Assembly: GCA_025363655.1 (NCBI GenBank)
Contig: JANYDK010000084.1
Location: forward strand, 1-64,000
Reading direction: 5' to 3'
DNA length: 64,000 nucleotides
Source of the DNA: Deltaproteobacteria bacterium
GTDB taxonomy: Bacteria; Myxococcota_A; Polyangia; Polyangiales; JADJMO01
Shown here: positions 1-64,000 of the stretch, in pieces
Numbering within the stretch: the stretch's first letter is position 1
Layout of the letters: the number at the start of each line of letters is the position of its first letter
Made by a program: the position numbers and the translations under genes
The notes under the pieces: model-generated
The model's input: the letters and a program-made list of their open reading frames with translations, nothing else
What the model was told of the DNA's origin: nothing
Database searches by the model: none

Positions 1-69
1 GCGGAGATGAGAACGACGAACGTGGAAGGGGCGAGGCTCGCGCGAGCGGGATTCACGCAGTCACCCCAT

Positions 70-1062
70 TCACCAGGCGTACGCCTCGGGAGCCGTGCCG
101 CCGGGGCCGGGAAAAATTTCGTCGAGCTTCTTCAAGACGCCCTCTTCGAGCTTCACCGCGCAGGCGCGAAGATTCCCCTCGAACTGCTCCATCGTACGCG
201 GCCCGACGATCGGTGAGGTGACGCCCGGCTGGTGGAGCAGCCACGCGAGCGCGACCTCTCCCGGCTCTTGCTCGATCTCGGCGCAGAGCTTCTCGTACGC
301 CTCGAGCTTGCTGCGGTTCTTCTCGATGCGCGCCTGTACGACCGGTCCTGCGCGACGTCCGCCGTCGGTCTTCTTCAAGATGCCGCCGAGCATGCCGCCG
401 CCGAGCGGGCTCCACGGAAGGAGGCCGAGGCCGTAGTGACGACACGCCGGCAAGACCTCGAGCTCGAGGGTGCGCGCGGCGAGGTGATAGAGGCTCTGCT
501 CGGAGACGAGGCCGAGGAAGTGCCTTTGCTTGGCGAGCTCGCTCGCCTGCGTGATGTGCCAGCCTGCGAAGTTCGAGCTGCCGACGTAGATGACCTTGCC
601 GTCACGAACGAGCCGCTCCATCGCCTCCCAAATCTCGTCCCAGCTCGTCGTGCGATCGACGTGGTGCATTTGGTAGAGGTCGATGTGATCGGTCTGGAGA
701 CGGCGGAGGCTGTCTTCGCAGGCGCGGCGAATGTGATGGGCGGAGAGCCGCGAGCCGTTCGGCCCTTCGTACATCCCGCCGAAGACCTTGGTCGCGAGGA
801 CGACCTTCTCGCGTCGCCCGCCGCCTTGGGCCAGCCATCGCCCGACGATTTGCTCGGTGAGGCCCAACTTCGGCAGAATTCCCCAGTCGGCGAACTTCTG
901 CCCGTAGACGTTGGCGGTGTCGAAGAAGTTGATCCCGGCGTCGATCGCGCGATCCATGATCGCGAACGAATCGGGCTCGGTCGTCTCCGGACCGAAATTC
1001 ATGGTGCCGAGACAGAGCCGACTGACGCGCACACCGGCGCGCCCGAGTTGAACGTGATCCAT
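70..1062 (-). CDS. aldo/keto reductase
   Basis: A 330-residue NADPH-dependent oxidoreductase of the aldo/keto reductase superfamily (YajO/Tas/YghZ-like branch), a cytoplasmic TIM-barrel enzyme that reduces aldehydes or ketones. The tetrad is visible: Asp48 in NFFDTANVYG, Tyr53 in the same motif, Lys92 in LATKVFGG and His133 in LYQMHH. The start MDHVQLGRAGVRVSRLCLGT matches the usual N-terminus of the family, and a purine-rich GGAGG lies about 12 nt upstream. It is a single gene reading away from the window centre, about 100 nt from the end of bamA on the same strand. The substrate cannot be told from sequence. The first 69 bases of the window hold nothing recognisable. Confidence 0.93.
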   Translation of the reverse strand: MDHVQLGRAGVRVSRLCLGTMNFGPETTEPDSFAIMDRAIDAGINFFDTANVYGQKFADWGILPKLGLTEQIVGRWLAQGGGRREKVVLATKVFGGMYEGPNGSRLSAHHIRRACEDSLRRLQTDHIDLYQMHHVDRTTSWDEIWEAMERLVRDGKVIYVGSSNFAGWHITQASELAKQRHFLGLVSEQSLYHLAARTLELEVLPACRHYGLGLLPWSPLGGGMLGGILKKTDGGRRAGPVVQARIEKNRSKLEAYEKLCAEIEQEPGEVALAWLLHQPGVTSPIVGPRTMEQFEGNLRACAVKLEEGVLKKLDEIFPGPGGTAPEAYAW

Positions 1063-1159
1063 GGGGTTGAGCCTCCGCGGTTGGAGAGTGGGAGCCTACA
1101 GCGATGCCCGGCCCGTGCGCTTGGTCGCAGCGCCCCGGCGACGGCCGGAGAGGAGACTG

Positions 1160-3859
1160 TCAGAAGAAGTTGCCGATGGTGAACTCGAAGACGCTCGAAT
1201 CTTCGTAGGCCAGCGGGCGGAACGGGAAGCCCCACTCGAAGCGGAGGGGGCCGAGCGGGGAGAACCAGCGGACGCCGAAGCCGTAGCTGGTGCGAAGGCC
1301 GCCGTTTTGCGAGAAGACGTCGGGGATGATGTTGCGGCTGCAGGGGTCGGTCGACTTGCTGAGCGCGTTGCCGGCCACCGAGCAGTAGTTCGCTTCGGTG
1401 TTGAACGTGTTGCCGGCGTCCATGAAGAGCACGCCGCGGATGCCGACCTTGTCGAGGATGGGGAACTCCATCTCGAGGTTGGTATAGAACTGCATGTTGC
1501 CGCCGATGTTGGCGCCGTTGGGGAAGAGCCCGGCGTTCGGATCGGTCGAGGCGTTGAGCGGAAGGCGCGGGCCGAGCGAGCGGAGGCGGAAGCCACGCAC
1601 GTCGAAGATGCCGCCGAGGAAGAAGCGCGCGAAGATCGGCACGCCCTGCGAACCAGGGCTCGAGACGTGGCCGAACTCGCTGTTGAGCTTGAGGACGAAG
1701 CCTTCGCCGAGCGGATAGTAGAAGCGGCCGGTGAGGCGGTGACGCAGGTAGCTTGTCTGCGAGAAGAACGCCGGATCGGCGAGCTCGGTGGAGCCCTGGA
1801 GGAAGACGCCGCTCGTCGGGAAGAGGCGGTTGTCGCGCGTGTCGTAGACGAGCGCTCCGCGGAGCGAGCTGGTGAAGCCGTCGAGGAAGAGGTTGGCGAG
1901 CGGCAGGCGCTGGAAGTAGGTGACCGCAGCGCTGGTGCCGAGGAAGGTACCGCCCGACGAGTTGCTGACCGAGACCTTCTCCGCCGTGTAGGTCGCGTTG
2001 GCGCGCAGCCACGGGTGAATGATCGGATAGCCGAAGGTGACCGCGCCGCCGAGCGAGCTCTGCTTGAACGTGTCGTAGATGCGGAGCTGGTCGTAGAGGT
2101 TGAGCGACGCCGACCAGTCGCTGTCGAAGAGGTAGGGCTCGAAGAAGGTGACATTGACGAGCTGGCGAAGGCCGGAGACCTGCGCTTGCAACGTCAGCGA
2201 CTGGCCGCGGCCGAAGAGGTTCGCCTGCTGCACCTGCGCGGTGGCGATGAACGACTCGATGGAGGAGAAGCCGGCGCCGACCTGGAACGTGCCCGTCGGC
2301 CTCTCGGCGACCTCGTAGTAGATGTTGACGGTGTCGGGGGCCTGCGCGCGTTCGCTCGAGAAGTCGACGCGCTCGAAGTAGCCGAGGGCGAGGATGCGGC
2401 GACGCGACTCGTCGAGGCCGGTCTCGCTGTAGAGCTGACCTTCGAACACGGTCATCTCGCGGCGGAGGACTTTGTCCGAGGTCTTGGTGTTGCCGCGGAT
2501 CTCGATGCGCCCGATGTGGACGAGCGGGCCGCGCTTGATCGGCACCGTGATGGAGACTTCGCGCTTCTCGTAGTCGAGCTGCGTGAGCGGATCGGCCTCG
2601 ACGTTGGCGTAGCCGGCGTCCTTGTAGAGCGTCTTGACGGTGGCGAGGTCTTTGACGAGGAGCGCGCGGTTGAAGATGTCGCCGGCCTTCATGCCGATGA
2701 GGGCATGGAGCTTCTTGCGACCACCGACGGGCTCGATGTCGTTGCCGAGCTCGTCGCGCTCGATGATCTCGAGCTTCTTGACGGTGAACTGCGGCCCTTC
2801 CTCGATGAGGATGGAGACCTCGATGCCTTCGCGATCGGGGGTCAGCATCACGCGCGGCGTGTTGATGGCGATCGCGAGGTAGCCGCGGTCGCTGTAGAGC
2901 GCCTGCAGCATCAGGATGTCGCGCTCGAAGACGTCTTTGCGGTACGTCGCGCCGCTGCCGAAGCCGAGGAAGCCGCCCTGCGCCGAGAGCATGACCGCGC
3001 GCAGCTCTTCGTCGGGGATGTGATAGTTGCCGACGAAGGTGATGTTCTTGATCGTCACCTCCTGGCCTTCGACGATGACGAATTTGACCGTCGCCTCGTT
3101 GTCTTTGAGGGGGACGATTTCGCTGGTGACGGTGGCGAGGAAGTAGCCCTTTTCGGCGTACTTATCCTTGATTTTCTGGACGCTGCGGCGAACGGCCGGC
3201 GTCGAGAGCACCGTGTTCTCTTTGATTTCGATCTCTTCGCGGAGCTTCTCGGTGTCGAAGGCGCTGTTGCCCTCGAAGACCACGTTCTTCACGTTCGGTC
3301 GCTCGCGGACGAGGAAGCGGAGATCGATGGTGCCGTCGTCGTTGGGGGTGAGATCGACCTCGACGTCGTCGAAGAGGCCCGAGCCCCAGAGCTCGCGGAC
3401 GTCGTGGGAGAGCTCGACGGGCGAGAACTTCGAGCCGGCCTTGAGGCGGAGGTAGTCGAGGATGCGCTCGGCAGCAACGCGCGCGTTGCCGTCGACTTCG
3501 ATCGTGCGAATCGTCTTGCCTTCGGACTCTTCCGCGACCGACTTCGGGAGCTCGGGGAGCTTTTCGACGATGGGGGCGGCGCTGCCGGCTCCCGAAGCGC
3601 TACCTGAGGCCGAGGCGCTGGGGGCGAGTCCGGCCGACGTCGAACCCGCAGCGCTGGCGCTCGAGGATGCGGAGCCCGAGACGGACGCCGAGGCCGAGGC
3701 CGCGCCGGGGCCGACTTGCGCAGCGACACGCGACGAGCCGAAGAAGAGCGCGCCGAGGACGAGGAACGCGATCCATAGCGGCACCGCGCGGAGCAGCGTG
3801 CGCGGGCTCCTTCTTCGTGGTCCCCCAGGGAGTCGGGCGGGCTCTCGGGGGATGTCCAT
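1160..3859 (-). CDS. bamA: outer-membrane assembly factor BamA (Omp85 family)
   Basis: Central subunit of the BAM complex, which folds and inserts beta-barrel proteins into the outer membrane. From the ATG at 3859 it is 899 residues. An N-terminal basic stretch and hydrophobic segment (LWIAFLVLGALFF) act as signal sequence. A low-complexity Ser/Ala/Gly linker of about 50 residues follows, then five POTRA repeats (roughly residues 85-500; e.g. IRTIEVDGNARV, VKNVVFEGNSAF, IKNITFVGNYHI), then the 16-strand barrel with the conserved loop-6 region (GGIFDVRGFRLRSLGP) and a C-terminal Phe (TIGNFF), the usual barrel-recognition signal. An in-frame ATG at 3928 would add 23 residues; neither start has a clear ribosome site. 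The Ser/Ala linker before POTRA1 is unusual for the family. Confidence 0.95.
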   Translation of the reverse strand: MDIPREPARLPGGPRRRSPRTLLRAVPLWIAFLVLGALFFGSSRVAAQVGPGAASASASVSGSASSSASAAGSTSAGLAPSASASGSASGAGSAAPIVEKLPELPKSVAEESEGKTIRTIEVDGNARVAAERILDYLRLKAGSKFSPVELSHDVRELWGSGLFDDVEVDLTPNDDGTIDLRFLVRERPNVKNVVFEGNSAFDTEKLREEIEIKENTVLSTPAVRRSVQKIKDKYAEKGYFLATVTSEIVPLKDNEATVKFVIVEGQEVTIKNITFVGNYHIPDEELRAVMLSAQGGFLGFGSGATYRKDVFERDILMLQALYSDRGYLAIAINTPRVMLTPDREGIEVSILIEEGPQFTVKKLEIIERDELGNDIEPVGGRKKLHALIGMKAGDIFNRALLVKDLATVKTLYKDAGYANVEADPLTQLDYEKREVSITVPIKRGPLVHIGRIEIRGNTKTSDKVLRREMTVFEGQLYSETGLDESRRRILALGYFERVDFSSERAQAPDTVNIYYEVAERPTGTFQVGAGFSSIESFIATAQVQQANLFGRGQSLTLQAQVSGLRQLVNVTFFEPYLFDSDWSASLNLYDQLRIYDTFKQSSLGGAVTFGYPIIHPWLRANATYTAEKVSVSNSSGGTFLGTSAAVTYFQRLPLANLFLDGFTSSLRGALVYDTRDNRLFPTSGVFLQGSTELADPAFFSQTSYLRHRLTGRFYYPLGEGFVLKLNSEFGHVSSPGSQGVPIFARFFLGGIFDVRGFRLRSLGPRLPLNASTDPNAGLFPNGANIGGNMQFYTNLEMEFPILDKVGIRGVLFMDAGNTFNTEANYCSVAGNALSKSTDPCSRNIIPDVFSQNGGLRTSYGFGVRWFSPLGPLRFEWGFPFRPLAYEDSSVFEFTIGNFF

Positions 3860-4183
3860 CGGGGAGGCGGAAGACCAGGAAGGGGGGGTGGGGCGGGGTG
3901 GTACCCGCGAGAACCGGTGCAGCCGCATAAGACGGAGCCGGGACGGGGGTCAACCACGACTCGACGAACGCATGACGAACGCATGTGCAGCCGCGCGTTT
4001 CGTCGCCTCGTTCGACCGAATGCACCCGCGTGAGCGGTATGTAGGTGGACGGTCGTGCGTGCGGTACACCTGCCCATCTCCGCGGCGGGCGGATTCCTTG
4101 TGATCTACGAGGAGCCACAAAAAATGGGCATGGACGAAGAAGGCGTCACCCCATAGAACCAAGGGCTCACGTACACTGAACGG
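3860..4183. other. intergenic gap between divergent bamA and HEAT gene
   Basis: About 320 bp between divergently transcribed genes. It holds a short direct repeat (CGAACGCATG at 3964-3973 and 3974-3983 with one or two differences) and a possible promoter at its right end. No tRNA, conserved small RNA or convincing coding frame was seen apart from the short leader frame listed next to it. Confidence 0.4.
4172..4177 (+). promoter_or_regulatory. TACACT, possible -10 element
   Basis: TACACT stands 6 nt before a GTG codon at 4184 that opens a 21-codon frame. It matches the TANNNT-before-start arrangement seen at other genes in this window. No -35 match was found. Confidence 0.35.
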
Positions 4184-4249
4184 GTGATCTTCGCCGCCCT
4201 CGAAGATCGTCGCCACGATCGCCGAGCCCTCGCTCGACGGGAGAAGTGA
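4184..4249 (+). CDS. possible 21-codon leader peptide
   Basis: GTG-initiated frame of 21 codons (MIFAALEDRRHDRRALARRE then K) whose stop TGA overlaps the ATG of the next gene as TGATG at 4247-4251, a classical coupling arrangement. The GTG sits 6 nt after a TACACT hexamer, so it may be a leaderless start. The peptide is Arg-rich and resembles nothing known. It may be chance; the overlap and the upstream hexamer are the only evidence. Confidence 0.25.
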   Translation: MIFAALEDRRHDRRALARREK

Positions 4250-5142
4250 TGCAGTTTCGTCGTCTCTTCCACGCCGCCATCGCCGCGACGCTGCTGACCG
4301 TCGCGGCGCCGCGTGTGGGCACGGGCGCGGGGACCGACATCGACAAGGCGGCGAAGATCCTCGCCGGAAGCGACGACTATCGGCTGCGCCTCGGTGCCGC
4401 GTTGACGTTGGGCAATACGGGCGATTCCAAGGCGCGCAAGCCGCTCGAGGCCGCGCTCGAAGATCCGCATCCGAGCGTGCGACAGGCTGCCGCGTCGGCC
4501 CTCGCCAAGCTGGGCGATGCGCTCGCGATCCCCGCGCTCGAGCAGGTCGCGAAGAAAGAGCCGAACGTCCCGACCAAGGCGGCGATGAACAAAGCCATCG
4601 CCGATTTGAAGGCCAACGGCGTCGCTGGCGGGACGACCGCTGGCCCGACGACCTCGACGGTGGGCGTCGGCGGCGCTCCAAACTGGGCGACGACGAAGTA
4701 CCTCGTGAAGCTCGGCAAAATGGCGAACACGACCGGCGTGCGCGGCGAGGCGCTGGCAGGCGTTCTCCGGGCCTCGGCCATCGGTAAATTCGGCAGCCTC
4801 GCGGGCGTCTACGTCCTCCCCGACGACTCCTCGGCGACGTCGATCATGGCCACCGCGAAGGAGAAGGGCCTCCCCATCCTCGGCGTCGACGCCAACGTCG
4901 CGGCCCTCGATCAAGGCACTTTTGCAGGCGATTTGAAGGTGCAGGCAAAGGTGGCGTTTGCCATCACCAAGCTCGCGGTGGTGAAGGCGTCGATCGAGGG
5001 CAACGCCTCGAGCATCGGTTCGCCGAGCGCGTCGAAGAACCCGGCGGTGCTCGCCAAGCTGCAAGACATGGCCGTCGACGGCGCGGTGACGAGTGCGATG
5101 GGCAAGGCGCCGACGGCCTTCAAGGCCGCAGCCGGGCCCTGA
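4249..5142 (+). CDS. exported HEAT-repeat protein
   Basis: A 297-residue protein with an N-terminal signal sequence (FHAAIAATLLTVAAP) followed by two HEAT/PBS-lyase type repeats at about residues 40-110 (LGAALTLGNTGDSKARKPLE, PSVRQAAASALAKLGD). HEAT repeats form helical solenoids that bind proteins; the partner is unknown. The C-terminal 170 residues match no family I recognise. The ATG at 4249 is preferred over the GTG at 4246 because GGGAGAAG precedes it and because it overlaps a short upstream frame. It is probably periplasmic. Two other HEAT proteins lie in the window (21198-23654, 30879-32975), but the three do not look like recent copies. Confidence 0.8.
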   Translation: MQFRRLFHAAIAATLLTVAAPRVGTGAGTDIDKAAKILAGSDDYRLRLGAALTLGNTGDSKARKPLEAALEDPHPSVRQAAASALAKLGDALAIPALEQVAKKEPNVPTKAAMNKAIADLKANGVAGGTTAGPTTSTVGVGGAPNWATTKYLVKLGKMANTTGVRGEALAGVLRASAIGKFGSLAGVYVLPDDSSATSIMATAKEKGLPILGVDANVAALDQGTFAGDLKVQAKVAFAITKLAVVKASIEGNASSIGSPSASKNPAVLAKLQDMAVDGAVTSAMGKAPTAFKAAAGP

Positions 5143-5183
5143 AGTCTCGTCAGGCTTCTAGCGCAGCGGTATGGGCGCGACGG

Positions 5184-6245
5184 ATGTCGCTTCGCGTTCT
5201 CTTGCTCGGCACGCCGCTCGATGCGCGGACGCGGCTCGATGGCTCGCGGCGCGCGATCGTCGATCTCGCGCGAGGGCTCGTCGAGACGCAGGTGGCGCGG
5301 CCGACGATTTTGGTGCGGCCCGGCGCCATCGTGCCCGCGGGGTGCGATGCGCTGACGGTGCGCGGCGGGCCCCTGGAAATCTTCGCCGCTGCGGCGCGTG
5401 GGCGCTTCGACGTCGTGCACGCGATCTTCGCGCCTCGGATGCGGACCGCGCTCGCGCTCGCGGCGCTCCGCCGTTGGACCGGCGTCAAGGTGGTGCAGAC
5501 GCTCGCCTCGGTGGGGCTTCCGAGACGGGTTTTTTCGCCGATCCGCGCGCCGATCGCTTCGCGGATCGATGGGAGCGTCGACGTCCTGGTGGCGACCTCG
5601 CAGGCGCGGTTGCGTGAGCTCGAGGGTCGAGGAGCGCGCGCGATCTACCTGCCGATGCCGTTCGCCGCCGACGAGCTCGCCGAGGTGAAGCTTCCAGAAG
5701 GCGCCCACGGCGGGACAGCGCCGTCGCTTCTCTTCGTCGGCGACTACGAGCTCGGAGGTGCGCTCGAGCCGACGCTGGAGGCCTTCGCGACGATGGCGTC
5801 GCCGCTCGGGGTGCGGCCGACGTTGCTCGTGGCGGCGCGGACGAAGACGCCGGAGAGCGCGCGCATCGCTCGTCGTCTGGAGAAAATCGCGGGCGTGAGG
5901 GTGCTCGGCGAGCTTCCCTCGCTCTTGCCCTGGATCGCGGCCTCGCGTGCGGTGCTGCTGCCGGCGACCGATACGCGCGCGAAGCTCGATCATCCGCGGG
6001 CGCTGCTCGAGGCGATCGCGCTCGGCACGCGGATCGTCGTCGGTCCGGCGCCCTCGCTCGCGGAGCTGGTGAGCGATCCGTCGCTCGGCGAGGTCACCCG
6101 CGAGGTCGCGTCGTTGCGTGCAGCGATGGAGCACGCGTTGATCGCCGAGCCAGTGCGGCCGATGGCCCGGATGGCGTTGCTCGAGCTTCGGCGACCGACG
6201 GTCGTCGCGTTGCGCTACGGCGAGGTCTATCGCGGGCTCGTTTGA
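5184..6245 (+). CDS. GT-B fold glycosyltransferase (GT4-like)
   Basis: A 353-residue protein with the two-Rossmann layout of GT-B glycosyltransferases. It opens MSLRVLLLGTPLDARTR; RGRFDVVHAIFAP is the typical start of the acceptor-domain helix, and the donor half carries SLLFVGDYELGG, RVLGELPSLLPWIAASRAVL and HPRALLEAIALGTRIV, the equivalents of the GT4 motifs that bind the nucleotide sugar. The E-x7-E motif is degenerate, so the exact sugar and acceptor cannot be given. No signal or membrane segments are seen, so it probably acts at the cytoplasmic membrane face. It follows the HEAT gene by about 40 nt and stands apart from any polysaccharide cluster. Confidence 0.75.
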   Translation: MSLRVLLLGTPLDARTRLDGSRRAIVDLARGLVETQVARPTILVRPGAIVPAGCDALTVRGGPLEIFAAAARGRFDVVHAIFAPRMRTALALAALRRWTGVKVVQTLASVGLPRRVFSPIRAPIASRIDGSVDVLVATSQARLRELEGRGARAIYLPMPFAADELAEVKLPEGAHGGTAPSLLFVGDYELGGALEPTLEAFATMASPLGVRPTLLVAARTKTPESARIARRLEKIAGVRVLGELPSLLPWIAASRAVLLPATDTRAKLDHPRALLEAIALGTRIVVGPAPSLAELVSDPSLGEVTREVASLRAAMEHALIAEPVRPMARMALLELRRPTVVALRYGEVYRGLV

Positions 6246-6277
6246 TCGCGATGGATCGCGATGGACCGCGATCGATG
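6243..6277. repeat. GATCGCGATG short tandem repeat
   Basis: Three consecutive near-identical 10-mers (GATCGCGATG, GATCGCGATG, GACCGCGATC) directly follow the glycosyltransferase stop and precede the PilZ gene by about 90 nt. The unit is partly palindromic (GATCGCGATC). Function is unknown. Confidence 0.6.
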
Positions 6278-6367
6278 AGGCCGCCGAGGTTGCGCTCGAT
6301 TTCCCTCGGGAGATGCGTCGCCGCTGGACTCCTGCTACGAGCGGCGCGCGGCGCGAAACGAGAATCC

Positions 6368-7543
6368 ATGAATCACGCTGAACGCACCCGATCTCTGCAC
6401 GCGCGACTGCTCGCGCTGACGACGGCCGAGCTCGCCCCTCCGCACGTCGATCCGCACGTGGCGGCGTTGGCGGCGCTCGGGCTCGTCGATTTTGCCCGGA
6501 GCCCCGAGGGACAGGCGCGCTTCGCCGAGCTCGTGGCGCTCGATGGGTTCGACGGCGCCAAGCTAGACGAGCTGGCCATGTTGGCCGAGGCGCTCCTCGG
6601 CATCGTCGACGGTTTCGATCTCGCGCCTCGCGACCCGAAGCCGATCGCCGTGCCCGATGCGCTCGAGGCAGAGTGCCGCGCGCGTCGCACGCTCCTCGTC
6701 AATCTTCTCGTCGCGCTCAGCACCGAGCTGCCGGGCGTCTGGCGCATGCTCAAGCAAGTCGAGCTCTCGTTCGGGCCGCTCGATCTCGCCGTCGACTTAC
6801 GCGGTCTCGCTGCTGCCATCGAGACGAATCCAGCGGCGGCGCAAGCCGATGCGGTGGCGACGCAAGAGCTCATCGCCTCGACGCGCGCGCTCGCTAGGCG
6901 TCTCGAAGACGTGCTCTACGCCGCCGACACGCCCGAGCTGAAGCAATCGCGCAGCGCGCTCCATCGCATGTGGGCGCTCTTTCAAGCTGCGTATCGTGAG
7001 GTCGCCGACGTCGGGCGCGAGCTCTTCGCCGAGAGCGGCGAGGCGATCTTCCCCAACCTCGATGCCATCGCCGAGGTCTCGCGGACGGCGCGCCACGCGT
7101 CGTCGTCGGACGAGCCGGCGGCGATCATCGTCGAGCGAGGCATCCCCGCTTCTCGTCGCGGCGCCGCCTCCACGCGTCGTCGTTCGTCGCAGCGCATGGC
7201 CGCGGTTCGCCCCGACGCCGCGCTCGCCGTCGAGGTGGTGCTCGCTGCGCACAGCGAATCGAACCTCTGGCTCGGCTTCAGCCAAGATCTCGCGGAAGGC
7301 GGGATTTTCGTCGCCACCTACGAGATTCGATCGGTCGGTACGCGCGTCGACATGTCCGTCATGTTGCCGGGCGCAGACGAGCCGCTGCCGCTCCACGGCT
7401 ACGTTCATTGGGTGCGTCCTCCCTCCGCAGGCGACGACTTTGCGACCGGCATTGGCGTCCGCTTCGTCGAGCTCCCGGCGGCGACCGCCAAGCTCCTCCA
7501 GGCCTTCGCCGCCAAGCGCACGCCGATCTTCTACGACGACTGA
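6368..7543 (+). CDS. PilZ-domain protein, TIGR02266 type
   Basis: A 391-residue cytoplasmic protein. Residues about 1-275 are helical and unrecognised. Residues about 280-385 form a PilZ domain of the myxobacterial TIGR02266 type: LWLGFSQDLAEGGIFVATYE, VDMSVMLPGADEPLPLHGYV and GIGVRFVELPAATAKLLQAF are the characteristic strands. Many PilZ domains bind cyclic di-GMP through an RxxxR motif and a [D/N]xSxxG motif. Here the second appears as SQDLAEGG rather than the canonical form, and Arg/Ser-rich sequence (SRRGAASTRRRSSQR) precedes the domain, so binding is uncertain. The ATG at 6368 is chosen because sequence upstream in this frame is Arg-rich shadow coding. Confidence 0.8.
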   Translation: MNHAERTRSLHARLLALTTAELAPPHVDPHVAALAALGLVDFARSPEGQARFAELVALDGFDGAKLDELAMLAEALLGIVDGFDLAPRDPKPIAVPDALEAECRARRTLLVNLLVALSTELPGVWRMLKQVELSFGPLDLAVDLRGLAAAIETNPAAAQADAVATQELIASTRALARRLEDVLYAADTPELKQSRSALHRMWALFQAAYREVADVGRELFAESGEAIFPNLDAIAEVSRTARHASSSDEPAAIIVERGIPASRRGAASTRRRSSQRMAAVRPDAALAVEVVLAAHSESNLWLGFSQDLAEGGIFVATYEIRSVGTRVDMSVMLPGADEPLPLHGYVHWVRPPSAGDDFATGIGVRFVELPAATAKLLQAFAAKRTPIFYDD

Positions 7544-7552
7544 GCGCTGCTC

Positions 7553-8893
7553 CTACAGGACGCCGAGCGTCTGCAGGAGGGTGTAGAGGTCGCTCAGCTT
7601 CTCGCCGCTCAGCTCGTGGTGGAAGCGGACGAGATCGCCGTCGGTCTCGATTTTGTAGCCGTCGACCCATTTTCGGGCGATTGCGCCTTGCAAGCCGGTG
7701 AGGTGGCTCTCGATGAGCTTGCGCATCTTTTCGGCGTCTTCCTTCGCGTGCGCTTCGTCCTTCGCCTTGCCTTCGAGGTCGAGGATGGCGCCTTCGTCGG
7801 GGCGCGCGTGAATGGCGATTTCGACGTCGGTGAGATCTTCGGGGACGTCACTGAGGACGTTGCTCGGCTTGCGGATGTAGGCCGAGACGATCAGTGAGTC
7901 GTCGCCCTTGGGGAGGATTTGCTTGGCCGTCTTCTTCTGCTTCACCATCGCGTGGGCGATGGCGAGGCCCGGTTTCTCGCCGTCGGCCGGGGTGACGATG
8001 AGACCGGCGGGGATTTGGATGAAGACGCGGACGGCGCCGTCGACGGTGCCCTTGAGCGCGGGGACGTCGTCGTCGCCGACCCAGGAGGCGTCCTTCATGT
8101 CGCCAGCGATGGCCTTGAGCGCAAGCGTGATGTCGGCCTCGGACTTGGAGTGCGCGAGGATGACGGTGACGCGCGAGGTCTCGTAGAAGCGCGGGCCGTC
8201 GGCGAGGAGCGCGTCGAGATCGGTCACCGGATCGATGCCGGTGCCCTTGAAGAAGGGTTTCCACTGCTCGATGTTCGCAAATTTGGCGCCGAGAGCGCGG
8301 CCGATGGGGTGCGCGCGCAGGTGGTCGAAGCGGACGAAGACCTTGACGTTGACCTCGCCCTTGGTCGGTTTGAGCCCGACGAGACCGCCGGCGGCTTGGC
8401 TCGGATCCTTGACCTTCTTGTTGCTGCCGCCGTCGGCATCTTCGGCATCGCTCGAGCCGTCGCCCGCGTCGCCACCCGCGTCGCCGGCATCACGCAGCGG
8501 CGCATCGGGCGCGCTCGGCTGCGAATCGAAAGCATCGGACGCGTCTGCTTGTGCATCGAATACGTCGGGTCCAGCGTCCCCGTAGGCGCCGTTCGGGAGC
8601 ATTCCTCCGAACGTCCCTGGGCCGGTCGGCGCAGTTGCGGGTGGGTCGTCGCCTGGGTCGAGCTGGTCGAGATCGATGGGAATGACGGTGGGGTGATCGG
8701 AGTTGTCCTCTTTCCAGTGCACCGATGAGCCCACCCCGAGCAGCTTCAGGACGGCCGCGATGATCGCCGCCCAGGGCAGTGCGCTCGCGAGGTGGAGGAG
8801 AATCGACACCGGGACGAAGCGCACCAAGAAGTCGCGACCGAGCGGCCCGCGAGGGGCGACGACACGGGCAGCGGCAGCTTCGGTCGGGTGCAT
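7553..8893 (-). CDS. membrane-anchored protein of unknown function with Asp-rich linker
   Basis: A 446-residue protein with one membrane segment near the N-terminus (VRFVPVSILLHLASALPWAA, about residues 25-55), an acidic Asp/Ala/Gly-rich linker at about 100-165 and a globular C-terminal region of about 280 residues rich in alternating strands and helices. The N-terminal basic stretch before the single helix suggests an N-in, C-out anchor with the domain in the periplasm. The short TonB-like N-terminus recalls energy transducers, but there is no TonB C-terminal domain. No family is recognised. It is convergent with the PilZ gene and divergent from htrA. Confidence 0.75.
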   Translation of the reverse strand: MHPTEAAAARVVAPRGPLGRDFLVRFVPVSILLHLASALPWAAIIAAVLKLLGVGSSVHWKEDNSDHPTVIPIDLDQLDPGDDPPATAPTGPGTFGGMLPNGAYGDAGPDVFDAQADASDAFDSQPSAPDAPLRDAGDAGGDAGDGSSDAEDADGGSNKKVKDPSQAAGGLVGLKPTKGEVNVKVFVRFDHLRAHPIGRALGAKFANIEQWKPFFKGTGIDPVTDLDALLADGPRFYETSRVTVILAHSKSEADITLALKAIAGDMKDASWVGDDDVPALKGTVDGAVRVFIQIPAGLIVTPADGEKPGLAIAHAMVKQKKTAKQILPKGDDSLIVSAYIRKPSNVLSDVPEDLTDVEIAIHARPDEGAILDLEGKAKDEAHAKEDAEKMRKLIESHLTGLQGAIARKWVDGYKIETDGDLVRFHHELSGEKLSDLYTLLQTLGVL

Positions 8894-9016
8894 TTGCGGC
8901 GGGCTCGGGTGTCTAGATTCGGTCGCTGGTATGTAAGACGACCCAACGCCTCGAACGTTTTCCGGATTCTTGGCCTCGACGCGCGCCTGCGTAAAGCGAG
9001 GAGACGACCACGATCA

Positions 9017-9042
9017 CATCCCCGGCCGTCGCCGAGGCCCCT
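9017..9042. repeat. GC-rich hairpin repeat, family B copy 1
   Basis: A 26-bp element beginning CATCCCCGGC and ending GCCGAGGCCCCT that matches 47921-47946 at all but two or three positions. It forms a hairpin with arms CCCCGGC / GCCGAGG (one mismatch) and a 4-nt loop. It lies in the htrA leader between divergent genes, so it is not simply a terminator here. Confidence 0.55.
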
Positions 9043-9090
9043 TGCTTGCCCATCTTTCTCGGGTCTCATACGTCTGATGGAGGAGACACC

Positions 9091-10479
9091 ATGACCTTTG
9101 CCCGCCGCTCGACGATTTCCTCGCTCGCCCAGGTCCTCGCCCTCACCGTCACGTTGGCGGTCCCCACGCTGGCGTTCGCCGACAGCAAGGCGCCTCCCGT
9201 CGAGAAGACGTCGAAGGCCAAGGAGCTCTCCGAGGCGTTCATCGCCGTCGCTGACAAGGTGTCCCCGTCGGTCGTGCAAATCGACGTCACGGTGCGCGAC
9301 GAGTCGGCCGACCAGCTGCCGTGGTGGCTGAAGAAGAAGAGCGAATCGATCATCCACGGCAACGGCTCGGGGGTGATCATCTCCTCCGACGGCTACATTT
9401 TGACGAACAATCACGTCGTCGAGGACGCGCTCTCGATCACCGTGCGGACGAAGGACGGGAAGATTCTCCCGGCGAAGATCAAGGGACGCGATCCGGCGAC
9501 CGATCTAGCAGTCGTGAAGATCGAAGCGGCGGGTCTCGTCTCGGCCAAGCTCGGCGACTCCGATGCGGTCAAGGTCGGCGAGTGGGTGGTCGCGGTCGGT
9601 TCGCCGTTCGGGCTCTCGTACTCGGTCACCACCGGCGTCGTCAGCGCCAAGGGTCGCGGCGGCCTCGGCATGAATGCGGTCGAGGACTACCTGCAGACCG
9701 ACGCCAGCATCAACCCCGGCAACAGCGGCGGGCCGCTGGTGAACTTGAGCGGCGAGGTGCTCGGCATCAACACCATGATCGTCGGGCGCGGAAGCGGCAT
9801 CGGCTTCGCGGTGCCCTCCAACATGTGCGCGCGCGTGGTCGCGCAAATCATGAAGAACGGCAAGGTCGTCCGCGCTTGGCTCGGCGTCGGCGTGCAAGAC
9901 CTGACCCCCGATCTCGCCAAGGCCTTCAAGGTCGAGCCTTACGCCGGCGTATTGATCAACGAGACGTCGGACACCGGTCCGGCCGCGGGCGCGAAGATCG
10001 TCGCCGGCGACATCATCTCGAAGGTGGCGGGAAAGAACGTGCACGACGCGCAGGACCTCATTCGCGAGGTCATCAACCACGACGTCGGCACCACCATCGC
10101 CATCGAGGTCATCCGCGCCGGCAAGCCCTACGAGACGAAGGCGCTGCTCTCGGCGCGTCCGGAAGCGCCGGTGAAACCGACGCCGATGGAGGAGACGAAG
10201 ACGAGCCCGAGCTCCGGCTACGGCGTCACGCTGAAGCCGATCCCGGAAGAGGCGATCGTCAAATACAACCTCAAGGGCAAGGCGCAGACGTACATCTCGT
10301 TCGTCGAGCCGAACTCGGTGGCCGACAAGGCCGGCGTGCAGTCGGGAGACGCCGTGCTCGAGGTCTCGGCGCAGACCAACCCGACGCCCGATCAAGTGAA
10401 GGCGGCGGGGACCAAGGGTTCGCTCTTGATGCGCTTGCAGCGCAAAGAAGCGAAATTCTACGTCGTCGTCACGAAGTAA
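9091..10479 (+). CDS. periplasmic serine protease DegP/HtrA family
   Basis: A 462-residue HtrA-family protease that degrades or refolds damaged envelope proteins. The signal peptide ends at about TLAFA-DS (residue 30). The trypsin-like domain carries the catalytic triad His108 (TNNHVV), Asp138 (ATDLAVV) and Ser212 (PGNSGGP). Two PDZ domains follow at about 255-355 (carboxylate loop WLGVGVQDL) and 370-460; the second is shorter and divergent. The ATG at 9091 is chosen because GGAGGA lies 7 nt upstream and the signal peptide starts there. The gene is monocistronic with a leader of over 100 nt that contains a hairpin repeat. DegP, DegQ or DegS identity cannot be separated from sequence alone, though two PDZ domains exclude DegS. 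Confidence 0.93.
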   Translation: MTFARRSTISSLAQVLALTVTLAVPTLAFADSKAPPVEKTSKAKELSEAFIAVADKVSPSVVQIDVTVRDESADQLPWWLKKKSESIIHGNGSGVIISSDGYILTNNHVVEDALSITVRTKDGKILPAKIKGRDPATDLAVVKIEAAGLVSAKLGDSDAVKVGEWVVAVGSPFGLSYSVTTGVVSAKGRGGLGMNAVEDYLQTDASINPGNSGGPLVNLSGEVLGINTMIVGRGSGIGFAVPSNMCARVVAQIMKNGKVVRAWLGVGVQDLTPDLAKAFKVEPYAGVLINETSDTGPAAGAKIVAGDIISKVAGKNVHDAQDLIREVINHDVGTTIAIEVIRAGKPYETKALLSARPEAPVKPTPMEETKTSPSSGYGVTLKPIPEEAIVKYNLKGKAQTYISFVEPNSVADKAGVQSGDAVLEVSAQTNPTPDQVKAAGTKGSLLMRLQRKEAKFYVVVTK

Positions 10480-10516
10480 TCCTGGACCCGACCGAGCCTG
10501 CCGACCGAGACGCGCG

Positions 10517-11461
10517 TCAGGAGGCGTGCGTCTCGCGGAGGGTGCCTTGGTCGTGGGGCACCGATTCGCGTCGGAACTTCCCGTCGTCGCCGAGGACGTG
10601 GGCTTCCATGTTGGCGAGGCGCCCCGTCGCGTCGTCGAACTCGTAGAGATTGAAGCCGGCGTGACGGTGCCGGTTGCTCGAGAGGAGCGACGCGCTGGTG
10701 GCCCCGACGACGTCGATGGTGCCCATTTTCGTGGTGATCGTGCGACGCACACGGATGTGCGAGTGGCCGTGGAGGATCATCCCGTGCTCGAGCTTTTGCA
10801 GCGTGCGCACCATGTGGCGCGAGTCGTGGAGGCCTTCCATGTAGGCGACGACGCGGTTCTTCAGGTTGTGCGCGGGGTGGTGCTGGAGGATCACCTTGGT
10901 GCGCGCCTTCACCTCGGCGTGCTCGAGGATGTGCTCGAGCTGATCGATTTGCGCGGAGCCGAAGCGACCGGCGGCGACCATCGGCATACGCGGCACGGCG
11001 GTGGACATTCCGATGATGGCGACGTGGCCGCGCAGCTTCACGTATGGGTACTTGGCCCCGAAGTGCTCGACGCCGAACTGAGGAAGATCGCTCGCGATGT
11101 AGGGGCCGAAATACTGCTCGAAGCGCCGCTTGCGTGCCGAGCCGCTCGTGTAGACGTCGTGGTTGCCGGGGATGACGCTGACCTGATCGGGGCGGAGGCC
11201 GAGGTCGTCTTCGAGGAAGCGGCGGACCAGCTCGAATTCGGGCTCGAGGGCGAGGTTCGTGAGGTCGCCGGTGATGCACACGTGGTCGACGCCGGCAGCT
11301 TTGACCTGGTCGGCGACGGCCCGGACGGCGTGCGGCTTGTGCACCGATTTCCGGTGAAAGCGCAGCATCATGAAGCCGGTGAGGCGCTTGTTGAGGAACC
11401 GTCCGACGCCGACGCCATCGAAGGAGAGCAGGTGGAGGTCGGAGAAGTGCGCGATCCGCAT
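10517..11461 (-). CDS. calcineurin-like metallophosphoesterase
   Basis: A 314-residue cytoplasmic phosphoesterase with all motifs of the dinuclear-metal site: Asp8-x-His10 in HFSDLHL, GDLTN, GNHD, HHPAH and the final GHSHIR. It resembles the class III phosphodiesterase/CpdA-like group, which hydrolyses cyclic nucleotides or other phosphodiesters; the substrate cannot be assigned. The ATG at 11461 is chosen because the conserved MRIAHFSDLHL begins there and because a TACACT hexamer lies 7 nt upstream, leaving no room for a longer product. It is divergent from the J-domain gene across only 46 bp. Confidence 0.88.
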   Translation of the reverse strand: MRIAHFSDLHLLSFDGVGVGRFLNKRLTGFMMLRFHRKSVHKPHAVRAVADQVKAAGVDHVCITGDLTNLALEPEFELVRRFLEDDLGLRPDQVSVIPGNHDVYTSGSARKRRFEQYFGPYIASDLPQFGVEHFGAKYPYVKLRGHVAIIGMSTAVPRMPMVAAGRFGSAQIDQLEHILEHAEVKARTKVILQHHPAHNLKNRVVAYMEGLHDSRHMVRTLQKLEHGMILHGHSHIRVRRTITTKMGTIDVVGATSASLLSSNRHRHAGFNLYEFDDATGRLANMEAHVLGDDGKFRRESVPHDQGTLRETHAS

Positions 11462-11468
11462 GGGCGCC

Positions 11469-11474
11469 AGTGTA
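11469..11474 (-). promoter_or_regulatory. TACACT, probable -10 element of metallophosphoesterase gene
   Basis: On the minus strand TACACT is followed by 7 nt and then the ATG at 11461, which predicts a leaderless transcript. Its upstream region is shared with the facing TACAAT element at 11492. Confidence 0.45.
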
Positions 11475-11491
11475 GTCACCCGCTCGTCTGA

Positions 11492-11497
11492 TACAAT
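11492..11497 (+). promoter_or_regulatory. TACAAT, probable -10 element of J-domain gene
   Basis: TACAAT lies 10 nt before the ATG at 11508. With the opposite-strand element at 11469-11474 it forms a back-to-back promoter pair inside a 46-bp spacer. Confidence 0.45.
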
Positions 11498-11507
11498 GAT
11501 CGGGCCC

Positions 11508-12125
11508 ATGTCCGACAATCGCGAGCTGGTGCGTGCTTGGTTCGAGCAGCTCGACTTGATGGATTATTTTCAGATTCTTCATCTCGAGAGGCCGAGGCAG
11601 CTCGGTGAGTGGCCGACCGACGAGAACCTCCGCCGCGCCTTCGGTGCCTTCGCCGCCGCCTTCCATCCCGATCGTTACAAGGGAGAAGACCCGGACACCG
11701 TGACCAAGGTGACGACGATTTTTCGTCGAGGAAATGAGGCGTTTCGTGTGCTCGGCAACCCTGGGTTGCGCGCGCGCTACGTGCGACATCTCGCCAAGGG
11801 GAAGGTCCGGCTCGAGGGCGAAGAGCTGACACGCAAGCCGACGATGCAGGCGATGCAGGCGTTGCAGCTGCCGACACCGGGCGCGCCCGAAGCGCCCGCG
11901 GGAGGGACCGGTCAGCCTGCTCCGGCGCTCTCCTCGGCGCCCTTCGAATCGCTCGTCACGAATCCTTCGGCGGTCAACTTCGCGCAGGAGGCCGACAAGC
12001 TCCTCGCCCGGGGTGACTTGAAAAAGGCGCTCTTCCAGCTGCAGATGGCGCAGAGCAAAGAGCCGACGAACATGGCGCTCGCCGATCGCATCGCCGCGCT
12101 CAACAGCGGGGGTATCAAGAAGTGA
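11508..12125 (+). CDS. DnaJ-type J-domain protein
   Basis: A 205-residue cytoplasmic protein whose first 95 residues form a J-like domain with the HPD tripeptide at residues 53-55 (AAFHPDRYKG), the element that stimulates DnaK ATPase. It lacks the Gly/Phe region, zinc fingers and substrate domain of DnaJ, so it is a type III J protein. After a Pro/Ala-rich linker (about 115-145) the C-terminus (EADKLLARGDLKKALFQLQM) looks like one TPR-type helical hairpin. This layout is common in myxobacterial regulators. The adjoining genes are a divergent phosphoesterase and a DUF2378 gene 26 nt downstream. Confidence 0.82.
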   Translation: MSDNRELVRAWFEQLDLMDYFQILHLERPRQLGEWPTDENLRRAFGAFAAAFHPDRYKGEDPDTVTKVTTIFRRGNEAFRVLGNPGLRARYVRHLAKGKVRLEGEELTRKPTMQAMQALQLPTPGAPEAPAGGTGQPAPALSSAPFESLVTNPSAVNFAQEADKLLARGDLKKALFQLQMAQSKEPTNMALADRIAALNSGGIKK

Positions 12126-12133
12126 GGCGGTGA

Positions 12134-12139
12134 TATGCT
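12134..12139 (+). promoter_or_regulatory. TATGCT, possible -10 element
   Basis: TATGCT ends 12 nt before the ATG at 12152, giving a predicted leader of only about 5 nt. It overlaps the end region of the preceding J-domain gene. Confidence 0.4.
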
Positions 12140-12151
12140 CCGCCGCGTTCG

Positions 12152-12742
12152 ATGGCGGGGGCGCACGAAATCAAAGGGTCGGCGTTCGTCACGCTGGCGC
12201 GATGGACGCTTGCCGAGCGGGGCAAGCTCGCGCTCGATGCGCTCGTCGAGGCGTTGCCTTTCTCCGATCGCGACGCACTGACGAATCCGACGGCGTCGGC
12301 TTGGTACCCGGAGGAAGTGCACCAGCGCGTGCTCCGCGGCGTCTGGGTCGTGCTCGCGCAGAAGGATCCACGGGAATACGAGCAGATCATCGCCAAGGCG
12401 ACCGAGCTCGGCGTGCGTTCGTTCGCGCGGCTGATCCTCTCGTTCGCGTCACCGAGCTTCGTGCTTCGGCGCGCGCCGACGCTGTGGTCGATGTTGAGAC
12501 GGGGGCCGGCGACGCTGACGATTCACCAGCACGGCCCGATGACCGAGCTGCACTATCGCGACTTTCCCTTCTTCGGCGACGAGCTCTATCGGCGCTATTT
12601 TCACGCGCTCCTCGGCGCGCTCGTGAGGCCGTCACTCGGTCGCGCGCCGCCGGTGACGATCGTCGGCTTCGGCGACGATCACCTCGACGTCCGCATCACG
12701 CTCGCGCTCGAACGGCACGCGCAGCATGCACGGGAAAAATAG
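12152..12742 (+). CDS. DUF2378/TIGR02265 family protein
   Basis: A 196-residue member of the TIGR02265 paralogous family, which is largely restricted to myxobacteria, expanded there and without known function. Diagnostic stretches are AGAHEIKGSAFVTLARW near the start, WYPEEVHQRVL, DPREYEQIIAKATELGVRSF and PMTELHYRDFPFFGDELYRR. No membrane segment or signal is seen. The domain resembles a heme-NO-binding/ligand-sensing helical fold in outline, but no heme-ligating His motif is evident and that link is speculative. It is convergent with the radical SAM gene, 10 nt apart. Confidence 0.85.
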   Translation: MAGAHEIKGSAFVTLARWTLAERGKLALDALVEALPFSDRDALTNPTASAWYPEEVHQRVLRGVWVVLAQKDPREYEQIIAKATELGVRSFARLILSFASPSFVLRRAPTLWSMLRRGPATLTIHQHGPMTELHYRDFPFFGDELYRRYFHALLGALVRPSLGRAPPVTIVGFGDDHLDVRITLALERHAQHAREK

Positions 12743-12752
12743 GGACCTCAGC

Positions 12753-15626
12753 TCACTCGGCAGCGGAGTGAGCTTCGCTCGTGCTGGTCGTGACCGCGAA
12801 GGCGCCGCGGGCTTCACGGAGGCGCTCGACGTCGATGGGATCGATCGAGAGTGCGTGCTTTTGTGACCACATCCCGGCGCGGACGGCGCGCATGGGGACG
12901 TCTTTGCCGAGGAGCGCTTCGATGACCTCGCCGACCTTGACGCCGCCGGAGCTGGCGAGGCGGACGACGATGTCGATGGGGTAGAGATCGCCGACGATGC
13001 CGGCGCGCTCGAGGACGTCGCCGCCGACGCCCGGCACGACGCGTTCGAGGTAACTGCGGACGTCGATGCGTTTGCCGATGCCTTCGATGATGCGCATCAC
13101 CGAGAGCGAGCCGCCTTCGAGCTGGCCCTCGACTTCACGGGCGAGCGCGCGCATGTCGCCGAGGCCGAGGACCTCGAGGGCGGCGCGGGGAATGCCAACT
13201 ACATAATGTGCATATGCACCGTCGCCGAGGATCTTGGCGATGTTGGCGTCGTTGGGGCCGAGGCGGGCGACGGCGTCGAAGCTCATGCCGGACGGGGCTC
13301 GTTCGGTGAGGAGCTCGGGGAGGCGCGTGAGCTTGGCGAGCTCGAGATCGGCGGCGATGCGGACGTCGACGTATTCGTGGAGGGAGGCGACGCCGAGCGA
13401 GAGCGCCGGACCGAAGGTGAGGTCGGGCTTGGGGTGGAAGCCTTGCGAATAGTAGAGCGGCAGATCGAGGCGCCGCACTGCGCGGGGAAGCGCGCGGAGC
13501 AAGTCGAGGTGCGAGAGGAACGCAGCGGGGCCGAGCTTGGTGAAGCGGAGGCGATAGCGGTGGGGCTCGCCCTGAATGAAGCGGACCTTCGGCTTGCGCT
13601 CTTCGGGGCCACGCGGCTTTCGCTTTTCGAGGCGCTCGGTGTCGATGACGACGGGGCCGTCGGCGCCGAGCTTCTTCAGATAGACGAGCCGCTCGTCGCG
13701 CATCGCCGAGAGATCGCAGGCGACGCCGCAGTCGTAGCAGACGAGCTTTCGCTTGTCGGCGACCGTCTGCTCGACGTTGGTGTGGTGGACGAACATGCCG
13801 GCGGCCTTCCCGCACGGGAGCGAGAGCTGGTCTTTCAGCGCCTTGCGGTATTCGCGAGCGAGGAAGCCGTCTTCGAGGCCGACGTCGATGTGCGACCAGG
13901 GCAGGCGCGCGGAGAGCGGGATGGTGCCGGTGTAGCGCGCGAGGGGGATGCCTTCTTCGGCGAAGCAGCGCTGCCAGAGATCGAGATCGAGCTGCTCTTC
14001 CCAGGAGTCGAAGCGGGCGCCGCCGCGATAGGCGCGTTCGATGGCGGCGCCGACGGTGCGATCGCCGCGGGCGAGGACACCTTCGAGGACGGTGCCCGGC
14101 GCGTCGTGCATCTTCAAATCGACGCCGGCGCGACGCGCTTCGCCTTGCACGATCGCTTGTTTGCGCTGGATTTCGGGGAGCGCGTCGAGGGCGCACCACT
14201 GGAAGGGGGTGTGTGGTTTGGGGACGAAGGTGCTGACGCTGACGGTGACCGTGGGGCTGCGGCCCTTCTGTACTTTGCGTCCGACGTCGAGCGCCTTGCG
14301 ACCGGTCTCGACGATGCCGATGACGTCTTCGTCGCGCTCGGTGGGGAGGCCGATCATGAAGTAGAGCTTCATCTTCGACCAACCGCGCGAGAAGACGCGC
14401 TCGGCGGTGGTCATCAGCTGCTCTTCGGTGACGTTCTTGTTCACCACGTCGCGCATGCGCTGCGTGCCCGCCTCTGGGGCGAACGTGAGGCCGGTGGCGC
14501 GCACCTTCTGGATTTCGTCGAGGAGCTCTTCGTCGAGGCCGTAGGCGCGGAGCGAGGAGACCGAGAGAGAAACGCGCTCTTTTTCCAGGCGTTTCATCAC
14601 TTCGCGGACCAGCGGCGAGACGCAGGAGTAGTCGGCGGTCGAGAGGCTGGTGAGCGCGACCTCGTCGAAGCCGGTGCGCTTGAGCGAGGCCATCACCGTG
14701 TCGATGACTGACTCCGGATCGCGCTCGCGGACGGGGCGGTAGATCATCCCTGCTTGGCAGAAGCGACAACCTTCGGTGCAACCGCGGGCGATCTCGACCG
14801 AGATGCGGTCGAAGACCGCTTCGGGATTCGGCACCGGACCGTCGGAGGGGAACGGGTAGCGATTGAGATCGGGGACGAAGGCGCGTTGCACCGGGAATGG
14901 GAGCGCATCATTCGTAGACGCCGTCGATCCCGTCGGCCTCGAGACGACGGTGATGCCGGTGTCGGCGTCGATCTCCGTCGCGTAGAGGCTCGGCACGTAG
15001 ACGCCGGTGATCTTCGCGAGCTCGCGGAGGCGCGCGTTTCGATCGAGGCCGCGTTTTTTGCCGTCGGCCCAAGCGCGAATGAGCGCGGGGAAGGCCTCTT
15101 CGCCGTCACCGACGACGACCGCATCGAGGAAGCGTGCGAGCGGCTCGGGGTGCGTGGCGGTCGGTCCGCCGGCGACGACGCACGGATCGTTTTCCCCGCG
15201 CTCGTCGGCGCGCAGCGGGATGCCGCCGAGATCGAGGAGCTGGAGGCAGTTGGTGTACGTCAGCTCGAACTGCAACGAGAGGCCGACGACGTCGAAGTCG
15301 CGCAAGGGGCGCGCTGTCTCGAGCGAGACGAGGGGGAGCTGACGGGCGCGGAGCTCGCGCTCCATGTCGATCCACGGCGAGAACGCGCGCTCGGCCAACA
15401 GGTCAGGTTGGCTATTGAGGAGAGAGTAGAGAATTTTCAGCCCGAGGTGGCTCATCCCGATGTCGTAGAGATCGGGGAAACCGAGACAGACCTTGGCGAC
15501 GATTGTCGGATCGTCCCACGCTTTCAACACCGCGCCGGCCTCTCCGCCGAGGTAGCGGGCGGGCTTCTGCACGCTGGCGACGAAGTCAGCGTAGGGGTGA
15601 GGGGCCAGTGTCGAAGCGGTCTTCAT
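12753..15626 (-). CDS. radical SAM protein, TIGR03960/TIGR03936 fusion
   Basis: A 957-residue two-module protein. The first 600 residues are a B12-binding-like domain followed by a radical SAM domain with the cluster motif Cys283-x3-Cys287-x2-Cys290 (EIARGCTEGCRFCQAG). A Cys cluster (VCYDCGVACDL) follows the radical SAM part. The C-terminal 200 residues match the TIGR03936/DUF2344 domain (RFTKLGPAAFLSHLDLLRAL, YSQGFHPKPDLTFGPALSLG). In many bacteria the two modules are neighbouring or fused genes and the substrate is unknown, possibly an RNA. The ATG at 15626 fits the start of the homologous region, and a TAGGCT hexamer lies 11 nt upstream. The gene is unlinked to RNase G here. Confidence 0.9.
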   Translation of the reverse strand: MKTASTLAPHPYADFVASVQKPARYLGGEAGAVLKAWDDPTIVAKVCLGFPDLYDIGMSHLGLKILYSLLNSQPDLLAERAFSPWIDMERELRARQLPLVSLETARPLRDFDVVGLSLQFELTYTNCLQLLDLGGIPLRADERGENDPCVVAGGPTATHPEPLARFLDAVVVGDGEEAFPALIRAWADGKKRGLDRNARLRELAKITGVYVPSLYATEIDADTGITVVSRPTGSTASTNDALPFPVQRAFVPDLNRYPFPSDGPVPNPEAVFDRISVEIARGCTEGCRFCQAGMIYRPVRERDPESVIDTVMASLKRTGFDEVALTSLSTADYSCVSPLVREVMKRLEKERVSLSVSSLRAYGLDEELLDEIQKVRATGLTFAPEAGTQRMRDVVNKNVTEEQLMTTAERVFSRGWSKMKLYFMIGLPTERDEDVIGIVETGRKALDVGRKVQKGRSPTVTVSVSTFVPKPHTPFQWCALDALPEIQRKQAIVQGEARRAGVDLKMHDAPGTVLEGVLARGDRTVGAAIERAYRGGARFDSWEEQLDLDLWQRCFAEEGIPLARYTGTIPLSARLPWSHIDVGLEDGFLAREYRKALKDQLSLPCGKAAGMFVHHTNVEQTVADKRKLVCYDCGVACDLSAMRDERLVYLKKLGADGPVVIDTERLEKRKPRGPEERKPKVRFIQGEPHRYRLRFTKLGPAAFLSHLDLLRALPRAVRRLDLPLYYSQGFHPKPDLTFGPALSLGVASLHEYVDVRIAADLELAKLTRLPELLTERAPSGMSFDAVARLGPNDANIAKILGDGAYAHYVVGIPRAALEVLGLGDMRALAREVEGQLEGGSLSVMRIIEGIGKRIDVRSYLERVVPGVGGDVLERAGIVGDLYPIDIVVRLASSGGVKVGEVIEALLGKDVPMRAVRAGMWSQKHALSIDPIDVERLREARGAFAVTTSTSEAHSAAE

Positions 15627-15637
15627 CGAGGGCCGAG

Positions 15638-15643
15638 AGCCTA
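15638..15643 (-). promoter_or_regulatory. TAGGCT, possible -10 element of radical SAM gene
   Basis: On the minus strand TAGGCT is followed by 11 nt and the ATG at 15626, consistent with a leader of about 4 nt. It faces the promoter region of the histidine kinase gene. Confidence 0.4.
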
Positions 15644-15715
15644 GCAGAGCGCAATCGGCGCGCCACGAAGCGCGCAATGACTGCAGGAGTGGAGAGCGCG
15701 AAGGGGGGCGCCTGC

Positions 15716-15721
15716 TAGCAT
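15716..15721 (+). promoter_or_regulatory. TAGCAT, possible -10 element of histidine kinase gene
   Basis: TAGCAT lies 9 nt before the GTG start at 15731; no ribosome-binding sequence fits between them, so the GTG is likely a leaderless start. Confidence 0.42.
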
Positions 15722-15730
15722 GGGCTCTCC

Positions 15731-18058
15731 GTGGTCGACATCGACGAGGCCCTCCGCGAGTCGGAAGAGCGCTATCGCACGCTCTTCGAGCAGGCGCCGG
15801 TGGGGGTGTTCCTCTTCGATCGCTCGATGCGGATCACCGAGTGCAACCTCCGCTTCGTCGACCTCGTGCGCTCGAGCTACGACCGCTTGATCGGGCTGGA
15901 TATCCGGCGCATTCGTGATCAAGGAGTGGTGCCGGTGATCGAGCGCGCGCTCGAGGGCGAGTCGACGATCTTCGAGGGGGCGTACCGTACGCATCACTCG
16001 AACATCGAGCTCCACGTGTCGATGCGCCTCGCGCCCCTGCGCGACGCCGACGGCAACGTGGTCGGCGGGATGGGGCTCGTCGAGGACGTCACCGAGAGAA
16101 TGCGCAAGGCCGCCAAGCTGCGGACGTCGGAGCAGCGGCTCTCGCTTCACGTGCGCGACAGTCCGCTCGGGGTCGTCGTTTACGACCGCAAGGGGCTCGT
16201 CGTCGAGTGGAACGACGCTGCGACGCGCATCTTCGGATGGACCGCCGAGGAGATGCTGGGCAAGCACCCGCTCGACACCTTCGTCCCACCAGCGCAGCGG
16301 GCCGAGATCGAAGCGGTCGCGCGGAAGCTCTTCACCCGCAGCGGCGGTCGACGAAACACCAATCCCAACGTCACCAAGGACGGACGTATCATCCTCTGCG
16401 ATTGGTGGAACACGCCGCTCGTCGACGACGCCGGGGACGTCATCGGGGTCGCCGCGCTCGTCGCCGACGTCACCGAGCGCAAGGAGAGCGAGGCCGCGCT
16501 CCGTCGCTCGGAGGCCCGTTTTCGGCAGGTCATCGAGCAAGTTCCGGAGCTCATCGCGGTGACGCGCGAGCGGCTCGTCGTCTACTCGAATCCGGCGCTG
16601 GTGCGTTTTCTCGGCTATCGCGAGGCGGCCGAGTTGCGAGACCGGCCGCTGGCGTCGATCGCCTTCGTCGACGACGTCGCGCGGCTGCTCCAGTTCGCCG
16701 ACGAGGGGCACGAACATGGTTCTTCATTGCCATCGATCGAGTCGCGTCTCGTGCGTCACGACGGCACGCTCGTCACCTGCGAGGTGAGCGCGGTGCGCGC
16801 CGAGTTCGACGGGCAGCCGTCACTCATCCTCGTCGCCCGCGACGTCACCGAGCGAAAAGAGATGCAGCTGCGGCTCCTCCAGGCCGATCGCATGGCCTCG
16901 GTGGGGACGTTGGCGGCGGGCGTCGCGCACGAGATCAACAACCCGCTCGCCTATCTGATGGCCAACCTCGACGTCGTCACCGTGCGGACGCTCCCCAAGC
17001 TGCTCGAACGTCTTCGCGACAAAGACAGCTCTGCGAGCCCCGAGGAGGTGCTCTCGCAGGCGATCGAGATGCTCGAAATCGCCCGCGAAGGGGCGGCCCG
17101 CGTGCGGGACATCGTCCGCGATTTGCGCACGTTCAGCCGCGCCGACGACGAGCAACGGGGCCCCGTCGACGTGCGGCGCGTGCTCGACGCCTCGGTCAAC
17201 ATGGCGTGGAACGAGATTCGTCACCGCGCGCGGCTGGTCAAAGACTACGACGAGGTGCCGACGGTCTCGGTCAACGAGTCGCGCCTCGCGCAGGTCTTCG
17301 TCAACCTCCTCGTCAACGCGGCGCAGTCCCTCCCCGTCGGGAAGGCGGGCGAGCACGAGATTCGCGTCTTCGTCGGCGTCGATGGGCGAGGTCGGGTGCG
17401 CGTCGAGGTCAGCGACACCGGGCCCGGCATCCCCGAGGACATCGTCGCGCGCATCTTCGATCCCTTCTTCACCACCAAACCGGTCGGCGAGGGCACGGGC
17501 CTCGGCCTTTGGATTTGCCAGGGGATCATCACCAGCTTCGGCGGCGAGATCACCGTCGAGAGCCGGCTCGGGAGCGGCTCGACGTTCAGCGTCGCGTTGC
17601 CTGCCGACGAGTCCCCGCTCACCGAGTACGGCCCATCGTCGTCACCGCCTTCGATGACCGAGGCCAGTCGCGGGCGCGTGTTGGTGGTCGACGACGATCC
17701 GGCGGTGGGACAGGCGCTCTCGCGCGCGCTGGAAAATGAGCATCAAATCGAGCACGTGGTCAGCGCCCGGGACGCGCTCTCACGGTTGCGACGCGGCGAC
17801 GGCTACGACGTCGTGCTCTGTGACCTGATGATGCCCGACGTCACCGGGATGGACCTCTGGGAGACCTTGCGGCGCGAGGCGCATCCCTCGGTCGAACGCT
17901 TCGTCTTCATGACCGGCGGCGCCTTCACCCCGCGCGCCCGCGAGTTCGTCGATGACGTGTCGCGTTCGGGCAAGGTGGTGCTCGACAAGCCCTTCGATTT
18001 GGTCGCCGTCGGCGAGCTCGTGCGGCGGCGCGTCAGAGCGAATCGCCGTGCGTCGTGA
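15731..18058 (+). CDS. hybrid sensor histidine kinase with three PAS domains and receiver
   Basis: A 775-residue cytoplasmic two-component sensor with no membrane segment. Order: PAS1 (about 5-120), PAS2 (125-255), PAS3 (260-375), each ending in the DVTER type PAC motif; HisKA with the phospho-acceptor His400 (LAAGVAHEINNPL); HATPase_c with N box (VFVNLLVNAAQS), G1 (DTGPGIP) and G2 (GEGTGLGLWI); receiver domain at about 645-765 with phospho-acceptor Asp698 (VVLCDLMMPDVTG) and conserved Lys in LDKPFD. The signal is unknown; soluble PAS stacks usually read redox, small ligands or partner proteins. The GTG start is supported by the TAGCAT element just upstream. A lone receiver protein at 36563-36982 shares the FMTGG signature and could be related. 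Confidence 0.93.
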   Translation: MVDIDEALRESEERYRTLFEQAPVGVFLFDRSMRITECNLRFVDLVRSSYDRLIGLDIRRIRDQGVVPVIERALEGESTIFEGAYRTHHSNIELHVSMRLAPLRDADGNVVGGMGLVEDVTERMRKAAKLRTSEQRLSLHVRDSPLGVVVYDRKGLVVEWNDAATRIFGWTAEEMLGKHPLDTFVPPAQRAEIEAVARKLFTRSGGRRNTNPNVTKDGRIILCDWWNTPLVDDAGDVIGVAALVADVTERKESEAALRRSEARFRQVIEQVPELIAVTRERLVVYSNPALVRFLGYREAAELRDRPLASIAFVDDVARLLQFADEGHEHGSSLPSIESRLVRHDGTLVTCEVSAVRAEFDGQPSLILVARDVTERKEMQLRLLQADRMASVGTLAAGVAHEINNPLAYLMANLDVVTVRTLPKLLERLRDKDSSASPEEVLSQAIEMLEIAREGAARVRDIVRDLRTFSRADDEQRGPVDVRRVLDASVNMAWNEIRHRARLVKDYDEVPTVSVNESRLAQVFVNLLVNAAQSLPVGKAGEHEIRVFVGVDGRGRVRVEVSDTGPGIPEDIVARIFDPFFTTKPVGEGTGLGLWICQGIITSFGGEITVESRLGSGSTFSVALPADESPLTEYGPSSSPPSMTEASRGRVLVVDDDPAVGQALSRALENEHQIEHVVSARDALSRLRRGDGYDVVLCDLMMPDVTGMDLWETLRREAHPSVERFVFMTGGAFTPRAREFVDDVSRSGKVVLDKPFDLVAVGELVRRRVRANRRAS

Positions 18059-18163
18059 GCCCCAGTGCAAAGTGCGGTGAACATCGTTCTATAACCGTGC
18101 TATCTTTTGCTCGGGATCGTGCGGGGGCACGGTCGCCGCTCGCAACCGACGTCCGAGGTCACC

Positions 18164-18760
18164 ATGCGCGCCGTCCATCTGCTCGCGTTCGTCTCGTTGT
18201 CGTCCGCCTTCGCCTTCGCGCTGCCGCTCGGAGGCTGCGGAGGCTCGGGCACACCCGCGAACGTTCCCAAGGCCGAGGGCACGGAAGAACCGAAGCCTGG
18301 GGGCAGCTCGGATTTGGCCCTCGGCGGCGAGTGCGTCGACCCGGTCACCGACGGTGACAACCACGACTCGACGCGCCCGTTCGGCAAGCACGTACAGCTC
18401 GACGTCCACAGCTTCGACCTCGACGACGACGGCAAGGTCGACATCTTCGTCAAGCCGGCTTGGTCGTGCGGGCACGGGTGCAACCGGTCCGCGTACATCT
18501 CGCGGGGCACCTGCGGCCACTACGTCGGCACGTTCCCGTCCGAGGACTACTACGAGATGATGCCCGAGAAATCGCACGGCTTGCACGACATCAAGGCGCG
18601 CCCGAAGCGCTCCGATGGCGCCGATCTCCGTTGCTTCCAGTTGATGCTCTCCTTCGACGGCAAGCAGTACGAGGTGACCAAGCATCGCGAGTGCGAGTGC
18701 AAGGAAGAAGCGCCCAAGTGCGAGGCCAATTGGACCGACGGCACCAACTGGCAGCCGTGA
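18164..18760 (+). CDS. lipoprotein of unknown function
   Basis: A 198-residue predicted lipoprotein. The signal MRAVHLLAFVSLSSAFAFAL ends in the lipobox LGGC, and the next residues (GGSGTPANVPK) form a flexible tether. The mature part is rich in Asp, Cys and Tyr: DDDGKVDIFVK resembles a calcium-binding Asp loop, and eight or more Cys suggest disulfides (SCGHGCNRS, ECECKEEAPKCE). The ATG at 18164 gives a normal lipoprotein signal; the frame is open upstream but without signal character. A TATCTT hexamer about 50 nt upstream may be its promoter. Function unknown. Confidence 0.78.
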   Translation: MRAVHLLAFVSLSSAFAFALPLGGCGGSGTPANVPKAEGTEEPKPGGSSDLALGGECVDPVTDGDNHDSTRPFGKHVQLDVHSFDLDDDGKVDIFVKPAWSCGHGCNRSAYISRGTCGHYVGTFPSEDYYEMMPEKSHGLHDIKARPKRSDGADLRCFQLMLSFDGKQYEVTKHRECECKEEAPKCEANWTDGTNWQP

Positions 18761-18765
18761 CGTTC

Positions 18766-18798
18766 CATTCGAGTTTCCGTTCGAGTTTCAGTTCGAGA
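18766..18798. repeat. TTCGAGTTTC short direct repeat
   Basis: Three 12-bp units beginning TTCGAG (TTCGAGTTTCCG, TTCGAGTTTCAG, TTCGAGATGG) fill the gap between two convergent genes and run into the end of the membrane glycosyltransferase gene. No hairpin or other function is evident. Confidence 0.5.
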
Positions 18799-20299
18799 TG
18801 GCGCTCGAAAGCAGGCAATGTGACGCACCGGGGAGCAACGGCTCGAGCACGGTGAAGTCGGCGAGGATTCGGGCGTTCGCCTCTCGCGCGACGTAGGCGC
18901 GGACCCACGATTTCGCCTCCCATTCGCGCGCGCCGACCCAGGCTTCGTCGCGTGTGTCGAGGAGCACCGCGCGTCCGTGGCAGCGGGCGTCGTCGAGTCG
19001 CGCGGTGAGCGCACCTTCGTTCGCAGGCCACGCCCATCCCGGACAGAGGAGCTCGAGTCGCGCCCTGGGAACGCCGATGCCGGCGCGATGGACGGAAGCG
19101 GCATCGGCCTCTGCGAGCACCGCGCCGGCAGCGGGACAGAGGTGACCGGGGACGACGAGGGCGTGATCGGGGGCGATGCGGAGGCGTGAGCGCATCTCCT
19201 CTCCTTCGCGGGCGAGCGCGTGCGTTCGTGCGAGGGCGACGGGTGCGAGCGCGAGCGGGGCGACGAGAAGGAGAGCGAACCTCACGCGGCGTGGGCCGCC
19301 GAGCTTGTTCGCGAGCGGCTTCGCGGCGACGACGAGGAGCGCGAGCGGCGCGGTGGAGAGGAGGTAGCGCGGGCTGAACGAGCCGTCGGGATAGACCGTG
19401 AGGAGGAGCGTGCCGAGGAGCGAAGGAAGGACGACGGCCCGTATTTTCGGCTGCGCGAGCACCGTTCGGAGTTCGCGTGGGCGCATCGCGATCACCGCGA
19501 GCACGACGGGGAGGGGGCCGAGCGTGAGCATCCAGACGATCGACAGCCCGACGTCGCGGAGGCCGATCGGATGCTTGCTCGACGAGCTTGCCATCGCGTC
19601 GAACCAACCGGCGAGCGTGGCCGAGCCCTTGGCGTGGAGGACCACGAGCGAGAGACCGACGACGAACGAGAGCGTCGCGACCGACGCCGCGCGCTTCTTC
19701 GGCCAGAGGAGCAGGACGACGGCGACGAATTGGAGAGCGGCCGTTTCACGCACCGCGACGGCCGCGGCGACGAGCACGCCCGCGAAAAAAGCCTGGATCG
19801 ACGACCTTCGATCGTCGCCGCCCCCTGTCGGGCACGCGAGCACGAGCGCGCCGAAGACGAGCGTCAGCGCGGGCGCGTCCGTCAGTACTTGGTGGGCCGT
19901 GTGCGCGAACGACGGTGAAATCGCCAGCGCGGCGCCGGCAGCGAGCGCAGCCCTTCGTCCGAGGCCGAGGCGCGCGACGAGGAGCGCGAAGAGAGAGGGA
20001 GCAAGTGACGAGAACGCCGTCCACCACCAGCGCAAACAAGGTTCGAGCGCGGCCTCGCCGGCACCGAGGCGGAGGGCGACGTCGACGATCCAGCGCGAGA
20101 CGGCGAGGAAGAGCGGTCTGCCGAGGAGGAGCCCGCTCGGTTCACCACGCAGCGCCTGGCGGACGTAGTCGCCGGCGTCCCAATAGGCGAGCCCATGCGT
20201 GCCGACGGTGCTCGCTGCGGCGAGGGCGACGCCGAAGAGCAACGTGAGCTCTAGTCGCGTCGGCCGCGTCGGCTGCGTCGGCTCGTCCTGATCGGTCAT
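18788..20299 (-). CDS. polytopic GT-C type glycosyltransferase (GT39-like)
   Basis: A 503-residue integral membrane protein with roughly ten to twelve hydrophobic helices. The first extracytoplasmic loop carries AYWDAGDYVRQAL, the acidic motif typical of lipid-phosphate-sugar dependent GT-C enzymes (PMT/ArnT/GT39 group), and RPLFLAVSRWI follows. It likely transfers a sugar from a polyprenyl phosphate donor to lipid, glycan or protein on the outer face of the inner membrane; donor and acceptor are unknown. The ATG at 20299 is preferred; a TTG at 20329 would add ten polar residues. It is divergent from thiD. The N-terminal Thr/Pro/Arg stretch is encoded by short GTCGG repeats. Confidence 0.75.
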   Translation of the reverse strand: MTDQDEPTQPTRPTRLELTLLFGVALAAASTVGTHGLAYWDAGDYVRQALRGEPSGLLLGRPLFLAVSRWIVDVALRLGAGEAALEPCLRWWWTAFSSLAPSLFALLVARLGLGRRAALAAGAALAISPSFAHTAHQVLTDAPALTLVFGALVLACPTGGGDDRRSSIQAFFAGVLVAAAVAVRETAALQFVAVVLLLWPKKRAASVATLSFVVGLSLVVLHAKGSATLAGWFDAMASSSSKHPIGLRDVGLSIVWMLTLGPLPVVLAVIAMRPRELRTVLAQPKIRAVVLPSLLGTLLLTVYPDGSFSPRYLLSTAPLALLVVAAKPLANKLGGPRRVRFALLLVAPLALAPVALARTHALAREGEEMRSRLRIAPDHALVVPGHLCPAAGAVLAEADAASVHRAGIGVPRARLELLCPGWAWPANEGALTARLDDARCHGRAVLLDTRDEAWVGAREWEAKSWVRAYVAREANARILADFTVLEPLLPGASHCLLSSAISN

Positions 20300-20342
20300 G
20301 TTTGGTTCAGCTCGATCCAGCTCGGTCAAGAGGTGGGTGAGG

Positions 20343-20348
20343 TATCAT
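20343..20348 (+). promoter_or_regulatory. TATCAT, probable -10 element of thiD
   Basis: TATCAT ends 6 nt before the ATG at 20355, so transcription would start almost at the A of ATG. No TPP riboswitch-like Thi box is visible upstream. Confidence 0.45.
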
Positions 20349-20354
20349 CGAACG

Positions 20355-21191
20355 ATGTCGGCGGCCCACCGCGCACGCGGCGCGAAGAATGTCGCGCTCA
20401 CCATCGCGGGCAGTGATCCCGTCGGCGGAGCGGGAATTCAAGCCGATTTGCGCACCTTCGCGGCCCACGGCGTCCACGGCCTCTCGGCCGTCACTTGCCT
20501 CACCGTGCAAGGAACCCGAGGCGTGCGCGCGGTCCATCCGGTCGACGCAGCGATCGTGCGCGCGCAAATCGAGGTCGTGCTCGAGGACGTGCGGGCGCAA
20601 GCGATGAAGACCGGCGCGCTCGGCTCGGCAGAGAACGTCGTCGTCGTCGCCGAGATCGCGGCGCAACGGCCGAGGCTCCCGCTCGTCGTCGATCCGGTGC
20701 TCGTCTCCACCAGCGGCGCGGCGCTCCTTCCGACGAAGGCGCTCGAGATCTTGCGCGAACGTCTCCTTCCGCGGGCGACGCTGGTCACCCCCAACGTCGA
20801 CGAGCTGGCGGTGCTCCTCGACCTCGAGGCACCTGGCGATCTCGAGGGGCTACGCGAGATGGCGCAGCGGGCCCGCAGAGAGCTCGGGCTGCGCGCGGTG
20901 CTCGCGAAGGGGGGGCATCTTCGCAGCGGTCGTGACGAGGTCGTCGACGTCCTCGTCGATGCCGCAGGCTTCGTGGTGATGAGCGGCATGCGGGTGCGAA
21001 CGCGTTGCACGCACGGCACCGGTTGCACCTTGTCGGCGGCGATCACCGCGCGGCTCGCCCGCGGCCAGACCTTGCGCGCGGCGGTGATCGCGGCCAAGCG
21101 CTACGTCGAGGAGTCGCTGCGGGCCGCGACTCCGCTCGGACCGGGGAAGAGCCCGATGCATCAACTCCATATGCTTCGTCCGGTGCGCTGA
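20355..21191 (+). CDS. thiD: hydroxymethylpyrimidine/phosphomethylpyrimidine kinase
   Basis: A 278-residue cytoplasmic ribokinase-family enzyme that phosphorylates hydroxymethylpyrimidine twice to give the pyrimidine half of thiamine. Near-canonical signatures are VALTIAGSDPVGGAGIQADL at the start and HGTGCTLSAAITARLA at the end, which forms the anion hole and catalytic loop. PVLVSTSGAALL and ATLVTPNVDEL are the usual intermediate motifs. Length fits the family (about 265-280). It is alone: no thiC, thiE or thiM next to it and no visible TPP riboswitch. The ATG at 20355 is fixed by the homology start and the TATCAT element. Confidence 0.94.
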   Translation: MSAAHRARGAKNVALTIAGSDPVGGAGIQADLRTFAAHGVHGLSAVTCLTVQGTRGVRAVHPVDAAIVRAQIEVVLEDVRAQAMKTGALGSAENVVVVAEIAAQRPRLPLVVDPVLVSTSGAALLPTKALEILRERLLPRATLVTPNVDELAVLLDLEAPGDLEGLREMAQRARRELGLRAVLAKGGHLRSGRDEVVDVLVDAAGFVVMSGMRVRTRCTHGTGCTLSAAITARLARGQTLRAAVIAAKRYVEESLRAATPLGPGKSPMHQLHMLRPVR

Positions 21192-21197
21192 AACGGC

Positions 21198-23654
21198 CTA
21201 TTTTCCGCATTTCGGCGCGGCGCGAAGGGCCCGGCCGACGGCGTCCTTCACCACCAAGACCGAGCTGTCGAGCGCGGCGAGGCGTTGCGCGAGATCTTTC
21301 GGATGGAGCTCGCCGAGGGCGACGATGGCGGCGAGACCGAGCACACGTGCGCCTTCGCCGTCGTCGACGTGGCGGGCGAGCTCGAAGAGCGCGTCGGCGC
21401 TGGGTTGATCGCAGAGAATGCCGAGCGCTTCGACGGCGTCGCGGCGGACGTCGATCGCTTCGTCGGCGTCGAACGCGCGTGCCCGTACTGCAGGGAGCTG
21501 TCCGTGCGCGCCGCGGCTCGCGAGGGCCCGGAGCGAGGCCATGCGAACGCTCTTGGCGTCGTCGCGCGTGGCGGTGGCGAGCGCCTGGTCGACGTCGGCG
21601 CCACTCGGCGAATCGCCGAGGAGCTCGGCCGCGGCGATGCGCACGTAGGTCCAAGCGTCCGCCGCGAGCATCGTCTTCACGGCCGGCGTCGCGCCGAACG
21701 ACGCGGCCTTGCGGAGCGCCTCGAGCGTGCGCTGACGGACGCGTGGATCGACGTCGCCGAGCGCGTGCAAGAGCTCCGGACGCAGCGCTTCGACCGCGCC
21801 CCCGACCTCGGACGCACGCGCGCGCAAATAGCGATCGGGCTCGGCGAAGAGCGTACGCAACCAAGCGACGGAGCCCGGTTCGGCGCGGGCGGCGAGCATC
21901 GCCAGCGGCTCGGCGGCGAGCCAACGTCGCTCGAACGGTTGTCCGGCAGCGGCGTGGGCGAGGAGCGCTTTTGCGAGCGGCGGGAGGAGAGGTCCCGACT
22001 CGGTGCTCTCGCCGATCGCCACGGTACCGGCGATGGCGCGCGCGAGCTCGATGAGCGGGGCCACCTCTCCAGCAGGCGGAGGCGTCACGTGCGCGCCGAT
22101 CCAAGCGAGCGTGACCGCGCGTCCTTCGGAGGTATCGACGACCCGCGCGAGGGCTTTGCGGAACGTTCGCCTTCGCGCCGGAGTCGCGGTCGGGAGCGCG
22201 TCGAGGATGGCGGCGAGCGCGATCTGGGGTGAGAGCTTGGCGAAGCGCTCGGCGAGGATCTCCCGCGCGGCGCCGCCCCCTTCGAGGAAGCCCTTGGCGA
22301 TCGCGTCTTTCGCTTTTCCGCCGCAGGCATCGAGGGCGATGCGCGCCGCCACCGTCGCCTCTTTCGGTGCGTCCCAGGCGAGACGGACGAGACCCGGCGC
22401 GGCAGCCTCGCACGGCGTCGACTCGAGCACTTCGACCGCCAACGCTTTGCCTCCGTCGCCCATCGACCCGAGCTTGCCGATGACCGTGGTGGCGCCGCGG
22501 GAGGCTGCGTGCACGAGGAGACTCTTGGCGAGCTCGGCGCCGTTGCCGCCGTCGTCGAGGAGGGTGACGACGTCGTCGAGCGTGTGGATCGTCGCCGGCA
22601 CGACCGGCACCCCTTCGACCTCGGCGAGCCCCACATTTGGCTCCGATTTCGGATCCATAGAGGCTTTATCGAGCTCGAGACCGACGCAGGTCGTCGCGCG
22701 GGGCGCGGGAAAGACGACGTCGACGCGCGCGCCAGCTTCGGTGACTTCGGGGATCGTCACACGGAAGGTCGCGTCGTCGAGCACCACGTAGATCGACGTC
22801 GGTTGGGCGAGCTCAGAAAAGGGCTTGGTCGGCCTGACGACGAAGGAGAGACGCTCGAGTGGTAGCGCTTTCGGCGCCGAGAAGACGACGAACTCGCCGC
22901 GGCCATCGCCCTTGCGACCTTCGGTCCAGACCGTCGAGGGATCGTCGTCGACCAAGGCAGCCGAGCCGCTGTCGTTGGTCGAGGCGCCACGGAGGCCGAG
23001 GGTGCTGCCGATGGGAGCGCGCGTGGCGAGGACGCCGGCGAGGGGTGACGCCTTCTCGCGAGCGTCTTTCGAGAGACGCGGCATCGCGATCGCGTGCAAG
23101 GTCATCGAGGCGACGTCGAGGCGGCGCGGTGCGAGGAGCGTCTCTCTTTGTCCGCAGAGGGTGAGCGCGCGACGAATCTCGCCGACGTAGATCGTCGCGC
23201 CGTCGATGAGGACCCGCCCGCCGACACCTTCTTCTCCGGCGAAACCGGTGAGGCCGGAGAAGAGCACCTGTGCGCCGCCCTTCTTGGCGCCCGAGACCAA
23301 CGCTTCCCAAGCGATTTCCGGGTGTCCGGTGTCGTGGAGGACGACGTGAAGGACGCTTCGTCCGCTGCCGACCGCGAGGGTCTCGACGCGAGACGTGGCG
23401 AGGTCGATCGGGCTCGGGAGGTCGATGGCCAGGGTCTTCGCGTCTTTGTCGACGCACGGCGCCGAGCAGCCGAGGGCCGTCAAGGTTCGTTGCGCGAGAT
23501 CGACGTGGACGCTGCTCGCTCCGAGACCTCCACCGGCAGCGGTGCTTCCGTCGAGCGACGCCGTAGCGCCGCGTGCGGGAGCTCCCGAGACGAGAAGAGC
23601 TCCGAAAACCAGGGTAGCGGCGCAGGCGGGAGGGGTGGGCCTTCGGCGGGACAC
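21198..23654 (-). CDS. exported protein with discoidin-like domain and HEAT repeats
   Basis: An 818-residue exported protein. A signal peptide (ACAATLVFGALLVSGAPARG) starts it. Residues about 35-210 are beta-rich and unrecognised. Residues about 215-350 resemble a galactose-binding/F5-F8 type C (discoidin) domain: SAALVDDDPSTVWTEG matches the calcium-loop start and a strand set follows to VGLAEVEGVP. Residues about 360-818 are a HEAT/PBS-lyase solenoid (VDPRVRQRTLEALRKAASFG, VRMASLRALASRGAHG, DVRRDAVEALGILCDQP). This combination suggests a periplasmic or surface scaffold that binds sugar or protein; function is inferred only. It ends 6 nt from thiD on the opposite strand. Confidence 0.78.
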   Translation of the reverse strand: MSRRRPTPPACAATLVFGALLVSGAPARGATASLDGSTAAGGGLGASSVHVDLAQRTLTALGCSAPCVDKDAKTLAIDLPSPIDLATSRVETLAVGSGRSVLHVVLHDTGHPEIAWEALVSGAKKGGAQVLFSGLTGFAGEEGVGGRVLIDGATIYVGEIRRALTLCGQRETLLAPRRLDVASMTLHAIAMPRLSKDAREKASPLAGVLATRAPIGSTLGLRGASTNDSGSAALVDDDPSTVWTEGRKGDGRGEFVVFSAPKALPLERLSFVVRPTKPFSELAQPTSIYVVLDDATFRVTIPEVTEAGARVDVVFPAPRATTCVGLELDKASMDPKSEPNVGLAEVEGVPVVPATIHTLDDVVTLLDDGGNGAELAKSLLVHAASRGATTVIGKLGSMGDGGKALAVEVLESTPCEAAAPGLVRLAWDAPKEATVAARIALDACGGKAKDAIAKGFLEGGGAAREILAERFAKLSPQIALAAILDALPTATPARRRTFRKALARVVDTSEGRAVTLAWIGAHVTPPPAGEVAPLIELARAIAGTVAIGESTESGPLLPPLAKALLAHAAAGQPFERRWLAAEPLAMLAARAEPGSVAWLRTLFAEPDRYLRARASEVGGAVEALRPELLHALGDVDPRVRQRTLEALRKAASFGATPAVKTMLAADAWTYVRIAAAELLGDSPSGADVDQALATATRDDAKSVRMASLRALASRGAHGQLPAVRARAFDADEAIDVRRDAVEALGILCDQPSADALFELARHVDDGEGARVLGLAAIVALGELHPKDLAQRLAALDSSVLVVKDAVGRALRAAPKCGK

Positions 23655-23731
23655 GCCCCATCATAACCGCGCGCTCTGCCGTTGCCGAGGCTGGAGGTGC
23701 GCGAAACCATGCCCAAGAGCGCGGCACCGCG

Positions 23732-23737
23732 TACACT
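23732..23737 (+). promoter_or_regulatory. TACACT, probable -10 element
   Basis: TACACT ends 8 nt before the ATG at 23746. The hexamer with its flanking G (GTACACTG) is identical to that at 4171-4178. Confidence 0.45.
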
Positions 23738-23745
23738 GGACCGTG

Positions 23746-25902
23746 ATGGCGGCTCCGCATCCGCGAATCCTCGATCGGCTGCTCGCCGAACGGAAGATCA
23801 CCCGCGAGCAGTACGAGTCGACCCTGGCGATTCATCGCCGCGACGGGGGCGCGGTCGAGGAGATCCTCATCGAGTCGGGCGTCTTCAGCGAGGGCGACCT
23901 CTTGAAGAACCTCGCCGCCGTCTACAAGACGCGCTTCGTCTCGACCGAAAAGCTGTCGAAGGCGAGCATCGAGAAATCGACGCTCGATCTCATTCCGCGC
24001 AAGGTCGCCGAGCGCAACGGCGTCGTCCCCGTGATCCTCGATCGCCGCACCGCCACGCTCTCGATCGTCATCGTCGATCCGGAGAACGTGCAGGCGCTCG
24101 AGGAGGTGAAGATGGCCTCGCGCGTTCGTGAGGTGGCCGCGCTCGTCGCTCGCCCCGAGGCCATCGCCGCCGCCATCGCCAAGTTCTACGCCCTCGACGA
24201 TCGCCCCTTCCAAGCGCTCGCGCGGCGGATGATCGAGCAAGCGAACCGCGTCAGCACCGACATCTACGGGCGGACGATCGCGCCCAATCAACAGAGCGCC
24301 GTCCGCAACGATCCGATGCTCGTCGAGTTCGAGCGCTTCGGCGATCAGCGCGCGCACAACGTCGGTGAGCGCAAAGAGACGCAGAGGCCTTCGGCCGATC
24401 CGTCGCCCTCGGGGACCATCTCGCTTCCGCCGCCGGCTGCGACTCCGCAACGTGCGGTCGCCAGCCTCGAGCTCCCGGCGCCACTGCCTCCGAAGCCGCC
24501 GACTGCCGCGCCGCCGCCCCAGCCGGCGCCTCCGCTCGCCACGCCGGCGCCGATGCTCGCGCCAGCGGTGCCGCCGCCGCCCGCGCCACCGGCCGAGAAC
24601 TGGATGGAGACGCTCAACGTCCTCATCTCGCTCCTCGAGAACAATCGCCCTGATTTGCGCGGTCATTCAGCGCAAGTAGCGCGGCTCACGCGCAAGCTCG
24701 GAGAGCGCGTCGGCCTCTCCGAGCGCGAGGTCGATCAAGTCGTCGCCGCCGCGCTCCTCCACGATCTCGGCAAGGCCTCGAGCTACCACCTGACGCCGCT
24801 CAACGTGGCCGAATACGAAGGTCATCGCATCGCCGCGAAGAAGAGCTACCTCACGCCGGCGCGGCTGATGGACTCGGTGAGGATGAGCGACGCCACCGCG
24901 CGCGCGCTCACGCACATGTACGAGCGCTTCGACGGCAAAGGCTTCCCCGACGGCCTCGCGGGCAAAGACATCCCCATCGGCGCGCGCTTCCTCGCGATCA
25001 CCGACACCTACGCCGATTTGACGCAAAACCCGCGCAATCCGTATCGAAAAATCCTCCGCCCGAAGGAGGCGATCGACGTCTTCGCGAAGTTCAAGGCGCA
25101 GGTCTTCGATCCGAATCTCGTCGACATCTTCCGTCACGTGGTCACCGGCGACGACCTCAAGGCGAAGCTCCTCGCCAACCGCAAGACGGCTCTCCTCGTC
25201 GATCCCGATCCGGAAGAGACCACGGTGCTCGAGCTGCGAATGATCGAGCAAGGCTTCGAAGTGAAAATCGCGCGCACCGCCGACGTGGCGCAGCGGCTCC
25301 TGGTGGAGACCGATTTCGAGATGGTCGTCTCCGAGGTCGAGCTCCAGCCGTTCGACGGCTTCGAGCTCATCGAGAAGGCGCGCAAGGTCGGAGCCTCGAA
25401 GGACGCGGTGTGGGTCTTTCTCTCGACGAAGGCCGATCGCGACGCGGTCAACCGCGGCTTCGAGCTCGGCGCCGCCGATTGGGTGCAGAAGCCGGCCAAG
25501 GCCGAGATCCTCGTCGCCAAGCTGCGCAAGTTGGTCGAGCAAGGTGCCCCGGCGAAGCAGACCGCCTCACGTGGCGTCAGCGGATCGCTCGAAGAAATGG
25601 GCCTCCCGGACATGGTGCAAATTCTCTCGCAGGGTCGGAAGACCGGCGCGCTGAAGATCACCACGGGCAGCGACAAGGGCGAGATTCACTTCGTCAACGG
25701 TGACATCTACAACGCCAACTTCGGCAAGCTGAAGGCCGAAGAGGCGATGTACGCGATGATTCGGCTCCGCTCCGGCGACTTCCAACTCGATCCCAATTTC
25801 AAGGCCGATCAGCGGGTGATTCAGATGAGTGCCGAGGGCTTGCTCCTCGAAGGGATGCGTCGGCTCGACGAGAGCTCACGTGTCGCCGGCGATCCACGAT
25901 GA
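23746..25902 (+). CDS. MshEN / HD-GYP / degenerate receiver / DUF4388 signalling protein
   Basis: A 718-residue soluble signalling protein. Residues 5-150 resemble the N-terminal domain of type II secretion ATPases (MshEN), which binds cyclic di-GMP in some proteins. A Pro/Ala-rich linker (about 225-285) follows. Residues about 290-465 are an HD-GYP-like phosphodiesterase domain: His339-Asp340 in LLHDLGK and ERFDGKGFPDGL in place of the GYP motif, with IGARFLAITDTYADL. Residues about 480-600 form a receiver in which the phospho-acceptor Asp is Glu530 (VVSEVELQPFDGFEL) while the Lys is kept (VQKPAK). The C-terminal 110 residues are DUF4388 (LPDMVQILSQGRKTGALKI). A phosphomimetic receiver beside HD-GYP suggests constitutive or non-phosphorylation control of c-di-GMP breakdown. 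Confidence 0.85.
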   Translation: MAAPHPRILDRLLAERKITREQYESTLAIHRRDGGAVEEILIESGVFSEGDLLKNLAAVYKTRFVSTEKLSKASIEKSTLDLIPRKVAERNGVVPVILDRRTATLSIVIVDPENVQALEEVKMASRVREVAALVARPEAIAAAIAKFYALDDRPFQALARRMIEQANRVSTDIYGRTIAPNQQSAVRNDPMLVEFERFGDQRAHNVGERKETQRPSADPSPSGTISLPPPAATPQRAVASLELPAPLPPKPPTAAPPPQPAPPLATPAPMLAPAVPPPPAPPAENWMETLNVLISLLENNRPDLRGHSAQVARLTRKLGERVGLSEREVDQVVAAALLHDLGKASSYHLTPLNVAEYEGHRIAAKKSYLTPARLMDSVRMSDATARALTHMYERFDGKGFPDGLAGKDIPIGARFLAITDTYADLTQNPRNPYRKILRPKEAIDVFAKFKAQVFDPNLVDIFRHVVTGDDLKAKLLANRKTALLVDPDPEETTVLELRMIEQGFEVKIARTADVAQRLLVETDFEMVVSEVELQPFDGFELIEKARKVGASKDAVWVFLSTKADRDAVNRGFELGAADWVQKPAKAEILVAKLRKLVEQGAPAKQTASRGVSGSLEEMGLPDMVQILSQGRKTGALKITTGSDKGEIHFVNGDIYNANFGKLKAEEAMYAMIRLRSGDFQLDPNFKADQRVIQMSAEGLLLEGMRRLDESSRVAGDPR

Positions 25903-25950
25903 CGACGTGACGGTCACGCCCAACCAACGCGCAACCAACCGAGGTGGCAG

Positions 25951-26979
25951 ATGAAACGAAGCTTATCCCCGAGTGTTCTCATCCTCCTCGCGTCAGGGGC
26001 GTTCGCCTGCGGATCGGGGGCCACTGCGCCCGCCGGCGACGACGACACGGGCACGCCGACCGGGGACACCGGCACGACGCCGACCGACGGTGGCGGTAGC
26101 GACACGAGCACGCCTCCGACCGATGGTGGCGGCACCGACACCAGCACGCCTCCGACCGATGGCGGCGGCACCGACACCAGCGTTCCGCCGACGGATGGCG
26201 GCACCACGTGTGCGAAGGCCGCCGGCACCGAGGGCGTGCACCTGATGTTGAACGTCACCTGGAAGGGCACGTTGGCGATCAATGCCGGCAGCGGCGTTGC
26301 CCACCTGTGGACGAAATCGGTCTTCACCACCGATGCGGCGGGCAAGCGAACGGCCCAGCAAACGCCGTGTGGATCGATGATCCCCGACATCATGACCACC
26401 GCCATCGCGGGCAGCACCAAGATCCAGCCGGAGTTCCTCCCGGCGGTGTGGGCAGGGACGAAGATGCCGGTCTTCACCGTCACCGGGAAGGTCTCCGGCT
26501 ACAACATCGGCGACACCGTGGCGATGGATCCGATCGCGGTCATCGTCGGGACCACGCTCGCCGATCCTGGCGGCGCGTGGCCCTCACCAGGCGCGCTCAC
26601 CGGCGTCGATCACGACGGCGATGGTCACCTCGGCATCAGCGCGACGCCGAAGACGGGTGGTGGCTATTCGCAGCCGCCGGTCGATCTCTCGATGGGCTCG
26701 CGCGCCGATCTTCTCTACATCGCCTCTCGCACCACCTCGGCGATCAGCGGCAAGCGGACGACGTGTGACATGGCCACCGGCACCGCGACGGTCACCACCT
26801 TCGACAACCACGTCATCGGTTGCCACATCGCCGGTGGCGCGGAGTGCACCGCCGCGCAGCAGAAGTTCGTCGACGACAACCGCACCGTCTTTGCGATCGG
26901 CACCTCGACCTTCGAAGCCAAGACCCTCGCCGACGGGGCCTCCTGCGCCGACATTCGCGCTGCCTTGCCTGCGAAATGA
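25951..26979 (+). CDS. lipoprotein with Thr/Pro/Asp/Gly repeat linker
   Basis: A 342-residue predicted lipoprotein: signal ending LASGAFAC, then a linker made of three 12-residue repeats of the form GGGTDTSTPPTD, then a globular domain of about 250 residues with four Cys and an EF-hand-like Asp loop (GVDHDGDGHLGI) that could bind calcium. GAGGTGG precedes the ATG at 25951. The stop TGA overlaps the ATG of the following FadL gene as ATGA, so the two are coupled and the lipoprotein may work with that outer-membrane channel. The globular domain is not recognised. Confidence 0.8.
   Translation: MKRSLSPSVLILLASGAFACGSGATAPAGDDDTGTPTGDTGTTPTDGGGSDTSTPPTDGGGTDTSTPPTDGGGTDTSVPPTDGGTTCAKAAGTEGVHLMLNVTWKGTLAINAGSGVAHLWTKSVFTTDAAGKRTAQQTPCGSMIPDIMTTAIAGSTKIQPEFLPAVWAGTKMPVFTVTGKVSGYNIGDTVAMDPIAVIVGTTLADPGGAWPSPGALTGVDHDGDGHLGISATPKTGGGYSQPPVDLSMGSRADLLYIASRTTSAISGKRTTCDMATGTATVTTFDNHVIGCHIAGGAECTAAQQKFVDDNRTVFAIGTSTFEAKTLADGASCADIRAALPAK
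26089..26196 (+). repeat. 36-bp tandem repeat, three units, inside lipoprotein gene
   Basis: Three 36-bp in-frame units encode GGGSDTSTPPTD, GGGTDTSTPPTD and GGGTDTSVPPTD. The DNA units are nearly identical, so copy number may vary between strains. Confidence 0.8.
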
Positions 26980-28376
26980 CCCGGCGCGCTCTCTCGCCGA
27001 GCGCCATCGTCACCGTCTCGTCGCTCGCTCCGATCCTCGGGCTCGTCGCGCTCGTCGCGCTCGTCGCACCGCCGGCTTCGGCGTCGGGGTTCGCGACGAC
27101 GCGCTTCGGTGGTGAGCACGGCAACGTGACCGAGTCGAATCCGACGGCGCTCTATTACAACCCAGCGGGCATCGCCTTCAGCGAAGGGACGCATCTCTTC
27201 GCCGAGGGCCAGCTCGCCATTCGTCACAACACGTACGAGCACACGGCGGCGAAGAACGACGTCGCCGAGCCGGCCGGTGCTGCGGGCGCGAACAACGGCA
27301 AAGCGAGCCTCACCAACGTCTTCGGCGCACCGACGCTCGGAGCGACGACGAAATTCGGCAACCTCGCCGTCGGCGCCGGGCTCTTCGTTCCCTTCGGCGG
27401 ACGCGTCTCGTGGAATCCCAACGAGGCCTTCCGCAACGACGCTAGATACCCTCTTGCAGTGGACGGCGTGCAGCGATGGCACGGCATAGATGGCGCCGTC
27501 ACGTATCTCTATGCCACCCTCGGCGTCGCCTACAAATTCGGGCGATTCAGCGTCGGCTTGAGTGGCAATCTCATTTTTTCCAACTTGAAGCTCAATCAGG
27601 CCAAAGGGCTGGTCAATGGCGACGACGACGTCGACGCCGAAGCGCGCAGCGCGATCGACGTCAAGGCCACCACCGGCAGTTTTGCCCTCGGCGGGATGTT
27701 CGAGGCGATCGAGAACGTGCTCTACATCGGCGCGTCGTACCAAGCGGCGCCGGGGAGCAAACAACACGGCACGCTCACCCTCACCCAGGGCGACGCGACG
27801 CTCGTGCGCGCCGTCGATTTTCGTCAAGGAATGCCCGACATCGTCCGCCTCGGCGCCCGCTATCGGCCAGTGCCTGATTGGGAGTTGCGACTCTTCGGAG
27901 ACTTCACTCGTTGGAGTCGCCTCGAACAACAGTGCATCTCCCTCGAGGGTCAAGCGTGTGGCGTCAAACGCAACGGCTCGGCAGAAGACGGCACCGGCAC
28001 CGTCAACGCCCTCTATCGCGGCTGGAGTGACACCCTCGGCATTCGCGTCGGCGTCAGTCACTGGTTCTCCCCGCGGGTCGAGCTCTACGTCGGCGCCGGC
28101 GTCGAGACGAGCGCAGTACCGGACGCGACGCTCGAGCCGATGCTCTACGACGCCACCACCGTCTCCACCGCGCTCGGCGGCCGATTCGAAATCTTCGAGC
28201 GCCTCTATCTCGGCGCTTCGTACACGCACATCCAGTATCTGCCGCGCGACAACACCGGCAAGAGCATCCTCGCCGATCCGGCGGTCGATCCGATCACCCG
28301 GCGCGTCGACGGCAGCGGGAAATACGGCTCGTTCGTCGGCGTCGGAACCCTCAACGTCGAGTACAGGTTTCGATGA
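26976..28376 (+). CDS. outer-membrane transport protein, OMPP1/FadL/TodX family
   Basis: A 466-residue outer-membrane beta-barrel of the FadL family, which passes long-chain fatty acids or other hydrophobic compounds. The signal peptide (ILGLVALVALVAPPASA) ends just before SGFATTRFGGEHGNVTESNP, which matches the family N-terminus (SGF...R.GGE.G....NP.A.YYNPAG), including TALYYNPAGIAF. The C-terminus VEYRFR ends in the usual aromatic strand. The ATG at 26976 overlaps the preceding stop (ATGA), and its own stop overlaps the following methyltransferase ATG. A second member lies at 47946-49556 but is clearly distinct. Confidence 0.9.
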   Translation: MTRRALSPSAIVTVSSLAPILGLVALVALVAPPASASGFATTRFGGEHGNVTESNPTALYYNPAGIAFSEGTHLFAEGQLAIRHNTYEHTAAKNDVAEPAGAAGANNGKASLTNVFGAPTLGATTKFGNLAVGAGLFVPFGGRVSWNPNEAFRNDARYPLAVDGVQRWHGIDGAVTYLYATLGVAYKFGRFSVGLSGNLIFSNLKLNQAKGLVNGDDDVDAEARSAIDVKATTGSFALGGMFEAIENVLYIGASYQAAPGSKQHGTLTLTQGDATLVRAVDFRQGMPDIVRLGARYRPVPDWELRLFGDFTRWSRLEQQCISLEGQACGVKRNGSAEDGTGTVNALYRGWSDTLGIRVGVSHWFSPRVELYVGAGVETSAVPDATLEPMLYDATTVSTALGGRFEIFERLYLGASYTHIQYLPRDNTGKSILADPAVDPITRRVDGSGKYGSFVGVGTLNVEYRFR

Positions 28377-29059
28377 GCCACTCCGTGCAACGTCACCTCG
28401 AGGTCGCGCCTGCCGTCTATGACGTCGAGATTCGTCGCTTCGTTCCGGCGTACGAGCAGATGCTCGGCGAGGTCGTCGACGCGCTTCGCGAGCATCTCCC
28501 GAAGGACGACGCGCGCATCGTCGACCTCGGCGCCGGCACGGGAGGGCTCTCCGGCTGGATCGCCGAGCGAATGCCTGCGGTGCGCCTCCTTCTCCTCGAT
28601 GCCGACGCGCAGATGCTGGTACGTGCCGAGGAGCGCATGCGTCCCTTTGCGGACCGCGTCGAGCTCCGTCATGGGTTCTTCTCCGATGCGCTTCCGTCCG
28701 TCGATGCGGCGGTCGCGTCGCTCTCGCTCCATCACGTCCACGATCGTGAAGGCAAGGTCGCCGTCTACGCCAACGTGCACCGTGCGTTGCCGGCGGGCGG
28801 GGTGCTCGTCATCGCCGACGCGACGATTCCAGCCGATCCGTCGCTGCGAGACCCGCTTCGAAAGCGTTGGGCGAGCCACTTGATCGCGAACGGTGACACC
28901 GACGAGCAGGCCCGCGCGCGGTTCACCCAGTGGGACTTGGAAGACCGCTTCTTCGGCGTCGACGAGGAGCTCGTGATGTTGCGCGAGGGAGGCTTCGCGT
29001 CGGTCGACGTCCGCTTTCGTAGCGGCCCGATGACGGTGCTGGTGGCGCGAAAGGGCTAG
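28373..29059 (+). CDS. class I SAM-dependent methyltransferase
   Basis: A 228-residue cytoplasmic methyltransferase. Motif I is IVDLGAGTGGLSGWI (about residues 45-60), the acidic end of strand 2 is LLLLDADAQML, and the post-motif ASLSLHHVHD and GGVLVIADAT match the small-molecule group (Methyltransf_25/UbiE-like). The ATG overlaps the fadL stop by 4 nt, so it is translated with the transporter; a link to modification of the transported compound is only inference. Substrate unknown. Confidence 0.88.
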   Translation: MSHSVQRHLEVAPAVYDVEIRRFVPAYEQMLGEVVDALREHLPKDDARIVDLGAGTGGLSGWIAERMPAVRLLLLDADAQMLVRAEERMRPFADRVELRHGFFSDALPSVDAAVASLSLHHVHDREGKVAVYANVHRALPAGGVLVIADATIPADPSLRDPLRKRWASHLIANGDTDEQARARFTQWDLEDRFFGVDEELVMLREGGFASVDVRFRSGPMTVLVARKG

Positions 29060-30859
29060 TCACTCCTGCGTCGCCATCTCCATCATGTCTTTATGGATTT
29101 GGTCGACGAGCGCGCGGACGCGGGCGTCGCCGGGGCCGAGCTGAAGAGCGATGCGGGCGTGCTCTTCGGCTTCGGGGAGCCTGGTGAGTCTTCGCAAGGC
29201 TTCGGCGAGATCGGCGTGCGCGCGGCGTGAGCCCGGATCGCGCGCCAGGGCTTCTCGATAGGCAGCCTCGGCGAGATCGGGTCGGGCGCGTTCGAGCTCG
29301 GCGTTGCCGATGGCGACGTAGGTGCCGACGTTGGGCAAGAGCGGAAGAGATCGACGAAGGGCGTCGAGCGCACCGTCGGCATCTCCCAGCTCGAGACGGG
29401 CGAGGCCGAGGGCGAGGGCGTTTTCTCCGGAACGTGGATCGATGCGCGCGGCACGTCCGAGCTTCGAGAGCCGCGCCTCGGGCTCGAGCGATTCGGCGGC
29501 GACGCGCGTTCGAGTCCCCAGCCACGCGCGAGAGGCCGGAACCAGGAGCAGCGCGCACGCGAGCCCCAACGCCAAGTGCGATCGCGTCGAGAAAACCAGA
29601 TGTTTCGTCGCGTCATCGGTCTTCGCGATGCGCGCCGCCGGCAGCGCGGCGAAGGCGAGGGCGACGAGGGCGACGAGGGCCGGCTGCTGCATCGGACTGT
29701 CGCCGAGCGCGCAGACGGCGAACGCGGCCAACGCTCCGGCGATCGCACGTGTGCCGCTCCGAAGATGGGCGACGATGGCCGCGAGGATCGCGCCGGCGAA
29801 GCAGACCAGCCCGAGCGGACCGGTGGTGACGGCTGCTTGCAAGAAGTCGTCGTGCGCCGTCGTCGCGTTGAGGAAGCGTCGCGAGGCCTCCTTCGGTGAC
29901 ATCGTCGAGAGCGCCTCCCCTTGCTCGCGCAGGTACGCGTCGGGATAGCCGCCGAGCCCGACGCCGAAGGGAAACGACGAGACCGCCGCGCGGACCGAGA
30001 TTTTCGCGATCCAGAGGCGCCCGCGGAGTGACGTCGCTGCATCGACCTCGCCGCTTCTCGCCTCGTCATGCGCCGGGCTCGCGAGAGGGCTCGAGTGCGC
30101 TGCAGGTGCAGGGGTGCTCGTCGACGTCGGTCTTCGGGGAAGGGGAACGTTGGGGAGCGCCACGAGCGCGGAGACGACGCCCAACGTCAGCGCAGCGCGA
30201 CGGAGCAACGACGCGCTCGGATTTTGGCGGAAGAACATCGTCACCAGCCCGACACCGCACGCGATCCACGCCACGCGCGAATGCGAGAGGCCGAGCGCCA
30301 ACGACGAGAGGACGAGGACCCCGATGGCGACGACGCTGCGCGCGCGAGGGCCACGACGGTGCCACGCGTAGGCGAGATCGGCGACGATCGGAATCGACAC
30401 CGCGAGGAGGAGCCCGAGCCAGTTGGGGTTCCCCTGACCGCCGTGGAGCGAGAAGCCGCGTGCGCCTGCGAGCGCGGAAATCACCGTGATTCCCCCAGCG
30501 ATGCCGGAGATACATAATGTGGCAATGCGTAATGTGGAGAGCGCCTCCGCGCGTCCGAGTGTGCCGGCCGTGAGCGCGAGGGCGACGCCGACGACGAGGA
30601 GCGTGAGGAGAGCGAAGACGTCGCCGCCTCCGTGGAGCGCCCCGAGCGCCGACACGACGACGAAGGCGAGAGCGAAGAGTCGTGCGCGCGACTGCGAGGG
30701 CGCAGGCGATTCGATTTTGGTTTTGCGTGTGGCGGTCCATGCCAAGCCGGCGAGCGCGACCACGAGGAGGAGCGCGCGCTTCGGATGGGCCGCTTCGGCG
30801 TGCGGATCCCAGGCCAGCGCCGAGAGGGCGATCGCGATCGCGAAGGGCGCTGTTTTCAT
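29060..30859 (-). CDS. O-antigen-ligase-like membrane protein with C-terminal TPR
   Basis: A 599-residue polytopic membrane protein. About ten to twelve helices are followed by a Wzy_C/O-antigen ligase core: GNPNWLGLLLAV and FGVGLGGYPDAY are characteristic, and a long periplasmic loop between them carries DEARSGEVDAATSLRGRLWI. The last 160 residues form three TPR units (ALGLARLELGDADGALDALR, AELERARPDLAEAAYREALA, ALRRLTRLPEAEEHARIALQ). Members ligate or polymerise lipid-linked glycans; some instead glycosylate proteins. The ATG at 30859 lies 19 nt after the HEAT gene, so the two are likely cotranscribed. No other polysaccharide genes adjoin. Confidence 0.8.
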   Translation of the reverse strand: MKTAPFAIAIALSALAWDPHAEAAHPKRALLLVVALAGLAWTATRKTKIESPAPSQSRARLFALAFVVVSALGALHGGGDVFALLTLLVVGVALALTAGTLGRAEALSTLRIATLCISGIAGGITVISALAGARGFSLHGGQGNPNWLGLLLAVSIPIVADLAYAWHRRGPRARSVVAIGVLVLSSLALGLSHSRVAWIACGVGLVTMFFRQNPSASLLRRAALTLGVVSALVALPNVPLPRRPTSTSTPAPAAHSSPLASPAHDEARSGEVDAATSLRGRLWIAKISVRAAVSSFPFGVGLGGYPDAYLREQGEALSTMSPKEASRRFLNATTAHDDFLQAAVTTGPLGLVCFAGAILAAIVAHLRSGTRAIAGALAAFAVCALGDSPMQQPALVALVALAFAALPAARIAKTDDATKHLVFSTRSHLALGLACALLLVPASRAWLGTRTRVAAESLEPEARLSKLGRAARIDPRSGENALALGLARLELGDADGALDALRRSLPLLPNVGTYVAIGNAELERARPDLAEAAYREALARDPGSRRAHADLAEALRRLTRLPEAEEHARIALQLGPGDARVRALVDQIHKDMMEMATQE

Positions 30860-30878
30860 GGACGACAGCGACCTGCGC

Positions 30879-32975
30879 TCAACCCTCGTCGTCGTAGCCG
30901 GAGCGCTGATCGAGGAGCTTGCGGAGAAGATCGCGCACCACCGGCCGCTCTTCACGGGCGAGGGCGCGTCGCATCTCGTAGGTGACCGTCGCGCGGTGAT
31001 CGCGCATCAAATATTTCACCGCCAGCTCGCGCTCGCTGGCCTTGCCCGAAGCGAGCGCGTCGAGGAAGCGGAAGAACGACGACTCGGGATCCCAACGGAG
31101 TCGAACGGCGGCTGCGGCGAGGGCGAGTCCGATGTCGGCGCCCGTCTCGCGCTTCTGCAGCTCGGGGAGAAAACGCGCGCGCACCACCGGCTCTTGGATG
31201 CGACCGAGCAGTCGGACGACGATCGGCAGGCGATCTTCCGGGACGTTGTCGAAGTCCTTGAAGATGACGGCGTCGGCTTCGGTGACGCCTTCGCGGGCGA
31301 GCATGATCGCGGCGTGGAGGCGAAGGCGCGTGCTCTCGGTCGTGAGGAGCGGCTTCGTCACCGCGATGGCGCCCTTCTCGCCGAGATCGCCGGCGAGATC
31401 GATCGACCAACCGGCGCGGTAGAAATCGCCCATCGCCAGTGAGGCGGAGATGTCGCTCACCGAGAGCGGCCCAGCGCCGGCCGGCTTGAGCGCGCCGACG
31501 AGGTCGGTGAGATCGCTCCGACCCTTCACCCACGAGAGGAGCATGCGACCAGGTACCTGCGCGCCCTTCGAGGCGAGCAGGTAGTCGTCGACCTCGGAGA
31601 GCGCGCAGCGACGGGTCTCGACGCAGGAGACGATGTCATCGGTGACCCGCGGATCGTCGATCTTGGCGAGCGCGAGGGCGGCCTTGAGCTTCACGTTCGG
31701 GTTCTTCGACGAGTAGAGCTTGTCGAAGACGAGGTCTTTCTTCGCCCCGTCGGAAAGCGCGAAGAGGCTGTAAATCGCGGTCTCGCGCAGCGTTTCGTTC
31801 TTCTCGATTTTCTCGTCGGTGAAGCGTTCGAGGAGGGGCATCGCCTCGGGTGCGTCGAGCTTGCCGAGCGCGGCGACGGCGGAGACGCGGACGTAGTCGT
31901 TCTTGTCGTCGAGCGCCTTCTTCAACATCGGCAGGCCTTCGGGACGTCGCACGTCACCGAGGACGAAGGCCGCGTTCATGCGAATGGCCGCCTGCTTGTG
32001 CTCGATCAGCGCCTGCGCCGTCGTGTAGAAGGCCTTGGCGTCGAGGCGCTCGAGGGCGAAGGCGATGTTGTTGAGCATGCGCGCCTCGCGGACCTTCGGC
32101 ACCTGCTCGAGGAGCGCGTTGGTCGCCGCCTTGTCGCCGATGCGACCGAGCGCGTAGACGGCGCGGTTGCGCAGGTGCGAGTCGAGGTTCTGCATCAGGG
32201 GGATGAGCGGCGCGACCAGCTCCGGCGCGCGCAGCTCGGCGGCGGCGAAGGTGCCTTGGACGATGAGCCCGGCGTCGTCGCTCTCGAGCGCATATTTCAC
32301 GTCGCCGACCAGCGTCGTGCGCGCCATCAGATGACGGCTCTTCCAGAGCCCGGAGAACGCCGACGAGCGGAAGGTCGGATCTTTCTCGTCGCGCAGACGC
32401 GCGCGAAGCACCTTCACCGCGCGCTGATCGCTGAGGACGCCGAGCGTCTCGAGGACGGCCATGCGGTTGTCGGGGAGCTCGTCTTCGCGTGCGAGGAGCT
32501 TGATCAGCGGCTCGACCGAGCTCACGTCCGGAATGCGACGAAGCGCGTCGACGGCCGCGCGTCGGACGCTCGGATCCCACGCTTCGAGCGCGCCTTGGAG
32601 GGCCGGAAGGGCCGAACGATCGCCGAGCCGACCGAGGATCGACGCGCAGGTGTAGCGCAGGTGATCGTCGACGTTGTCGGCGACGCAGCGCGCGAGGGGC
32701 TTGGTCGCCCGCTTGCCGAGGTTGAGGATGTCGGGGCTCGCCGGCATCTCGCGGGCGGTGACGTTGATGAGCGCCGTCTCGCCCTCGCCGGCGCTCATCG
32801 CGGCCAGCGTCGCCTTCTTCTTCTTCGAGAGCGCCTCGGTCGGCGTCACCTCGGTCGACTCGTCGCCCTCTTCTCCGTCGGGAGAGTCGGCGAGCGCGTT
32901 CTTCATCGAGAGGGCCGCTGGCGCCAGGCCGAGCCCGAGGAGCGCCACCAAAATGAGCTTGGATTTACGGATCAT
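30879..32975 (-). CDS. exported HEAT-repeat protein
   Basis: A 698-residue protein with a signal sequence (KLILVALLGLGLAPAALS) and a nearly continuous solenoid of HEAT/PBS-lyase repeats from about residue 55 to the end, e.g. YTCASILGRLGDRSALPALQ, PSVRRAAVDALRRIPDVSSV, YVRVSAVAALGKLDAPEAMP. It is most likely periplasmic and serves as a protein-binding scaffold. The ATG at 32975 overlaps the stop of the upstream small lipoprotein gene by 4 nt (ATGA) and the ligase-like gene follows after 19 nt, making a three-gene operon. A role in glycan export or surface assembly is suggested only by that context. Confidence 0.82.
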   Translation of the reverse strand: MIRKSKLILVALLGLGLAPAALSMKNALADSPDGEEGDESTEVTPTEALSKKKKATLAAMSAGEGETALINVTAREMPASPDILNLGKRATKPLARCVADNVDDHLRYTCASILGRLGDRSALPALQGALEAWDPSVRRAAVDALRRIPDVSSVEPLIKLLAREDELPDNRMAVLETLGVLSDQRAVKVLRARLRDEKDPTFRSSAFSGLWKSRHLMARTTLVGDVKYALESDDAGLIVQGTFAAAELRAPELVAPLIPLMQNLDSHLRNRAVYALGRIGDKAATNALLEQVPKVREARMLNNIAFALERLDAKAFYTTAQALIEHKQAAIRMNAAFVLGDVRRPEGLPMLKKALDDKNDYVRVSAVAALGKLDAPEAMPLLERFTDEKIEKNETLRETAIYSLFALSDGAKKDLVFDKLYSSKNPNVKLKAALALAKIDDPRVTDDIVSCVETRRCALSEVDDYLLASKGAQVPGRMLLSWVKGRSDLTDLVGALKPAGAGPLSVSDISASLAMGDFYRAGWSIDLAGDLGEKGAIAVTKPLLTTESTRLRLHAAIMLAREGVTEADAVIFKDFDNVPEDRLPIVVRLLGRIQEPVVRARFLPELQKRETGADIGLALAAAAVRLRWDPESSFFRFLDALASGKASERELAVKYLMRDHRATVTYEMRRALAREERPVVRDLLRKLLDQRSGYDDEG

Positions 32976-33316
32976 TGGGTGACGACCTCGACCTTGGTGG
33001 CGAGCTTCTTCAGCTGCTCCATGAGCGCCTCGCGCGTGATGCGTTTGCTGAGGTAGCGAATCTTCGCTTTGCGCCCCGCGCACTTCGTCGTCGTGCCCTC
33101 CCAGCTCACCAGGTCGACGGCGCGCGAGCCGTAGAGGGCGAGATCGAAGGTCTCTTCGCAGCTGGCCGTCTTCGGGAGGTCGAGCTGGACGATGAGCGTC
33201 TCACGAGGCTCGCTCGCGGCGACCGGTTCGTCGTGACGAGGTGCGGCCATCGCGACGGGGCCGGCGCAGGCTTGGGCGAGGACGAAGAGAAACAGGAGCG
33301 ACGGGCGAGTTCGCAT
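32972..33316 (-). CDS. small lipoprotein, first gene of HEAT/ligase operon
   Basis: A 114-residue predicted lipoprotein: MRTRPSLLFLFVLAQAC is a signal with lipobox LAQAC. The mature protein has a compact alpha/beta pattern with two further Cys (TASCEETFD, TTKCAGRKAK) that could pair. The ATG at 33316 is chosen because signal character begins there. Its stop overlaps the HEAT gene start (ATGA), so the two are translationally coupled. Family not recognised. Confidence 0.72.
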   Translation of the reverse strand: MRTRPSLLFLFVLAQACAGPVAMAAPRHDEPVAASEPRETLIVQLDLPKTASCEETFDLALYGSRAVDLVSWEGTTTKCAGRKAKIRYLSKRITREALMEQLKKLATKVEVVTQ

Positions 33317-33438
33317 GGGCGCCGGTGTGCATACCGCGGACCACACGCCGCCGTGCTTGTTTCGAGCTAGACGGTGCTCGTCGAAGCTCGCTCCGCGTGG
33401 CGCGAGACCCGCGGCGCGTGCACGAGGACCCACGCACG

Positions 33439-33464
33439 GCCAAAGTTGCGAAGCAATCTTTGGC
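33439..33464. repeat. palindromic hairpin repeat, family A copy 1
   Basis: A 26-bp near-perfect hairpin with outer arms GCCAAAG / CTTTGGC, inner arms TTGC / GCAA and a 3-nt loop. On the minus strand it is preceded by CGTTTC, as in the other copies. It lies about 20 nt after the stop of the SDR gene and before the next gene of the same strand, so it may work as a terminator or RNA-stability element. It matches 36425-36450 at 25 of 26 positions in reverse complement. Confidence 0.75.
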
Positions 33465-33484
33465 GAAACGAGACTCTCGGGCGC

Positions 33485-34342
33485 TCAGACGCCGGGGAAC
33501 TTCGCGATCGCGTCCCAGTTGTCTTTGATCTCCTGGGCCGTCCAGACGCCGTCGTTCTCGTCTTTGAACTTCCCCGGCGACTCCATCATTTTGTACGCAT
33601 ACATGCGACCGCCCGCGACCGCGAGGACTTGGCCGCTGAGGTCGCCGCAGAGGTCGCTGGCGAGGAAGATCGCTGCCGGCGCGATGTGATCGGGCGTCAT
33701 GTTGTCGACGCCGGCCATCATCGGGAGGTCTTCGGTCATGCGCGTCTTGGCGATCGGCGCGATGGCGTTGACGGTGATGCGGTGCTTCTGCAGCTCGATC
33801 GCGGTGGTGCGCGTGAGCCCGTAAATTCCAGCCTTTGCTGCGCTGTAGTTGGTTTGACCGAAGTTGCCGAGGAGGCCGGAGACGCTCGTCGTGTTGACGA
33901 TGCGCCCGCCGCCGCCTTGCGAGACGACCTGCTTGGCGAAGGCCTGCGAGCAGAGGTAGCTGCCCTTGAGGTGGACGGCGACGACGAGGTCGAACATCGC
34001 CTCTTCCATCTTGAGGAAGCTCTTGTCGCGGAGGATGCCGGCGTTGTTGATGAGGACGTCGACGCGACCGAACGCGGCCACCGCGGTCTTGATCAAGGTG
34101 TCGGCGCCGACGACGGTGGCGATCGACTCGTGATGGGCGACGGCTTGTCCGCCGGCCTTCTTCACCTCGGCGACGACGTCGTCGGCCATCGAGGTCGACT
34201 GACCATCGCCGCTGCGGTTGCCGCCGACGTCGTTGACGACGACCTTGGCGCCTTCGCGCGCAGAGAGCAGGGCCTCGGCGCGCCCGATGCCGCCGCCCGC
34301 GCCCGTGATGATGACGACCTTGTTCTCGAGGAGACCAGCCAT
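33485..34342 (-). CDS. SDR-family (3R)-hydroxyacyl-CoA / 3-oxoacyl reductase-like enzyme
   Basis: A 285-residue NAD(P)-dependent short-chain dehydrogenase. The cofactor motif is TGAGGGIG (about residues 14-21), followed by NNAG, the catalytic Ser in VNTTSVSGLLG and Tyr-x3-Lys in NYSAAKAGIYGL. The insert VVNDVGGNRSGDGQSTSMAD and the tail KFKDENDGVWTAQEIKDNWD are typical of the group related to the dehydrogenase half of peroxisomal multifunctional enzyme 2, acting on hydroxyacyl-CoA in fatty acid oxidation. It is monocistronic, followed by a family A hairpin. Exact substrate is unproven. Confidence 0.87.
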   Translation of the reverse strand: MAGLLENKVVIITGAGGGIGRAEALLSAREGAKVVVNDVGGNRSGDGQSTSMADDVVAEVKKAGGQAVAHHESIATVVGADTLIKTAVAAFGRVDVLINNAGILRDKSFLKMEEAMFDLVVAVHLKGSYLCSQAFAKQVVSQGGGGRIVNTTSVSGLLGNFGQTNYSAAKAGIYGLTRTTAIELQKHRITVNAIAPIAKTRMTEDLPMMAGVDNMTPDHIAPAAIFLASDLCGDLSGQVLAVAGGRMYAYKMMESPGKFKDENDGVWTAQEIKDNWDAIAKFPGV

Positions 34343-34446
34343 GCGTCGTGGCTTAGCCGAGTTGGCGCTGAGGGCGAAGTCACCGCGAGCGATGGGAGGT
34401 TGTCGCGATTTTCGCCGGGAATTTCTCGGCGTGCGACGATCCGGCG

Positions 34447-35184
34447 ATGAGCAGTGACGAGGGGGAGAGGAAGCGGCGTTCGGCTCGCAGGGACCCGCGC
34501 GCCGAACAGAGCGCGCCGCCGGTCGCGCGCGAGGAGATCATGGCCCCGCTGCGCCGCGCGAAAGAGCGGGCGAAGGCCAACGCCGAGTCGCAAGAGGACG
34601 CCGAGCCGGATTCGAAACGCGAGCCCCCGCCGGATTCCAAACGAGAGCCCGAGCCCGACTCCAAGCGCGAGCCGGAGCCCGTCTCCCAACGGGAGGCCGA
34701 GCCCGTCAGTGAGCGCGAACCGGAGCCTTCTTCCACGCGCGAGCCGGAACCGCGCAAGGGTGACCGCGCCGTCGTCACCATCGGCGACCCGCGTCTCGAA
34801 GCGCTCGAGCCCCTGCTCGCATCGGCCAAATGGTCGGAAATTTGTGCCCAATTGGGCCCGGCCGACCAAGCGGGCAAGCTGCCGCCGACCCTCGGTCTCG
34901 TCTACGCCCTCGCCCGCAGCGAGTCGGCCGCCGCCAGCGACAAGGGCGCCAGCGCGGCGCACGAGATGTCGATCCGTTGCATGGCCGCGCTCTTCAGCGT
35001 CCCCGCTGGCAGCCCCATCGCCCTCGTCCTCGCCAAACGACTCCTTCGAAAAAATCCAGCCGCGTGGCGCACCAAGCCGGCCCCGAAGACGAGCGTCTCG
35101 ATCCTCATCATGGTCATCGCCCTCCTCATCGGCGCCGCAATTGCCGCGTACTTCAACCGCGGAGCCCTCGGCATCCGCATCTAG
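34447..35184 (+). CDS. tail-anchored protein with Glu/Pro/Lys-Arg repeats
   Basis: A 245-residue protein without N-terminal signal. Residues 1-50 are strongly charged, residues 53-103 hold six or seven 8-residue units of the type EPxSKREP, residues about 110-205 are a helical domain (LASAKWSEICAQLGPADQ) and a single C-terminal membrane helix (VSILIMVIALLIGAAIAAYF) leaves about ten residues outside. This topology suggests a cytoplasmic protein anchored by its tail. Proline and charge repeats often act as extended spacers or protein-binding tracts. Family not recognised. The gene ends 59 nt before the GNAT-like gene. Confidence 0.7.
   Translation: MSSDEGERKRRSARRDPRAEQSAPPVAREEIMAPLRRAKERAKANAESQEDAEPDSKREPPPDSKREPEPDSKREPEPVSQREAEPVSEREPEPSSTREPEPRKGDRAVVTIGDPRLEALEPLLASAKWSEICAQLGPADQAGKLPPTLGLVYALARSESAAASDKGASAAHEMSIRCMAALFSVPAGSPIALVLAKRLLRKNPAAWRTKPAPKTSVSILIMVIALLIGAAIAAYFNRGALGIRI
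34603..34755 (+). repeat. 24-bp in-frame repeats encoding EPxSKREP units
   Basis: Degenerate tandem repeat within the tail-anchored protein gene; six to seven copies of an 8-codon unit alternating Asp-Ser-Lys-Arg and Val-Ser-x-Arg versions. Confidence 0.7.
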
Positions 35185-35229
35185 TCACCGACATCTGGCC
35201 TGCGCCTCGCCCCCGCCCGAATTCTTCGC

Positions 35230-35235
35230 TAGCTT
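35230..35235 (+). promoter_or_regulatory. TAGCTT, possible -10 element of GNAT-like gene
   Basis: TAGCTT ends 8 nt before the ATG at 35244, with no ribosome-binding sequence in between, consistent with a leaderless transcript. Confidence 0.42.
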
Positions 35236-35243
35236 GCCGGCCC

Positions 35244-36413
35244 ATGGACACGCAGACCGCCCCGACGAGCCGCCGGCAAGAGCACCACATCGAAATCGTC
35301 GAGCGCCCGTTCGGTGTCGAGACCCAGCGCTTCGCCGATCTCGCGCGTCGCATCTATCGCGACGATCCGAACTTCGTTGCGCCGCTGGACATGGATTTCA
35401 AAGACCGGTTCAACCCGAAGAAGAACCCGTTCTTCGAGCACGCCGAGGGCACCACGTTCATCGCCGTCAAGGACGGCGTCGACGTCGGCCGCATCACCGC
35501 GCAGATCGATCACGGGCACCAAGATCGTTACAAGGACGACGTCGGCTTCTTCGGCTACCTCGACACCTTCGACGATCCCGCCGTCGCGAAGAAGCTGCTC
35601 GAGGCCGCCGCTGCCTGGCTCAAGGGCAAGGGCATGAAGAAGATGCGTGGGCCGATGTCGCTCAACATCAACGAAGAGCTCGGGTGTCTCGTCGAGGGCT
35701 TCGACACGCCGCCGATGGTGATGATGCCGCACCACCGCGCCTACCAAGGCGCGCTCATCGAGGCCGCCGGGCTCGTCAAAGAGAAGGACGTTTTCGCCTG
35801 GAAATATCAGGTCGGCGAGGTCCCGGTGCGCGCGCGCAAGGCGCACGACGACGTCATGAAGATCCCCGGCGTGACCATCCGCACCGTCGACCCGCGGGTG
35901 ATGGAGCGCGACGTCCGCATCGTCATGGACATCTTCAACGACGCTTGGCAGGACAACTGGGGCTTCGTCGCCCTCACCGAGTCCGAGCTGAAGAAGATGG
36001 CTGCGGACATGAAGATGATCCTCGTCCCCGATCTCGGCCTCATCGCCGAGGTCGACGGTGAGCCAGCCGCGGTCAGCCTCGCGCTCCCCAACCTCAACGA
36101 GCTCATCCGTGATCTCGACGGCAAGCTCTTTCCCTTTGGCCTCCCCAAGCTCCTCTGGCGCCTCAAGGTGAAGGGCCCGGAGACGGCGCGCCTCATCATC
36201 CTCGGCATCAAGAAGAAGTTCCGCACGCAGAAGCGCTTCGGCGGTCTCTCGGCGGCGCTCTACGTGGAGATGAACGACCGCGGAAAGAAGCTCGGCATCA
36301 AGAGCGGCGAGCTCAGCTGGACGCTCGAGGACAACGCGCCGGTGAACCTCGGGATCAAGATGATGGGTGGCAAAGTCTACAAGCGCTATCGGGTGTATTG
36401 CCGCGATTTGTAG
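35244..36413 (+). CDS. GNAT-fold acyltransferase-like protein
   Basis: A 389-residue soluble protein with two halves that look like N-acyltransferase folds. It opens with HHIEIVERPFGVETQRFADL; EGTTFIAVKDGVDVGRITAQ matches the central beta strands of GNAT enzymes, and DVGFFGYLDTFDDPAVAKKL and AAAWLKGKGMKKMRGPMSLN match the acetyl-CoA pyrophosphate-binding helix region. The second half (RIVMDIFNDAWQDNWGFVAL, GLIAEVDGEPAAVSLALPNL) repeats the pattern. The family is widespread in bacteria and usually annotated only as hypothetical or N-acetyltransferase; substrate unknown. A family A hairpin follows 11 nt after the stop. Confidence 0.78.
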   Translation: MDTQTAPTSRRQEHHIEIVERPFGVETQRFADLARRIYRDDPNFVAPLDMDFKDRFNPKKNPFFEHAEGTTFIAVKDGVDVGRITAQIDHGHQDRYKDDVGFFGYLDTFDDPAVAKKLLEAAAAWLKGKGMKKMRGPMSLNINEELGCLVEGFDTPPMVMMPHHRAYQGALIEAAGLVKEKDVFAWKYQVGEVPVRARKAHDDVMKIPGVTIRTVDPRVMERDVRIVMDIFNDAWQDNWGFVALTESELKKMAADMKMILVPDLGLIAEVDGEPAAVSLALPNLNELIRDLDGKLFPFGLPKLLWRLKVKGPETARLIILGIKKKFRTQKRFGGLSAALYVEMNDRGKKLGIKSGELSWTLEDNAPVNLGIKMMGGKVYKRYRVYCRDL

Positions 36414-36424
36414 CTTCTTGTTTC

Positions 36425-36450
36425 GCCAAAGATTGCTTCGCGACTTTGGC
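36425..36450. repeat. palindromic hairpin repeat, family A copy 2
   Basis: 26-bp hairpin with arms GCCAAAG / CTTTGGC and inner TTGC / GCGA (one G-T wobble). Similarity to copy 3 continues about 35 bp further (GGCCGCT ... ATCTCGC ... CTCGGT). A second inverted repeat, GCTTCGGTCAA / TTGCCGAAGC, lies at about 36452-36487. The hairpin sits just after the GNAT-like gene, where it could end transcription. Confidence 0.75.
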
Positions 36451-36562
36451 CGCTTCGGTCAATCTCGCTCCGCTCGGTTGCCGAAGCTCGGTGAAGGGTT
36501 GACCGAGCGCAAAAGTGACTCTTATCGGCAGAGTCGAGCTGGCCGTACTCCCGTCAACCCCT

Positions 36563-36982
36563 GTGCGCGTGCTCCTCATCGACGACGAAGTTGGCAATTT
36601 GCACGGTATTCGCCGGGTTTTGGAGAGCGATCACCACGTCGTCGAGATCGCCGATCGAGGCGAGGCGGGGCTCGAGCAATGTCTGGGTGACTTCGGGCCC
36701 GACGTGGTCTTGTGCGACCTGATGCTGCCCGATCTCCTCGGCCCCGAGGTCTATGCGCAGGCCATCGCCAAGCGACCCGAGCTCGAACCGCGCTTCCTAT
36801 TCATGACTGGCGGGGTGCTCGACGCCAGCTCGGCGCGCTTCCTCGAGACGTTTCGTGAGCGGATCCTCTGGAAGCCGTTCTCCGTACGCGCGATGAACGA
36901 GCGGTTGCGCCGGATGGGTCCGCGGCCGTATCGCGCCTCTTCGGGGAGGCTCCTCGTGGCACGTCGGACGCCCTCTCGCTGA
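36563..36982 (+). CDS. stand-alone response-regulator receiver protein
   Basis: A 139-residue single receiver domain without output domain. It begins MRVLLIDDEVGNLHGIRRVL from a GTG at 36563; an ATG at 36515 would add sixteen residues unlike the family. Phospho-acceptor Asp is in DVVLCDLMLPDLLG, the Thr switch in FLFMTGGVL and the Lys in WKPFSV. The FMTGG segment and the surrounding helices resemble the receiver at the end of the hybrid kinase at 15731-18058, so this may be a shuttle or sink in the same kind of pathway. No kinase gene adjoins. Confidence 0.85.
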   Translation: MRVLLIDDEVGNLHGIRRVLESDHHVVEIADRGEAGLEQCLGDFGPDVVLCDLMLPDLLGPEVYAQAIAKRPELEPRFLFMTGGVLDASSARFLETFRERILWKPFSVRAMNERLRRMGPRPYRASSGRLLVARRTPSR

Positions 36983-37097
36983 GCATCCCGCTGAGCTACT
37001 GCCTTCTTCCCCGCTACGTGCTAATCCGCCCGCATCCACGCAATGCGTCGACCCGATCTTGGGCGGCGACGAAGAGGCGCGGCGAAGGGAACTCCGG

Positions 37098-37472
37098 ATG
37101 TACGAGATCAGCCAAGAGACCGTGATCGCCGCTGCCCACCAGCTCCGCCTCTCGCCTGGCGAAGGTGAGCGGCTCCATGGACACAACTGGCGCATCAAGG
37201 CCGTCATCCGCTGTGACCAGCTCGATTCGCGCGGAATGGTGCTCGACTTCAACGATCTCGGCCGCGAGCTCCGCGCCTTCGTCGAGCCTTGGGAGCACGT
37301 CTTCCTCAACGAGCTGCCGCCCTGGAACGACATCAATCCGACGGCCGAGAACATCGCGCGCGTCGTGCTCGAGGGCCTCGCGCCCAAGGTCGACGACGGG
37401 CGCGCCCGCATCGTCCGCGTCGAGGTGTGGGAGAACGACACGTGTTGCGCGACCTTCTACCGCGAGCGCTGA
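37098..37472 (+). CDS. 6-pyruvoyltetrahydropterin synthase/QueD family, PTPS-III type motif
   Basis: A 124-residue T-fold enzyme. The zinc His ligands are in VIAAAHQL and RLHGHNW. In QueD and PTPS the nucleophile lies in a Cys-x3-HGH motif; here the segment reads GERLHGH, so the Cys is absent and Glu-x2-HGH is present. This is the signature described for the PTPS-III branch, members of which can replace dihydroneopterin aldolase (FolB) in folate synthesis. The His of the catalytic pair is kept in EHVFLNE and the substrate-binding Glu in VEVWENDTCC. AAGGGA lies 9 nt before the ATG at 37098. The end overlaps the following lipoprotein gene. No queC, queE or folate genes adjoin. Confidence 0.85.
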   Translation: MYEISQETVIAAAHQLRLSPGEGERLHGHNWRIKAVIRCDQLDSRGMVLDFNDLGRELRAFVEPWEHVFLNELPPWNDINPTAENIARVVLEGLAPKVDDGRARIVRVEVWENDTCCATFYRER

Positions 37473-38578
37473 GCGTCACCGTCGTCACCGTCGTCACCGC
37501 GATCGCTTGCAAGAAGAGCGACTCGACGAACCCGCCCTCGGGCAGTGCATCGTCGACCTCCGCGACCTCTGCGACCTCTGTGACCTCTGCGAGCTCTGTG
37601 ACCGCGAAGTCGTCGGCCGCCGTCAGCGCCAACTCGATCGCCAGCGCGGCGCCTTCGACGAGCGCGTCGGCCTTGGCTGCCGCGCCGGTGCCGGAAACAC
37701 CGTTCGGAATTGCATGTAATGATTATGCATCGTCGCGCTGTGCAGCGCTCGACAAGTGCTCGCATCACTTGCTGTCGGTGAGCGACGGTGACGTCGCGGC
37801 CTGCGAAGCAAATGCGGTCGCGGTTTGCCTGTCGTCGATGGGGCTCCCCGAGAGCGGGTGGACTCCCGCGACGATCACCGCTTGTGCGACCGCGTCGCGC
37901 GAGGCTTCGTGCGACGTCTTCTTCCACGCGCCCGCGCTCGGTTCCTGTGCGCCGCCGAAGGGCAAGCTCGCCGCCGCCGCGAGCTGCATCTCGGACGAGC
38001 AGTGCGCCGATCGGTTCTGCGTTCGTGCTTCGATTCGTGATGTTTGCGGCAAGTGTGCGACTCCGCCCGGCAACGGCATGCCGTGCGACAAGCAGCGTTG
38101 CGCCGAGGGCCTGGCCTGCGTCTCCGGCAAGTGCGCCGTGCGTGGCGAGCTCGGTGGAGCGTGCGCCGGCACCGGGACGTCGGGCAGCTGTCAGCCGTGG
38201 CTCTCGTGCGTCTCCGGCAAGTGCGCCGCTCCGATCACGACGACGAGCGAGGACGCGAGCAAGAAGTGCAGCATCCTCGGCGATGCACCCGACTGTGATG
38301 GGCGACTCGGCCTCTTCTGCGACATCGCCGCGTCGCAGTGCAAGGCGATGAACGTCGCCAAAAAGGGCGAGTCTTGCACCAGCGAGAAAGGCGAGCTCCG
38401 TATCTGCGCCGGGGGTCTCCTCTGTCGCCGTGCCGACGGAGCCTCGGCGTCGACGTGCGTTCCCCAGCCGCACCTCGGCGACGCGTGCGACATCACGATG
38501 GGCCTTCGTTGCGCGGCCCCGTCGCGGTGTCTCGACGGCAAGTGCGTGGTGCCGTCGATGTCGGCCTGCGCGAAGTGA
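37442..38578 (+). CDS. Cys-rich lipoprotein with Dickkopf-like repeats
   Basis: A 378-residue lipoprotein. The GTG at 37442, inside the end of the preceding gene, gives MLRDLLPRALSVTVVTVVTA, a good signal with lipobox AIAC. A Ser/Thr/Ala linker of 9-bp repeats follows (SATSATSVTSASSVT). The mature protein has more than 25 Cys; after an N-terminal helical Cys pair region, units such as DEQCADRFCV, CAEGLACVSGKC and SCQPWLSCVSGKC resemble the Cys-rich knots common in myxobacterial surface lipoproteins. The 31-nt overlap with the PTPS-like gene suggests cotranscription but no functional link is evident. Confidence 0.75.
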   Translation: MLRDLLPRALSVTVVTVVTAIACKKSDSTNPPSGSASSTSATSATSVTSASSVTAKSSAAVSANSIASAAPSTSASALAAAPVPETPFGIACNDYASSRCAALDKCSHHLLSVSDGDVAACEANAVAVCLSSMGLPESGWTPATITACATASREASCDVFFHAPALGSCAPPKGKLAAAASCISDEQCADRFCVRASIRDVCGKCATPPGNGMPCDKQRCAEGLACVSGKCAVRGELGGACAGTGTSGSCQPWLSCVSGKCAAPITTTSEDASKKCSILGDAPDCDGRLGLFCDIAASQCKAMNVAKKGESCTSEKGELRICAGGLLCRRADGASASTCVPQPHLGDACDITMGLRCAAPSRCLDGKCVVPSMSACAK

Positions 38579-38588
38579 CGTTCGAGAA

Positions 38589-38963
38589 TTAGAAGGCCAG
38601 CGGTATCGTAAAGCTGACGACGCCGCTGCCGAAGCCGGTCGGCGTGAAGCTCATCTCGCCTTTGCCCATGATTTCCAGGGTGGCGAGCGTGTTCGGGTTC
38701 ACCAACGTGAGCTCGAGCCCAGGGGCGAGCCAGATGCTGTGCCACCGCGCGAGGCCGAGCTGCCGCACGAGGAGGCGTGGATCGTAAGGATCGGGCGCGG
38801 ATTTCACGAGCGAGGTGATGGGGAGCTGCGTGACGAGCCCCCAACGCGGCTGAGGGTCGTGCGTTCGGAGGGGAGGTTCGGCGGACGCACGCGTGCTCAC
38901 GACGAGGCCGACCACGACGACGGCGAGGCCGGTCGCGAGAGAGAGCCATCGCGCGCGAGACAT
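38589..38963 (-). CDS. small exported protein
   Basis: A 124-residue protein with a signal sequence (LSLATGLAVVVVGLVVSTRASA) and a mature part ending in alternating strands (GLELTLVNPNTLATLEIMGK, GVVSFTIPLAF) with a terminal Phe, as in small outer-membrane or periplasmic beta proteins. An upstream ATG at 38999 would lengthen it to 136 residues and leave 10 nt to the kamD stop. It lies directly downstream of kamD on the same strand and is probably cotranscribed. Function unknown. Confidence 0.6.
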   Translation of the reverse strand: MSRARWLSLATGLAVVVVGLVVSTRASAEPPLRTHDPQPRWGLVTQLPITSLVKSAPDPYDPRLLVRQLGLARWHSIWLAPGLELTLVNPNTLATLEIMGKGEMSFTPTGFGSGVVSFTIPLAF

Positions 38964-39009
38964 GTTCGAAGTGTGCAACGCCGAGACGACTTCGGCCATT
39001 GCGCCTGCG

Positions 39010-40575
39010 CTACTTGCCCTCGAGCTTCTCCAGCACCGGGTTGAGATATCCCGGCGCCTTCTCGACGATGCCGGCGAAGCCTTTTCCACCGGTGCGTGAG
39101 CGCTTCACGTCGGCGAAGGCGCCCTCTTCGATGGCGTTCCAGATGCTCCGTCCGACGACGTCCTCGAGCTGCGCGTGCGCCTCGGCGAGCACCAGTTGCG
39201 CGCGCTGCTCGATGCGGCCACCGGGCTTGAAGGAGATCTCCTCGCCGAGGTGACGCGCCGCCGTGAAGACGTAGCGGGTCGCTTTGAGCGAGAGATAGCG
39301 ATCCATCAAGAGAGGATTGTGCACCGCCTCGGAGAACATCCCGAGCAGCTGAATCGATTGGTTGGTGGTGATGCCGACGAGGTTGAACATCGCGTCGTGG
39401 ACGTGCGCCTGGAAGATGTCGCCGGTCTTGTGCTTGGTCGGCGGCATCCACTTGATCGGATGGCGCGAGAAAATCTGCCGAACCATCTGCGCCTGGGCCA
39501 GCTCCATCAAGAAGCTGTCTTCGATCCAGGGGTTGATTTCGTAGGCGTGGCCGAGGCCGAGTTGTTCGTCTTTGAGGCCGGCGCGATGGGCGAAGGCTTC
39601 GTTGATGAACTGCGACGAGAGGACGGTGTGCGCCTTCTCGACCGCGTCGGCGGTGGTGAGGTAGTTGTCCTCGCCGGTGTTGATGACGATGCCCGAGCGG
39701 GCGACGAATCGACGCGAGACGTATTGGTCGATGAACGTGCGACACATGTTGATGTCGCGGAAGAGGATTCCGTACATCGCGTCGTTGAGGAGCATGTCGA
39801 GCCGCTCGACCGCCGCCATCCAGGCGATTTCCGCCATGCAGAGGCCCGAGCTGTAGTTCGTCTGCTGCACGTAGCGTTGGTGACGATGGCTCGCTTCGTC
39901 GAGCGCGCGACGGACGATGGCGAAGTTCTCCTGCGTCGCGAAGGTGCCGCCGAAGCCCTCGGTGGTGGCGCCCTCGGGGACGTAGTCGAGGAGGGACTGG
40001 GCGGTCGCGCGGATGACGGCGACGACGTCGGCCCCGGCGTGCGCAGCGGCCTTCGCCTGCACCGCGTCGTCGTAGATGTTGCCGGTGGCGACGATCACGT
40101 ATTTGTGCGGGACGTCGTTCGGCGGGGGAAAACGTGCCCTCAGGGCCTCGCGTTCATCGCGTGCGCGATCGATGCGATCGAGGGCTGCATCGGTCGCGGC
40201 CGCGAGGGCCTTGCGTGCGGAGGTGATGACGTCGGACGAGATCGCCGCCTTCGGATCGACCTGATCGAGCTCGGGCCCGTAGGCGAGTCGTTCGGCGGCG
40301 TCTTGCAGGCTGCCCCCGTGCTCGACGACCGAGCGACCGAGGGCGAACGACGCGCCCATCGGCAATTGTCCGGAGACGCGCAAGCGCTCGACCAGCGCGT
40401 TGACCAAGGGCACGCCTTGATCGTCGGTGCCGATGACGCCGAGGGCGCGGACCATGACGCGCTCGACGCCGACGGTGGTGTGACGATCGACGTACGTCTG
40501 CACGTCGCCTGCGACTTGCGCGGCGAGCTCTCGGCAACGAGCGACGAGCTTCTCGTCGACGGGGACCTGGGCCAT
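39010..40575 (-). CDS. kamD: lysine 5,6-aminomutase alpha subunit
   Basis: A 521-residue protein matching the large subunit of lysine 5,6-aminomutase, the adenosylcobalamin and PLP enzyme that moves the terminal amino group of D-lysine or beta-lysine from carbon 6 to 5. It contributes most of the TIM-barrel that holds PLP and substrate; recognisable stretches are GADVVAVIRATAQSLLDYVP, EGATTEGFGGTFATQENFAI, VQQTNYSSGLCMAEIAWMAA and NTGEDNYLTTADAVEKAHTV. Length fits (family about 516). The beta subunit gene kamE is not adjacent as in clostridia but at 47139-47900 on the other strand. No kamA (2,3-aminomutase) or later steps of lysine fermentation are in the window. Confidence 0.93.
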   Translation of the reverse strand: MAQVPVDEKLVARCRELAAQVAGDVQTYVDRHTTVGVERVMVRALGVIGTDDQGVPLVNALVERLRVSGQLPMGASFALGRSVVEHGGSLQDAAERLAYGPELDQVDPKAAISSDVITSARKALAAATDAALDRIDRARDEREALRARFPPPNDVPHKYVIVATGNIYDDAVQAKAAAHAGADVVAVIRATAQSLLDYVPEGATTEGFGGTFATQENFAIVRRALDEASHRHQRYVQQTNYSSGLCMAEIAWMAAVERLDMLLNDAMYGILFRDINMCRTFIDQYVSRRFVARSGIVINTGEDNYLTTADAVEKAHTVLSSQFINEAFAHRAGLKDEQLGLGHAYEINPWIEDSFLMELAQAQMVRQIFSRHPIKWMPPTKHKTGDIFQAHVHDAMFNLVGITTNQSIQLLGMFSEAVHNPLLMDRYLSLKATRYVFTAARHLGEEISFKPGGRIEQRAQLVLAEAHAQLEDVVGRSIWNAIEEGAFADVKRSRTGGKGFAGIVEKAPGYLNPVLEKLEGK

Positions 40576-40683
40576 GCAGGGACTTCTAGTCGCGCGGCTT
40601 CCGGGCTGGCTAGCCCTCTCGCCGATCGCCTGCGCCGCCTACGGTCCTGACGCGCCGCGTTTGCCGCTCTCGTTGGGATTTCA

Positions 40684-41952
40684 ATGATACAACGCGTCCC
40701 GATGGACGCCGCCGCCGACGAGAAAGCCGAGAAAGCCAGCACCCTGCTTCGCGCGCCGCACCCGTTCGTCTGGACCATCCTCTACATGCCCTTCGGAGCG
40801 CTCAGCGGCTTCGTCGGCGTCGCCCTCACTTTTCTTGCGACGCAGAACGGCCTCTCCATCGGCGAAGGCGCGCTCCTCAACGGCGCGAACTTGCTCACGG
40901 CCTGGCTCAAGTGGCTGTGGGCGCCGCTCGTCGACGTCACGCTCTCGCCGCGCAAGTGGTACGTCATCGCGACCTCGGTCACCGCGCTCGGCGTCCTCAC
41001 GATGTCGGCGGTGCCGCTCGGTCCCTCGACGCTGGTGGTGTTGCTGGTGGTCATCGCCATCACCAGCCTGATCAATTCGATCGTCGGCATGTCGGTCGAA
41101 TCGCTCATCGCCGGTTCGACGCCACCCGAACAAATCGGCCGCGTCAGCGCGTGGTTTCAAGCGGGAAATCTCGGGGGAGCAGGCCTCGGTGGCGGGCTCG
41201 GTCTCTATCTCCTGAAGAAGCTCCCGAAGCCGTGGATGTCGGGTGCGATCATGGCGACCCTCTTCATGCTCTGCTGCTTCGCGCTCTCCGCCACGCCGAA
41301 GGTCGCGGCGCACGTCAAGCACGGCAGCGCCTTCGCCGCGGTCAAACACGTCGCCAAAGATCTGTGGGTGATGCTCAAGACCAAGGGGGGTCTCCTCTCG
41401 GCAATCCTTTGCGTGCTCCCGGTCGGCACCGGCGCCGCACAGGGCACGCTCTCGCAGGCCGAGGTCGCCGCGTTTTGGGGGGCAGGCGCCGAGCATGTCG
41501 AGCTGATGCAGGGGCTCGTCTCCGGCCTCGTCACCACCGTCGGCTGCTTCGCCGGCGGCTACCTCTGCGAGCGCTTTCACCCGCGCACGACCTACGCCGG
41601 CGTCGGCATCGCCCTCGCCGCCATCGCCGTCGCAATGGGCGTCTGTCCGGCGACGGTGAAGATGTACATCCTCTGGTGCTTCATCTACGCGTTCGGCGTC
41701 GGCCTCGCCTACGCGGCATTCACCGCGATCGTCCTCGAGGCGATGGGTAAGGGCTCGGCGGCGACGAAGTACAACCTCTTCGCGTCGCTCTCCAACTTCC
41801 CGATCTGGTGGCTCGGCCTTCTCCTCGGCTTCGCCGCAGGCAAGTGGGGCGCGCGCAAGATGCTCTTCACCGAGGCCGCCCTCGGCGTGCTCGGAGTGAT
41901 CATCTTCTCGATCTCGACGAGGGTCGTGAAGCGGTCCAAGCTAGCCGCTTGA
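40684..41952 (+). CDS. MFS/PAT family transporter (AmpG-like)
   Basis: A 422-residue inner-membrane protein with about twelve helices. The N-terminus YMPFGALSGFVGVALTFLAT and the loop WLWAPLVDVTLSPRKWYVIA match the peptide/acetyl-CoA/drug transporter (PAT) branch of the major facilitator superfamily that includes AmpG. VGMSVESLIAGSTPPEQIGR is the equivalent of the second half of the first six-helix bundle. The substrate is unknown. An alternative ATG is at 40702. It is divergent from kamD; a role in lysine or beta-lysine uptake would be pure guess. Confidence 0.78.
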   Translation: MIQRVPMDAAADEKAEKASTLLRAPHPFVWTILYMPFGALSGFVGVALTFLATQNGLSIGEGALLNGANLLTAWLKWLWAPLVDVTLSPRKWYVIATSVTALGVLTMSAVPLGPSTLVVLLVVIAITSLINSIVGMSVESLIAGSTPPEQIGRVSAWFQAGNLGGAGLGGGLGLYLLKKLPKPWMSGAIMATLFMLCCFALSATPKVAAHVKHGSAFAAVKHVAKDLWVMLKTKGGLLSAILCVLPVGTGAAQGTLSQAEVAAFWGAGAEHVELMQGLVSGLVTTVGCFAGGYLCERFHPRTTYAGVGIALAAIAVAMGVCPATVKMYILWCFIYAFGVGLAYAAFTAIVLEAMGKGSAATKYNLFASLSNFPIWWLGLLLGFAAGKWGARKMLFTEAALGVLGVIIFSISTRVVKRSKLAA

Positions 41953-41954
41953 AC

Positions 41955-42413
41955 ATGCGACCTTTCTTCTCCCGCACTTCCGCGTTCGTGCTCATTTTCT
42001 CGATCGTTTCGTCGCTCGGGGCCTGCGGTGGCTCGTCCGACGAGACGTCGAGCACCGACACCGGAGGCGCCACGTCCGACGTCGGCGAGCTCCCGAAGGA
42101 CGCGGCGACCGACTCGTCGAGTGACGTTTCGAGTGACGTCTCGAGTGACGTCTCGACCGATGTTCCGAGTGACGTGTCGAGCGACGTCGTCGTCGATGCC
42201 GCGAGCGACGCCGCGACCGATGCTGCGAAAGACGCTCCCGATGTCGCCGACACCGCTGACGCACCGGCGTGTCCCACGCTCAAGCCGACGCGGCTCTCGA
42301 AGTGCGACACGCTCGATCAGGTCTGCATCTACGCGTGCGGCAGCGTCCTGCGATGTACCGCGAAGGGATGGGACAACGACTTCACCGTCGACGGTGGGCC
42401 GCCCTGTCCTTGA
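41955..42413 (+). CDS. lipoprotein with Ser-Asp-Val repeat linker
   Basis: A 152-residue lipoprotein: signal FVLIFSIVSSLGAC with lipobox LGAC at Cys24, then an acidic linker containing eight or so SSDV/STDV/ASDA units (about residues 55-94), then a short C-terminal domain of about 50 residues with five Cys (CDTLDQVCIYACGSVLRCTA). The start is 3 nt after the transporter stop, so the two are cotranscribed. The C-terminal Cys domain resembles those of other myxobacterial lipoproteins; role unknown. Confidence 0.78.
   Translation: MRPFFSRTSAFVLIFSIVSSLGACGGSSDETSSTDTGGATSDVGELPKDAATDSSSDVSSDVSSDVSTDVPSDVSSDVVVDAASDAATDAAKDAPDVADTADAPACPTLKPTRLSKCDTLDQVCIYACGSVLRCTAKGWDNDFTVDGGPPCP
42117..42236 (+). 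repeat. 12-bp in-frame repeats encoding SSDV units
   Basis: GACGTCTCGAGT-type units repeat five or six times and then decay into GCGAGCGACGCC-type units, encoding the acidic linker of the lipoprotein. Confidence 0.75.
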
Positions 42414-42501
42414 GCGTGGGGCAAGAACCGCTTTTTCCCCCGAGCCGAGCCCCGGCGCAACCTGGTAGCCTCGCTTGCGAACCATTTCGAGGGAGGAACA
42501 C

Positions 42502-43845
42502 ATGAGCGCATATCGAGCCCCCACGAGCGTCTTTGCCGCCGCCGATCGTTGGCTGCCTTGCGACAACTGCGGCCTCGGAATCCAGACGCCGGTCGCCGGC
42601 GGGACCACGCAGTGCACGCGTTGCCAAGCGCCGTTCGTCGCCTACGCGAGGCCGAACACGGCGATGCCGAAGTCGGCGGCGACCGACGAGATGGCGCGAC
42701 GAGCGCGGCTGCGTACGCAAGATGGCCGTCCGCTCTTGCCGCCGCCGGGCATCGAGCAGCTCGTGCAAGGAGGCCTGCAGCCGCACCGGATGCAGGAGGC
42801 GCGCATGATCTGGAGCGCGACGCGGAAGTCGCTCGTGACCAATGCGTCGGACGTCGCCGCCGCCGAGCGCCTGCTCTTCCTCACCATCATCATGCGCAAC
42901 ACGATGCTCGACAATCCGACGGACGAGCCGTCGGTGCGGGCGCTCATCGAAGGTGCGCTCGAGGTCTTCTTTCTTCCGCGTCACAAGCAGTCGATGCTCG
43001 GCTACCTCGCGCGCGGCGCCGCCAAGGTCGGCGACATGGACAGCGCCGAGGCCTGGATCGCGCAGTGCGATCCGTTCTCCGAAGATCTGCTCGCCGACAG
43101 CGCGTATCGCATCACGCGCTCCTTCATCGACACCGGCAAGGGCAACTTCGCCAACGTGCTCCAGGTGCTCGGAGGCAACGAGGCCGACGTGCCCATCGAC
43201 GACTCGATGGATCCGCTCGCCGCGGTGCTCCGCGCCAACGCCTGGGAGAAGACGAACAACCTCCAGGCCGCGCAGATGGTGCTGACGCAGTACATGGCGA
43301 GGCACGGCAACGCCTCCACCGTTCAGTCGATCACCTCGAGCATGCCGGCGCAGTGGCAGGTGTGCGCGCAGTCGGCGGGCTCGGCGCAGCAACAGGTTCG
43401 GCAAGTCGTAGCGCAGCGCGCGGCGTCTTCCGGCGGCGGCTCGATGATCGGGTGGATCTTCCTCATCGCCGGCTTCGCGCCGGTCTTGATCATCGGGATG
43501 CTCTACCTGACGACGCCGAAGTTCCCGATCGAGACGACGTTCTTCGTCCTCATCTTTCCCATCGTCTTCGGTGCCGTCGGCATCACTTTCATCCGCTCCG
43601 CTGCGCGCAAGAAAGAGATCGCGCAGAACGGCCTTCGCGGACGCGGTCGCATCGTCGGCATCTCGCCGACGGGCACGCGCATCAACGGCGTTCCGCTGAT
43701 GAAGATCGACGTCGAGATCCACGTCGACAACCATCCCCCGCGGATGGCGAGCACGAAGCGTCTCGGCTACCAGCAGATCGCGCCGGGCTCCGAGGTGCAA
43801 ATCATCTGGAGCCCGAAATACCCGAACGAAATCGTCTTCGAGTAG
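42502..43845 (+). CDS. membrane protein with N-terminal zinc ribbon
   Basis: A 447-residue protein. Residues 15-45 form a zinc ribbon (PCDNCGLGIQ, TQCTRCQAPF). Residues about 70-300 are helical and TPR-like. Two membrane helices follow (MIGWIFLIAGFAPVLIIGML and TTFFVLIFPIVFGAVGITFI), then a cytoplasmic C-terminal beta domain (RGRGRIVGISPTGTRINGVP) resembling DUF3592/OB-like folds. AGGGAGGA precedes the ATG at 42502. The zinc ribbon plus TPR-like helices suggest protein binding at the inner membrane; function unknown. It converges with the alkyl-DHAP synthase gene, 12 nt apart. Confidence 0.75.
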   Translation: MSAYRAPTSVFAAADRWLPCDNCGLGIQTPVAGGTTQCTRCQAPFVAYARPNTAMPKSAATDEMARRARLRTQDGRPLLPPPGIEQLVQGGLQPHRMQEARMIWSATRKSLVTNASDVAAAERLLFLTIIMRNTMLDNPTDEPSVRALIEGALEVFFLPRHKQSMLGYLARGAAKVGDMDSAEAWIAQCDPFSEDLLADSAYRITRSFIDTGKGNFANVLQVLGGNEADVPIDDSMDPLAAVLRANAWEKTNNLQAAQMVLTQYMARHGNASTVQSITSSMPAQWQVCAQSAGSAQQQVRQVVAQRAASSGGGSMIGWIFLIAGFAPVLIIGMLYLTTPKFPIETTFFVLIFPIVFGAVGITFIRSAARKKEIAQNGLRGRGRIVGISPTGTRINGVPLMKIDVEIHVDNHPPRMASTKRLGYQQIAPGSEVQIIWSPKYPNEIVFE

Positions 43846-43857
43846 GCCGAGGGCCCG

Positions 43858-45528
43858 TCACTCGATGAGCACGCCCGGGTTCATGATCGAGGCCGGGTCG
43901 ACCTCGTTTTTGGCGGCGCGGAGCACTCGCGCGAAGGTGTCGGGGCGCTCGCGCTCGTACCACGGCCGGTGCAGACGTCCGACCGCGTGATGATGGGTGA
44001 TGGTGGCGCCGCATCGCATGAGCGCGTCGGAGGCGGCGCGCTTGATCGCCCACCAGTGCTCGAGCTGCATCCCCGCGCGGCTCGGCGCGATGAACGTGTA
44101 GTAGGGCGCCGGCCCGTCGGGATAGACGTGGGTGAAGCGGCAGCTGAGGCGTCCGCCGCCGCATTGCTCCTTCATCGCCTCGGTCACCGCGCGGTGCACT
44201 TCGGCGTGGAGCTTGGGAAACGCGTCCCAGGTGCAGGCGGTCTCGAAGGTGTCGACGACCGCGCCGAGGCTCACGAGCACGCTTTGTAGGTACGGCGCTT
44301 CCAGGAAGGCCGCCTTCCACGTCGAGGCGGCGCCGGCGCCTTCGGTCTTGGCGCCGTCGTCCTTCTTCACGACCCCGCGCGGGACGACGCCACCGTGGCT
44401 CGCTGCGATGGCGACGGCGCGATCGATCCACGCGTCACATGCGTGATCCGCGGACTCGAAGCCGAGGATGAGGACGTGCGATCCCTCTTGATTTTCAGGG
44501 CCTGTGACGAAGTTGAGGGCCGCCTCGCGCGCGTCGAGGAGACGGCAGTTGGTCGGATGGAGACCGGCTTGGGCGATGGCGCGTGTGGCATCGACGGCGC
44601 GCGCGTAGGAAATCGCCTCGTCGTTCGCACCTCCTTGTACGCGCCCGCCGAAGTGCACGGATGCGCTCGCGCGATAGCGAGGCCGCTGTTGCACGCGCAT
44701 CCACGCCTCGGTGATGACGCCGAAGATGCCCTCGGAGCCGAGCACCAGACGATCGGGCGCGGGGCCTGCGCCGGAAGCGGGGAGACGTCGCGACTCCCAG
44801 ATGCCAGTCGGCGTCACCATGCGCATCGATTCCACCAGATCGTCGATGTGGGTGTAGAGCGTCGCGTAGTGGCCGCCAGCGCGCGTCGCGAGCCAGCCAC
44901 CGAGCGTCGAGAACTCGAACGACTGGGGGAAGTGACGAAGCGTGAGCCCGTGCTCGGCGAGCTGCGCCTCGAGCTGCGGACCTTTGGCGCCGGCCTGGAT
45001 GCGCGCGGCGCGGGAGGTGCGATCGACCTCGAGCACGCGATCGAGCCGGGTCATGTCGAGAGAGACCGTGCCGTGGTAGCGCCCGCCGGAAGCGCCAAAA
45101 TCAGCCTCCACACCGCCGCAGACGCTGGTGCCACCGCCATAGGGGACGACGGCGATCTTGGTCGCGGCCGCCCATTGCAAGAGCAGGGCGACGTCGTCTT
45201 CGTCGCGTGGATGGGCCACCAGATCGGGCGCGGGAGAGAAGTCGCCGGAGAAGCCGCGCACGAGATCGCGGTAGCTGCGACCGTAGGTGTGACGAATGCG
45301 CTGCTCGCGATCGTTCGTGCAGAACGCTCCCAGCGCTTCGGGAACGGACACTCTCGGAGTCGGCACCTTCGCGCTCTCGAGGGTCGGTGGCGCGTGCGGC
45401 ACGAGGCCATCGAAGCCGAGGAGGGCGGCGACTTGTACGGCGATTCCTCGGCGCGCGTCGTCGTCGGGAAACTTGTCGGCCCAGCCCCATCCCCAGAAGC
45501 TCAACGCGCGTTCGCCGGTCTTCGCCAT
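43858..45528 (-). CDS. alkyl-dihydroxyacetonephosphate synthase-like FAD enzyme
   Basis: A 556-residue flavoprotein of the VAO family that matches alkylglycerone-phosphate synthase, which replaces the acyl chain of acyl-DHAP by a fatty alcohol and so begins ether-lipid synthesis. The N-terminus LSFWGWGWADKF fits the family. FAD-binding segments are VVPYGGGTSVCGGV and GSEGIFGVITEAWMRV; the active site triple His occurs in THHHAVGRLHRPWY and a Tyr in THVYPDGPAPYYTF. Myxobacteria are known to make ether lipids with such an enzyme. The ATG at 45528 is fixed by the homology start and by a TAGGTT hexamer 7 nt upstream. A glycolate-oxidase-like role is less likely. Confidence 0.87.
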   Translation of the reverse strand: MAKTGERALSFWGWGWADKFPDDDARRGIAVQVAALLGFDGLVPHAPPTLESAKVPTPRVSVPEALGAFCTNDREQRIRHTYGRSYRDLVRGFSGDFSPAPDLVAHPRDEDDVALLLQWAAATKIAVVPYGGGTSVCGGVEADFGASGGRYHGTVSLDMTRLDRVLEVDRTSRAARIQAGAKGPQLEAQLAEHGLTLRHFPQSFEFSTLGGWLATRAGGHYATLYTHIDDLVESMRMVTPTGIWESRRLPASGAGPAPDRLVLGSEGIFGVITEAWMRVQQRPRYRASASVHFGGRVQGGANDEAISYARAVDATRAIAQAGLHPTNCRLLDAREAALNFVTGPENQEGSHVLILGFESADHACDAWIDRAVAIAASHGGVVPRGVVKKDDGAKTEGAGAASTWKAAFLEAPYLQSVLVSLGAVVDTFETACTWDAFPKLHAEVHRAVTEAMKEQCGGGRLSCRFTHVYPDGPAPYYTFIAPSRAGMQLEHWWAIKRAASDALMRCGATITHHHAVGRLHRPWYERERPDTFARVLRAAKNEVDPASIMNPGVLIE

Positions 45529-45535
45529 GTCGTGC

Positions 45536-45541
45536 AACCTA
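45536..45541 (-). promoter_or_regulatory. TAGGTT, possible -10 element of alkyl-DHAP synthase gene
   Basis: On the minus strand TAGGTT is followed by 7 nt and the ATG at 45528, predicting a leaderless transcript. An AT-rich patch with GTATTCGACTCGAATAC, a perfect inverted repeat with GTATTCGA / TCGAATAC arms around one base, lies just upstream at 45550-45566 and could be an operator. Confidence 0.42.
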
Positions 45542-45549
45542 GCACTGCG

Positions 45550-45566
45550 TGTATTCGACTCGAATA
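45550..45566. promoter_or_regulatory. GTATTCGA-C-TCGAATAC inverted repeat, possible operator
   Basis: A 17-bp perfect inverted repeat between the divergent alkyl-DHAP synthase and lipoprotein genes, at about -9 to -25 relative to the synthase -10 hexamer. Its position across the -35 region suits a regulator binding site. Confidence 0.45.
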
Positions 45567-45621
45567 CGCTTTTCACGCCACATCGTTGGCGTGAGACGTC
45601 GGCGAGCGCGATCCTCGAGAG

Positions 45622-46236
45622 ATGACTTTCACCGCGCGATCGCACCACCTCGTCCTCGGCGCATTCTCCCTCGCGCTCTCTACGGGACTCTTCGCGTGCG
45701 GCGGCACGACCACGCCCAGCGACGACGGTACGGACTCGGCGCTGGATGCCTCGGATGCCGACAATCTCGATGGCGTCAGTGATGGCGGCATCGATGGAGA
45801 CGATGCGAGCGACGGCGCGAATGACGGGGCTCCGAGCGATGGCACCGTCGGCGCCGACGTCATCACCGATGGACCGAGCGATGGACCGAGCGATGCGCGC
45901 CCCGTCTGCAGCGCCGAACCGACCAAGGTGCGGTGTGACGATTGTTGTCAAAAAGAGCACAAGGAAGGCTTCGCGACGCTGACCACCGCGCTCGTCGGGT
46001 GCGCCTGCACCGACTCGATCTGCAAGACGGTCTGCGCCTCGACGGGATGCGCCACCCCGCCGAGCACGCCCGACTCGGCGTGCAAAGCCTGCTTCAACGA
46101 AGCAGCGAAGGCCGGGGGCGGCTCGGATGCGGGTGGCGTCGCCGGCAAGTGCAACGGCCCGGTCACGACCGCGTGCAAAGGAGATCCCAAGTGCGTCGCC
46201 TACGTCGCGTGCGCTGGGTCGTGTCCGGGCGGGTGA
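45622..46236 (+). CDS. lipoprotein with acidic Asp/Gly linker and Cys-rich domain
   Basis: A 204-residue lipoprotein: signal SHHLVLGAFSLALSTGLFAC, an Asp/Gly/Ser linker (about residues 28-95, ending DGPSDGPSDARP) and a Cys-rich domain of about 105 residues with 14 Cys (VRCDDCCQKEHKEG, GCACTDSICKTVCASTGC, CKACFNEAAKAG). This domain type with a closing KCVAYVACAGSC is frequent in myxobacterial lipoproteins, where it may be surface exposed. It is divergent from the alkyl-DHAP synthase gene and 36 nt upstream of the sirtuin gene. Confidence 0.78.
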   Translation: MTFTARSHHLVLGAFSLALSTGLFACGGTTTPSDDGTDSALDASDADNLDGVSDGGIDGDDASDGANDGAPSDGTVGADVITDGPSDGPSDARPVCSAEPTKVRCDDCCQKEHKEGFATLTTALVGCACTDSICKTVCASTGCATPPSTPDSACKACFNEAAKAGGGSDAGGVAGKCNGPVTTACKGDPKCVAYVACAGSCPGG

Positions 46237-46259
46237 TGCGCCCGACGTGGTCGCGGTGA

Positions 46260-46265
46260 TACCTT
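46260..46265 (+). promoter_or_regulatory. TACCTT, possible -10 element of sirtuin gene
   Basis: TACCTT ends 7 nt before the ATG at 46273 and overlaps the alternative TTG codon at 46264, which argues for the ATG as a leaderless start. Confidence 0.4.
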
Positions 46266-46272
46266 GACGTTC

Positions 46273-47106
46273 ATGTCGCTCGAGGCCGACGTCGCGCGCG
46301 CGGTGAGCGTGATTCGCGAGGCCGACGCGCTCCTCGTCACCGCCGGGGCCGGCATCGGCGTCGACTCCGGATTGCCTGATTTTCGCGGCGACGAAGGTTT
46401 CTGGAACGCGTATCCACCGTTCCGCGAGCTCGGTCTCTCCTTCGTCGATCTGGCGAACCCGACCTGGTTCGAGCGCGATCCGGCGCGCGCTTGGGGCTTC
46501 TACGGACATCGCCTCGAGCTGTATCGACGCACGAAGCCACACGACGGGTTCGCGCTCTTGCAGGCGCTCGCCGCGCGCATGTCGCGTGGTCACTTCGTCT
46601 TCACGAGCAACGTCGACGGCGCCTTCCAACGCGCGGGCTTCGATGAAGCGCGCATCGTCGAATGCCACGGCGCGCTCGACTACGTCCAGTGCCTCGGCGA
46701 CTGCGGCGTGGGCATCCTCCGCGCCGACGAGCTTTCGATCTTCGTGGAGGTCGATCCCACGACCTTTCGCGCGCAAGAGCCGCTCCCCCGATGTCCGAGA
46801 TGCCGCGCGCTCTTTCGACCGAACGTGCTCATGTTCGGCGACGGCGCCTGGGACGGGGCGCGCAGCGAAGCGCAGGAAGCACGTTTTTCCGCGTTTCTCG
46901 CGTCGGTGCTCCCCGATCCGGCAAGTCTCGTCGTGATCGAATGCGGCGCTGGCACCGCCATCCCGACGGTGCGCCGTCTCGGCGATCGTCTGGCCGCGCG
47001 CGGGGCGACGCTGGTGCGCATCAACGTGCGTGAGCCCGAGGTTCCGGTGGGCTCCCTCGGCCTCCCGCTCGGTGCGCTCGAGGCTTTGACGCGACTGCTG
47101 GGTTGA
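46273..47106 (+). CDS. SIR2-family NAD-dependent protein deacylase
   Basis: A 277-residue sirtuin that removes acyl groups from protein lysines using NAD. Motifs: TAGAGIGVDSGLPDFRG (NAD loop), TSNVDGAF with Asn113 and Asp115 (the usual Gln is Ser here), catalytic His132 in VECHGAL, and a zinc site of Cys140, Cys144, Cys174 and Cys177 (QCLGDC, RCPRC) with an atypical x3 spacing in the first pair. The segment INVREPEVP replaces the usual IN.E. It lies just upstream of kamE on the same strand (32 nt), so a lysine-related grouping is possible but may be accidental. The Gln-to-Ser change could affect activity or specificity. Confidence 0.88.
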   Translation: MSLEADVARAVSVIREADALLVTAGAGIGVDSGLPDFRGDEGFWNAYPPFRELGLSFVDLANPTWFERDPARAWGFYGHRLELYRRTKPHDGFALLQALAARMSRGHFVFTSNVDGAFQRAGFDEARIVECHGALDYVQCLGDCGVGILRADELSIFVEVDPTTFRAQEPLPRCPRCRALFRPNVLMFGDGAWDGARSEAQEARFSAFLASVLPDPASLVVIECGAGTAIPTVRRLGDRLAARGATLVRINVREPEVPVGSLGLPLGALEALTRLLG

Positions 47107-47138
47107 CACGGTTTCGGCGCGTGGAGAATGTGCGCGCG

Positions 47139-47900
47139 ATGCACCCCACCGAGCCGAAGTTGCTCCGCGCGTATGGCGACCGCGAGGGCGATGGCATGGT
47201 CCAGATGTCGTTCACCCTCCAGCTCCCCAAGGGCGCCCGCGCGCGCGAGGCAGCCAAGCGCTTCGCCGAGTCGCACGGCCTGAAAGAGCCGCTCGTCTCG
47301 ACGATGGAAGAGTGCGCCGAGGGCTATTGCTACTTCGTCGTCTACGGCCACTCGCAGCACAGCGTCGACGTCACCAACCTCGAGGTCCCCGACGTCGAGG
47401 TGCCGCGGCTCGAGATCAAAGAGGTCGATCACCGCATCCTCACGCGCCTCGGTCGCAAGCTCGTCGTCGTCGGCGCGTGCACCGGCAGTGACGCGCACAC
47501 CGTCGGCATCGACGCCATCCTCAACATGAAGGGGTACGCCGGCGAGAAGGGCCTCGAGGCGTACAAAGGCTTCGACGCCTACAACATGGGCGCGCAGGTC
47601 GAGAACGACCAGCTCATCGAGCGCGCGCTCGCCCTCTCGGCCGACGCCATCTTGGTCAGCCAGGTGATCACCCAGCGCAACTGTCACAAAGAGAACGGCC
47701 GCGCGCTCGTCGAGCTCTTGGAAAAACGCGGCCTCCGCAAGCAATTCGTCTTGCTGTTCGGCGGACCACGCGTCGATCACAAGCTCGCGCTCGATCTCGG
47801 CTTCGACGCTGGATTCGGCCCCGGAACGAGGCCCGGCGACGTGGCGAGCTACCTCGTCCACCGCCTCTGCGGCGAAGGCGAAGAGCACGCAAAGAACTGA
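47139..47900 (+). CDS. kamE: lysine 5,6-aminomutase beta subunit
   Basis: A 253-residue cobalamin-binding subunit of lysine 5,6-aminomutase. The C-terminal Rossmann domain carries the base-off/His-on motif Asp-x-His-x2-Gly (GSDAHTVG) with lower cobalt ligand His120, and Lys131 lies eleven residues later, exactly where the PLP-binding Lys144 stands relative to His133 in the clostridial enzyme. An N-terminal dimerisation domain (residues 1-95) precedes. LLFGGPRVDHKLALDLGFDA is the end of the B12 fold. An in-frame TTG at 47103 overlapping the sirtuin stop is an alternative start. The partner kamD is at 39010-40575 on the opposite strand. Confidence 0.93.
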   Translation: MHPTEPKLLRAYGDREGDGMVQMSFTLQLPKGARAREAAKRFAESHGLKEPLVSTMEECAEGYCYFVVYGHSQHSVDVTNLEVPDVEVPRLEIKEVDHRILTRLGRKLVVVGACTGSDAHTVGIDAILNMKGYAGEKGLEAYKGFDAYNMGAQVENDQLIERALALSADAILVSQVITQRNCHKENGRALVELLEKRGLRKQFVLLFGGPRVDHKLALDLGFDAGFGPGTRPGDVASYLVHRLCGEGEEHAKN

Positions 47901-47920
47901 GCGCTACGGATAGATGGTCT

Positions 47921-47946
47921 CATCCCCGGCCATCGCCGGGGCCCCT
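47921..47946. repeat. GC-rich hairpin repeat, family B copy 2
   Basis: CATCCCCGGC ... GCCGGGGCCCCT forms a perfect 7-bp stem (CCCCGGC / GCCGGGG) with a CATC loop. It fills the gap between convergent kamE and fadL-like genes and could terminate transcription from both sides. It matches the element at 9017-9042. Confidence 0.6.
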
Positions 47947-49556
47947 CAGAGCCGGACCGTCACGCCGATGGAGCCCATGTTGTAGCCGCCGGTGACCTTG
48001 CCGTTGTTGACCGGGTTGCAGGTGCGGCCCTTCTGACCGGCCGGGCTCTGCGGACACACGCCGGGATCCCACGTCTCTTGCGCGACGAGGCCATAGCCGC
48101 CGCCGACGCCGTTGTTGTCGAGACCGGAGAGGAAGATGTGCCCGTAGCCGACGGAGAGATCGACCTTCGGTGAGATGCGGTACGTGCCGCCGAGGTAGAG
48201 GCCGACCATCGCCGAGGGGAGGAAGTCGATGGCGAGGAACTTCGCGTCCTGTCCGACCGTTTGGTAGAACGCGCCCGCGCGCACCGCGAGCTGATCGGGG
48301 AGCACCGGGACCTCGCCGCCGAGGCGGACGCCGACGGTGTCTTTCCAGTTGTGCGGCGACGAGGCGTCGGCGGGAACGAAGCCTGCGCTCGACGTCAATT
48401 GGCCGAGCGCGACGGGCTGACCAGGCGGGAAGAGCAGCGTGATTTGATCGACCGTCTTGTTGTGCGCGTAGGTGACGTCGAGCTCGATGTCGAAGGCGTC
48501 GCTGCTGAGGAGGTCGCGACGCTTGCCCGACGTGACCACTTTTCCGTCTTTGCGTGCGGGGTGCAGACGGAAGCCGATGCGCGCTTCCCACGGCGCGGGG
48601 AGGCGGAATTCTCCGAGGTTCGCGGGGGTCGAGACCGACGAGTTCGCCGGCTTCTTGCCGTCGCCGTAGTAGGGGCCGGTGATGGTGACGTCGCCGCTGG
48701 TGGCGTGGATGTCGGCGCTCCACTTGAACATCGCGCCGATGTCGAACGCCTCGTGCGGAGTGATGAGCGCACCGAGGACGAAGCCGGGGACGAAGAGCTT
48801 CTTCACGCTGAGGTCGGCGCGGAGGTCGGCGTTGGGACCTTCGGCGGCGTCGCTGGGGACGCTGTTGGTGGCGTGCGAAATGTTGGAGAACTTGAGGAAC
48901 GCCATCGTCCACATGAAGCCGGCGCCGAAGCGCACACCCTTGGCGACCTCGTATCCGGCCGAGAGCGTCGGCGAGACGACGACGCCGTTCTGCTCGAGGA
49001 GCATGTAGCGCTGCGGTGCGGGCGCGAGATCGCCGTTCGGCAACGTCACTTGATCGGGCCACTTCGCCTTGCCGGCGGAGCTCGGGGTGACGAGCGCGAA
49101 GGCGATGCCGAGCTTCTCGTTGACGGCGTAATTGAAGGCCAGCTGGGGGACGATGTTGACGTCGCCGACGCCGTTGTTCTTGCAGACCTCGGGATAGGCC
49201 TGGCCGCCGTAGGTGCTGCCTTGGAAGCGCGTTCCGCCGTTGGTGGCGTCGCTCGAATAGGTGCCGGAGCGCTGGAAGCAGAGCTTCTGCCAGGTGAGGT
49301 TGGTGTTGACGAGGAAGGCCGTCGGCTGACCGGCGAGCCCCGCGGGGTTGAGCGAGGCGGCCATGGGATTGTCGGCCTTCGCCGTCCACGCGCCGGCGCG
49401 GCCCATCACCTCGGTGCCATTTTCCGGAATCTCGAAGCCGTTGGCGCTTGCGGATGAAGTAGAGAGGAGGACGAGCGCCCCCGCTGCCAAGATCGCGAAC
49501 GAACCGCGAGCGACGAGAGTCGCACGGCAATCTTCGGCATGACGGAAACGACGCAT
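47946..49556 (-). CDS. outer-membrane transport protein, OMPP1/FadL/TodX family
   Basis: A 536-residue FadL-type beta-barrel. The signal peptide (FAILAAGALVLLSTSSASA) ends before NGFEIPENGTEVMGRAGAWT, and ADNPMAASLNPAGLAG is the family hallmark. The hatch-like N-terminus and the C-terminal strand ending SIGVTVRL fit an uptake channel for hydrophobic substrates. Four Cys in the mature part (KLCFQRSG, PEVCKNNG, DPGVCPQSP, GRTCNPVN) are unusual for the family and probably pair. AAGGAG precedes the ATG at 49556. It is convergent with kamE. Confidence 0.9.
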   Translation of the reverse strand: MRRFRHAEDCRATLVARGSFAILAAGALVLLSTSSASANGFEIPENGTEVMGRAGAWTAKADNPMAASLNPAGLAGQPTAFLVNTNLTWQKLCFQRSGTYSSDATNGGTRFQGSTYGGQAYPEVCKNNGVGDVNIVPQLAFNYAVNEKLGIAFALVTPSSAGKAKWPDQVTLPNGDLAPAPQRYMLLEQNGVVVSPTLSAGYEVAKGVRFGAGFMWTMAFLKFSNISHATNSVPSDAAEGPNADLRADLSVKKLFVPGFVLGALITPHEAFDIGAMFKWSADIHATSGDVTITGPYYGDGKKPANSSVSTPANLGEFRLPAPWEARIGFRLHPARKDGKVVTSGKRRDLLSSDAFDIELDVTYAHNKTVDQITLLFPPGQPVALGQLTSSAGFVPADASSPHNWKDTVGVRLGGEVPVLPDQLAVRAGAFYQTVGQDAKFLAIDFLPSAMVGLYLGGTYRISPKVDLSVGYGHIFLSGLDNNGVGGGYGLVAQETWDPGVCPQSPAGQKGRTCNPVNNGKVTGGYNMGSIGVTVRL

Positions 49557-49781
49557 CTCGTCACTCCTTCACCCGGCGAACCCGGGCGCTCGACCACCGA
49601 CATGCGTCGGCGCCCATCCCTCTGTTGCTACGGCCGCACCGGCGCGATCGCCGCGGGCTCGACGAAGGTCATCACGCCGGTGGGTTTTTCGTCAACAAGA
49701 CTCGCCCTGGACACGGTGAGCCGACGGTGAGCACTCGCTCTGGCCCCCCCGCGCCCTCACGCGTACAGGAGCGGGACCGAA

Positions 49782-52286
49782 ATGGTGCTCGCGCTACGCG
49801 ACGTCATCCAAAGCCGGCCGGTGCGGGCCGTGCGTGCCCTCCTCTTGCGCGCCGCCGACGCACGCGCGGCCCTCGTCGCACGGGGAAAATCGGACGTTTC
49901 GGCGAAGCCCTCCCGCGCCGAGAAGGTCCGCGGACTCGACGACACGGTGACCATCGCGCGAGATGCGTTCGGCGTTCCCGGAATCTTCGGAACGACGCTC
50001 GCCGACGTCGCCTTCGGGATGGGCTGGGCCTGCGCCGAAGATCGACTCTTCCAAATCGAGCTATTTCGCCGCGCCATGCGGGGTGAGCTGGCGGCGACGT
50101 TCGGCGATCGTGAGGCCGATCCGAAGCGTTCCGGGCGCCTATTCGCGGGGCGCACGTACGTCGATCTCGATGCCTTCTCGCGCGCGCTCGGGCTCCGCGG
50201 GGCGGCCGAGGCGAGCTACGCCGTCTGCAGCACCGAGGGACGCGCCTGGCTCGATGCCTACGCGCGCGGCATCAACGCCTACCTCGCGAGTGGTCGTCGT
50301 CCTCTCGAAATGCTCCTCCTCGACCTCGAGCCCACGCCTTGGACCGGCGCCGATCCGATCCTGATCTCTCGCGGAATCGCCTTTCAGCTCAGTTTTTCCC
50401 ATCGATTCGCCCTCGCCCACGCGCTCGTGCGTGACGCGGTCGGCGGGGAAGGCGACGCCCGCGCCGAGGCACTGCGACCGATTGTCCACCCGTTCACCGC
50501 CACGCGCGGTGGGGCGCTCGGCGACGACGGGCTCGCTCCTCTCGTGGCGACGCTCGAAGTGCTCCGCGCGGTCCTCGGGACGAGCGGCGTGCACCTCGGG
50601 TCGAACGCCTTCGCGGTCGGTCCCTCGCGCGCCGAGAACGGTCGTCCGCTCGTCGCCAGCGATCCGCACATGCCCTTGATGGCGCCCTCCATCTTCTGGG
50701 AAGCGCGCGTGAAGGGCGGGGGGCTCGACGCACGCGGGGTCGCAATTCCAGGCGTTCCCGCGATCGCCATCGGTCAAAATGCGCACGGCGCCTGGGGTGT
50801 CACGGCTGGATGGGGCGACGATGCACAGTTGTATCGCGTCGATCTCGCGCGCCTCCGCGCTGAAGGTCGCCTGCAGACGCGACGAGAGTCGATCGCGGTC
50901 CGCGACGGTGACGATCGACACGTCTCCCTCCACGAATCGCCGCGCGGTCCGCTCATCACGCCCTTCGCCGAAGGTCCCCCGGCGCGAGGTGAATCCGCCG
51001 CGCACGAGCACGGCATCGCGATTCGTTGGTCGGGTCGCGAGGCCAGCCCCGATGGAGACGCCGCGCTCGCGCTCATGCGCGCGCACACCTTCGATGAGCT
51101 GCGCGAGGCTCTTCGGCTGCATACCGCGCCGACGCTCAACTTCGTCTGGGCCGACGACGGCGGCCACATCGGTTGGCAATACGCCGGTCGCATCCCCGTT
51201 CGTCGCGGCAACGAAGACGGCGCGGTCGTCGTCTCCGGGCTCGACATCGTCGACGACACGAACGGCGACGACGCACGCGGCGATCTGGTCGGCTTCGTCC
51301 CCTTCGACGCGCTGCCGTTCGTCCGCGATCCGAAGGACGGCGTCATCGTCTCCGCCAACGTCTGTCCGGTGCCGACGTCGTATCCGCACTTCCTCGGAGA
51401 GCTCTTCGAACCGCCCTTCCGCATGGCGCGCATCCGTGCGCTCCTCGACGCCTACGCCCACTTCGGAAAAATAGGCCTCACCGAGATCGCCGCGATTCAA
51501 CGTGACGCGCGCTCGGCGTGGGCGACGCAGCTCCGTGACGCGCTCTTTTCGGGCCTCGACGACGACGCGCTGGTCTTGCCGACGAGGCGTGGACGCGACG
51601 TCGTGCGGCTCGCCCGCGCTTGGGATGGACATGCCGGGCACGAGAGCGTCGGCGCGACGGCGACCTACGCGCTCTTCGACGCGGTGATGCGGCACGTCTT
51701 CCTCGAGGCGCTCGGCGAAGAAGCTTTCGAGCGCTATTTCGAGCTCCTCAACGCGTCGGCGCTGCCGATGCTCGGCATCTTCGGCGACGGCGACGATCCC
51801 GGCGCTTGGCTCGCAGGGCGCGACCGAGCCGCGCTCGTACGCGACGCCGCGGCGATGGCCGAAGGTGTGCTCCGTCGTCGGCTCGGTGACGATCCGCTGT
51901 CGTGGCGATGGGGCACGCTCCACACGATGACCTTCGACAACGCGCTCGCCTCCGCCGCCGACGGCACGCTCCTCGGCCCCGGCGTCCGCGCGATCGCCTC
52001 TCCGGGACCGTTCCCCGCGTCCGGCGACGGCACCACGGTCTCGATGGGCGAATTCGAAATCGGCGGTGATTTCCAGGTCCGTGTCGCGCCGGCGATGCGC
52101 ACCGTGATGATCGCCGGCGTCCCTTCCGGGGGTCGCATCGTGCTCCCGCCTGGCCAGAGCGGCGATCCGGCGACGCGTCACTATCGCGATCAGGCGAGTC
52201 TCTACGTCGCGGGCGAGCTCCGTGCCGCGTCGTGGGACGAGACCGACTTCCACGACAAACGCGTGCGGCTCGTACGCGAGAGCTGA
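49782..52286 (+). CDS. penicillin acylase family (Ntn) amidohydrolase
   Basis: An 834-residue N-terminal-nucleophile hydrolase that would mature by self-cleavage before Ser274 (HLGSNAFAVG). The A-chain region is residues about 50-250 (GVPGIFGTTLADVAFGMGWA, DRLFQIELFRRAMRG). The B chain carries GRPLVASDPHMPLMAPSIFW, IPGVPAIAIGQNAHGAWGVT, TLNFVWADDGGHIGWQYAGR and SWRWGTLHTMTF, all family motifs. Members cleave amides such as acyl-homoserine lactones, penicillins or lipopeptides. Most are exported, but no convincing signal peptide is seen at this start (MVLALRDVIQSRPVRAVRAL), so it may be cytoplasmic or the helix at 1-25 may anchor it. Substrate unknown. Confidence 0.88.
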   Translation: MVLALRDVIQSRPVRAVRALLLRAADARAALVARGKSDVSAKPSRAEKVRGLDDTVTIARDAFGVPGIFGTTLADVAFGMGWACAEDRLFQIELFRRAMRGELAATFGDREADPKRSGRLFAGRTYVDLDAFSRALGLRGAAEASYAVCSTEGRAWLDAYARGINAYLASGRRPLEMLLLDLEPTPWTGADPILISRGIAFQLSFSHRFALAHALVRDAVGGEGDARAEALRPIVHPFTATRGGALGDDGLAPLVATLEVLRAVLGTSGVHLGSNAFAVGPSRAENGRPLVASDPHMPLMAPSIFWEARVKGGGLDARGVAIPGVPAIAIGQNAHGAWGVTAGWGDDAQLYRVDLARLRAEGRLQTRRESIAVRDGDDRHVSLHESPRGPLITPFAEGPPARGESAAHEHGIAIRWSGREASPDGDAALALMRAHTFDELREALRLHTAPTLNFVWADDGGHIGWQYAGRIPVRRGNEDGAVVVSGLDIVDDTNGDDARGDLVGFVPFDALPFVRDPKDGVIVSANVCPVPTSYPHFLGELFEPPFRMARIRALLDAYAHFGKIGLTEIAAIQRDARSAWATQLRDALFSGLDDDALVLPTRRGRDVVRLARAWDGHAGHESVGATATYALFDAVMRHVFLEALGEEAFERYFELLNASALPMLGIFGDGDDPGAWLAGRDRAALVRDAAAMAEGVLRRRLGDDPLSWRWGTLHTMTFDNALASAADGTLLGPGVRAIASPGPFPASGDGTTVSMGEFEIGGDFQVRVAPAMRTVMIAGVPSGGRIVLPPGQSGDPATRHYRDQASLYVAGELRAASWDETDFHDKRVRLVRES

Positions 52287-52339
52287 TCCGCGTCTTTCAC
52301 GTCGTCACGTCGTCACGTCTCTCGCGTCTCTCCCGACCT

Positions 52340-53407
52340 TCACCATGCGAGGACGCGACCGTCGCTCGTCACCGCTGCGAGGCGGGCGCCGACACGGCCG
52401 GCGGCGATGATCGGCCCCGTTCCCGGCGGCGTGAACGTCGTCACGGTGCCGCTCGCGACCTCGACGAGCATGAAGCCGCCGGTGCCGGTGGCGCCGCGTC
52501 CGAAGAGCACGAGGCTACCGTTGGCCCACGCGAATCCGCCCGCCGCGGCCCACGGGAGCTTGAGGGTGTGCTGCTTCTCGCCGCGCTCGGCGACGACCAG
52601 CTCGGTCGCGAGCGCGCCGGTGACGAGCTGCGCTGGCCAGAGGCGATCGCCATACGACCATCCGAGACGATCGACGCTGCCGAAGTCGGCGATCGCCGTC
52701 TTGCCGCCGTCGTTGGTGAGCGCGAGCCGAACCTTGGCGGTGCCCTCGGTCGGCACGGTGACGGCGCTCCATCGCAACGCCGATTCGATCTCCAGATCGG
52801 CGACCATGAAGCGATGGGGGACCTGGATTTGTCGTTCGGTGAGGAACCCGTCGCTCGAAGCGGCGAGCTTCCATTGCGTGCCCGCGCCGACGCCGCGCAC
52901 GAGGACGCTCGGTCCTCCCCAGAGCCCGGTGGTCTCGCCGGCGAGCGCGCGTGCCGAGGCGCTGGCGCCGTCGACCCAGGCGCAGCGCAACGATTCGCGT
53001 GACGCAGCGCAGACGTGCGGGCCGTCGGTGGCGAGGAATCGGGCGGCGCCGAGATCGATCGGCCCACCGGTGTGCAGGTCGGAGAGCGCGGGCCCCGTCG
53101 CGTAGACGGTGACCACGCGACCCCCGGCGACGGTGGCGACGAGCACGCCCGCCGCGTTGGTCTGCGGATCACCGTTGGTCGCTGGCTCGATGGTGGCGAC
53201 CACTTGTCCCGGGCGCACGGGCGTACCGAAGAGCTCGCGCAACGCCACGCGCACGTCACCACCGATCGCCGGCGAGAGCACCGGCGTCGGCACCGCGCTC
53301 GCCTGCAGCGGCGGTGTCGGCGCGCCGTTGACGTCGACCTTGTCTTTGTTTTTGCATGCACTACCCGCGAGCACGATCGCGAGCATGCAGGCGAGCACGT
53401 AGGCCAC
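52340..53407 (-). CDS. lipoprotein of unknown function
   Basis: A 355-residue predicted lipoprotein. The GTG at 53407 is preceded by GGGAGG at good spacing and gives MAYVLACMLAIVLAGSAC with lipobox LAGSAC; upstream sequence in frame has no signal character. The mature chain is made of repeated short strands (VLVATVAGGRVVTVYATGPA, GGFAWANGSLVLFGRGATGT, IIAAGRVGARLAAVTSDGRV), suggesting a beta-propeller of six or seven blades. No enzymatic motif is seen. It is convergent with the acylase gene. Confidence 0.75.
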   Translation of the reverse strand: MAYVLACMLAIVLAGSACKNKDKVDVNGAPTPPLQASAVPTPVLSPAIGGDVRVALRELFGTPVRPGQVVATIEPATNGDPQTNAAGVLVATVAGGRVVTVYATGPALSDLHTGGPIDLGAARFLATDGPHVCAASRESLRCAWVDGASASARALAGETTGLWGGPSVLVRGVGAGTQWKLAASSDGFLTERQIQVPHRFMVADLEIESALRWSAVTVPTEGTAKVRLALTNDGGKTAIADFGSVDRLGWSYGDRLWPAQLVTGALATELVVAERGEKQHTLKLPWAAAGGFAWANGSLVLFGRGATGTGGFMLVEVASGTVTTFTPPGTGPIIAAGRVGARLAAVTSDGRVLAW

Positions 53408-53536
53408 GCGAATCGAGACCTCCCACCGTCCATCGGGTCGCGTGCGACGTCTCGAAGCTGGCCCCACGTGCGTCCCATCCAGCGTACGGGGGCGGCCCCG
53501 ACTGGGCACGTTTTTGCCCTCCGCGGGGGAACTCGC

Positions 53537-53749
53537 TCATTCGCAGAGCGAAAACCCCGCTGCGCCGCTCTCGACGCAATGGCCAGCGTCGGGGCACTCG
53601 GCGTCGTGGGCGCAGAGTTGGTAGCTCGTGCAGGTGGTCTTCGAGCAGCCGGCGTGGATATGAAAACCTACCCCCGCCGCGCAGCAGCGCTCACCCGCGT
53701 CGCAGTGCTCGGTCCGTGAGCAGGTGATGGCACCAACACGGTGACGTCG
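53537..53749 (-). pseudogene. Cys-rich lipoprotein C-terminal remnant after malG-like gene
   Basis: On the minus strand the reading frame of the permease gene continues after its TGA (53750-53752) for 70 codons without a plausible start codon. The translated end is plainly protein-like: ITCSRTEHCDAGERCCAAGV and YQLCAHDAECPDAGHCVESG, with ten Cys spaced as in the Cys-rich domains of the lipoproteins in this window. It is probably the surviving 3' end of a lost lipoprotein gene fused by deletion to the end of the permease gene. A translated read-through extension of the permease is much less likely. Confidence 0.5.
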
Positions 53750-54616
53750 TCAGCCCTTCACGCCGCCGGCGGTGAGACCGGACACGATGTTGCGTTGCGC
53801 GAGGTAGAAGAGCGCCATCACCGGCACCGACACCACCAGCGCACCCGCGGCGAATTTTCCCCACGAAGCGCCGTGCTCACCGACGTAGCGCTGGAGCGCG
53901 ACCGGGAGCGTGAACGCGTCTTCGCGCGAGAGCAGCGTCGCCGCGAGGATGAACTCGTTCCATGCGCTCATGAAGGCGAAGAGCGCGGTGACCGCGATCG
54001 CCGGACGCGCGGCGGGCAAGGCGACCCGAAGGAACGCTTGGAAACGTGTCGCCCCGTCGACCTGCGCGGCCTCTTCGAGATCGATGGGAATCGCCTCGAA
54101 CGCCGAGCGCAGCTGCATCACGCAGAAGGGCACCGACGTCGTCGCGTAGACGAGGACCAGCCCCGCGCGCGAGTCGAGGAGGTGCAGCTTTTCGAGGATG
54201 AGATAGAGCGGCACCAAGGTGGCGACGCCGGGGAACATCTGCGTCGCCATCAGCATCCACACGCCGCGATCTTTTCCGACGAAGCGAAAGCGCGCGAGGG
54301 CGTACGCGGCGGGCGTGGCGATGACGATGCCGACGACGGCGGTCGCGAGGGAGACCACGAGCGAGCTCGCCAGCTGCCGACCAAAGAGCCAGGTGCCGGT
54401 GGTGGTGTCGTGGGTGCTCATCACCGCGCGAAAGTTGTCGAGCGACGGCGCAGTGGGAATGGGAAGCACACGCGCCGCCGGTGCATCGCCGGGAGAGAGC
54501 GCGAGCGCGACCACCCAGAGGACCGGATAGAGGGCGACGAGCGTGGCGACGACGAGCACGGCGTGCGTGAGCGCCTCGAGGGCGAGGCTGGGACCACGAA
54601 CGCGCGCTGTCGACAT
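53750..54616 (-). CDS. carbohydrate ABC transporter permease, MalG family
   Basis: A 288-residue inner-membrane permease with six helices (first LTHAVLVVATLVALYPVLWV). The EAA loop that docks on the ATPase is LEEAAQVDGATRFQAFLRVA, and YLILEKLHLLDSRAGLVLVY and YLAQRNIVSGLTAGGVKG are typical of MalG-type subunits. It pairs with the MalE-MalF fusion encoded 1.4 kb upstream on the same strand, beyond an opposite-strand gene. The ATG at 54616 is preferred to the TTG at 54655 because a TAATTT hexamer ends 10 nt before it, giving this gene its own promoter. Confidence 0.9.
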   Translation of the reverse strand: MSTARVRGPSLALEALTHAVLVVATLVALYPVLWVVALALSPGDAPAARVLPIPTAPSLDNFRAVMSTHDTTTGTWLFGRQLASSLVVSLATAVVGIVIATPAAYALARFRFVGKDRGVWMLMATQMFPGVATLVPLYLILEKLHLLDSRAGLVLVYATTSVPFCVMQLRSAFEAIPIDLEEAAQVDGATRFQAFLRVALPAARPAIAVTALFAFMSAWNEFILAATLLSREDAFTLPVALQRYVGEHGASWGKFAAGALVVSVPVMALFYLAQRNIVSGLTAGGVKG

Positions 54617-54626
54617 GTGTTCGCGC

Positions 54627-54632
54627 AAATTA
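54627..54632 (-). promoter_or_regulatory. TAATTT, possible -10 element of malG-like gene
   Basis: On the minus strand TAATTT is followed by 10 nt and the ATG at 54616. It would let the permease gene be transcribed separately from the fusion gene. Confidence 0.42.
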
Positions 54633-54650
54633 GCCGGAATTTCACGGGTT

Positions 54651-54673
54651 GCCAAAGACTCCCGCGCTTCGGC
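54651..54673. repeat. possible degenerate family A hairpin
   Basis: GCCAAAG and CTTCGGC arms separated by nine bases resemble the outer stem of the family A hairpins, with one A-C mismatch and a shortened core. It lies between the divergent malG-like gene and the membrane protein gene. The assignment is weak. Confidence 0.25.
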
Positions 54674-54714
54674 GAGGGAGCATGTGCAGCGGCCTTGTAC
54701 TAATGTCGAGGGCC

Positions 54715-56007
54715 GTGTCGGAGGAGGAGCAAACCGATGACACCGATGGCGCGGCCAGCCCCGACGAGGTCGTCGTCCGCGGTACCAAGGTGCTCGACCG
54801 GCCGTCGGGGGCCATCAACTTCTGGTTCAGCGTCATGCTCGTCGCGCTCGGCGGGGGCATGCTCCTCAATCATTACGGGCTCGCCGTCGTCGCCATTCTC
54901 GCGCTCGCGATGTTGGCGCGCGCTCGCTTCGATCGTCCGCGTCTCGTCGGTGCGCAGTCGGTGCGGCTCTCGGCAAATCGCGAAGGACTCTTCTCCCACG
55001 GCCAGCAGCTCGCGGCGCGGCACGAGATCGTCAGCGGTCTCGTGCTGCCGGTGACGCCGGAAGGACCGACGATCAGGCTGATTCGCAAGCGTCTCCGCGC
55101 ACCCATCGAAATCGCCGTGCCCTCGATCGAGGACGCGCGCGGCCTCCTCCACGCCATGGGCCTCGACGCCAGGCAGACGCGGGTCGCGCTCAAGCTTCCG
55201 TCGGCGACGCGCGGCAAAATCAGCCTGCGGAGCGTCCTCGCGGTGCTGACGGCCACCTTCCTCGGCTCGGCCTTCGTGGCGGGCTGGCTCGCGCTCAGGC
55301 CGATGTGGTGGGTCAGCGCGGGCGCGATTGTCGCGATGCTGCTCAGCCTCTTCGTCATTCCTCTGCTCGCGCTCATTCCCACGACGGTCACCCTCGGCTC
55401 CGACGGGCTGCGCGTGCGTTGGGGGCCGCGTACGAGGGGCGTCCGCTACGTCGACGTCGCTTCCGTCGACGAGCTCGCGACCGGCGTGCGATTGCGGCTG
55501 CGCGCGGGTGGATTCGTCGACATCACGACCGATCGCACGACCACCGACGTCGTGGATTTCCTCGGTCGTTCGTCGCTGCGCGTCCACGACGTGCTCATCG
55601 AACGCATCCATCAGGCGATGGCCGGTGGGAGCGACGAAGCCGAGCTCTCGCTGGCTCTCGCGCCGCGCGGGCGAGATGGGAGGGCGTGGCTCGAGGGGTT
55701 GCGCGTCCTTCCGCGTCGCGCTGAAGGGTTTCGCGACGTACCGATCACCGAGGAGGCGCTCTTGCGTGCCGTGGAGAATCCGCTCGCTTCGCAGAGCACT
55801 CGTGCGGCCGCGGCGGCTGCCTTGTCGGGGAGCTCGGGGAGCCGGGCGCCGGTGCGTCAACGGTTGCGAATCGCCGCCGACTCGGTGGTCTCGCCGCCGC
55901 TCCGCCTGGCCCTGGTCGCGGCGGCGAGCGACGACGATGCGGCGCTCGAAGAAGCGCTCGACGAGCTGCAGCGCGCCGAGCTCACGAACAATATAACCAA
56001 TCTATAA
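54715..56007 (+). CDS. membrane protein with PH-like domain, unknown function
   Basis: A 430-residue protein with two pairs of membrane helices: INFWFSVMLVALGGGML with GLAVVAILALAML, and VLTATFLGSAFVAGWLAL with WWVSAGAIVAMLLSLFVIPL. A beta domain after the second pair (TVTLGSDGLRVRWGPRTRGV, GVRLRLRAGGFVDITTDRTT) looks like a bacterial PH-type fold, and the C-terminal 130 residues are helical. The GTG at 54715 is preferred over the ATG at 54703 because a TACTAA element lies 11 nt upstream of it; either is possible. It sits on the opposite strand between the two maltose-type permease genes and is probably unrelated to them. Confidence 0.65.
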   Translation: MSEEEQTDDTDGAASPDEVVVRGTKVLDRPSGAINFWFSVMLVALGGGMLLNHYGLAVVAILALAMLARARFDRPRLVGAQSVRLSANREGLFSHGQQLAARHEIVSGLVLPVTPEGPTIRLIRKRLRAPIEIAVPSIEDARGLLHAMGLDARQTRVALKLPSATRGKISLRSVLAVLTATFLGSAFVAGWLALRPMWWVSAGAIVAMLLSLFVIPLLALIPTTVTLGSDGLRVRWGPRTRGVRYVDVASVDELATGVRLRLRAGGFVDITTDRTTTDVVDFLGRSSLRVHDVLIERIHQAMAGGSDEAELSLALAPRGRDGRAWLEGLRVLPRRAEGFRDVPITEEALLRAVENPLASQSTRAAAAAALSGSSGSRAPVRQRLRIAADSVVSPPLRLALVAAASDDDAALEEALDELQRAELTNNITNL

Positions 56008-56012
56008 CCAAT
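55986..56012. repeat. ATAACCAATCT tandem repeat between convergent genes
   Basis: Two and a half copies of ATAACCAATCT span the 3' end of the plus-strand membrane protein gene and the 5-bp gap to the MalE-MalF fusion stop. This AT-rich duplication has shifted the C-terminus of the membrane protein (NNITNL). No hairpin is formed. Confidence 0.6.
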
Positions 56013-58244
56013 CTATGCTTCACTCCGACGCCGCAAGAGCCGGGTCGTCGTCACCAGCAGCACGAAGATGAGCACCGCATAGGCGCTCGCGTATCCGTAC
56101 TGCGCTTGCCGCGTGAAGGCCCAGCGATAGGCCTCGGAGACGAGGATCTCGGTGCGTCCGTCGGGCTCGCCGCCGCTGACGAGGAAGACGACGTTGAACA
56201 TGTTGAAGGTCCACACCGCGCCGAGGACGACGGCGGGCGCGAGCGTCGGCTTCAAGAGCGGCATCGTCACGCGCCAGAAGCGCTGCCACGGCGTCGCCCC
56301 GTCGACCTCGGCGGCCTCGAGCACTTCCTTCGGAATGGCGGCGAGCGCGCCGAGCGTGACCACCATCATGAAGGGGAAGCCGAGCCAGACGTTGGTCGCG
56401 ACGTTGGCCGTGAACGCGGTCGCGAAGCTGGAAAACCAGCTGATTTTCTCGACATGAAAGACGCCGAGGATGGCGTTGATGGCGCCGAGCTGACGGTGGA
56501 ACATTCCCTTCCAAGCGAGCGCCGAGACGTACGAAGGGACGGCCCAAGGCACGATGAGGAGCACGCGATAGAGGCCCTTGAGCTTGAGCGTCGGCCTCGA
56601 GAGCAGGAGCGCGAGCGTGACGCCGAGGAAGAGGTGGAGCGCGAGGTTGCACGCCGTCCAGAGGATGGTGACGAGGAGCACCGCGTAGAACGAGCCACTC
56701 GCGAGGAGCTCGCCGCCTCGGGCCGTGAGAATTTCACGGTAGTTGCCGAAGCCGACGTAGCGCATCTCGCCGGTGCGTCCGGCATAGAGCGAGGTGGTGG
56801 CGCCGAGGACGAGCGGGACGATGACGAGCAGCGCGACGATGACGACCGCGTGCGTGACGTACGCATAGGCCGGGGCCGAGCGGCGCACGGCCGTGCGGAA
56901 GGCCGGATCGCGCACCGCGACGACGGCGCGGAAGGCGACGTAGAGGGCGAGCGCGCCGAGGATGACGAGCAAGATGCGTGGGTCGCGCGTTCCTGGGAGT
57001 GGTCGCGTGACGTCGGCGTAGCGATGCGCCGCTTCGGCGATGGCATCGGCCGGCGAGAGATCGTGGCGCAGTACTTTTTGAATCGCGCGCGTCGTCGGCT
57101 CCCACGCGGCGCGCATGGCCGGGCTCGTTGGCATCGGGATGGCATCACGCGCGGCCGCTGCGAAGCCGGCGAGGAACGGATCGGCGGCGAGGCTCGCGTC
57201 GTCCCAAGCCGCACGCGTGGCCACGACTTGTCGTCCGACCTTCGCGCGAACGATGGCTGCCTCGCGCGAGACGAGCGCATCGAGGAGGGCGTGGGCGAGG
57301 CCGACGTCACGCGGCGCGGGAGCCAGCATCGCCCCTTCTACGGTGAGAAATGGCCGTGATTTTCCGCCTCCTTCATGCACCGGCGGGATCGGCACCACAC
57401 GGTAGGCGAGGCCCTTCGGGAGATCGGCGGCGAGCCAGGGACCGCTGATCGCGGCATCGACTCCACCGGCAGCGCTCCCGGACGAGAAGAGCTGCGTCAC
57501 CAGCGCGCCCGAGGCCTCTTCGGGGACGCTCCCTCGATCGAGCGCGCGAAGGAGCCATTCGAGGGACTGCACCGCCGGCCCATCGGCGAACGCATAACGC
57601 CCCGATGCATCGAGGATCTGCCCGCCGACCGCGTGCAAGAGCGGCGCGTGCATGTACGCGTTGCCCGCTTCGTAGCCGAGGACGGTCTTGCCGCTGTTGG
57701 TGCCGAAGAGCGCATCCAGCGAGGTCGGTGAAGTGGGCGACGTTCCATCGAGCCACGTCGGCGCGCGCACGTAGAGCGCTAGACACTTCAGCGACAGAGG
57801 GATCGCGTAGGGCTTTCCGTCGAGCGTCACCGCGGCGCGCGCGACCTCGTCGTAGGCCTCGGCGGAGACGAGCGCAGGCTCGAGCGGCGCGACCAGGCCC
57901 TTGTCGCGATAGTCGCCGAGCCGTTCGTGCGCATCGAGGAAGACGTCGGGCCCGTGCCCATGCGGTATAGCCGCCTCGAGCTTGGAGGCATAGGCATCGA
58001 AGGGAAGTGCGAGCACCTCGACGGTGGCAGCCGGGTGCGCCGCACGAAAGTCGGCGAGGATGAGATCGAGCGCTTCTTGTTCGGCGCCGCGGTACGCGTG
58101 CCAGAGGACGACCTTGTTCGGCTCCGCGAACGCGCGCGAAGGGAAGACGAGGACCAGCAGCGCCGACGCGATCGCGACGAGCGAGAGGACGGACCTTGCC
58201 GCAGAGCGCCTCAGGCCGGACGCGGGTATGTGAGCTCCCCTCAC
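56013..58244 (-). CDS. fused sugar-binding protein and MalF-type ABC permease
   Basis: A 743-residue fusion. A signal sequence (RSVLSLVAIASALLVLVFPS) leads into a solute-binding domain at about residues 40-410 (NKVVLWHAYRGAEQEALDLI, GHGPDVFLDAHERLGDY, KPYAIPLSLKCLALYVRAP), as in MalE. A single helix (about 422-445, ILLVILGALALYVAF) returns the chain to the cytoplasm, then a six-helix MalF-like permease follows with EAA loop VLEAAEVDGATPWQRFWRVT at about 636. The extra helix gives the right topology for a periplasmic binding domain tethered to the channel. The GTG at 58244 is the only suitable start and lies 10 nt from a 12-bp palindrome. Partners: MalG-like 53750 and MalK-like 58843. Confidence 0.9.
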   Translation of the reverse strand: MRGAHIPASGLRRSAARSVLSLVAIASALLVLVFPSRAFAEPNKVVLWHAYRGAEQEALDLILADFRAAHPAATVEVLALPFDAYASKLEAAIPHGHGPDVFLDAHERLGDYRDKGLVAPLEPALVSAEAYDEVARAAVTLDGKPYAIPLSLKCLALYVRAPTWLDGTSPTSPTSLDALFGTNSGKTVLGYEAGNAYMHAPLLHAVGGQILDASGRYAFADGPAVQSLEWLLRALDRGSVPEEASGALVTQLFSSGSAAGGVDAAISGPWLAADLPKGLAYRVVPIPPVHEGGGKSRPFLTVEGAMLAPAPRDVGLAHALLDALVSREAAIVRAKVGRQVVATRAAWDDASLAADPFLAGFAAAARDAIPMPTSPAMRAAWEPTTRAIQKVLRHDLSPADAIAEAAHRYADVTRPLPGTRDPRILLVILGALALYVAFRAVVAVRDPAFRTAVRRSAPAYAYVTHAVVIVALLVIVPLVLGATTSLYAGRTGEMRYVGFGNYREILTARGGELLASGSFYAVLLVTILWTACNLALHLFLGVTLALLLSRPTLKLKGLYRVLLIVPWAVPSYVSALAWKGMFHRQLGAINAILGVFHVEKISWFSSFATAFTANVATNVWLGFPFMMVVTLGALAAIPKEVLEAAEVDGATPWQRFWRVTMPLLKPTLAPAVVLGAVWTFNMFNVVFLVSGGEPDGRTEILVSEAYRWAFTRQAQYGYASAYAVLIFVLLVTTTRLLRRRSEA

Positions 58245-58254
58245 GACGATGGGC

Positions 58255-58266
58255 TTTGGTACCAAA
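58255..58266. promoter_or_regulatory. TTTGGTACCAAA palindrome, candidate operator
   Basis: Perfect 12-bp palindrome in the 45-bp gap between the divergent fusion-transporter gene (GTG 58244) and the lipoprotein gene (ATG 58290). It overlaps the place expected for the -10 region of the transporter gene, so a sugar-responsive repressor could act here. Confidence 0.45.
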
Positions 58267-58289
58267 AACAAGGCATCTTGGGGCAGTCG

Positions 58290-58835
58290 ATGAGGCCCAC
58301 GAGATCGTTTTGCGACGCAGTCCGTCATCAGAGGATGCGCGGCGTTTTGCTCGTTCTCGCCTTGGCGTGCGGCTGTCGGCAGAGCGGACGGGAATTGGGG
58401 CCCGATCCGAAGGGGAACGAGAGCGTGAAGCCGTCGCCACCCCCCGCGCCGAGCGCCCCGCCGAAGGGGCCTCCGCTCCAGCTCGTGGTCGCGAACTTGC
58501 CGTCGGACGCCGTCGAGCTGCGGGTGAAGAACGTGAGCGAAGAGCCGGTCTCGCTCGCCGAGGACATCGACCTCCAACACGAGGAGGCGGGCGTGTTCGT
58601 CTCGACCCACTACGAGGTTTGGATCGAGCCAGGATGTCAGCGCGGAAAGAGCGCCACCTGCGTGACCATCTCTCCCGGGGAAGAGCTGCGACCGACCCTC
58701 TGGATGGGCATGTCTTGTGGTGCGTCGTGCCCTTGCCGCGCCAACGTGATGGCGGCTCCTGGCACCTATCGTTTCGTCGTTCGACGCTGCGACGCGACCG
58801 GCTCGGTGACGTCGTCGTCGTTCGTCTGGCCCTAG
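58290..58835 (+). CDS. lipoprotein of unknown function
   Basis: A 181-residue predicted lipoprotein (166 from the alternative ATG at 58335). The signal MRGVLLVLALACGC ends in lipobox LALAC; the longer start adds a basic n-region and has GGGG at ribosome-site spacing. After a Pro/Lys/Gly linker (KPSPPPAPSAPPKGPP) comes a beta-sandwich-like domain (VELRVKNVSEEPVSLAEDID, YRFVVRRCDATGSVTSSSFV) with six Cys, four of them clustered in MSCGASCPCR. It lies on the opposite strand between two genes of the maltose-type system. Function unknown. Confidence 0.72.
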   Translation: MRPTRSFCDAVRHQRMRGVLLVLALACGCRQSGRELGPDPKGNESVKPSPPPAPSAPPKGPPLQLVVANLPSDAVELRVKNVSEEPVSLAEDIDLQHEEAGVFVSTHYEVWIEPGCQRGKSATCVTISPGEELRPTLWMGMSCGASCPCRANVMAAPGTYRFVVRRCDATGSVTSSSFVWP

Positions 58836-58842
58836 CGAAGAC

Positions 58843-59967
<1,125 letters not shown>

Positions 59968-59994
59968 GGGTACTTCTCGCTCTCGTATCGTTTC

Positions 59995-60020
59995 GCCGAA
60001 GATCGCTTCGCGACTTCGGC
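59995..60020. repeat. palindromic hairpin repeat, family A copy 3
   Basis: 26-bp hairpin with arms GCCGAAG / CTTCGGC and inner TCGC / GCGA. Relative to copies 1 and 2 both sides of the stem have changed together (A-T to G-C and T-A to C-G), so pairing is kept. It lies between the alpha-amylase stop and the ATPase start. Similarity to copy 2 continues about 35 bp to the right. Confidence 0.75.
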
Positions 60021-60062
60021 CGCTCGCTGTATCTCGCCTCTGGCTCGGTCCGCTCGCATGAT

Positions 60063-61904
60063 TCACTTCTTCCGCAAGAGGACGACGGCGTCGTGGGGCC
60101 CGAGCTCGACGTTGAGCTGGCCGCCAGCACCGACGACGAAGGCGCGCGCGTCTTTGGTCGCCAGCGCGTCGACGAGCTGCGTCCCCGAGGCCGCGCCCAC
60201 GGTCATCGGCGTGGTGCCGGAAACCGTGGCCGATTTGTGATCGGCCGCGGTGTTGAGGACGACGAGCGCGTAGTCACCCTCGGGGGTCGATCGTTCGAAG
60301 GCGACGATGCCGCCGTCGGGCTCGCTCGCCTTCTTGTCCGTCGTCCAGACGAACTTGATGGCGCCACGCGAGATCGCGCGCGAGCTCTTGCGCACGTCGG
60401 CGAGGCGACGGATGAGCTGGAAGGTGTCGCCGCCGGTGGCGAAGTTGGTCGGCGAGAGATCTTCGCGATTGGCGGGGTCGTTGCCACCGGTGAAGTCTTG
60501 TTCGGTTCCGTAATAGATGCATGGAATGCCATCTTCCGTGAGGAGGAGCACGAGCGCGTCGTGGAGCACGCTCTTGGCATCCGTGCGTCCGGCGACGGCG
60601 GCTTGCCAGAGGTAACGACCGACGTCGTGGTTGTCGAGGAAGTTCACGTGCAAGTCGGCGGGCGCGACACCGAGGCCGCTCTCTTCCGGCTTCGTCGACC
60701 AGTTGGCGCGCCGCTCGGTCCAACGATTCTCGATGTTCTTGGTCGGCGCGCCGCCGATCAAGACGTCACGATAAACCTGGAAATACTGGGGAAAATCGAA
60801 GAGGCCGTCGAGCTCCTTGTCATGCGTGTAGCTGCCGACGAGCTCGTCTTTGCCGTCGAAGACCTCGCCGAACATGAGGAACTTGTTCTTGCCGAGGCTC
60901 GCTGCCTTGGCGCGGATGCGGCGACCGAACTCTTGCCAGAAGGGATGGTCGACGTGCTTGACGGTGTCGATGCGGAAGCCGTCGAGATCTGCGAGCTCGA
61001 TCCACTTGGCGTACGCCTCGCTCATCGCGTCGACGACCTCGGCGTTCTCGGTGGCGAGGTCTTTGAGCCCGCCGGGAAAGTCGCCGAACAGAGTCTGTTC
61101 GCGGCCGTCGGGGGGATTGTCGTAGTTGATGATGCGCCCGCGTCGATGGTAGTTGGCAGGGTTGGCGAGGCGACCGTCGGATGGCGCCAAGCGGTTGATG
61201 GTCGCGTCGTGGAAGAACATGATCGGCGCCGGGCCGGCGATGCCGAGCGAGGTCCACGACTGCACGCCGCCACCCTCGTAGTCGGGATCGTATTCGGTGA
61301 TGTGAATCGTCGGCGAGGTGCTTTTTCCCGTCGGATCGACGCCGCCGCGCACGTCCTCGTCGGGACGCCCGTTCATGTTGATGTCGTAATAGAAGAGCTG
61401 CCCCATGTGGTTGGTGACGATGTCGAGCACCACTTTGATGTTGCGAGCGTGCGCGCGTCCGACCAAGTCGCGGAGGTCACTCAAGTTGCCGAAGTGGGGA
61501 TTGAGCGCGAAGGGGTCTTGCGTCCAATATCCGTGGTAGCTGTCGATGCCAGCGTCGGTCTCGACGTTCTTCACTATCGGAGAAATCCACAGCGCAGTGA
61601 CGCCGAGGGCTTGCACGTAGTCGAGGTGATCGGCGAGGCCCTTCCAGTCGCCACCGTGATAGCGCGCCGGCGCGGCGTGATCGACTCGGTAGTCGTTGGA
61701 GACGTCGCCGTCGGCGAAGCGGTCGATCAGCACCTGGTAGATGATCTCGTCGCGCCAGTCGTCGATCTTGGCGGCGATGCTCTGCGTCGGCGGCGCCGGC
61801 GAGACGTCGACGCACGACGACTGCGAGGCACTCAGCCCCAACGTGACGACCGTGAGGAGAAGCGCACTTCCCACCGAGCCGAGCCGACGCGACCGACGAC
61901 GCAT
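60063..61904 (-). CDS. secreted alpha-amylase family glycosidase (GH13)
   Basis: A 613-residue GH13 enzyme that cleaves alpha-1,4-glucans. An N-terminal basic signal (GSALLLTVVTLGLSASQSSC) precedes the mature chain; the Cys could be a lipid site but the -3 residue is atypical. Conserved regions: I DIVTNHMGQ, II DGFRIDTVKHVD with the nucleophile Asp, III MFGEVFDG with the acid/base Glu, IV FLDNHDVGR with the transition-state Asp. CSRYHGGDWKGL-like entry sequence ARYHGGDWKGLADHLDYVQA is typical of cyclomaltodextrinase/amylase subfamilies. The C-terminal beta domain is complete. It is first in the minus-strand series that continues with the MalK-like ATPase, so it likely supplies maltodextrins to that importer. 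Confidence 0.92.
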   Translation of the reverse strand: MRRRSRRLGSVGSALLLTVVTLGLSASQSSCVDVSPAPPTQSIAAKIDDWRDEIIYQVLIDRFADGDVSNDYRVDHAAPARYHGGDWKGLADHLDYVQALGVTALWISPIVKNVETDAGIDSYHGYWTQDPFALNPHFGNLSDLRDLVGRAHARNIKVVLDIVTNHMGQLFYYDINMNGRPDEDVRGGVDPTGKSTSPTIHITEYDPDYEGGGVQSWTSLGIAGPAPIMFFHDATINRLAPSDGRLANPANYHRRGRIINYDNPPDGREQTLFGDFPGGLKDLATENAEVVDAMSEAYAKWIELADLDGFRIDTVKHVDHPFWQEFGRRIRAKAASLGKNKFLMFGEVFDGKDELVGSYTHDKELDGLFDFPQYFQVYRDVLIGGAPTKNIENRWTERRANWSTKPEESGLGVAPADLHVNFLDNHDVGRYLWQAAVAGRTDAKSVLHDALVLLLTEDGIPCIYYGTEQDFTGGNDPANREDLSPTNFATGGDTFQLIRRLADVRKSSRAISRGAIKFVWTTDKKASEPDGGIVAFERSTPEGDYALVVLNTAADHKSATVSGTTPMTVGAASGTQLVDALATKDARAFVVGAGGQLNVELGPHDAVVLLRKK

Positions 61905-62018
61905 TCGGCAAATATCCCACGCCCGAGGCGGCTCTGGAAGGGTAAGCGTAACGCAGGTCAGAGGTACGTCCGTGCTGGCTGTTTTTCTCGGGTGAAAAGT
62001 GCGGTAGTCCGTGCATCC

Positions 62019-63098
62019 ATGCGTGGTCCTTTCGCCGTCGTCGCCTTGACTTGCCTCGCTCTCGGCTGTCGCAAGAGCGCGCCTCCCAGCGACGGGACCC
62101 CGACGCCGGCGAGCGCGACGGTGATTCCTTCGAATGCGAGTGCGACCAGCGCGACGCCGGGCTCGCTCGGGGCGCTCCTTTCGGCGAGCAGGGTTCCGCG
62201 TCCACCCGGTGACCTCGCCAAGGTGAAGCTCGGCGGCACCGAGGAAGAAGCGAAGAAGGCTGCGCCCGAGGTGATGAGCGCGCTCGGCTACCACCCGGGG
62301 GGTCTCCGCGACGTGACGGCGTGGGTCCACGTCGACGACTCGAGCAAGCGCGTCGTCTCCATTCGGCTGGTGATCCTCTCTTCGATCACCGACGTCCTCG
62401 CGTTCGTCCGCGGTGCCTGGGGCGACGCCCAAATCGCAGCCGATCCGGTGTTGCAGCGCTCGGAATACTTTTGGTTCGATCCCGCGGGTGGCATTCGTGC
62501 GCGCGTCGATCCGGGCATCGCCGACGACACCTCACTCGTCTTCGAGGCCTATCTTCCGACCGAGAAACTGCTCGGCATCTCGGGCGTGCCCGTCGTGAGC
62601 CCGGCGCAGTTCGGCTTCGAGACACGCCCGCTCCTCGGGAGCAGCCTCGACGAGCTGAAGGCCACCTTCGGCAGCGCGGTCGTCGAGGAGTCGGCGGCCG
62701 AAGCCGAGGCGACGCAGGAGAAGATCGGCGTCGTCGTCGGCGATCCGAAGTTGAAAGAGAAGCTCGGTCCTGCGCAGGCGAGCGTTCATCTCGAGCTCCC
62801 GCCGACCGAATACGAGGCGACCTTCACCTGGGTGAACGTCGACTTCGACTCCGCGGGAAAGGTGAAGTCGTTCGATTTTCCCCTCTCCTACGAAGACTAC
62901 CCAGCCTTCCAGGCCATTTCGCTGGCGCTGTTGAAGAAGAAACTGGGCGAGCCGAAGACCGAGAAAGACCTGCTCGATCGCGAGGTGCTCGTCTTCGGCG
63001 TCGCCAGCGCTCCCGGAAAGGGGCCGAAGATCACCGTCGCCGACGACGACATCGTCCACGCCTGGCGCGTGCGCGTCACGCGGGATTGGCTTCGGTGA
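62019..63098 (+). CDS. lipoprotein of unknown function
   Basis: A 359-residue predicted lipoprotein: MRGPFAVVALTCLALGC with lipobox LALGC, then a Ser/Thr/Ala/Pro tether of about 45 residues and a globular part with two similar segments (VSIRLVILSSITDVLAFVRG and VKSFDFPLSYEDYPAFQAIS are the matching strand-helix units). The residues after them (RSEYFWFDPAGGIRARVDPG, ATFTWVNVDFDSAGKV) also correspond, so the domain may be a tandem duplication. No catalytic motif is seen. It is divergent from the amylase gene across 114 bp that hold nothing else recognisable. Confidence 0.75.
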   Translation: MRGPFAVVALTCLALGCRKSAPPSDGTPTPASATVIPSNASATSATPGSLGALLSASRVPRPPGDLAKVKLGGTEEEAKKAAPEVMSALGYHPGGLRDVTAWVHVDDSSKRVVSIRLVILSSITDVLAFVRGAWGDAQIAADPVLQRSEYFWFDPAGGIRARVDPGIADDTSLVFEAYLPTEKLLGISGVPVVSPAQFGFETRPLLGSSLDELKATFGSAVVEESAAEAEATQEKIGVVVGDPKLKEKLGPAQASVHLELPPTEYEATFTWVNVDFDSAGKVKSFDFPLSYEDYPAFQAISLALLKKKLGEPKTEKDLLDREVLVFGVASAPGKGPKITVADDDIVHAWRVRVTRDWLR

Positions 63099-63124
63099 AG
63101 GAAATGACCAGCGCGAGCGCGAGA

Positions 63125-63550
63125 CTACTTGCCAGTCGGTAGTGTCTTGAAGCAGTCGTTGGCGTCTTTCTCTTGCGCGCTGCACGCGCCGTAGTCGACC
63201 TGCCCTGGGCCCTTGCACTTCAAGCTCGCGCCGCCGACGCACATCATCTGCGCCTGCAGCTTGTCCTTGCAGGCGTTCTTCTGCATGTCGTTGCAGATCT
63301 GCGTACACGCCGGGATGTTCGCCGGATCGAAGACGCAGCCAGGGACGCTGTTGACCTTGTTGCAGAAGTCGTCACAGGACATCGGCGTCGCTGCATTGGC
63401 GATTGGCGGCGGCGGAGGAGGCGGCGTGCCCGGCCCCGGAGGCGGCGGATCACCACCGTTGTTCGGCGGCGGCGTCGGGTGACACGCGACCATGAGGAGA
63501 GCAGAGGCGAAAACGACGGCGGAGAATTTGGCGGAGAAGGCGCGGACCAT
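63125..63550 (-). CDS. small Cys-rich lipoprotein with Pro/Gly linker
   Basis: A 141-residue lipoprotein: signal FSAVVFASALLMVAC with lipobox MVAC, a Pro/Gly linker (about residues 24-52, with a run of seven Pro) and a domain of about 80 residues with nine Cys (MSCDDFCNKVNSVPGCVFDP, CTQICNDMQKNAC). The Cys pattern, with paired helices, is like other lipoproteins in this window. It is convergent with the preceding lipoprotein gene (26 nt apart). Function unknown. Confidence 0.78.
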   Translation of the reverse strand: MVRAFSAKFSAVVFASALLMVACHPTPPPNNGGDPPPPGPGTPPPPPPPIANAATPMSCDDFCNKVNSVPGCVFDPANIPACTQICNDMQKNACKDKLQAQMMCVGGASLKCKGPGQVDYGACSAQEKDANDCFKTLPTGK

Positions 63551-63583
63551 CTCCCGAGCACATCATGGAAGCGGTGTGGGCGA

Positions 63584-64000
63584 CTACACCGTTTTCACGT
63601 GACGCAGGGCCTTCGCCAGCACGCCAGGTACGTAGCGTCGAAGGTAGATGCCGGCGATCTCCTTGCCACCGACGTAGACCTCGCGTGTCTTCTTCTCGAT
63701 GCCGCGGACGATCACCGCGGCGCAAGCTTCGGGGCTGATACCGTGGGCGTTGGCCTTGGTGCGTTGTTCGGCCTGTTCGGCATCTCCACCGCCAGCGCGC
63801 GCGACCGCCTTGACGGCGATGTCGGTGGCGACGAACCCGGGACAGACGATGGTGACGGCGATGTCGTCCTTGAACACCTCCGCGCGGAGCGATTCGAAGA
63901 AGCCGTGGAGCGCGTGCTTGCTCGCGGCGTAGGCCGAGCGATAGGGCGTGCCGACGTAACCGACGACGCTCGAGACGACGACGAAGTGGCCTGATTTGCG
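63584..64000 (-). CDS. SDR-family oxidoreductase, 5' end outside window
   Basis: The C-terminal 138 codons of a short-chain dehydrogenase; the gene enters from the right edge. Visible are the catalytic Ser in GHFVVVSSVVGYVG, Tyr-x3-Lys in AYAASKHALHGF and the downstream CPGFVATD loop that closes the cofactor site. The tail (KKTREVYVGGKEIAGIYLRR) is typical of the DltE/YqjQ-like SDRs that end in a hydrophobic-basic segment. The nucleotide-binding half is not in the window, so cofactor and substrate cannot be judged. Confidence 0.88.
   Translation of the reverse strand, partial: RKSGHFVVVSSVVGYVGTPYRSAYAASKHALHGFFESLRAEVFKDDIAVTIVCPGFVATDIAVKAVARAGGGDAEQAEQRTKANAHGISPEACAAVIVRGIEKKTREVYVGGKEIAGIYLRRYVPGVLAKALRHVKTV

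Follow-up and report, generated by a model that had tools for sequence, protein, structure and literature searches.

A Cys-less PTPS-III-type enzyme that probably takes the place of FolB in folate synthesis in a genome of the Polyangia

Results and Discussion

A PTPS-family gene lacking the catalytic cysteine

What does a PTPS-family protein do when the catalytic Cys of its motif is missing? The window, by which we mean the whole stretch of 64,000 nucleotides analysed here, raises this question with a gene at 37098..37472 on the plus strand that encodes a protein of 124 amino acids (P0001). We conclude that the product of this gene is most probably, with a probability of roughly 0.86, an enzyme of the PTPS-III type that acts in folate synthesis in place of FolB; we base this on motif, clade and distribution because gene clusters gave no support. 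A domain match alone would label the protein 6-pyruvoyltetrahydropterin synthase or QueD-like. Annotation as PTPS-III would close the gap that FolB leaves in this lineage's folate pathway.

The gene is identified by the translation of its open reading frame, a PTPS profile match (Pfam PF01242, 117 bits against a cut-off of 22.4) and a conserved start. The Met at 37098 is kept as the start in 15/15 aligned orthologues, and an in-frame TTG upstream at 37059 is a less likely start. By profile match and predicted fold the protein belongs to the PTPS superfamily; with the NCBIfam QueD equivalog model TIGR03367 it scores 76.9 bits, below the cut-off of 89.25. The initial annotation had read the Cys-x3-HGH motif of QueD and PTPS as replaced by GERLHGH, and we find this replacement to be real in the translation, in the Pfam match and in 15/15 orthologues. 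The motif Gly23-Glu24-Arg-Leu-His27-Gly-His29 (37164..37184, plus strand) occupies residues 23-29, at the site of the QueD C-x3-HGH, with Gly at the position of the catalytic Cys and Glu24 as the Glu of ExxHGH. It is not a sequencing error or a product of chance, since all 15 close orthologues (60-100% identity, counting the window protein itself) have it. The protein hence carries the ExxHGH motif of PTPS-III. It has neither the CxxxHGH catalytic Cys of QueD/PTPS-I, where Gly is found, nor the CxxxxxHGH of PTPS-II (biopterin), residue 21 being Gly as well. Cysteines are present elsewhere, at positions 39, 116 and 117.

Active-site residues and predicted structure

His14 (37137..37139, plus strand), which we take to be the first of the three zinc-binding His of the PTPS family, is invariant in a 31-row alignment (A2). 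Glu66-His67 (37293..37298, plus strand) stands at the position of the Asp-His of QueD and PTPS, which we assume to be the catalytic pair, and reads EH in 15/15 orthologues. Glu112 (37431..37433, plus strand), presumably the C-terminal Glu that anchors the pterin, is invariant in the alignments, and Cys116 (37443..37445, plus strand) is invariant in the 15 orthologues and mostly Ser in the aligned CExxHGH relatives. Relative to QueD-type rows and most rows of the PTPS-I/III hybrids, which read CExxHGH, three differences are fixed in the clade of the window protein: Cys is replaced by Gly23, Asp is replaced by Glu66, and Cys116 is present. Outside the 15 orthologues, Glu-His occurs in only three of the PTPS proteins read in the class (L057, L092 and L095); L105, from a wider search, has it too. 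We conjecture that the Asp-to-Glu swap in the catalytic pair may re-set its geometry.

The predicted model (pLDDT 96.1) has the PTPS fold. Cys116 lies four residues past Glu112, outside the CxxxHGH position, in a predicted loop between strands 103-111 and 117-121. In structural alignments of the model the highest score went to E. coli QueD (Z 18.2), in a tie that extends down to Z 17.2 and includes P. aeruginosa 2oba and Streptomyces SCO6650, each at Z 17.5; dihydroneopterin aldolases (the FolB family), which share the T-fold, scored about Z 9. Comparison with the E. coli QueD entry 4NTK gave Z 18.1. Like the QueD-type rows of A2, the window protein has the three His of the zinc site and the C-terminal Glu, but it differs from QueD in having neither the catalytic Cys nor the Asp of Asp-His, in scoring below the NCBIfam cut-off and in belonging to a separate clade.

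A Cys-less PTPS protein could also be a decaying, catalytically dead paralogue. Such decay would resemble what is seen in three Cys-less sister proteins, L216 (G272), L221 (G373) and L225 (G358), all of which lack the C-terminal Glu and two of which lack the motif Glu. In the window clade, however, 15/15 proteins, at 60-88% identity to the window protein, keep the motif Glu, all three His, His67 and Glu112 unchanged, and we find this explanation hardly credible.

Folate and queuosine genes in the source genome

The initial annotation had proposed a possible role in folate synthesis rather than queuosine, with a bypass of FolB, in a genome expected to lack folB and to hold folE and folK. We searched the source genome, a 9.0-Mb draft in 150 contigs that is 96% complete, and the outcome for all three genes agrees with this. 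The FolB search (PF02152) came back empty for this genome and positive for 10/14 control genomes. FolK is encoded on contig C30, confirmed by the NCBIfam folK model, and FolE on contig C111, where the NCBIfam folE models matched below cut-off. QueC (PF06508), which the search detects in 12/14 controls, likewise gave no match here, which argues against a queuosine role. Together with the separate clade of the protein, these results support the proposed folate role and FolB bypass.

One further PTPS match is present in the genome, on C111. It reads CQRLHGH and passes the QueD equivalog cut-off (107.1 bits), and this canonical CxxxHGH QueD near folE is a separate enzyme. It may serve another tetrahydropterin rather than queuosine, because the genome has no QueC match. 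On C111 we observe a cluster queD (CxxxHGH)-DUF2203-folE-SDR reductase at 15447-17570 (G000; L188 7448-9571), and queD, folE and SDR are also together in the relative G170 (L204), which has FolB.

The window protein could alternatively be a second QueD for queuosine, its catalytic Cys functionally replaced by Cys116 or Glu24. This reading draws on the shared fold with E. coli QueD as the top structural match (Z 18.2), on an invariant Cys just after Glu112 and on the two TGT genes of the genome; against it, a canonical CxxxHGH QueD is already present in 13/13 genomes carrying the window gene whose second copy was read (13 of 15 carriers), QueC has no match in the genome, although a divergent QueC is possible, and the tree sets the window protein apart from QueD. 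It would also leave unexplained why 15/15 carriers have no FolB match, and we regard it as very improbable.

QueD is widespread. For QueC, 71/124 genomes of the order have a match at E 0.001, and in 55 the match exceeds the cut-off. By their coordinates, the majority look short and partial, and strong matches are seen in three genomes only (G214, G253 and G220). In several genomes of family f3, a 245-aa ORF just after queD (G202 C140:10073-10393, G153 C249:992-1312, G235 C1:1603128-1603445) matches QueC over about positions 84-201 only. This ORF is possibly a divergent QueC, and divergent QueC genes may exist.

Gene neighbourhood

The gene is preceded by a response regulator (36515-36982) and followed by an ORF that has no Pfam match; the window also holds genes for an SDR dehydrogenase, the alpha subunit of D-lysine 5,6-aminomutase and an MFS transporter. 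No folate gene was found among the nine scanned window neighbours. Around 15 other orthologue loci, 54 scanned neighbours gave 50 Pfam families, the 25 most frequent of which include no folate enzyme; 11 of these neighbours carry FHA, 4 DciA, 4 GATase1-like and 3 HEAT domains. Neither FolE nor FolK of the source genome finds a match in the orthologue loci. Comparing 14 window proteins with these loci, we found that those at 33485-34342 and 35265-36413 recur, at 72-80% identity, only in the family-mate G239, and that weak matches (27-28%) to the HEAT-repeat protein at 30879-33083 lie close to the orthologues in three other genomes (L191, L194 and L195). Gene context was tried as support for the folate role and none was found at the window gene or at the orthologue loci. 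A promoter and terminator scan found nothing. We also observe an ORF at 37289-38578 that overlaps the gene end in another frame and from about 37442 would, by eye, give a lipoprotein rich in Cys that includes a lipobox-like stretch.

This lack of folate gene context would suit a pterin enzyme that makes another product, for example a biopterin-like tetrahydropterin, with an unrelated or unrecognised aldolase covering the FolB step; the queD-DUF2203-folE-SDR cluster elsewhere in the genome likewise suggests other pterin chemistry. That cluster, however, has a Cys-type PTPS of its own, and its queD, folE and SDR are also together in the FolB-holding G170, so that the window gene is not needed for it, and the reciprocal pattern with FolB would have to be a coincidence. 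We therefore consider another product highly unlikely and retain the PTPS-III-type reading.

Distribution of the enzyme and of FolB

PF01242 is found in 230/240 genomes of the class and FolB in 200/240. BLAST with the window protein gave matches at 60-100% identity in 15/240 class genomes, its own included, and the identities show a gap from 60% for the orthologues to 49% for the next match. All 15 orthologue matches read G[ED]GERLHGHNW and EH[VA]FLN. At least 90% completeness and at most 5% contamination (rounded values) apply to 12 of the 15 carriers. All 15 carrier genomes are among the 40 class genomes with no FolB match, and among the 106 surveyed genomes of the order a FolB match is missing in 15/15 carriers versus 3/91 others (Fisher p 1.3e-15, with kinship ignored). 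The two states are found in close relatives: families f1, f2 and f5 and genus g9 each hold both carriers and FolB holders, and FolB is present and a close orthologue absent in the family-mate G170 and in G061, G111, G190, G229 and G237, genus-mates of G219.

We attempted a test that allows for kinship using a tree of 62 QueD proteins, which represents 62/106 order genomes (those with listed places) and includes 13/15 carriers (G191 and G227 are out). On this weakly resolved tree the carrier state requires 8 changes. Just three independent contrasts lie on well-supported branches, and FolB behaved as expected in 2.9/3 of them on average and never in the opposite way; with a median p of 0.25 the test was not significant. 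By count, then, the association with FolB is complete; allowing for kinship leaves it formally weak.

The FolB search also gave no match in 25 of the remaining 225 class genomes, which lack the window gene. CExxHGH copies without the QueD-type HK prefix were read in 26 genomes, a set made up of the better matches to the window protein rather than a full census, and 13 of these 26 genomes have no FolB match. This half with no FolB match suits an enzyme doing both jobs, as PTPS-I/III hybrids are described to do in the consulted part of PMC5041015. Beyond the 15 carriers and these 13, 12 of the 40 genomes with no FolB match are left, several of them <80% complete. In both G214 and G237 the QueD-type protein has CERLHGH and the genome holds FolB, so ExxHGH alone is not diagnostic.

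Position in the PTPS tree and nearest relatives

The PTPS tree contains 88 proteins over just 125 columns, is midpoint-rooted and has no PTPS-III of proven activity among its rows. GERLHGH proteins form one clade of 16 rows (98/97), including one from a named Myxococcales MAG, and QueD forms a separate clade (100/100). The initial annotation had named grouping with QueD together with a standard folB as evidence against its reading; the window protein falls outside the QueD clade, and no FolB match was seen in its genome. Closest to the GERLHGH clade stand three proteins, likewise Cys-less, that come from other classes in the phylum (joint group 99/87). Next outward on the midpoint-rooted tree are the CExxHGH PTPS-I/III hybrids of class-mates, such as those of family f18, at 38-49% identity to the window protein; they form one group with the window clade and its Cys-less sister (99/87) and, unlike the window clade, keep the Cys and mostly Asp-His.

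The Cys-less sister proteins of other classes may, by their residues, do something else. The G272 protein keeps the motif Glu and its genome has no FolB match, whereas the G358 and G373 proteins have lost this Glu and their genomes have FolB. We give this split little weight, because the expectation was not set beforehand, the C-terminal Glu is missing from all three proteins, and three of the other seven genomes in the same FolB search (G352, G408 and G293) likewise have neither a FolB match nor the window gene; a QueD-type copy was read in G352 and G408, and none was read for G293. A wider search for Cys-less relatives covered the best 80 of 533 confirmed loci, of which 79 were readable (L174 was not). 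Because it was limited to these 80 and used motif patterns taken from the window clade, it may have passed over PTPS-III forms that lack the Cys in another way. Among the 79 readable loci of these best 80, L105, which comes from a MAG of the Myxococcales, was alone of the same type, the other 78 having Cys and Asp-His.

Comparison with known enzymes and proposed reaction

ExxHGH is given as the motif of PTPS-III in PMC5041015, which in the part consulted also names PTPS-VI as another folate-linked subfamily. For replacement of FolB by the PTPS family, PMC3223725, as far as its consulted text goes, lists 8 prokaryotes and 1 eukaryote in which it has been validated. None of the papers listed in our literature searches concerned this enzyme in myxobacteria. 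With PTPS-III (COG0720) the window protein has in common ExxHGH, the PTPS family, and a genome with folE and folK and without a FolB match; this comparison is one of motif and published descriptions. Plasmodium PTPS (1Y13, 2A0S) likewise has a Cys-less site with Glu in place (PMC2229834) and the same fold (Z 14.2 and 14.0), with 21-25% identity in the structural alignments, a longer chain and two products. According to the consulted part of that report, P. falciparum PTPS releases 6-hydroxymethyldihydropterin beside its usual product, and this product is lost in the E38C and E38Q variants (PMC2229834).

By analogy with Plasmodium PTPS and PTPS-III, Glu24 would act as the base in place of Cys, and the enzyme would cleave the side chain of its probable substrate, dihydroneopterin triphosphate, to leave 6-hydroxymethyldihydropterin as the probable product. 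Loss of the Cys should, by the same analogy, weaken or remove the QueD/PTPS reaction. We tentatively extend the PTPS-III-type reading to a further possibility that we hold to be rather doubtful, namely that the protein is a dedicated synthase with 6-hydroxymethyldihydropterin as its single product, that its active site has been rebuilt (Gly, Glu-His and the new Cys116), and that it was swapped with FolB, in either direction, repeatedly within one order. If true, this would be a natural series of swaps of two enzyme families, both T-folds, at an essential step of folate synthesis. The order contains close relatives with either FolB or the window enzyme, which makes the exchange, the Glu-His pair and Cys116 directly testable.

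A phage origin was considered and found no support, all 40 phage records found being <60% identical to the window protein and 30-40% identical among the ten matches listed. PTPS/QueD-like proteins are encoded in these 40 phage records, for example in MT839495.1 and MT837176.1.

What the first reader, a model, noticed from the sequence alone, without database searches (positions are those of the whole stretch)
39010..47900. Lysine 5,6-aminomutase subunits split onto opposite strands 6.5 kb apart
kamD and kamE products must assemble one-to-one, and in clostridia their genes adjoin. Here kamD reads left at 39010-40575 and kamE reads right at 47139-47900, with transporter, lipoprotein, alkyl-DHAP synthase and sirtuin genes between. 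The catalytic residues are intact (His120 cobalt ligand and Lys131 at the +11 spacing). No kamA, kdd, kce or kal genes are nearby, so the enzyme may serve a purpose other than lysine fermentation, for instance making a diamino acid precursor.
Basis: partly seen in the sequence, partly recalled or inferred. Interest (0 to 1): 0.6.

Follow-up and report, generated by a model that had tools for sequence, protein, structure and literature searches.

The report
Split genes of a lysine-degrading enzyme
The two halves of a vitamin B12-dependent lysine-breakdown enzyme are encoded apart and on opposite strands in this myxobacterium, but the remaining pathway genes are scattered elsewhere in the same genome and relatives have broken up the pair several times, so this looks like an ordinary enzyme whose gene pair has come apart.

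Summary
kamD (39010-40575, -) and kamE (47139-47900, +) encode both subunits of lysine 5,6-aminomutase, with cofactor-binding residues intact. Each is the only copy in the genome. The interpretation (a purpose other than lysine breakdown) is not supported: the genome carries 3,5-diaminohexanoate dehydrogenase (kdd), a fused kal-kce, two KamA-like genes and a cobalamin adenosyltransferase, all on other contigs. Across 282 genomes of the phylum kamD occurs in 70, kdd in 69, both in 67. Splitting is not unique: of 68 genomes with both subunits, 45 have them adjacent, 4 on one contig but 6.6 kb to 2.8 Mb apart, and 19 on different contigs. A KamD tree needs 6-8 changes between adjacent and split. 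Sorangium shows one route: a type I restriction-modification island with a transposase separates the pair by 14.6 kb in one strain, while another keeps it 0.3 kb apart. A close relative of the window has the same divergent order at 43 kb, which argues against an assembly error. Most likely this is a dispersed but complete (beta-)lysine degradation pathway. KamA identity and activity are inferred, not shown. Modest interest, mainly as a natural experiment on subunit genes losing their operon.

The parts
39010..40575 (-). [quoted passage not shown]
   Evidence: PF09043 765 bits; NF052384 725 over cut-off 600; aligned to 1XRS_A, 530 bits; only copy in the genome
47139..47900 (+). [quoted passage not shown] His120 and Lys131
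   Evidence: PF16554 + PF02310; NF052385 349 over cut-off 280; 1XRS_B 249 bits; only copy
40684..41952 (+). MFS transporter, divergent from kamD; a 30% identical MFS gene lies divergent from kamD in L064 too
   Evidence: PF07690; tblastn
42502..43845 (+). unassigned protein with a CxxC-type N terminus (by eye), between the subunit genes
   Evidence: no Pfam match; start seen
43858..45528 (-).
   Evidence: PF01565 and PF02913
45622..46236 (+). lipoprotein-like protein, between the subunit genes
   Evidence: translation with lipobox-like signal seen by eye; no NCBIfam match
46264..47106 (+). Sir2-family protein, 32 bp upstream of kamE and on its strand
   Evidence: PF02146; no homologue in the other loci fetched by then
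47946..49556 (-). FadL/TodX-type outer membrane protein, right neighbour of kamE; homologue near kamE in L065
   Evidence: PF03349; 53% identity in L065
49782..52286 (+). penicillin-amidase family protein; its homologue follows kamE in two relatives
   Evidence: PF01804; 60% identity in L197, 56% in L174

Best explanation
kamD and kamE encode an ordinary adenosylcobalamin- and PLP-dependent lysine 5,6-aminomutase working in the (beta-)lysine degradation pathway known from lysine fermenters: a KamA-like enzyme makes beta-lysine, KamDE moves its terminal amino group to give 3,5-diaminohexanoate, Kdd oxidises it, and a fused Kal-Kce cleaves the product and removes ammonia, yielding acyl-CoA units. 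Gene identities and their co-occurrence are shown. The flow through the pathway, the identity of KamA and enzyme activity are inferred. The subunit genes were ancestrally adjacent; in the window's lineage a rearrangement (most simply inversion of the segment holding kamD and its MFS neighbour, plus insertions) separated them. The two proteins would then be made from separate transcripts and assemble after translation, with no need for an operon.
For: Both subunits pass their equivalog cut-offs. PLP contacts and active-site residues listed in PMC3958899 (passages) map by the 1XRS alignment (counted by hand) as Arg184->189, Ser189->194, Tyr236->241, Ser238->243, Tyr263->268, Arg268->273, Asp298->303, Asn299->304; KamE has His120 and Lys131. 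The D-x-H-x10-K pattern is in 120 of 120 KamE stretches of 180 aa or more extracted from the session's loci (duplicates included). Own genome: kdd C107, kal-kce fusion C75, KamA-like genes C150, cobalamin adenosyltransferase C58, 203 bits. Co-occurrence over 282 genomes: kamD 70, kdd 69, both 67; kal 66, both with kamD 61. Two or more KamA-family matches in 60 of 70 kamD genomes against 67 of 212 others (counts read by hand). Myxococcaceae loci such as L116 carry kdd, kamD, kamE, kal and kce together. Ancestral adjacency: 45 of 68. Rearrangement: L064 has MFS(-) kamD(+) two genes kamE(+); the window has kamD(-) MFS(+) ... kamE(+).
Against: Neither KamA-like protein reaches the lysine 2,3-aminomutase equivalog cut-off (394 and 254 against 525). 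The kal-kce fusion misses the bifunctional-model cut-off (642 against 725) and the kce cut-off (355 against 382), though it passes kal (175 against 160). kal is missing from 9 of 70 kamD genomes, so the last step varies or the drafts are incomplete. The pathway genes are unlinked in this genome, so their joint use rests on co-occurrence. The inversion model rests on one shared neighbour at 30% identity. No expression or activity data exist.
Confidence: 0.87

Rival explanations
1. One reading: the aminomutase serves a purpose other than lysine breakdown, such as making a diamino acid building block.
For: No pathway genes lie beside kamD or kamE in this genome; the closest KamA matches are below the equivalog cut-off.
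Against: kdd and kal-kce are present in the genome and kdd tracks kamD in 67 of 70 kamD genomes, including lineages in which the genes are dispersed.
Confidence: 0.06
2. The split order is an assembly or binning error.
For: The genome is a 150-contig draft, and no reads were available.
Against: One contig without N and with even G+C (0.63-0.70) from 36 to 52 kb. A separately named relative (L063, contig of 96.8 kb) has the same divergent order at 43 kb. kamE's right neighbours recur in L065 (FadL) and in L174 and L197 (penicillin amidase). kamD and kamE are 2.2-2.8 Mb apart in three one-contig genomes and 14.6 kb apart in a complete Sorangium chromosome.
Confidence: 0.03
3. Window KamE has become part of a Sir2-kamE operon in which deacylation is functionally tied to lysine metabolism.
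For: Sir2 ends 32 bp before kamE on the same strand.
Against: No Sir2 homologue was found in the other loci fetched by then; relatives keep kamE next to other genes without it.
Confidence: 0.04

Closest known systems
Lysine 5,6-aminomutase (KamDE), PDB 1XRS, 8T0V, 9Q1A
   Same: Full-length alignment of both subunits, same domains, same PLP and cobalamin residues
   Different: Genes 6.6 kb apart and divergent, where Fusobacterium nucleatum has consecutive numbers FN1863/FN1862 (gene numbers from a passage of PMC3149608; which is which is recalled)
Lysine fermentation pathway (kamA, kamD, kamE, kdd, kce, kal)
   Same: kdd and kal over NCBIfam cut-offs in the same genome; kamD-kdd co-occurrence
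   Different: At least four unlinked contigs (C49, C75, C107, C150); kal and kce fused; kamA not certain
D-ornithine 4,5-aminomutase (OraE)
   Same: Related barrel and B12 domains (118 and 116 bits to NF040743)
   Different: OraE is one fused chain; both window proteins are far below its cut-off of 800 bits
kamD-kamE split in Sorangium cellulosum So ceGT47
   Same: Subunit genes separated although relatives keep them adjacent
   Different: There the cause is an inserted island (type I restriction-modification genes and an IS481-like integrase) and both genes stay on one strand

Membership tests
[quoted passage not shown]
   NF052384 725 against 600
[quoted passage not shown]
   NF052385 349 against 280
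Lysine 5,6-aminomutase | PLP lysine and cobalt-ligand histidine in KamE | tested here: met
   Lys131 and His120, aligned to 1XRS_B Lys144 and His133
Lysine 5,6-aminomutase | PLP-contact residues in KamD | tested here: met
   eight side chains conserved against 1XRS_A; Gly187, a main-chain contact, is Ala, as in 8T0V
Lysine 5,6-aminomutase | isomerises D-lysine or L-beta-lysine | not testable with these tools
   needs an enzyme assay
Lysine degradation via 3,5-diaminohexanoate | kdd in the genome | tested here: met
   NF052381 222 against 200
Lysine degradation via 3,5-diaminohexanoate | kal in the genome | tested here: met
   NF052388 175 against 160
Lysine degradation via 3,5-diaminohexanoate | kce in the genome | tested here: inconclusive
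   NF052387 355 against 382, as the C-terminal part of the kal fusion
Lysine degradation via 3,5-diaminohexanoate | lysine 2,3-aminomutase (kamA) | tested here: inconclusive
   two KamA-family proteins, TIGR03820 394 and 254 against 525
D-ornithine 4,5-aminomutase | OraE single-chain architecture and score | tested here: not met
   118 and 116 bits against 800

The most novel reading that the evidence does not exclude
Myxococcota have repeatedly, some 6-8 times on the KamD tree, dissolved the operon of an obligate two-subunit B12 radical enzyme while keeping the enzyme and its pathway. This would be a natural experiment showing that KamD and KamE need neither co-transcription nor co-translational assembly, with trans-acting regulation taking over.
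Probability: 0.5. Interest if true: 0.42.

Novelty: new member of a known kind. Interest (0 to 1): 0.3.

Why it matters
It shows that absence of neighbouring pathway genes is weak evidence for a new function in these genomes: the pathway is present but scattered. It also gives a phylum-wide set with adjacent, near and far subunit genes for testing whether linkage affects assembly of a heteromeric enzyme. That is of interest because operon gene order is reported to match complex assembly and interacting subunits tend to be encoded by adjacent genes (PMC4742563, abstract and one section read), while larger genomes have less conserved operons (PMC3845653, abstract read). A treatment of this pathway or its gene order in Myxococcota was not seen in the listings of paper searches.

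Tried and rejected
A shared regulatory motif upstream of the dispersed own-genome units (kamD, sir2-kamE, kal-kce, kamA, kdd) was sought with a simple 14-mer comparison: 20 of 30 shuffles did as well, so nothing was found, at low power. KamA-family presence alone is uninformative: 266 of 282 genomes have a match. A second kamDE pair elsewhere was looked for and not found. Rows dropped before counts: three OraE-only genomes (G016, G138, G210) left out of the kamD and kamE sets; the 20.7-bit kdd match of G089 left out; the weak kal matches under 40 bits left out, while two just under the cut-off (G061 155.7, G076 153.4) were kept. In the tree, 3 of 111 rows with truncated kamE (L081, L113, L140) were given no state; the count is 8 changes, 7 after also dropping four genomes in which no kamE over the cut-off was found (L084, L111, L114, L131) and L015, and 6 after also dropping the two rows with two genes between the subunits. 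The tree is a quick one with long branches meeting (L128 with L027). G237 and G217 count as 'different contigs' although their kamD is cut by a contig end. kce as a separate family and BKACE proteins elsewhere in the genome were not searched. No structure was predicted because solved homologues align over nearly the full length.

Full report
Observation. kamD (39010-40575, -) and kamE (47139-47900, +) are real, full length and over their equivalog cut-offs. They are divergent with 6.6 kb and five genes between them: MFS transporter, unassigned protein, FAD-linked oxidase, lipoprotein-like protein and Sir2 protein. Each is the only copy in a 9.04 Mb, 150-contig, 96% complete genome.

Catalytic state. 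Against 1XRS and the residue list in passages of PMC3958899, KamE keeps the cobalt-ligand histidine and the PLP lysine, and KamD keeps eight PLP-contact or active-site side chains. The mapping of KamD residues was counted by hand from the printed alignment.

Pathway. Whole-genome searches find kdd on C107 (224 bits; 222 over cut-off 200), kal on C75 as the N-terminal part of a 410-aa protein whose C-terminal part is Kce-like, two KamA-like genes 50 kb apart on C150 and a cobalamin adenosyltransferase on C58. kal and kdd pass their cut-offs. Kce and the fusion model fall short, and neither KamA-like protein passes the AblA cut-off, so the KamA and Kce steps are less certain. The KamA-like protein at C150:10451 is 43-46% identical to the KamA-like proteins found next to kdd in G206 and G008 (L160, L159).

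Co-occurrence. In the same 282 genomes of the phylum, kamD (OraE-only genomes set aside) is in 70, kdd in 69, both in 67; kal in 66, both with kamD in 61. The five genomes with one of kamD and kdd but not the other are drafts given as 81-89% complete. These genomes are related, so the Fisher p-values overstate the evidence, but the two genes also co-occur in families where they are unlinked (for example G007: kamD at 3.96 Mb, kdd at 0.44 Mb of one contig).

Gene order. Of 68 genomes with both subunits, 45 have them adjacent (36-752 bp between family matches), 4 have them on one contig but separated (window 6.6 kb; G007 2.18 Mb; G086 2.57 Mb; G150 2.77 Mb) and 19 on different contigs. All 18 genomes of family f21 with both are split. 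Of 80 named loci, kamE is found downstream of kamD on the same strand in the fetched stretch in 65, two of them with two genes between; 15 have none. In 11 of those 15 genomes a kamE over the cut-off lies elsewhere, in one only a weak match, in three none. On a tree of 111 KamD proteins the adjacent/split label needs 8 changes, or 6-7 with doubtful rows removed.

How the pair comes apart. In Sorangium, So0157-2 keeps kamD and kamE 0.33 kb apart and So ceGT47 has them 14.6 kb apart on the same strand, with collinear flanks on both sides. The extra stretch holds type I restriction-modification genes, a RhuM-family gene and an IS481-like integrase gene. In the window's own clade, L064 and L065 have two genes between the subunits. 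The genome of L063 has kamD (-) and kamE (+) 43.4 kb apart in the window's orientation. G239, of the same family, has them on different contigs. L064 has an MFS gene divergent from kamD at 30% identity, as in the window, so inversion of kamD with its MFS neighbour is the simplest step; this is inference. kamE's right-hand neighbours (FadL, penicillin amidase) recur in relatives, which argues against misassembly.

Mechanism. Shown: genes, intact residues, single copies, co-occurrence, recurrent splitting. Inferred: KamDE acts on beta-lysine made by a KamA-like enzyme, Kdd and Kal-Kce finish the route, and the subunits are made from separate transcripts and assemble afterwards. The order of reactions is the published lysine fermentation route (PMC3149608 passages, and general knowledge). 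No shared upstream motif was seen.

Verdict. An ordinary enzyme in a known pathway with dispersed genes. The recurrence of the split is the useful part.

Noticed in passing
L171:5581-6813 (own genome C75): kal and kce appear fused into one 410-aa protein; kal matches over or near the cut-off in other genomes of the window's class (families f1, f2, f8, f9, apart from G061) also lie in frames of 400 aa or more, while f21 genomes have short kal frames.
   Followed up: partly
L196:5224-16178: In Sorangium cellulosum So ceGT47 a type I restriction-modification island with an IS481-like integrase gene sits between kamD and kamE.
   Followed up: partly
G016, G138, G210: Three genomes of the phylum have only a single-chain OraE-like aminomutase (837-846 aa frames) and no kdd match; G035 and G180 have both kinds.
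   Followed up: no
G254, G206, G227: kamD and kdd present but no kal match; a beta-transaminase may replace kal, as reported for Cloacamonas (PMC3149608, passages).
   Followed up: no
L129: A record named Comamonas sp. KCTC 72670 carries a kamD that groups with Myxococcus in the tree, so the record is probably misnamed or contaminated.
   Followed up: no

Follow-up and report, generated by a model that had tools for sequence, protein, structure and literature searches.

In E. coli MalEFGK2, the binding protein MalE is encoded by a separate gene, and the P2 periplasmic loop of MalF, between TM3 and TM4, contacts MalE. The split state is general in this transporter family (CUT1/MalF type). Both TM1 and TM2 of E. 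coli MalF precede the core (PMC3654945). In other families, binding domains are covalently linked to the permease. GlnP carries two of them (PMC8025302), and the permeases of GlnPQ and OpuA are homodimers equipped with two or four binding domains. The Mycoplasma protein MMSYN1_0195 (NCBIfam NF043073), a member of the polyamine family, also combines permease and binding domain in one chain. A fused MalE-MalF is already known as well: Licht et al. 2019 (Res Microbiol 170:1-12, doi 10.1016/j.resmic.2018.08.006) is cited in PMC7756565, PMC9045158 and PMC7060353 for a maltose/maltodextrin transporter in which a single MalE domain is fused to MalF. To this, the present analysis makes modest additions, namely the breadth of the fusion in the phylum, a single divide between fused and split proteins, the origin of the tethering helix and a variant with two extra helices. 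The characterised transporter is reportedly that of Bdellovibrio, and we take the PDB entry 6ffl, titled as the maltose/maltodextrin-binding domain MalE from Bdellovibrio bacteriovorus, to belong to the same study.

The fusion described here was found in the window, i.e. the whole 64,000-nucleotide stretch of DNA that was analysed. It is encoded on the minus strand as a single frame of 743 residues plus stop; the plus strand of this interval is not open in the same frame. The relevant features are the following:

53750..54655, minus strand: malG, partner permease (Pfam, NCBIfam)
56013..58244, minus strand: malE-malF fusion gene, 743 residues, GTG at 58244 (frame, Pfam, NCBIfam, AlphaFold2)
58125..58244, minus strand: signal peptide, residues 1-40 (hydropathy)
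57012..58124, minus strand: MalE-type maltodextrin-binding domain, residues 41-411 (Pfam, alignments, fold matches)
56979..57011, minus strand: linker, residues 412-422 (AlphaFold2; near-constant domain-to-core spacing among relatives)
56910..56978, minus strand: tether membrane helix, residues 423-445 (hydropathy, AlphaFold2; in the position that a pre-core helix has in split MalF relatives and TM2 has in E. coli MalF)
56016..56909, minus strand: MalF permease, residues 446-743, no P2 loop (EAA loop EAAEVDGA, residues 643-650, intact)
58843..60066, minus strand: malK/ugpC-type ATPase with an OB_MalK domain at residues 274-327 (Pfam, NCBIfam)
60063..62432, minus strand: alpha-amylase family protein (Pfam, NCBIfam)

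The start codon of malE-malF is uncertain because no clear ribosome-binding site precedes the GTG at 58244. The true start of the alpha-amylase family protein probably lies further in, with the catalytic domain beginning at about residue 200.

The preliminary description of this DNA had read the frame as a binding protein and a permease in one chain, and a domain search of all 743 residues recovered both parts. Pfam matches that exceed the curated cut-offs cover residues 56-330 (SBP_bac_8/SBP_bac_1) and residues 541-736 (BPD_transp_1). The best NCBIfam models for the first and second half are MalE (residues 23-408, E 1e-28) and MalF (residues 496-732, E 6e-52). Both stay under their equivalog cut-offs, the MalF score being 177 bits against a cut-off of 392 bits. 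Hydropathy places a signal-type helix at residues 18-36, followed by membrane segments at 424-442 and 466-484 and further membrane regions after these. The signal peptidase I site, read by eye from the sequence and not by a program, probably lies between AFA and EP. In the AlphaFold2 model, which was built on 54 relatives (mean pLDDT 86.5, pTM 0.83), the last helix of the binding domain (398-412) is followed by about 10 linker residues, the membrane helix (423-445) and the permease. The earlier placement of the binding domain on the outside is supported.

Both components were compared with E. coli MalEFGK2. In a profile alignment, residues 11-411 span the whole of MalE, up to its last residue (MalE 396 aligned to fusion 411), and the remainder spans MalF, interrupted by a single long gap where MalF has its P2 loop. 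This loop of enterobacterial-type MalF is absent from the fusion, and so is TM1. The permease core and its coupling loop are shared, with E643, A644, A645, D648, G649 and A650 invariant or nearly so among the 54 relatives, as are the MalG and MalK partners. Both marks of a CUT1 system are present, i.e. a BPD_transp_1 permease with an EAA loop and, nearby, a MalK-type ATPase with an OB domain. The Mycoplasma family NF043073 matches only the permease part of the fusion, and weakly (E 2.7e-5).

Residues 41-413 of the model match maltodextrin-binding proteins, with Z 41.7 to 2gha_B (2.3 A over 357 residues), and Z 39.8 was obtained for MalE of the E. coli transporter complex (3puy_E). In fold and sequence, the binding domain is nearest to maltodextrin/cyclodextrin-binding proteins. 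The Bdellovibrio domain 6ffl shares the maltodextrin-binding fold (Z 40.4), but comes from another phylum and is about 22% identical; it is not among the top sequence matches of the window binding domain or of the two-extra-helix variants discussed below.

The sugar-binding residues of MalE are largely conserved, but other sugar-site residues differ from those of E. coli. The MalE sugar contacts are presumably D65, R66, W230 and W340, with E111 given in the same numbering. The alignment puts E107, R108, W270 and W381 of the fusion at the four contacts and an invariant K153 at the position of E111. For the polar sugar contacts of E. coli MalF, which we take to be Y383, S433, N437 and N440, the fusion has F625, G675, T679 and M682. 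N681 and N684 are invariant across the fused set. Given K153 and the changed MalF site, the fusion may bind a sugar other than maltose, or bind it in another way than the E. coli system does, and on alignment evidence the substrate should best be called maltodextrin-type rather than proven maltose.

The fusion is widespread. A match was found in 246 of the 379 sampled Myxococcota genomes, and by hand count one frame runs across both domains in about 139 of the 379, a number that includes two genomes (G205 and G279) each showing one stop. In a second genome collection, all 80 loci that were kept are fused, including those of Sorangium cellulosum So0157-2, Minicystis rosea and Polyangium strains. 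In other Myxococcota families, malE and malF are separate and the gene order is unchanged. The homologues are thus not consistently separate, and the layout, which had been thought uncommon for this type of MalF, proved to be neither rare nor without a previously characterised counterpart. Rather than one predator's oddity, the fused maltose importer with one binding domain is the standard form in much of Myxococcota. Found beside split-gene relatives, it offers a natural comparison for the benefit of surplus free binding protein and for the cost or gain of a tether.

Among the relatives, malK, malE-malF and malG are nearly always tightly packed on one strand. MalG lies on the strand of the fusion in all 123 fused loci with a MalG match, MalK in 110 of 110, and an amylase family gene, where found, in 27 of 29. 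In some loci MalG seemed to be set off by a gap of about 1.7 kb, which was dismissed as an artefact of the distance formula where genes overlap. In genome G330 (L214:4239-5999, minus strand), the genes upstream of malK include the amylase and a frame whose product resembles, on reading, a sugar porin of the outer membrane.

FastTree phylogenies were built from the permease core by itself and from the core combined with MalG and MalK; in these, all fused proteins group with one another and separately from the split proteins (support 0.95-0.96). In a mixture-model tree, the split proteins form one side of a branch (99), with an unsure root because E. coli sits on a long branch. When the fused proteins were constrained to be together, the likelihood was above that of the free tree by 12.2 (p-AU 0.75). 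From these trees and the constraint test, one change between the split and fused states is enough. As the split state is the general one in this transporter family, the direction is taken to be fusion and not fission.

The preliminary description also regarded the membrane helix between the two domains as an addition, made to solve a problem of topology. This idea was abandoned, since nearly all split-gene MalF relatives carry a hydrophobic pre-core helix at a matching distance. It precedes the first core helix by a median of 43 residues in 129 fused loci and of 40 in 35 split or contig-cut relatives, and TM2 takes this place in E. coli MalF. The tether helix was therefore probably inherited; this reading concerns position and spacing, sequence homology of the helix not being proven. 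The simplest reading of the change is that the binding protein was joined ahead of an existing outside-to-inside helix and that everything upstream was lost. In the split Myxococcota proteins (L154-L164, L176-L197), MalF has a long N-terminal part that comprises TM1, a soluble domain of about 130-190 residues and two to three helices. It is exactly this part that the fused lineage lacks. Searches with the N-terminal part of split MalF returned no Pfam family and, by sequence, no solved structure (best E 0.34). It could be imagined as a docking domain that keeps MalE near the channel, much as the E. coli P2 loop does, with the covalent tether as its replacement, an idea that we consider rather doubtful.

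Taken together, the protein is very probably the MalF subunit of a maltose/maltodextrin-type CUT1 ABC importer with MalE covalently attached at its N-terminus, its function as a transporter being deduced from sequence. The signal peptide would export the binding domain, and the tether helix would then cross from periplasm to cytoplasm and lead into an ordinary MalF core, which would pair with MalG and two copies of MalK. As in the transporter of Licht et al. 2019, as it is presented by the papers citing that work, one polypeptide holds a single MalE domain and the MalF permease. The covalent link as such is shared with GlnPQ and OpuA; in contrast to these homodimeric systems, a MalF-MalG heterodimer is expected here. 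MalG and MalK are encoded as separate subunits and the fusion contains one binding domain, and the earlier expectation of one binding domain per transporter holds as a deduction from this anatomy. Each MalF-MalG-MalK2 complex would have exactly one binding domain, unable to diffuse off and always within reach, and would not rely on a surplus of free binding protein. The substrate would be a linear alpha-glucan freed by the neighbouring amylase.

Other explanations have to be weighed against this reading. As malE and malF are separate in other Myxococcota, a sequencing or assembly error might have removed the stop codon between two genes. Such an error is hardly conceivable and can be ruled out for practical purposes: the single frame recurs in both genome collections, the fused proteins group together in the trees, and the short spacing between binding domain and core is kept in 126 of 129 fused loci. 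It is also very unlikely that the fused protein is cut in vivo, releasing a binding domain that works unattached in the periplasm. Most relatives have a proline-rich linker, but the sequence bears no sign of a cleavage site, the helix-tethered domain has been preserved across a long evolutionary distance, and a fused relative has, by the accounts in citing papers, been characterised.

The same architecture might instead serve a substrate that is no maltodextrin, such as a modified sugar or a different oligosaccharide. The lysine at the position of MalE E111 and the altered MalF site would fit this alternative. It is nevertheless rather improbable, given the nearest relatives of the binding domain in fold and sequence and the amylase family gene that accompanies the fusion on the same strand in nearly all loci having one. 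A maltodextrin-type importer with a tethered MalE is the preferred reading.

The genome was also searched for a separate malE. Other SBP_bac_1 matches were found on two contigs (C19 and C116), each adjoining its own permease pair, and a search with SBP_bac_8 added one weak match only, under the cut-off. No unpartnered SBP_bac_1/8 protein was seen in the assembly, which is 96% complete.

The gene set of the window is less compact than that of its relatives. Between malK and malE-malF, a small lipoprotein-like frame without a Pfam match lies on the plus strand (58332-58835); this gap is not present in the close relatives checked. A second plus-strand frame (54706-56007) of about 430 residues, partly hydrophobic, membrane-protein-like and likewise without a Pfam match, separates malE-malF from malG, unlike in nearly all relatives, where malG follows directly. 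These opposite-strand frames break up the gene set, and joint transcription is therefore not assured. Beyond malG, a penicillin amidase family gene is found on the plus strand (49782-52286, Pfam E 1e-161).

A variant of the fusion was observed in three relatives (L165:5355-7787, L166:4757-7381 and L175:2875-5493), which possess a two-helix hairpin just ahead of the last helix of the binding domain. An early view of this three-helix form as the older one, which would have kept helices of MalF, was given up. The last helix of the binding domain (LREAQTRIEV...) that precedes the third helix here is the one found in the window type, and the hairpin was therefore inserted there. In the trees, the three proteins group inside or beside the window type, and the form with two extra helices is a later variant. 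In this variant, the last helix of the binding domain would fall between two membrane segments.
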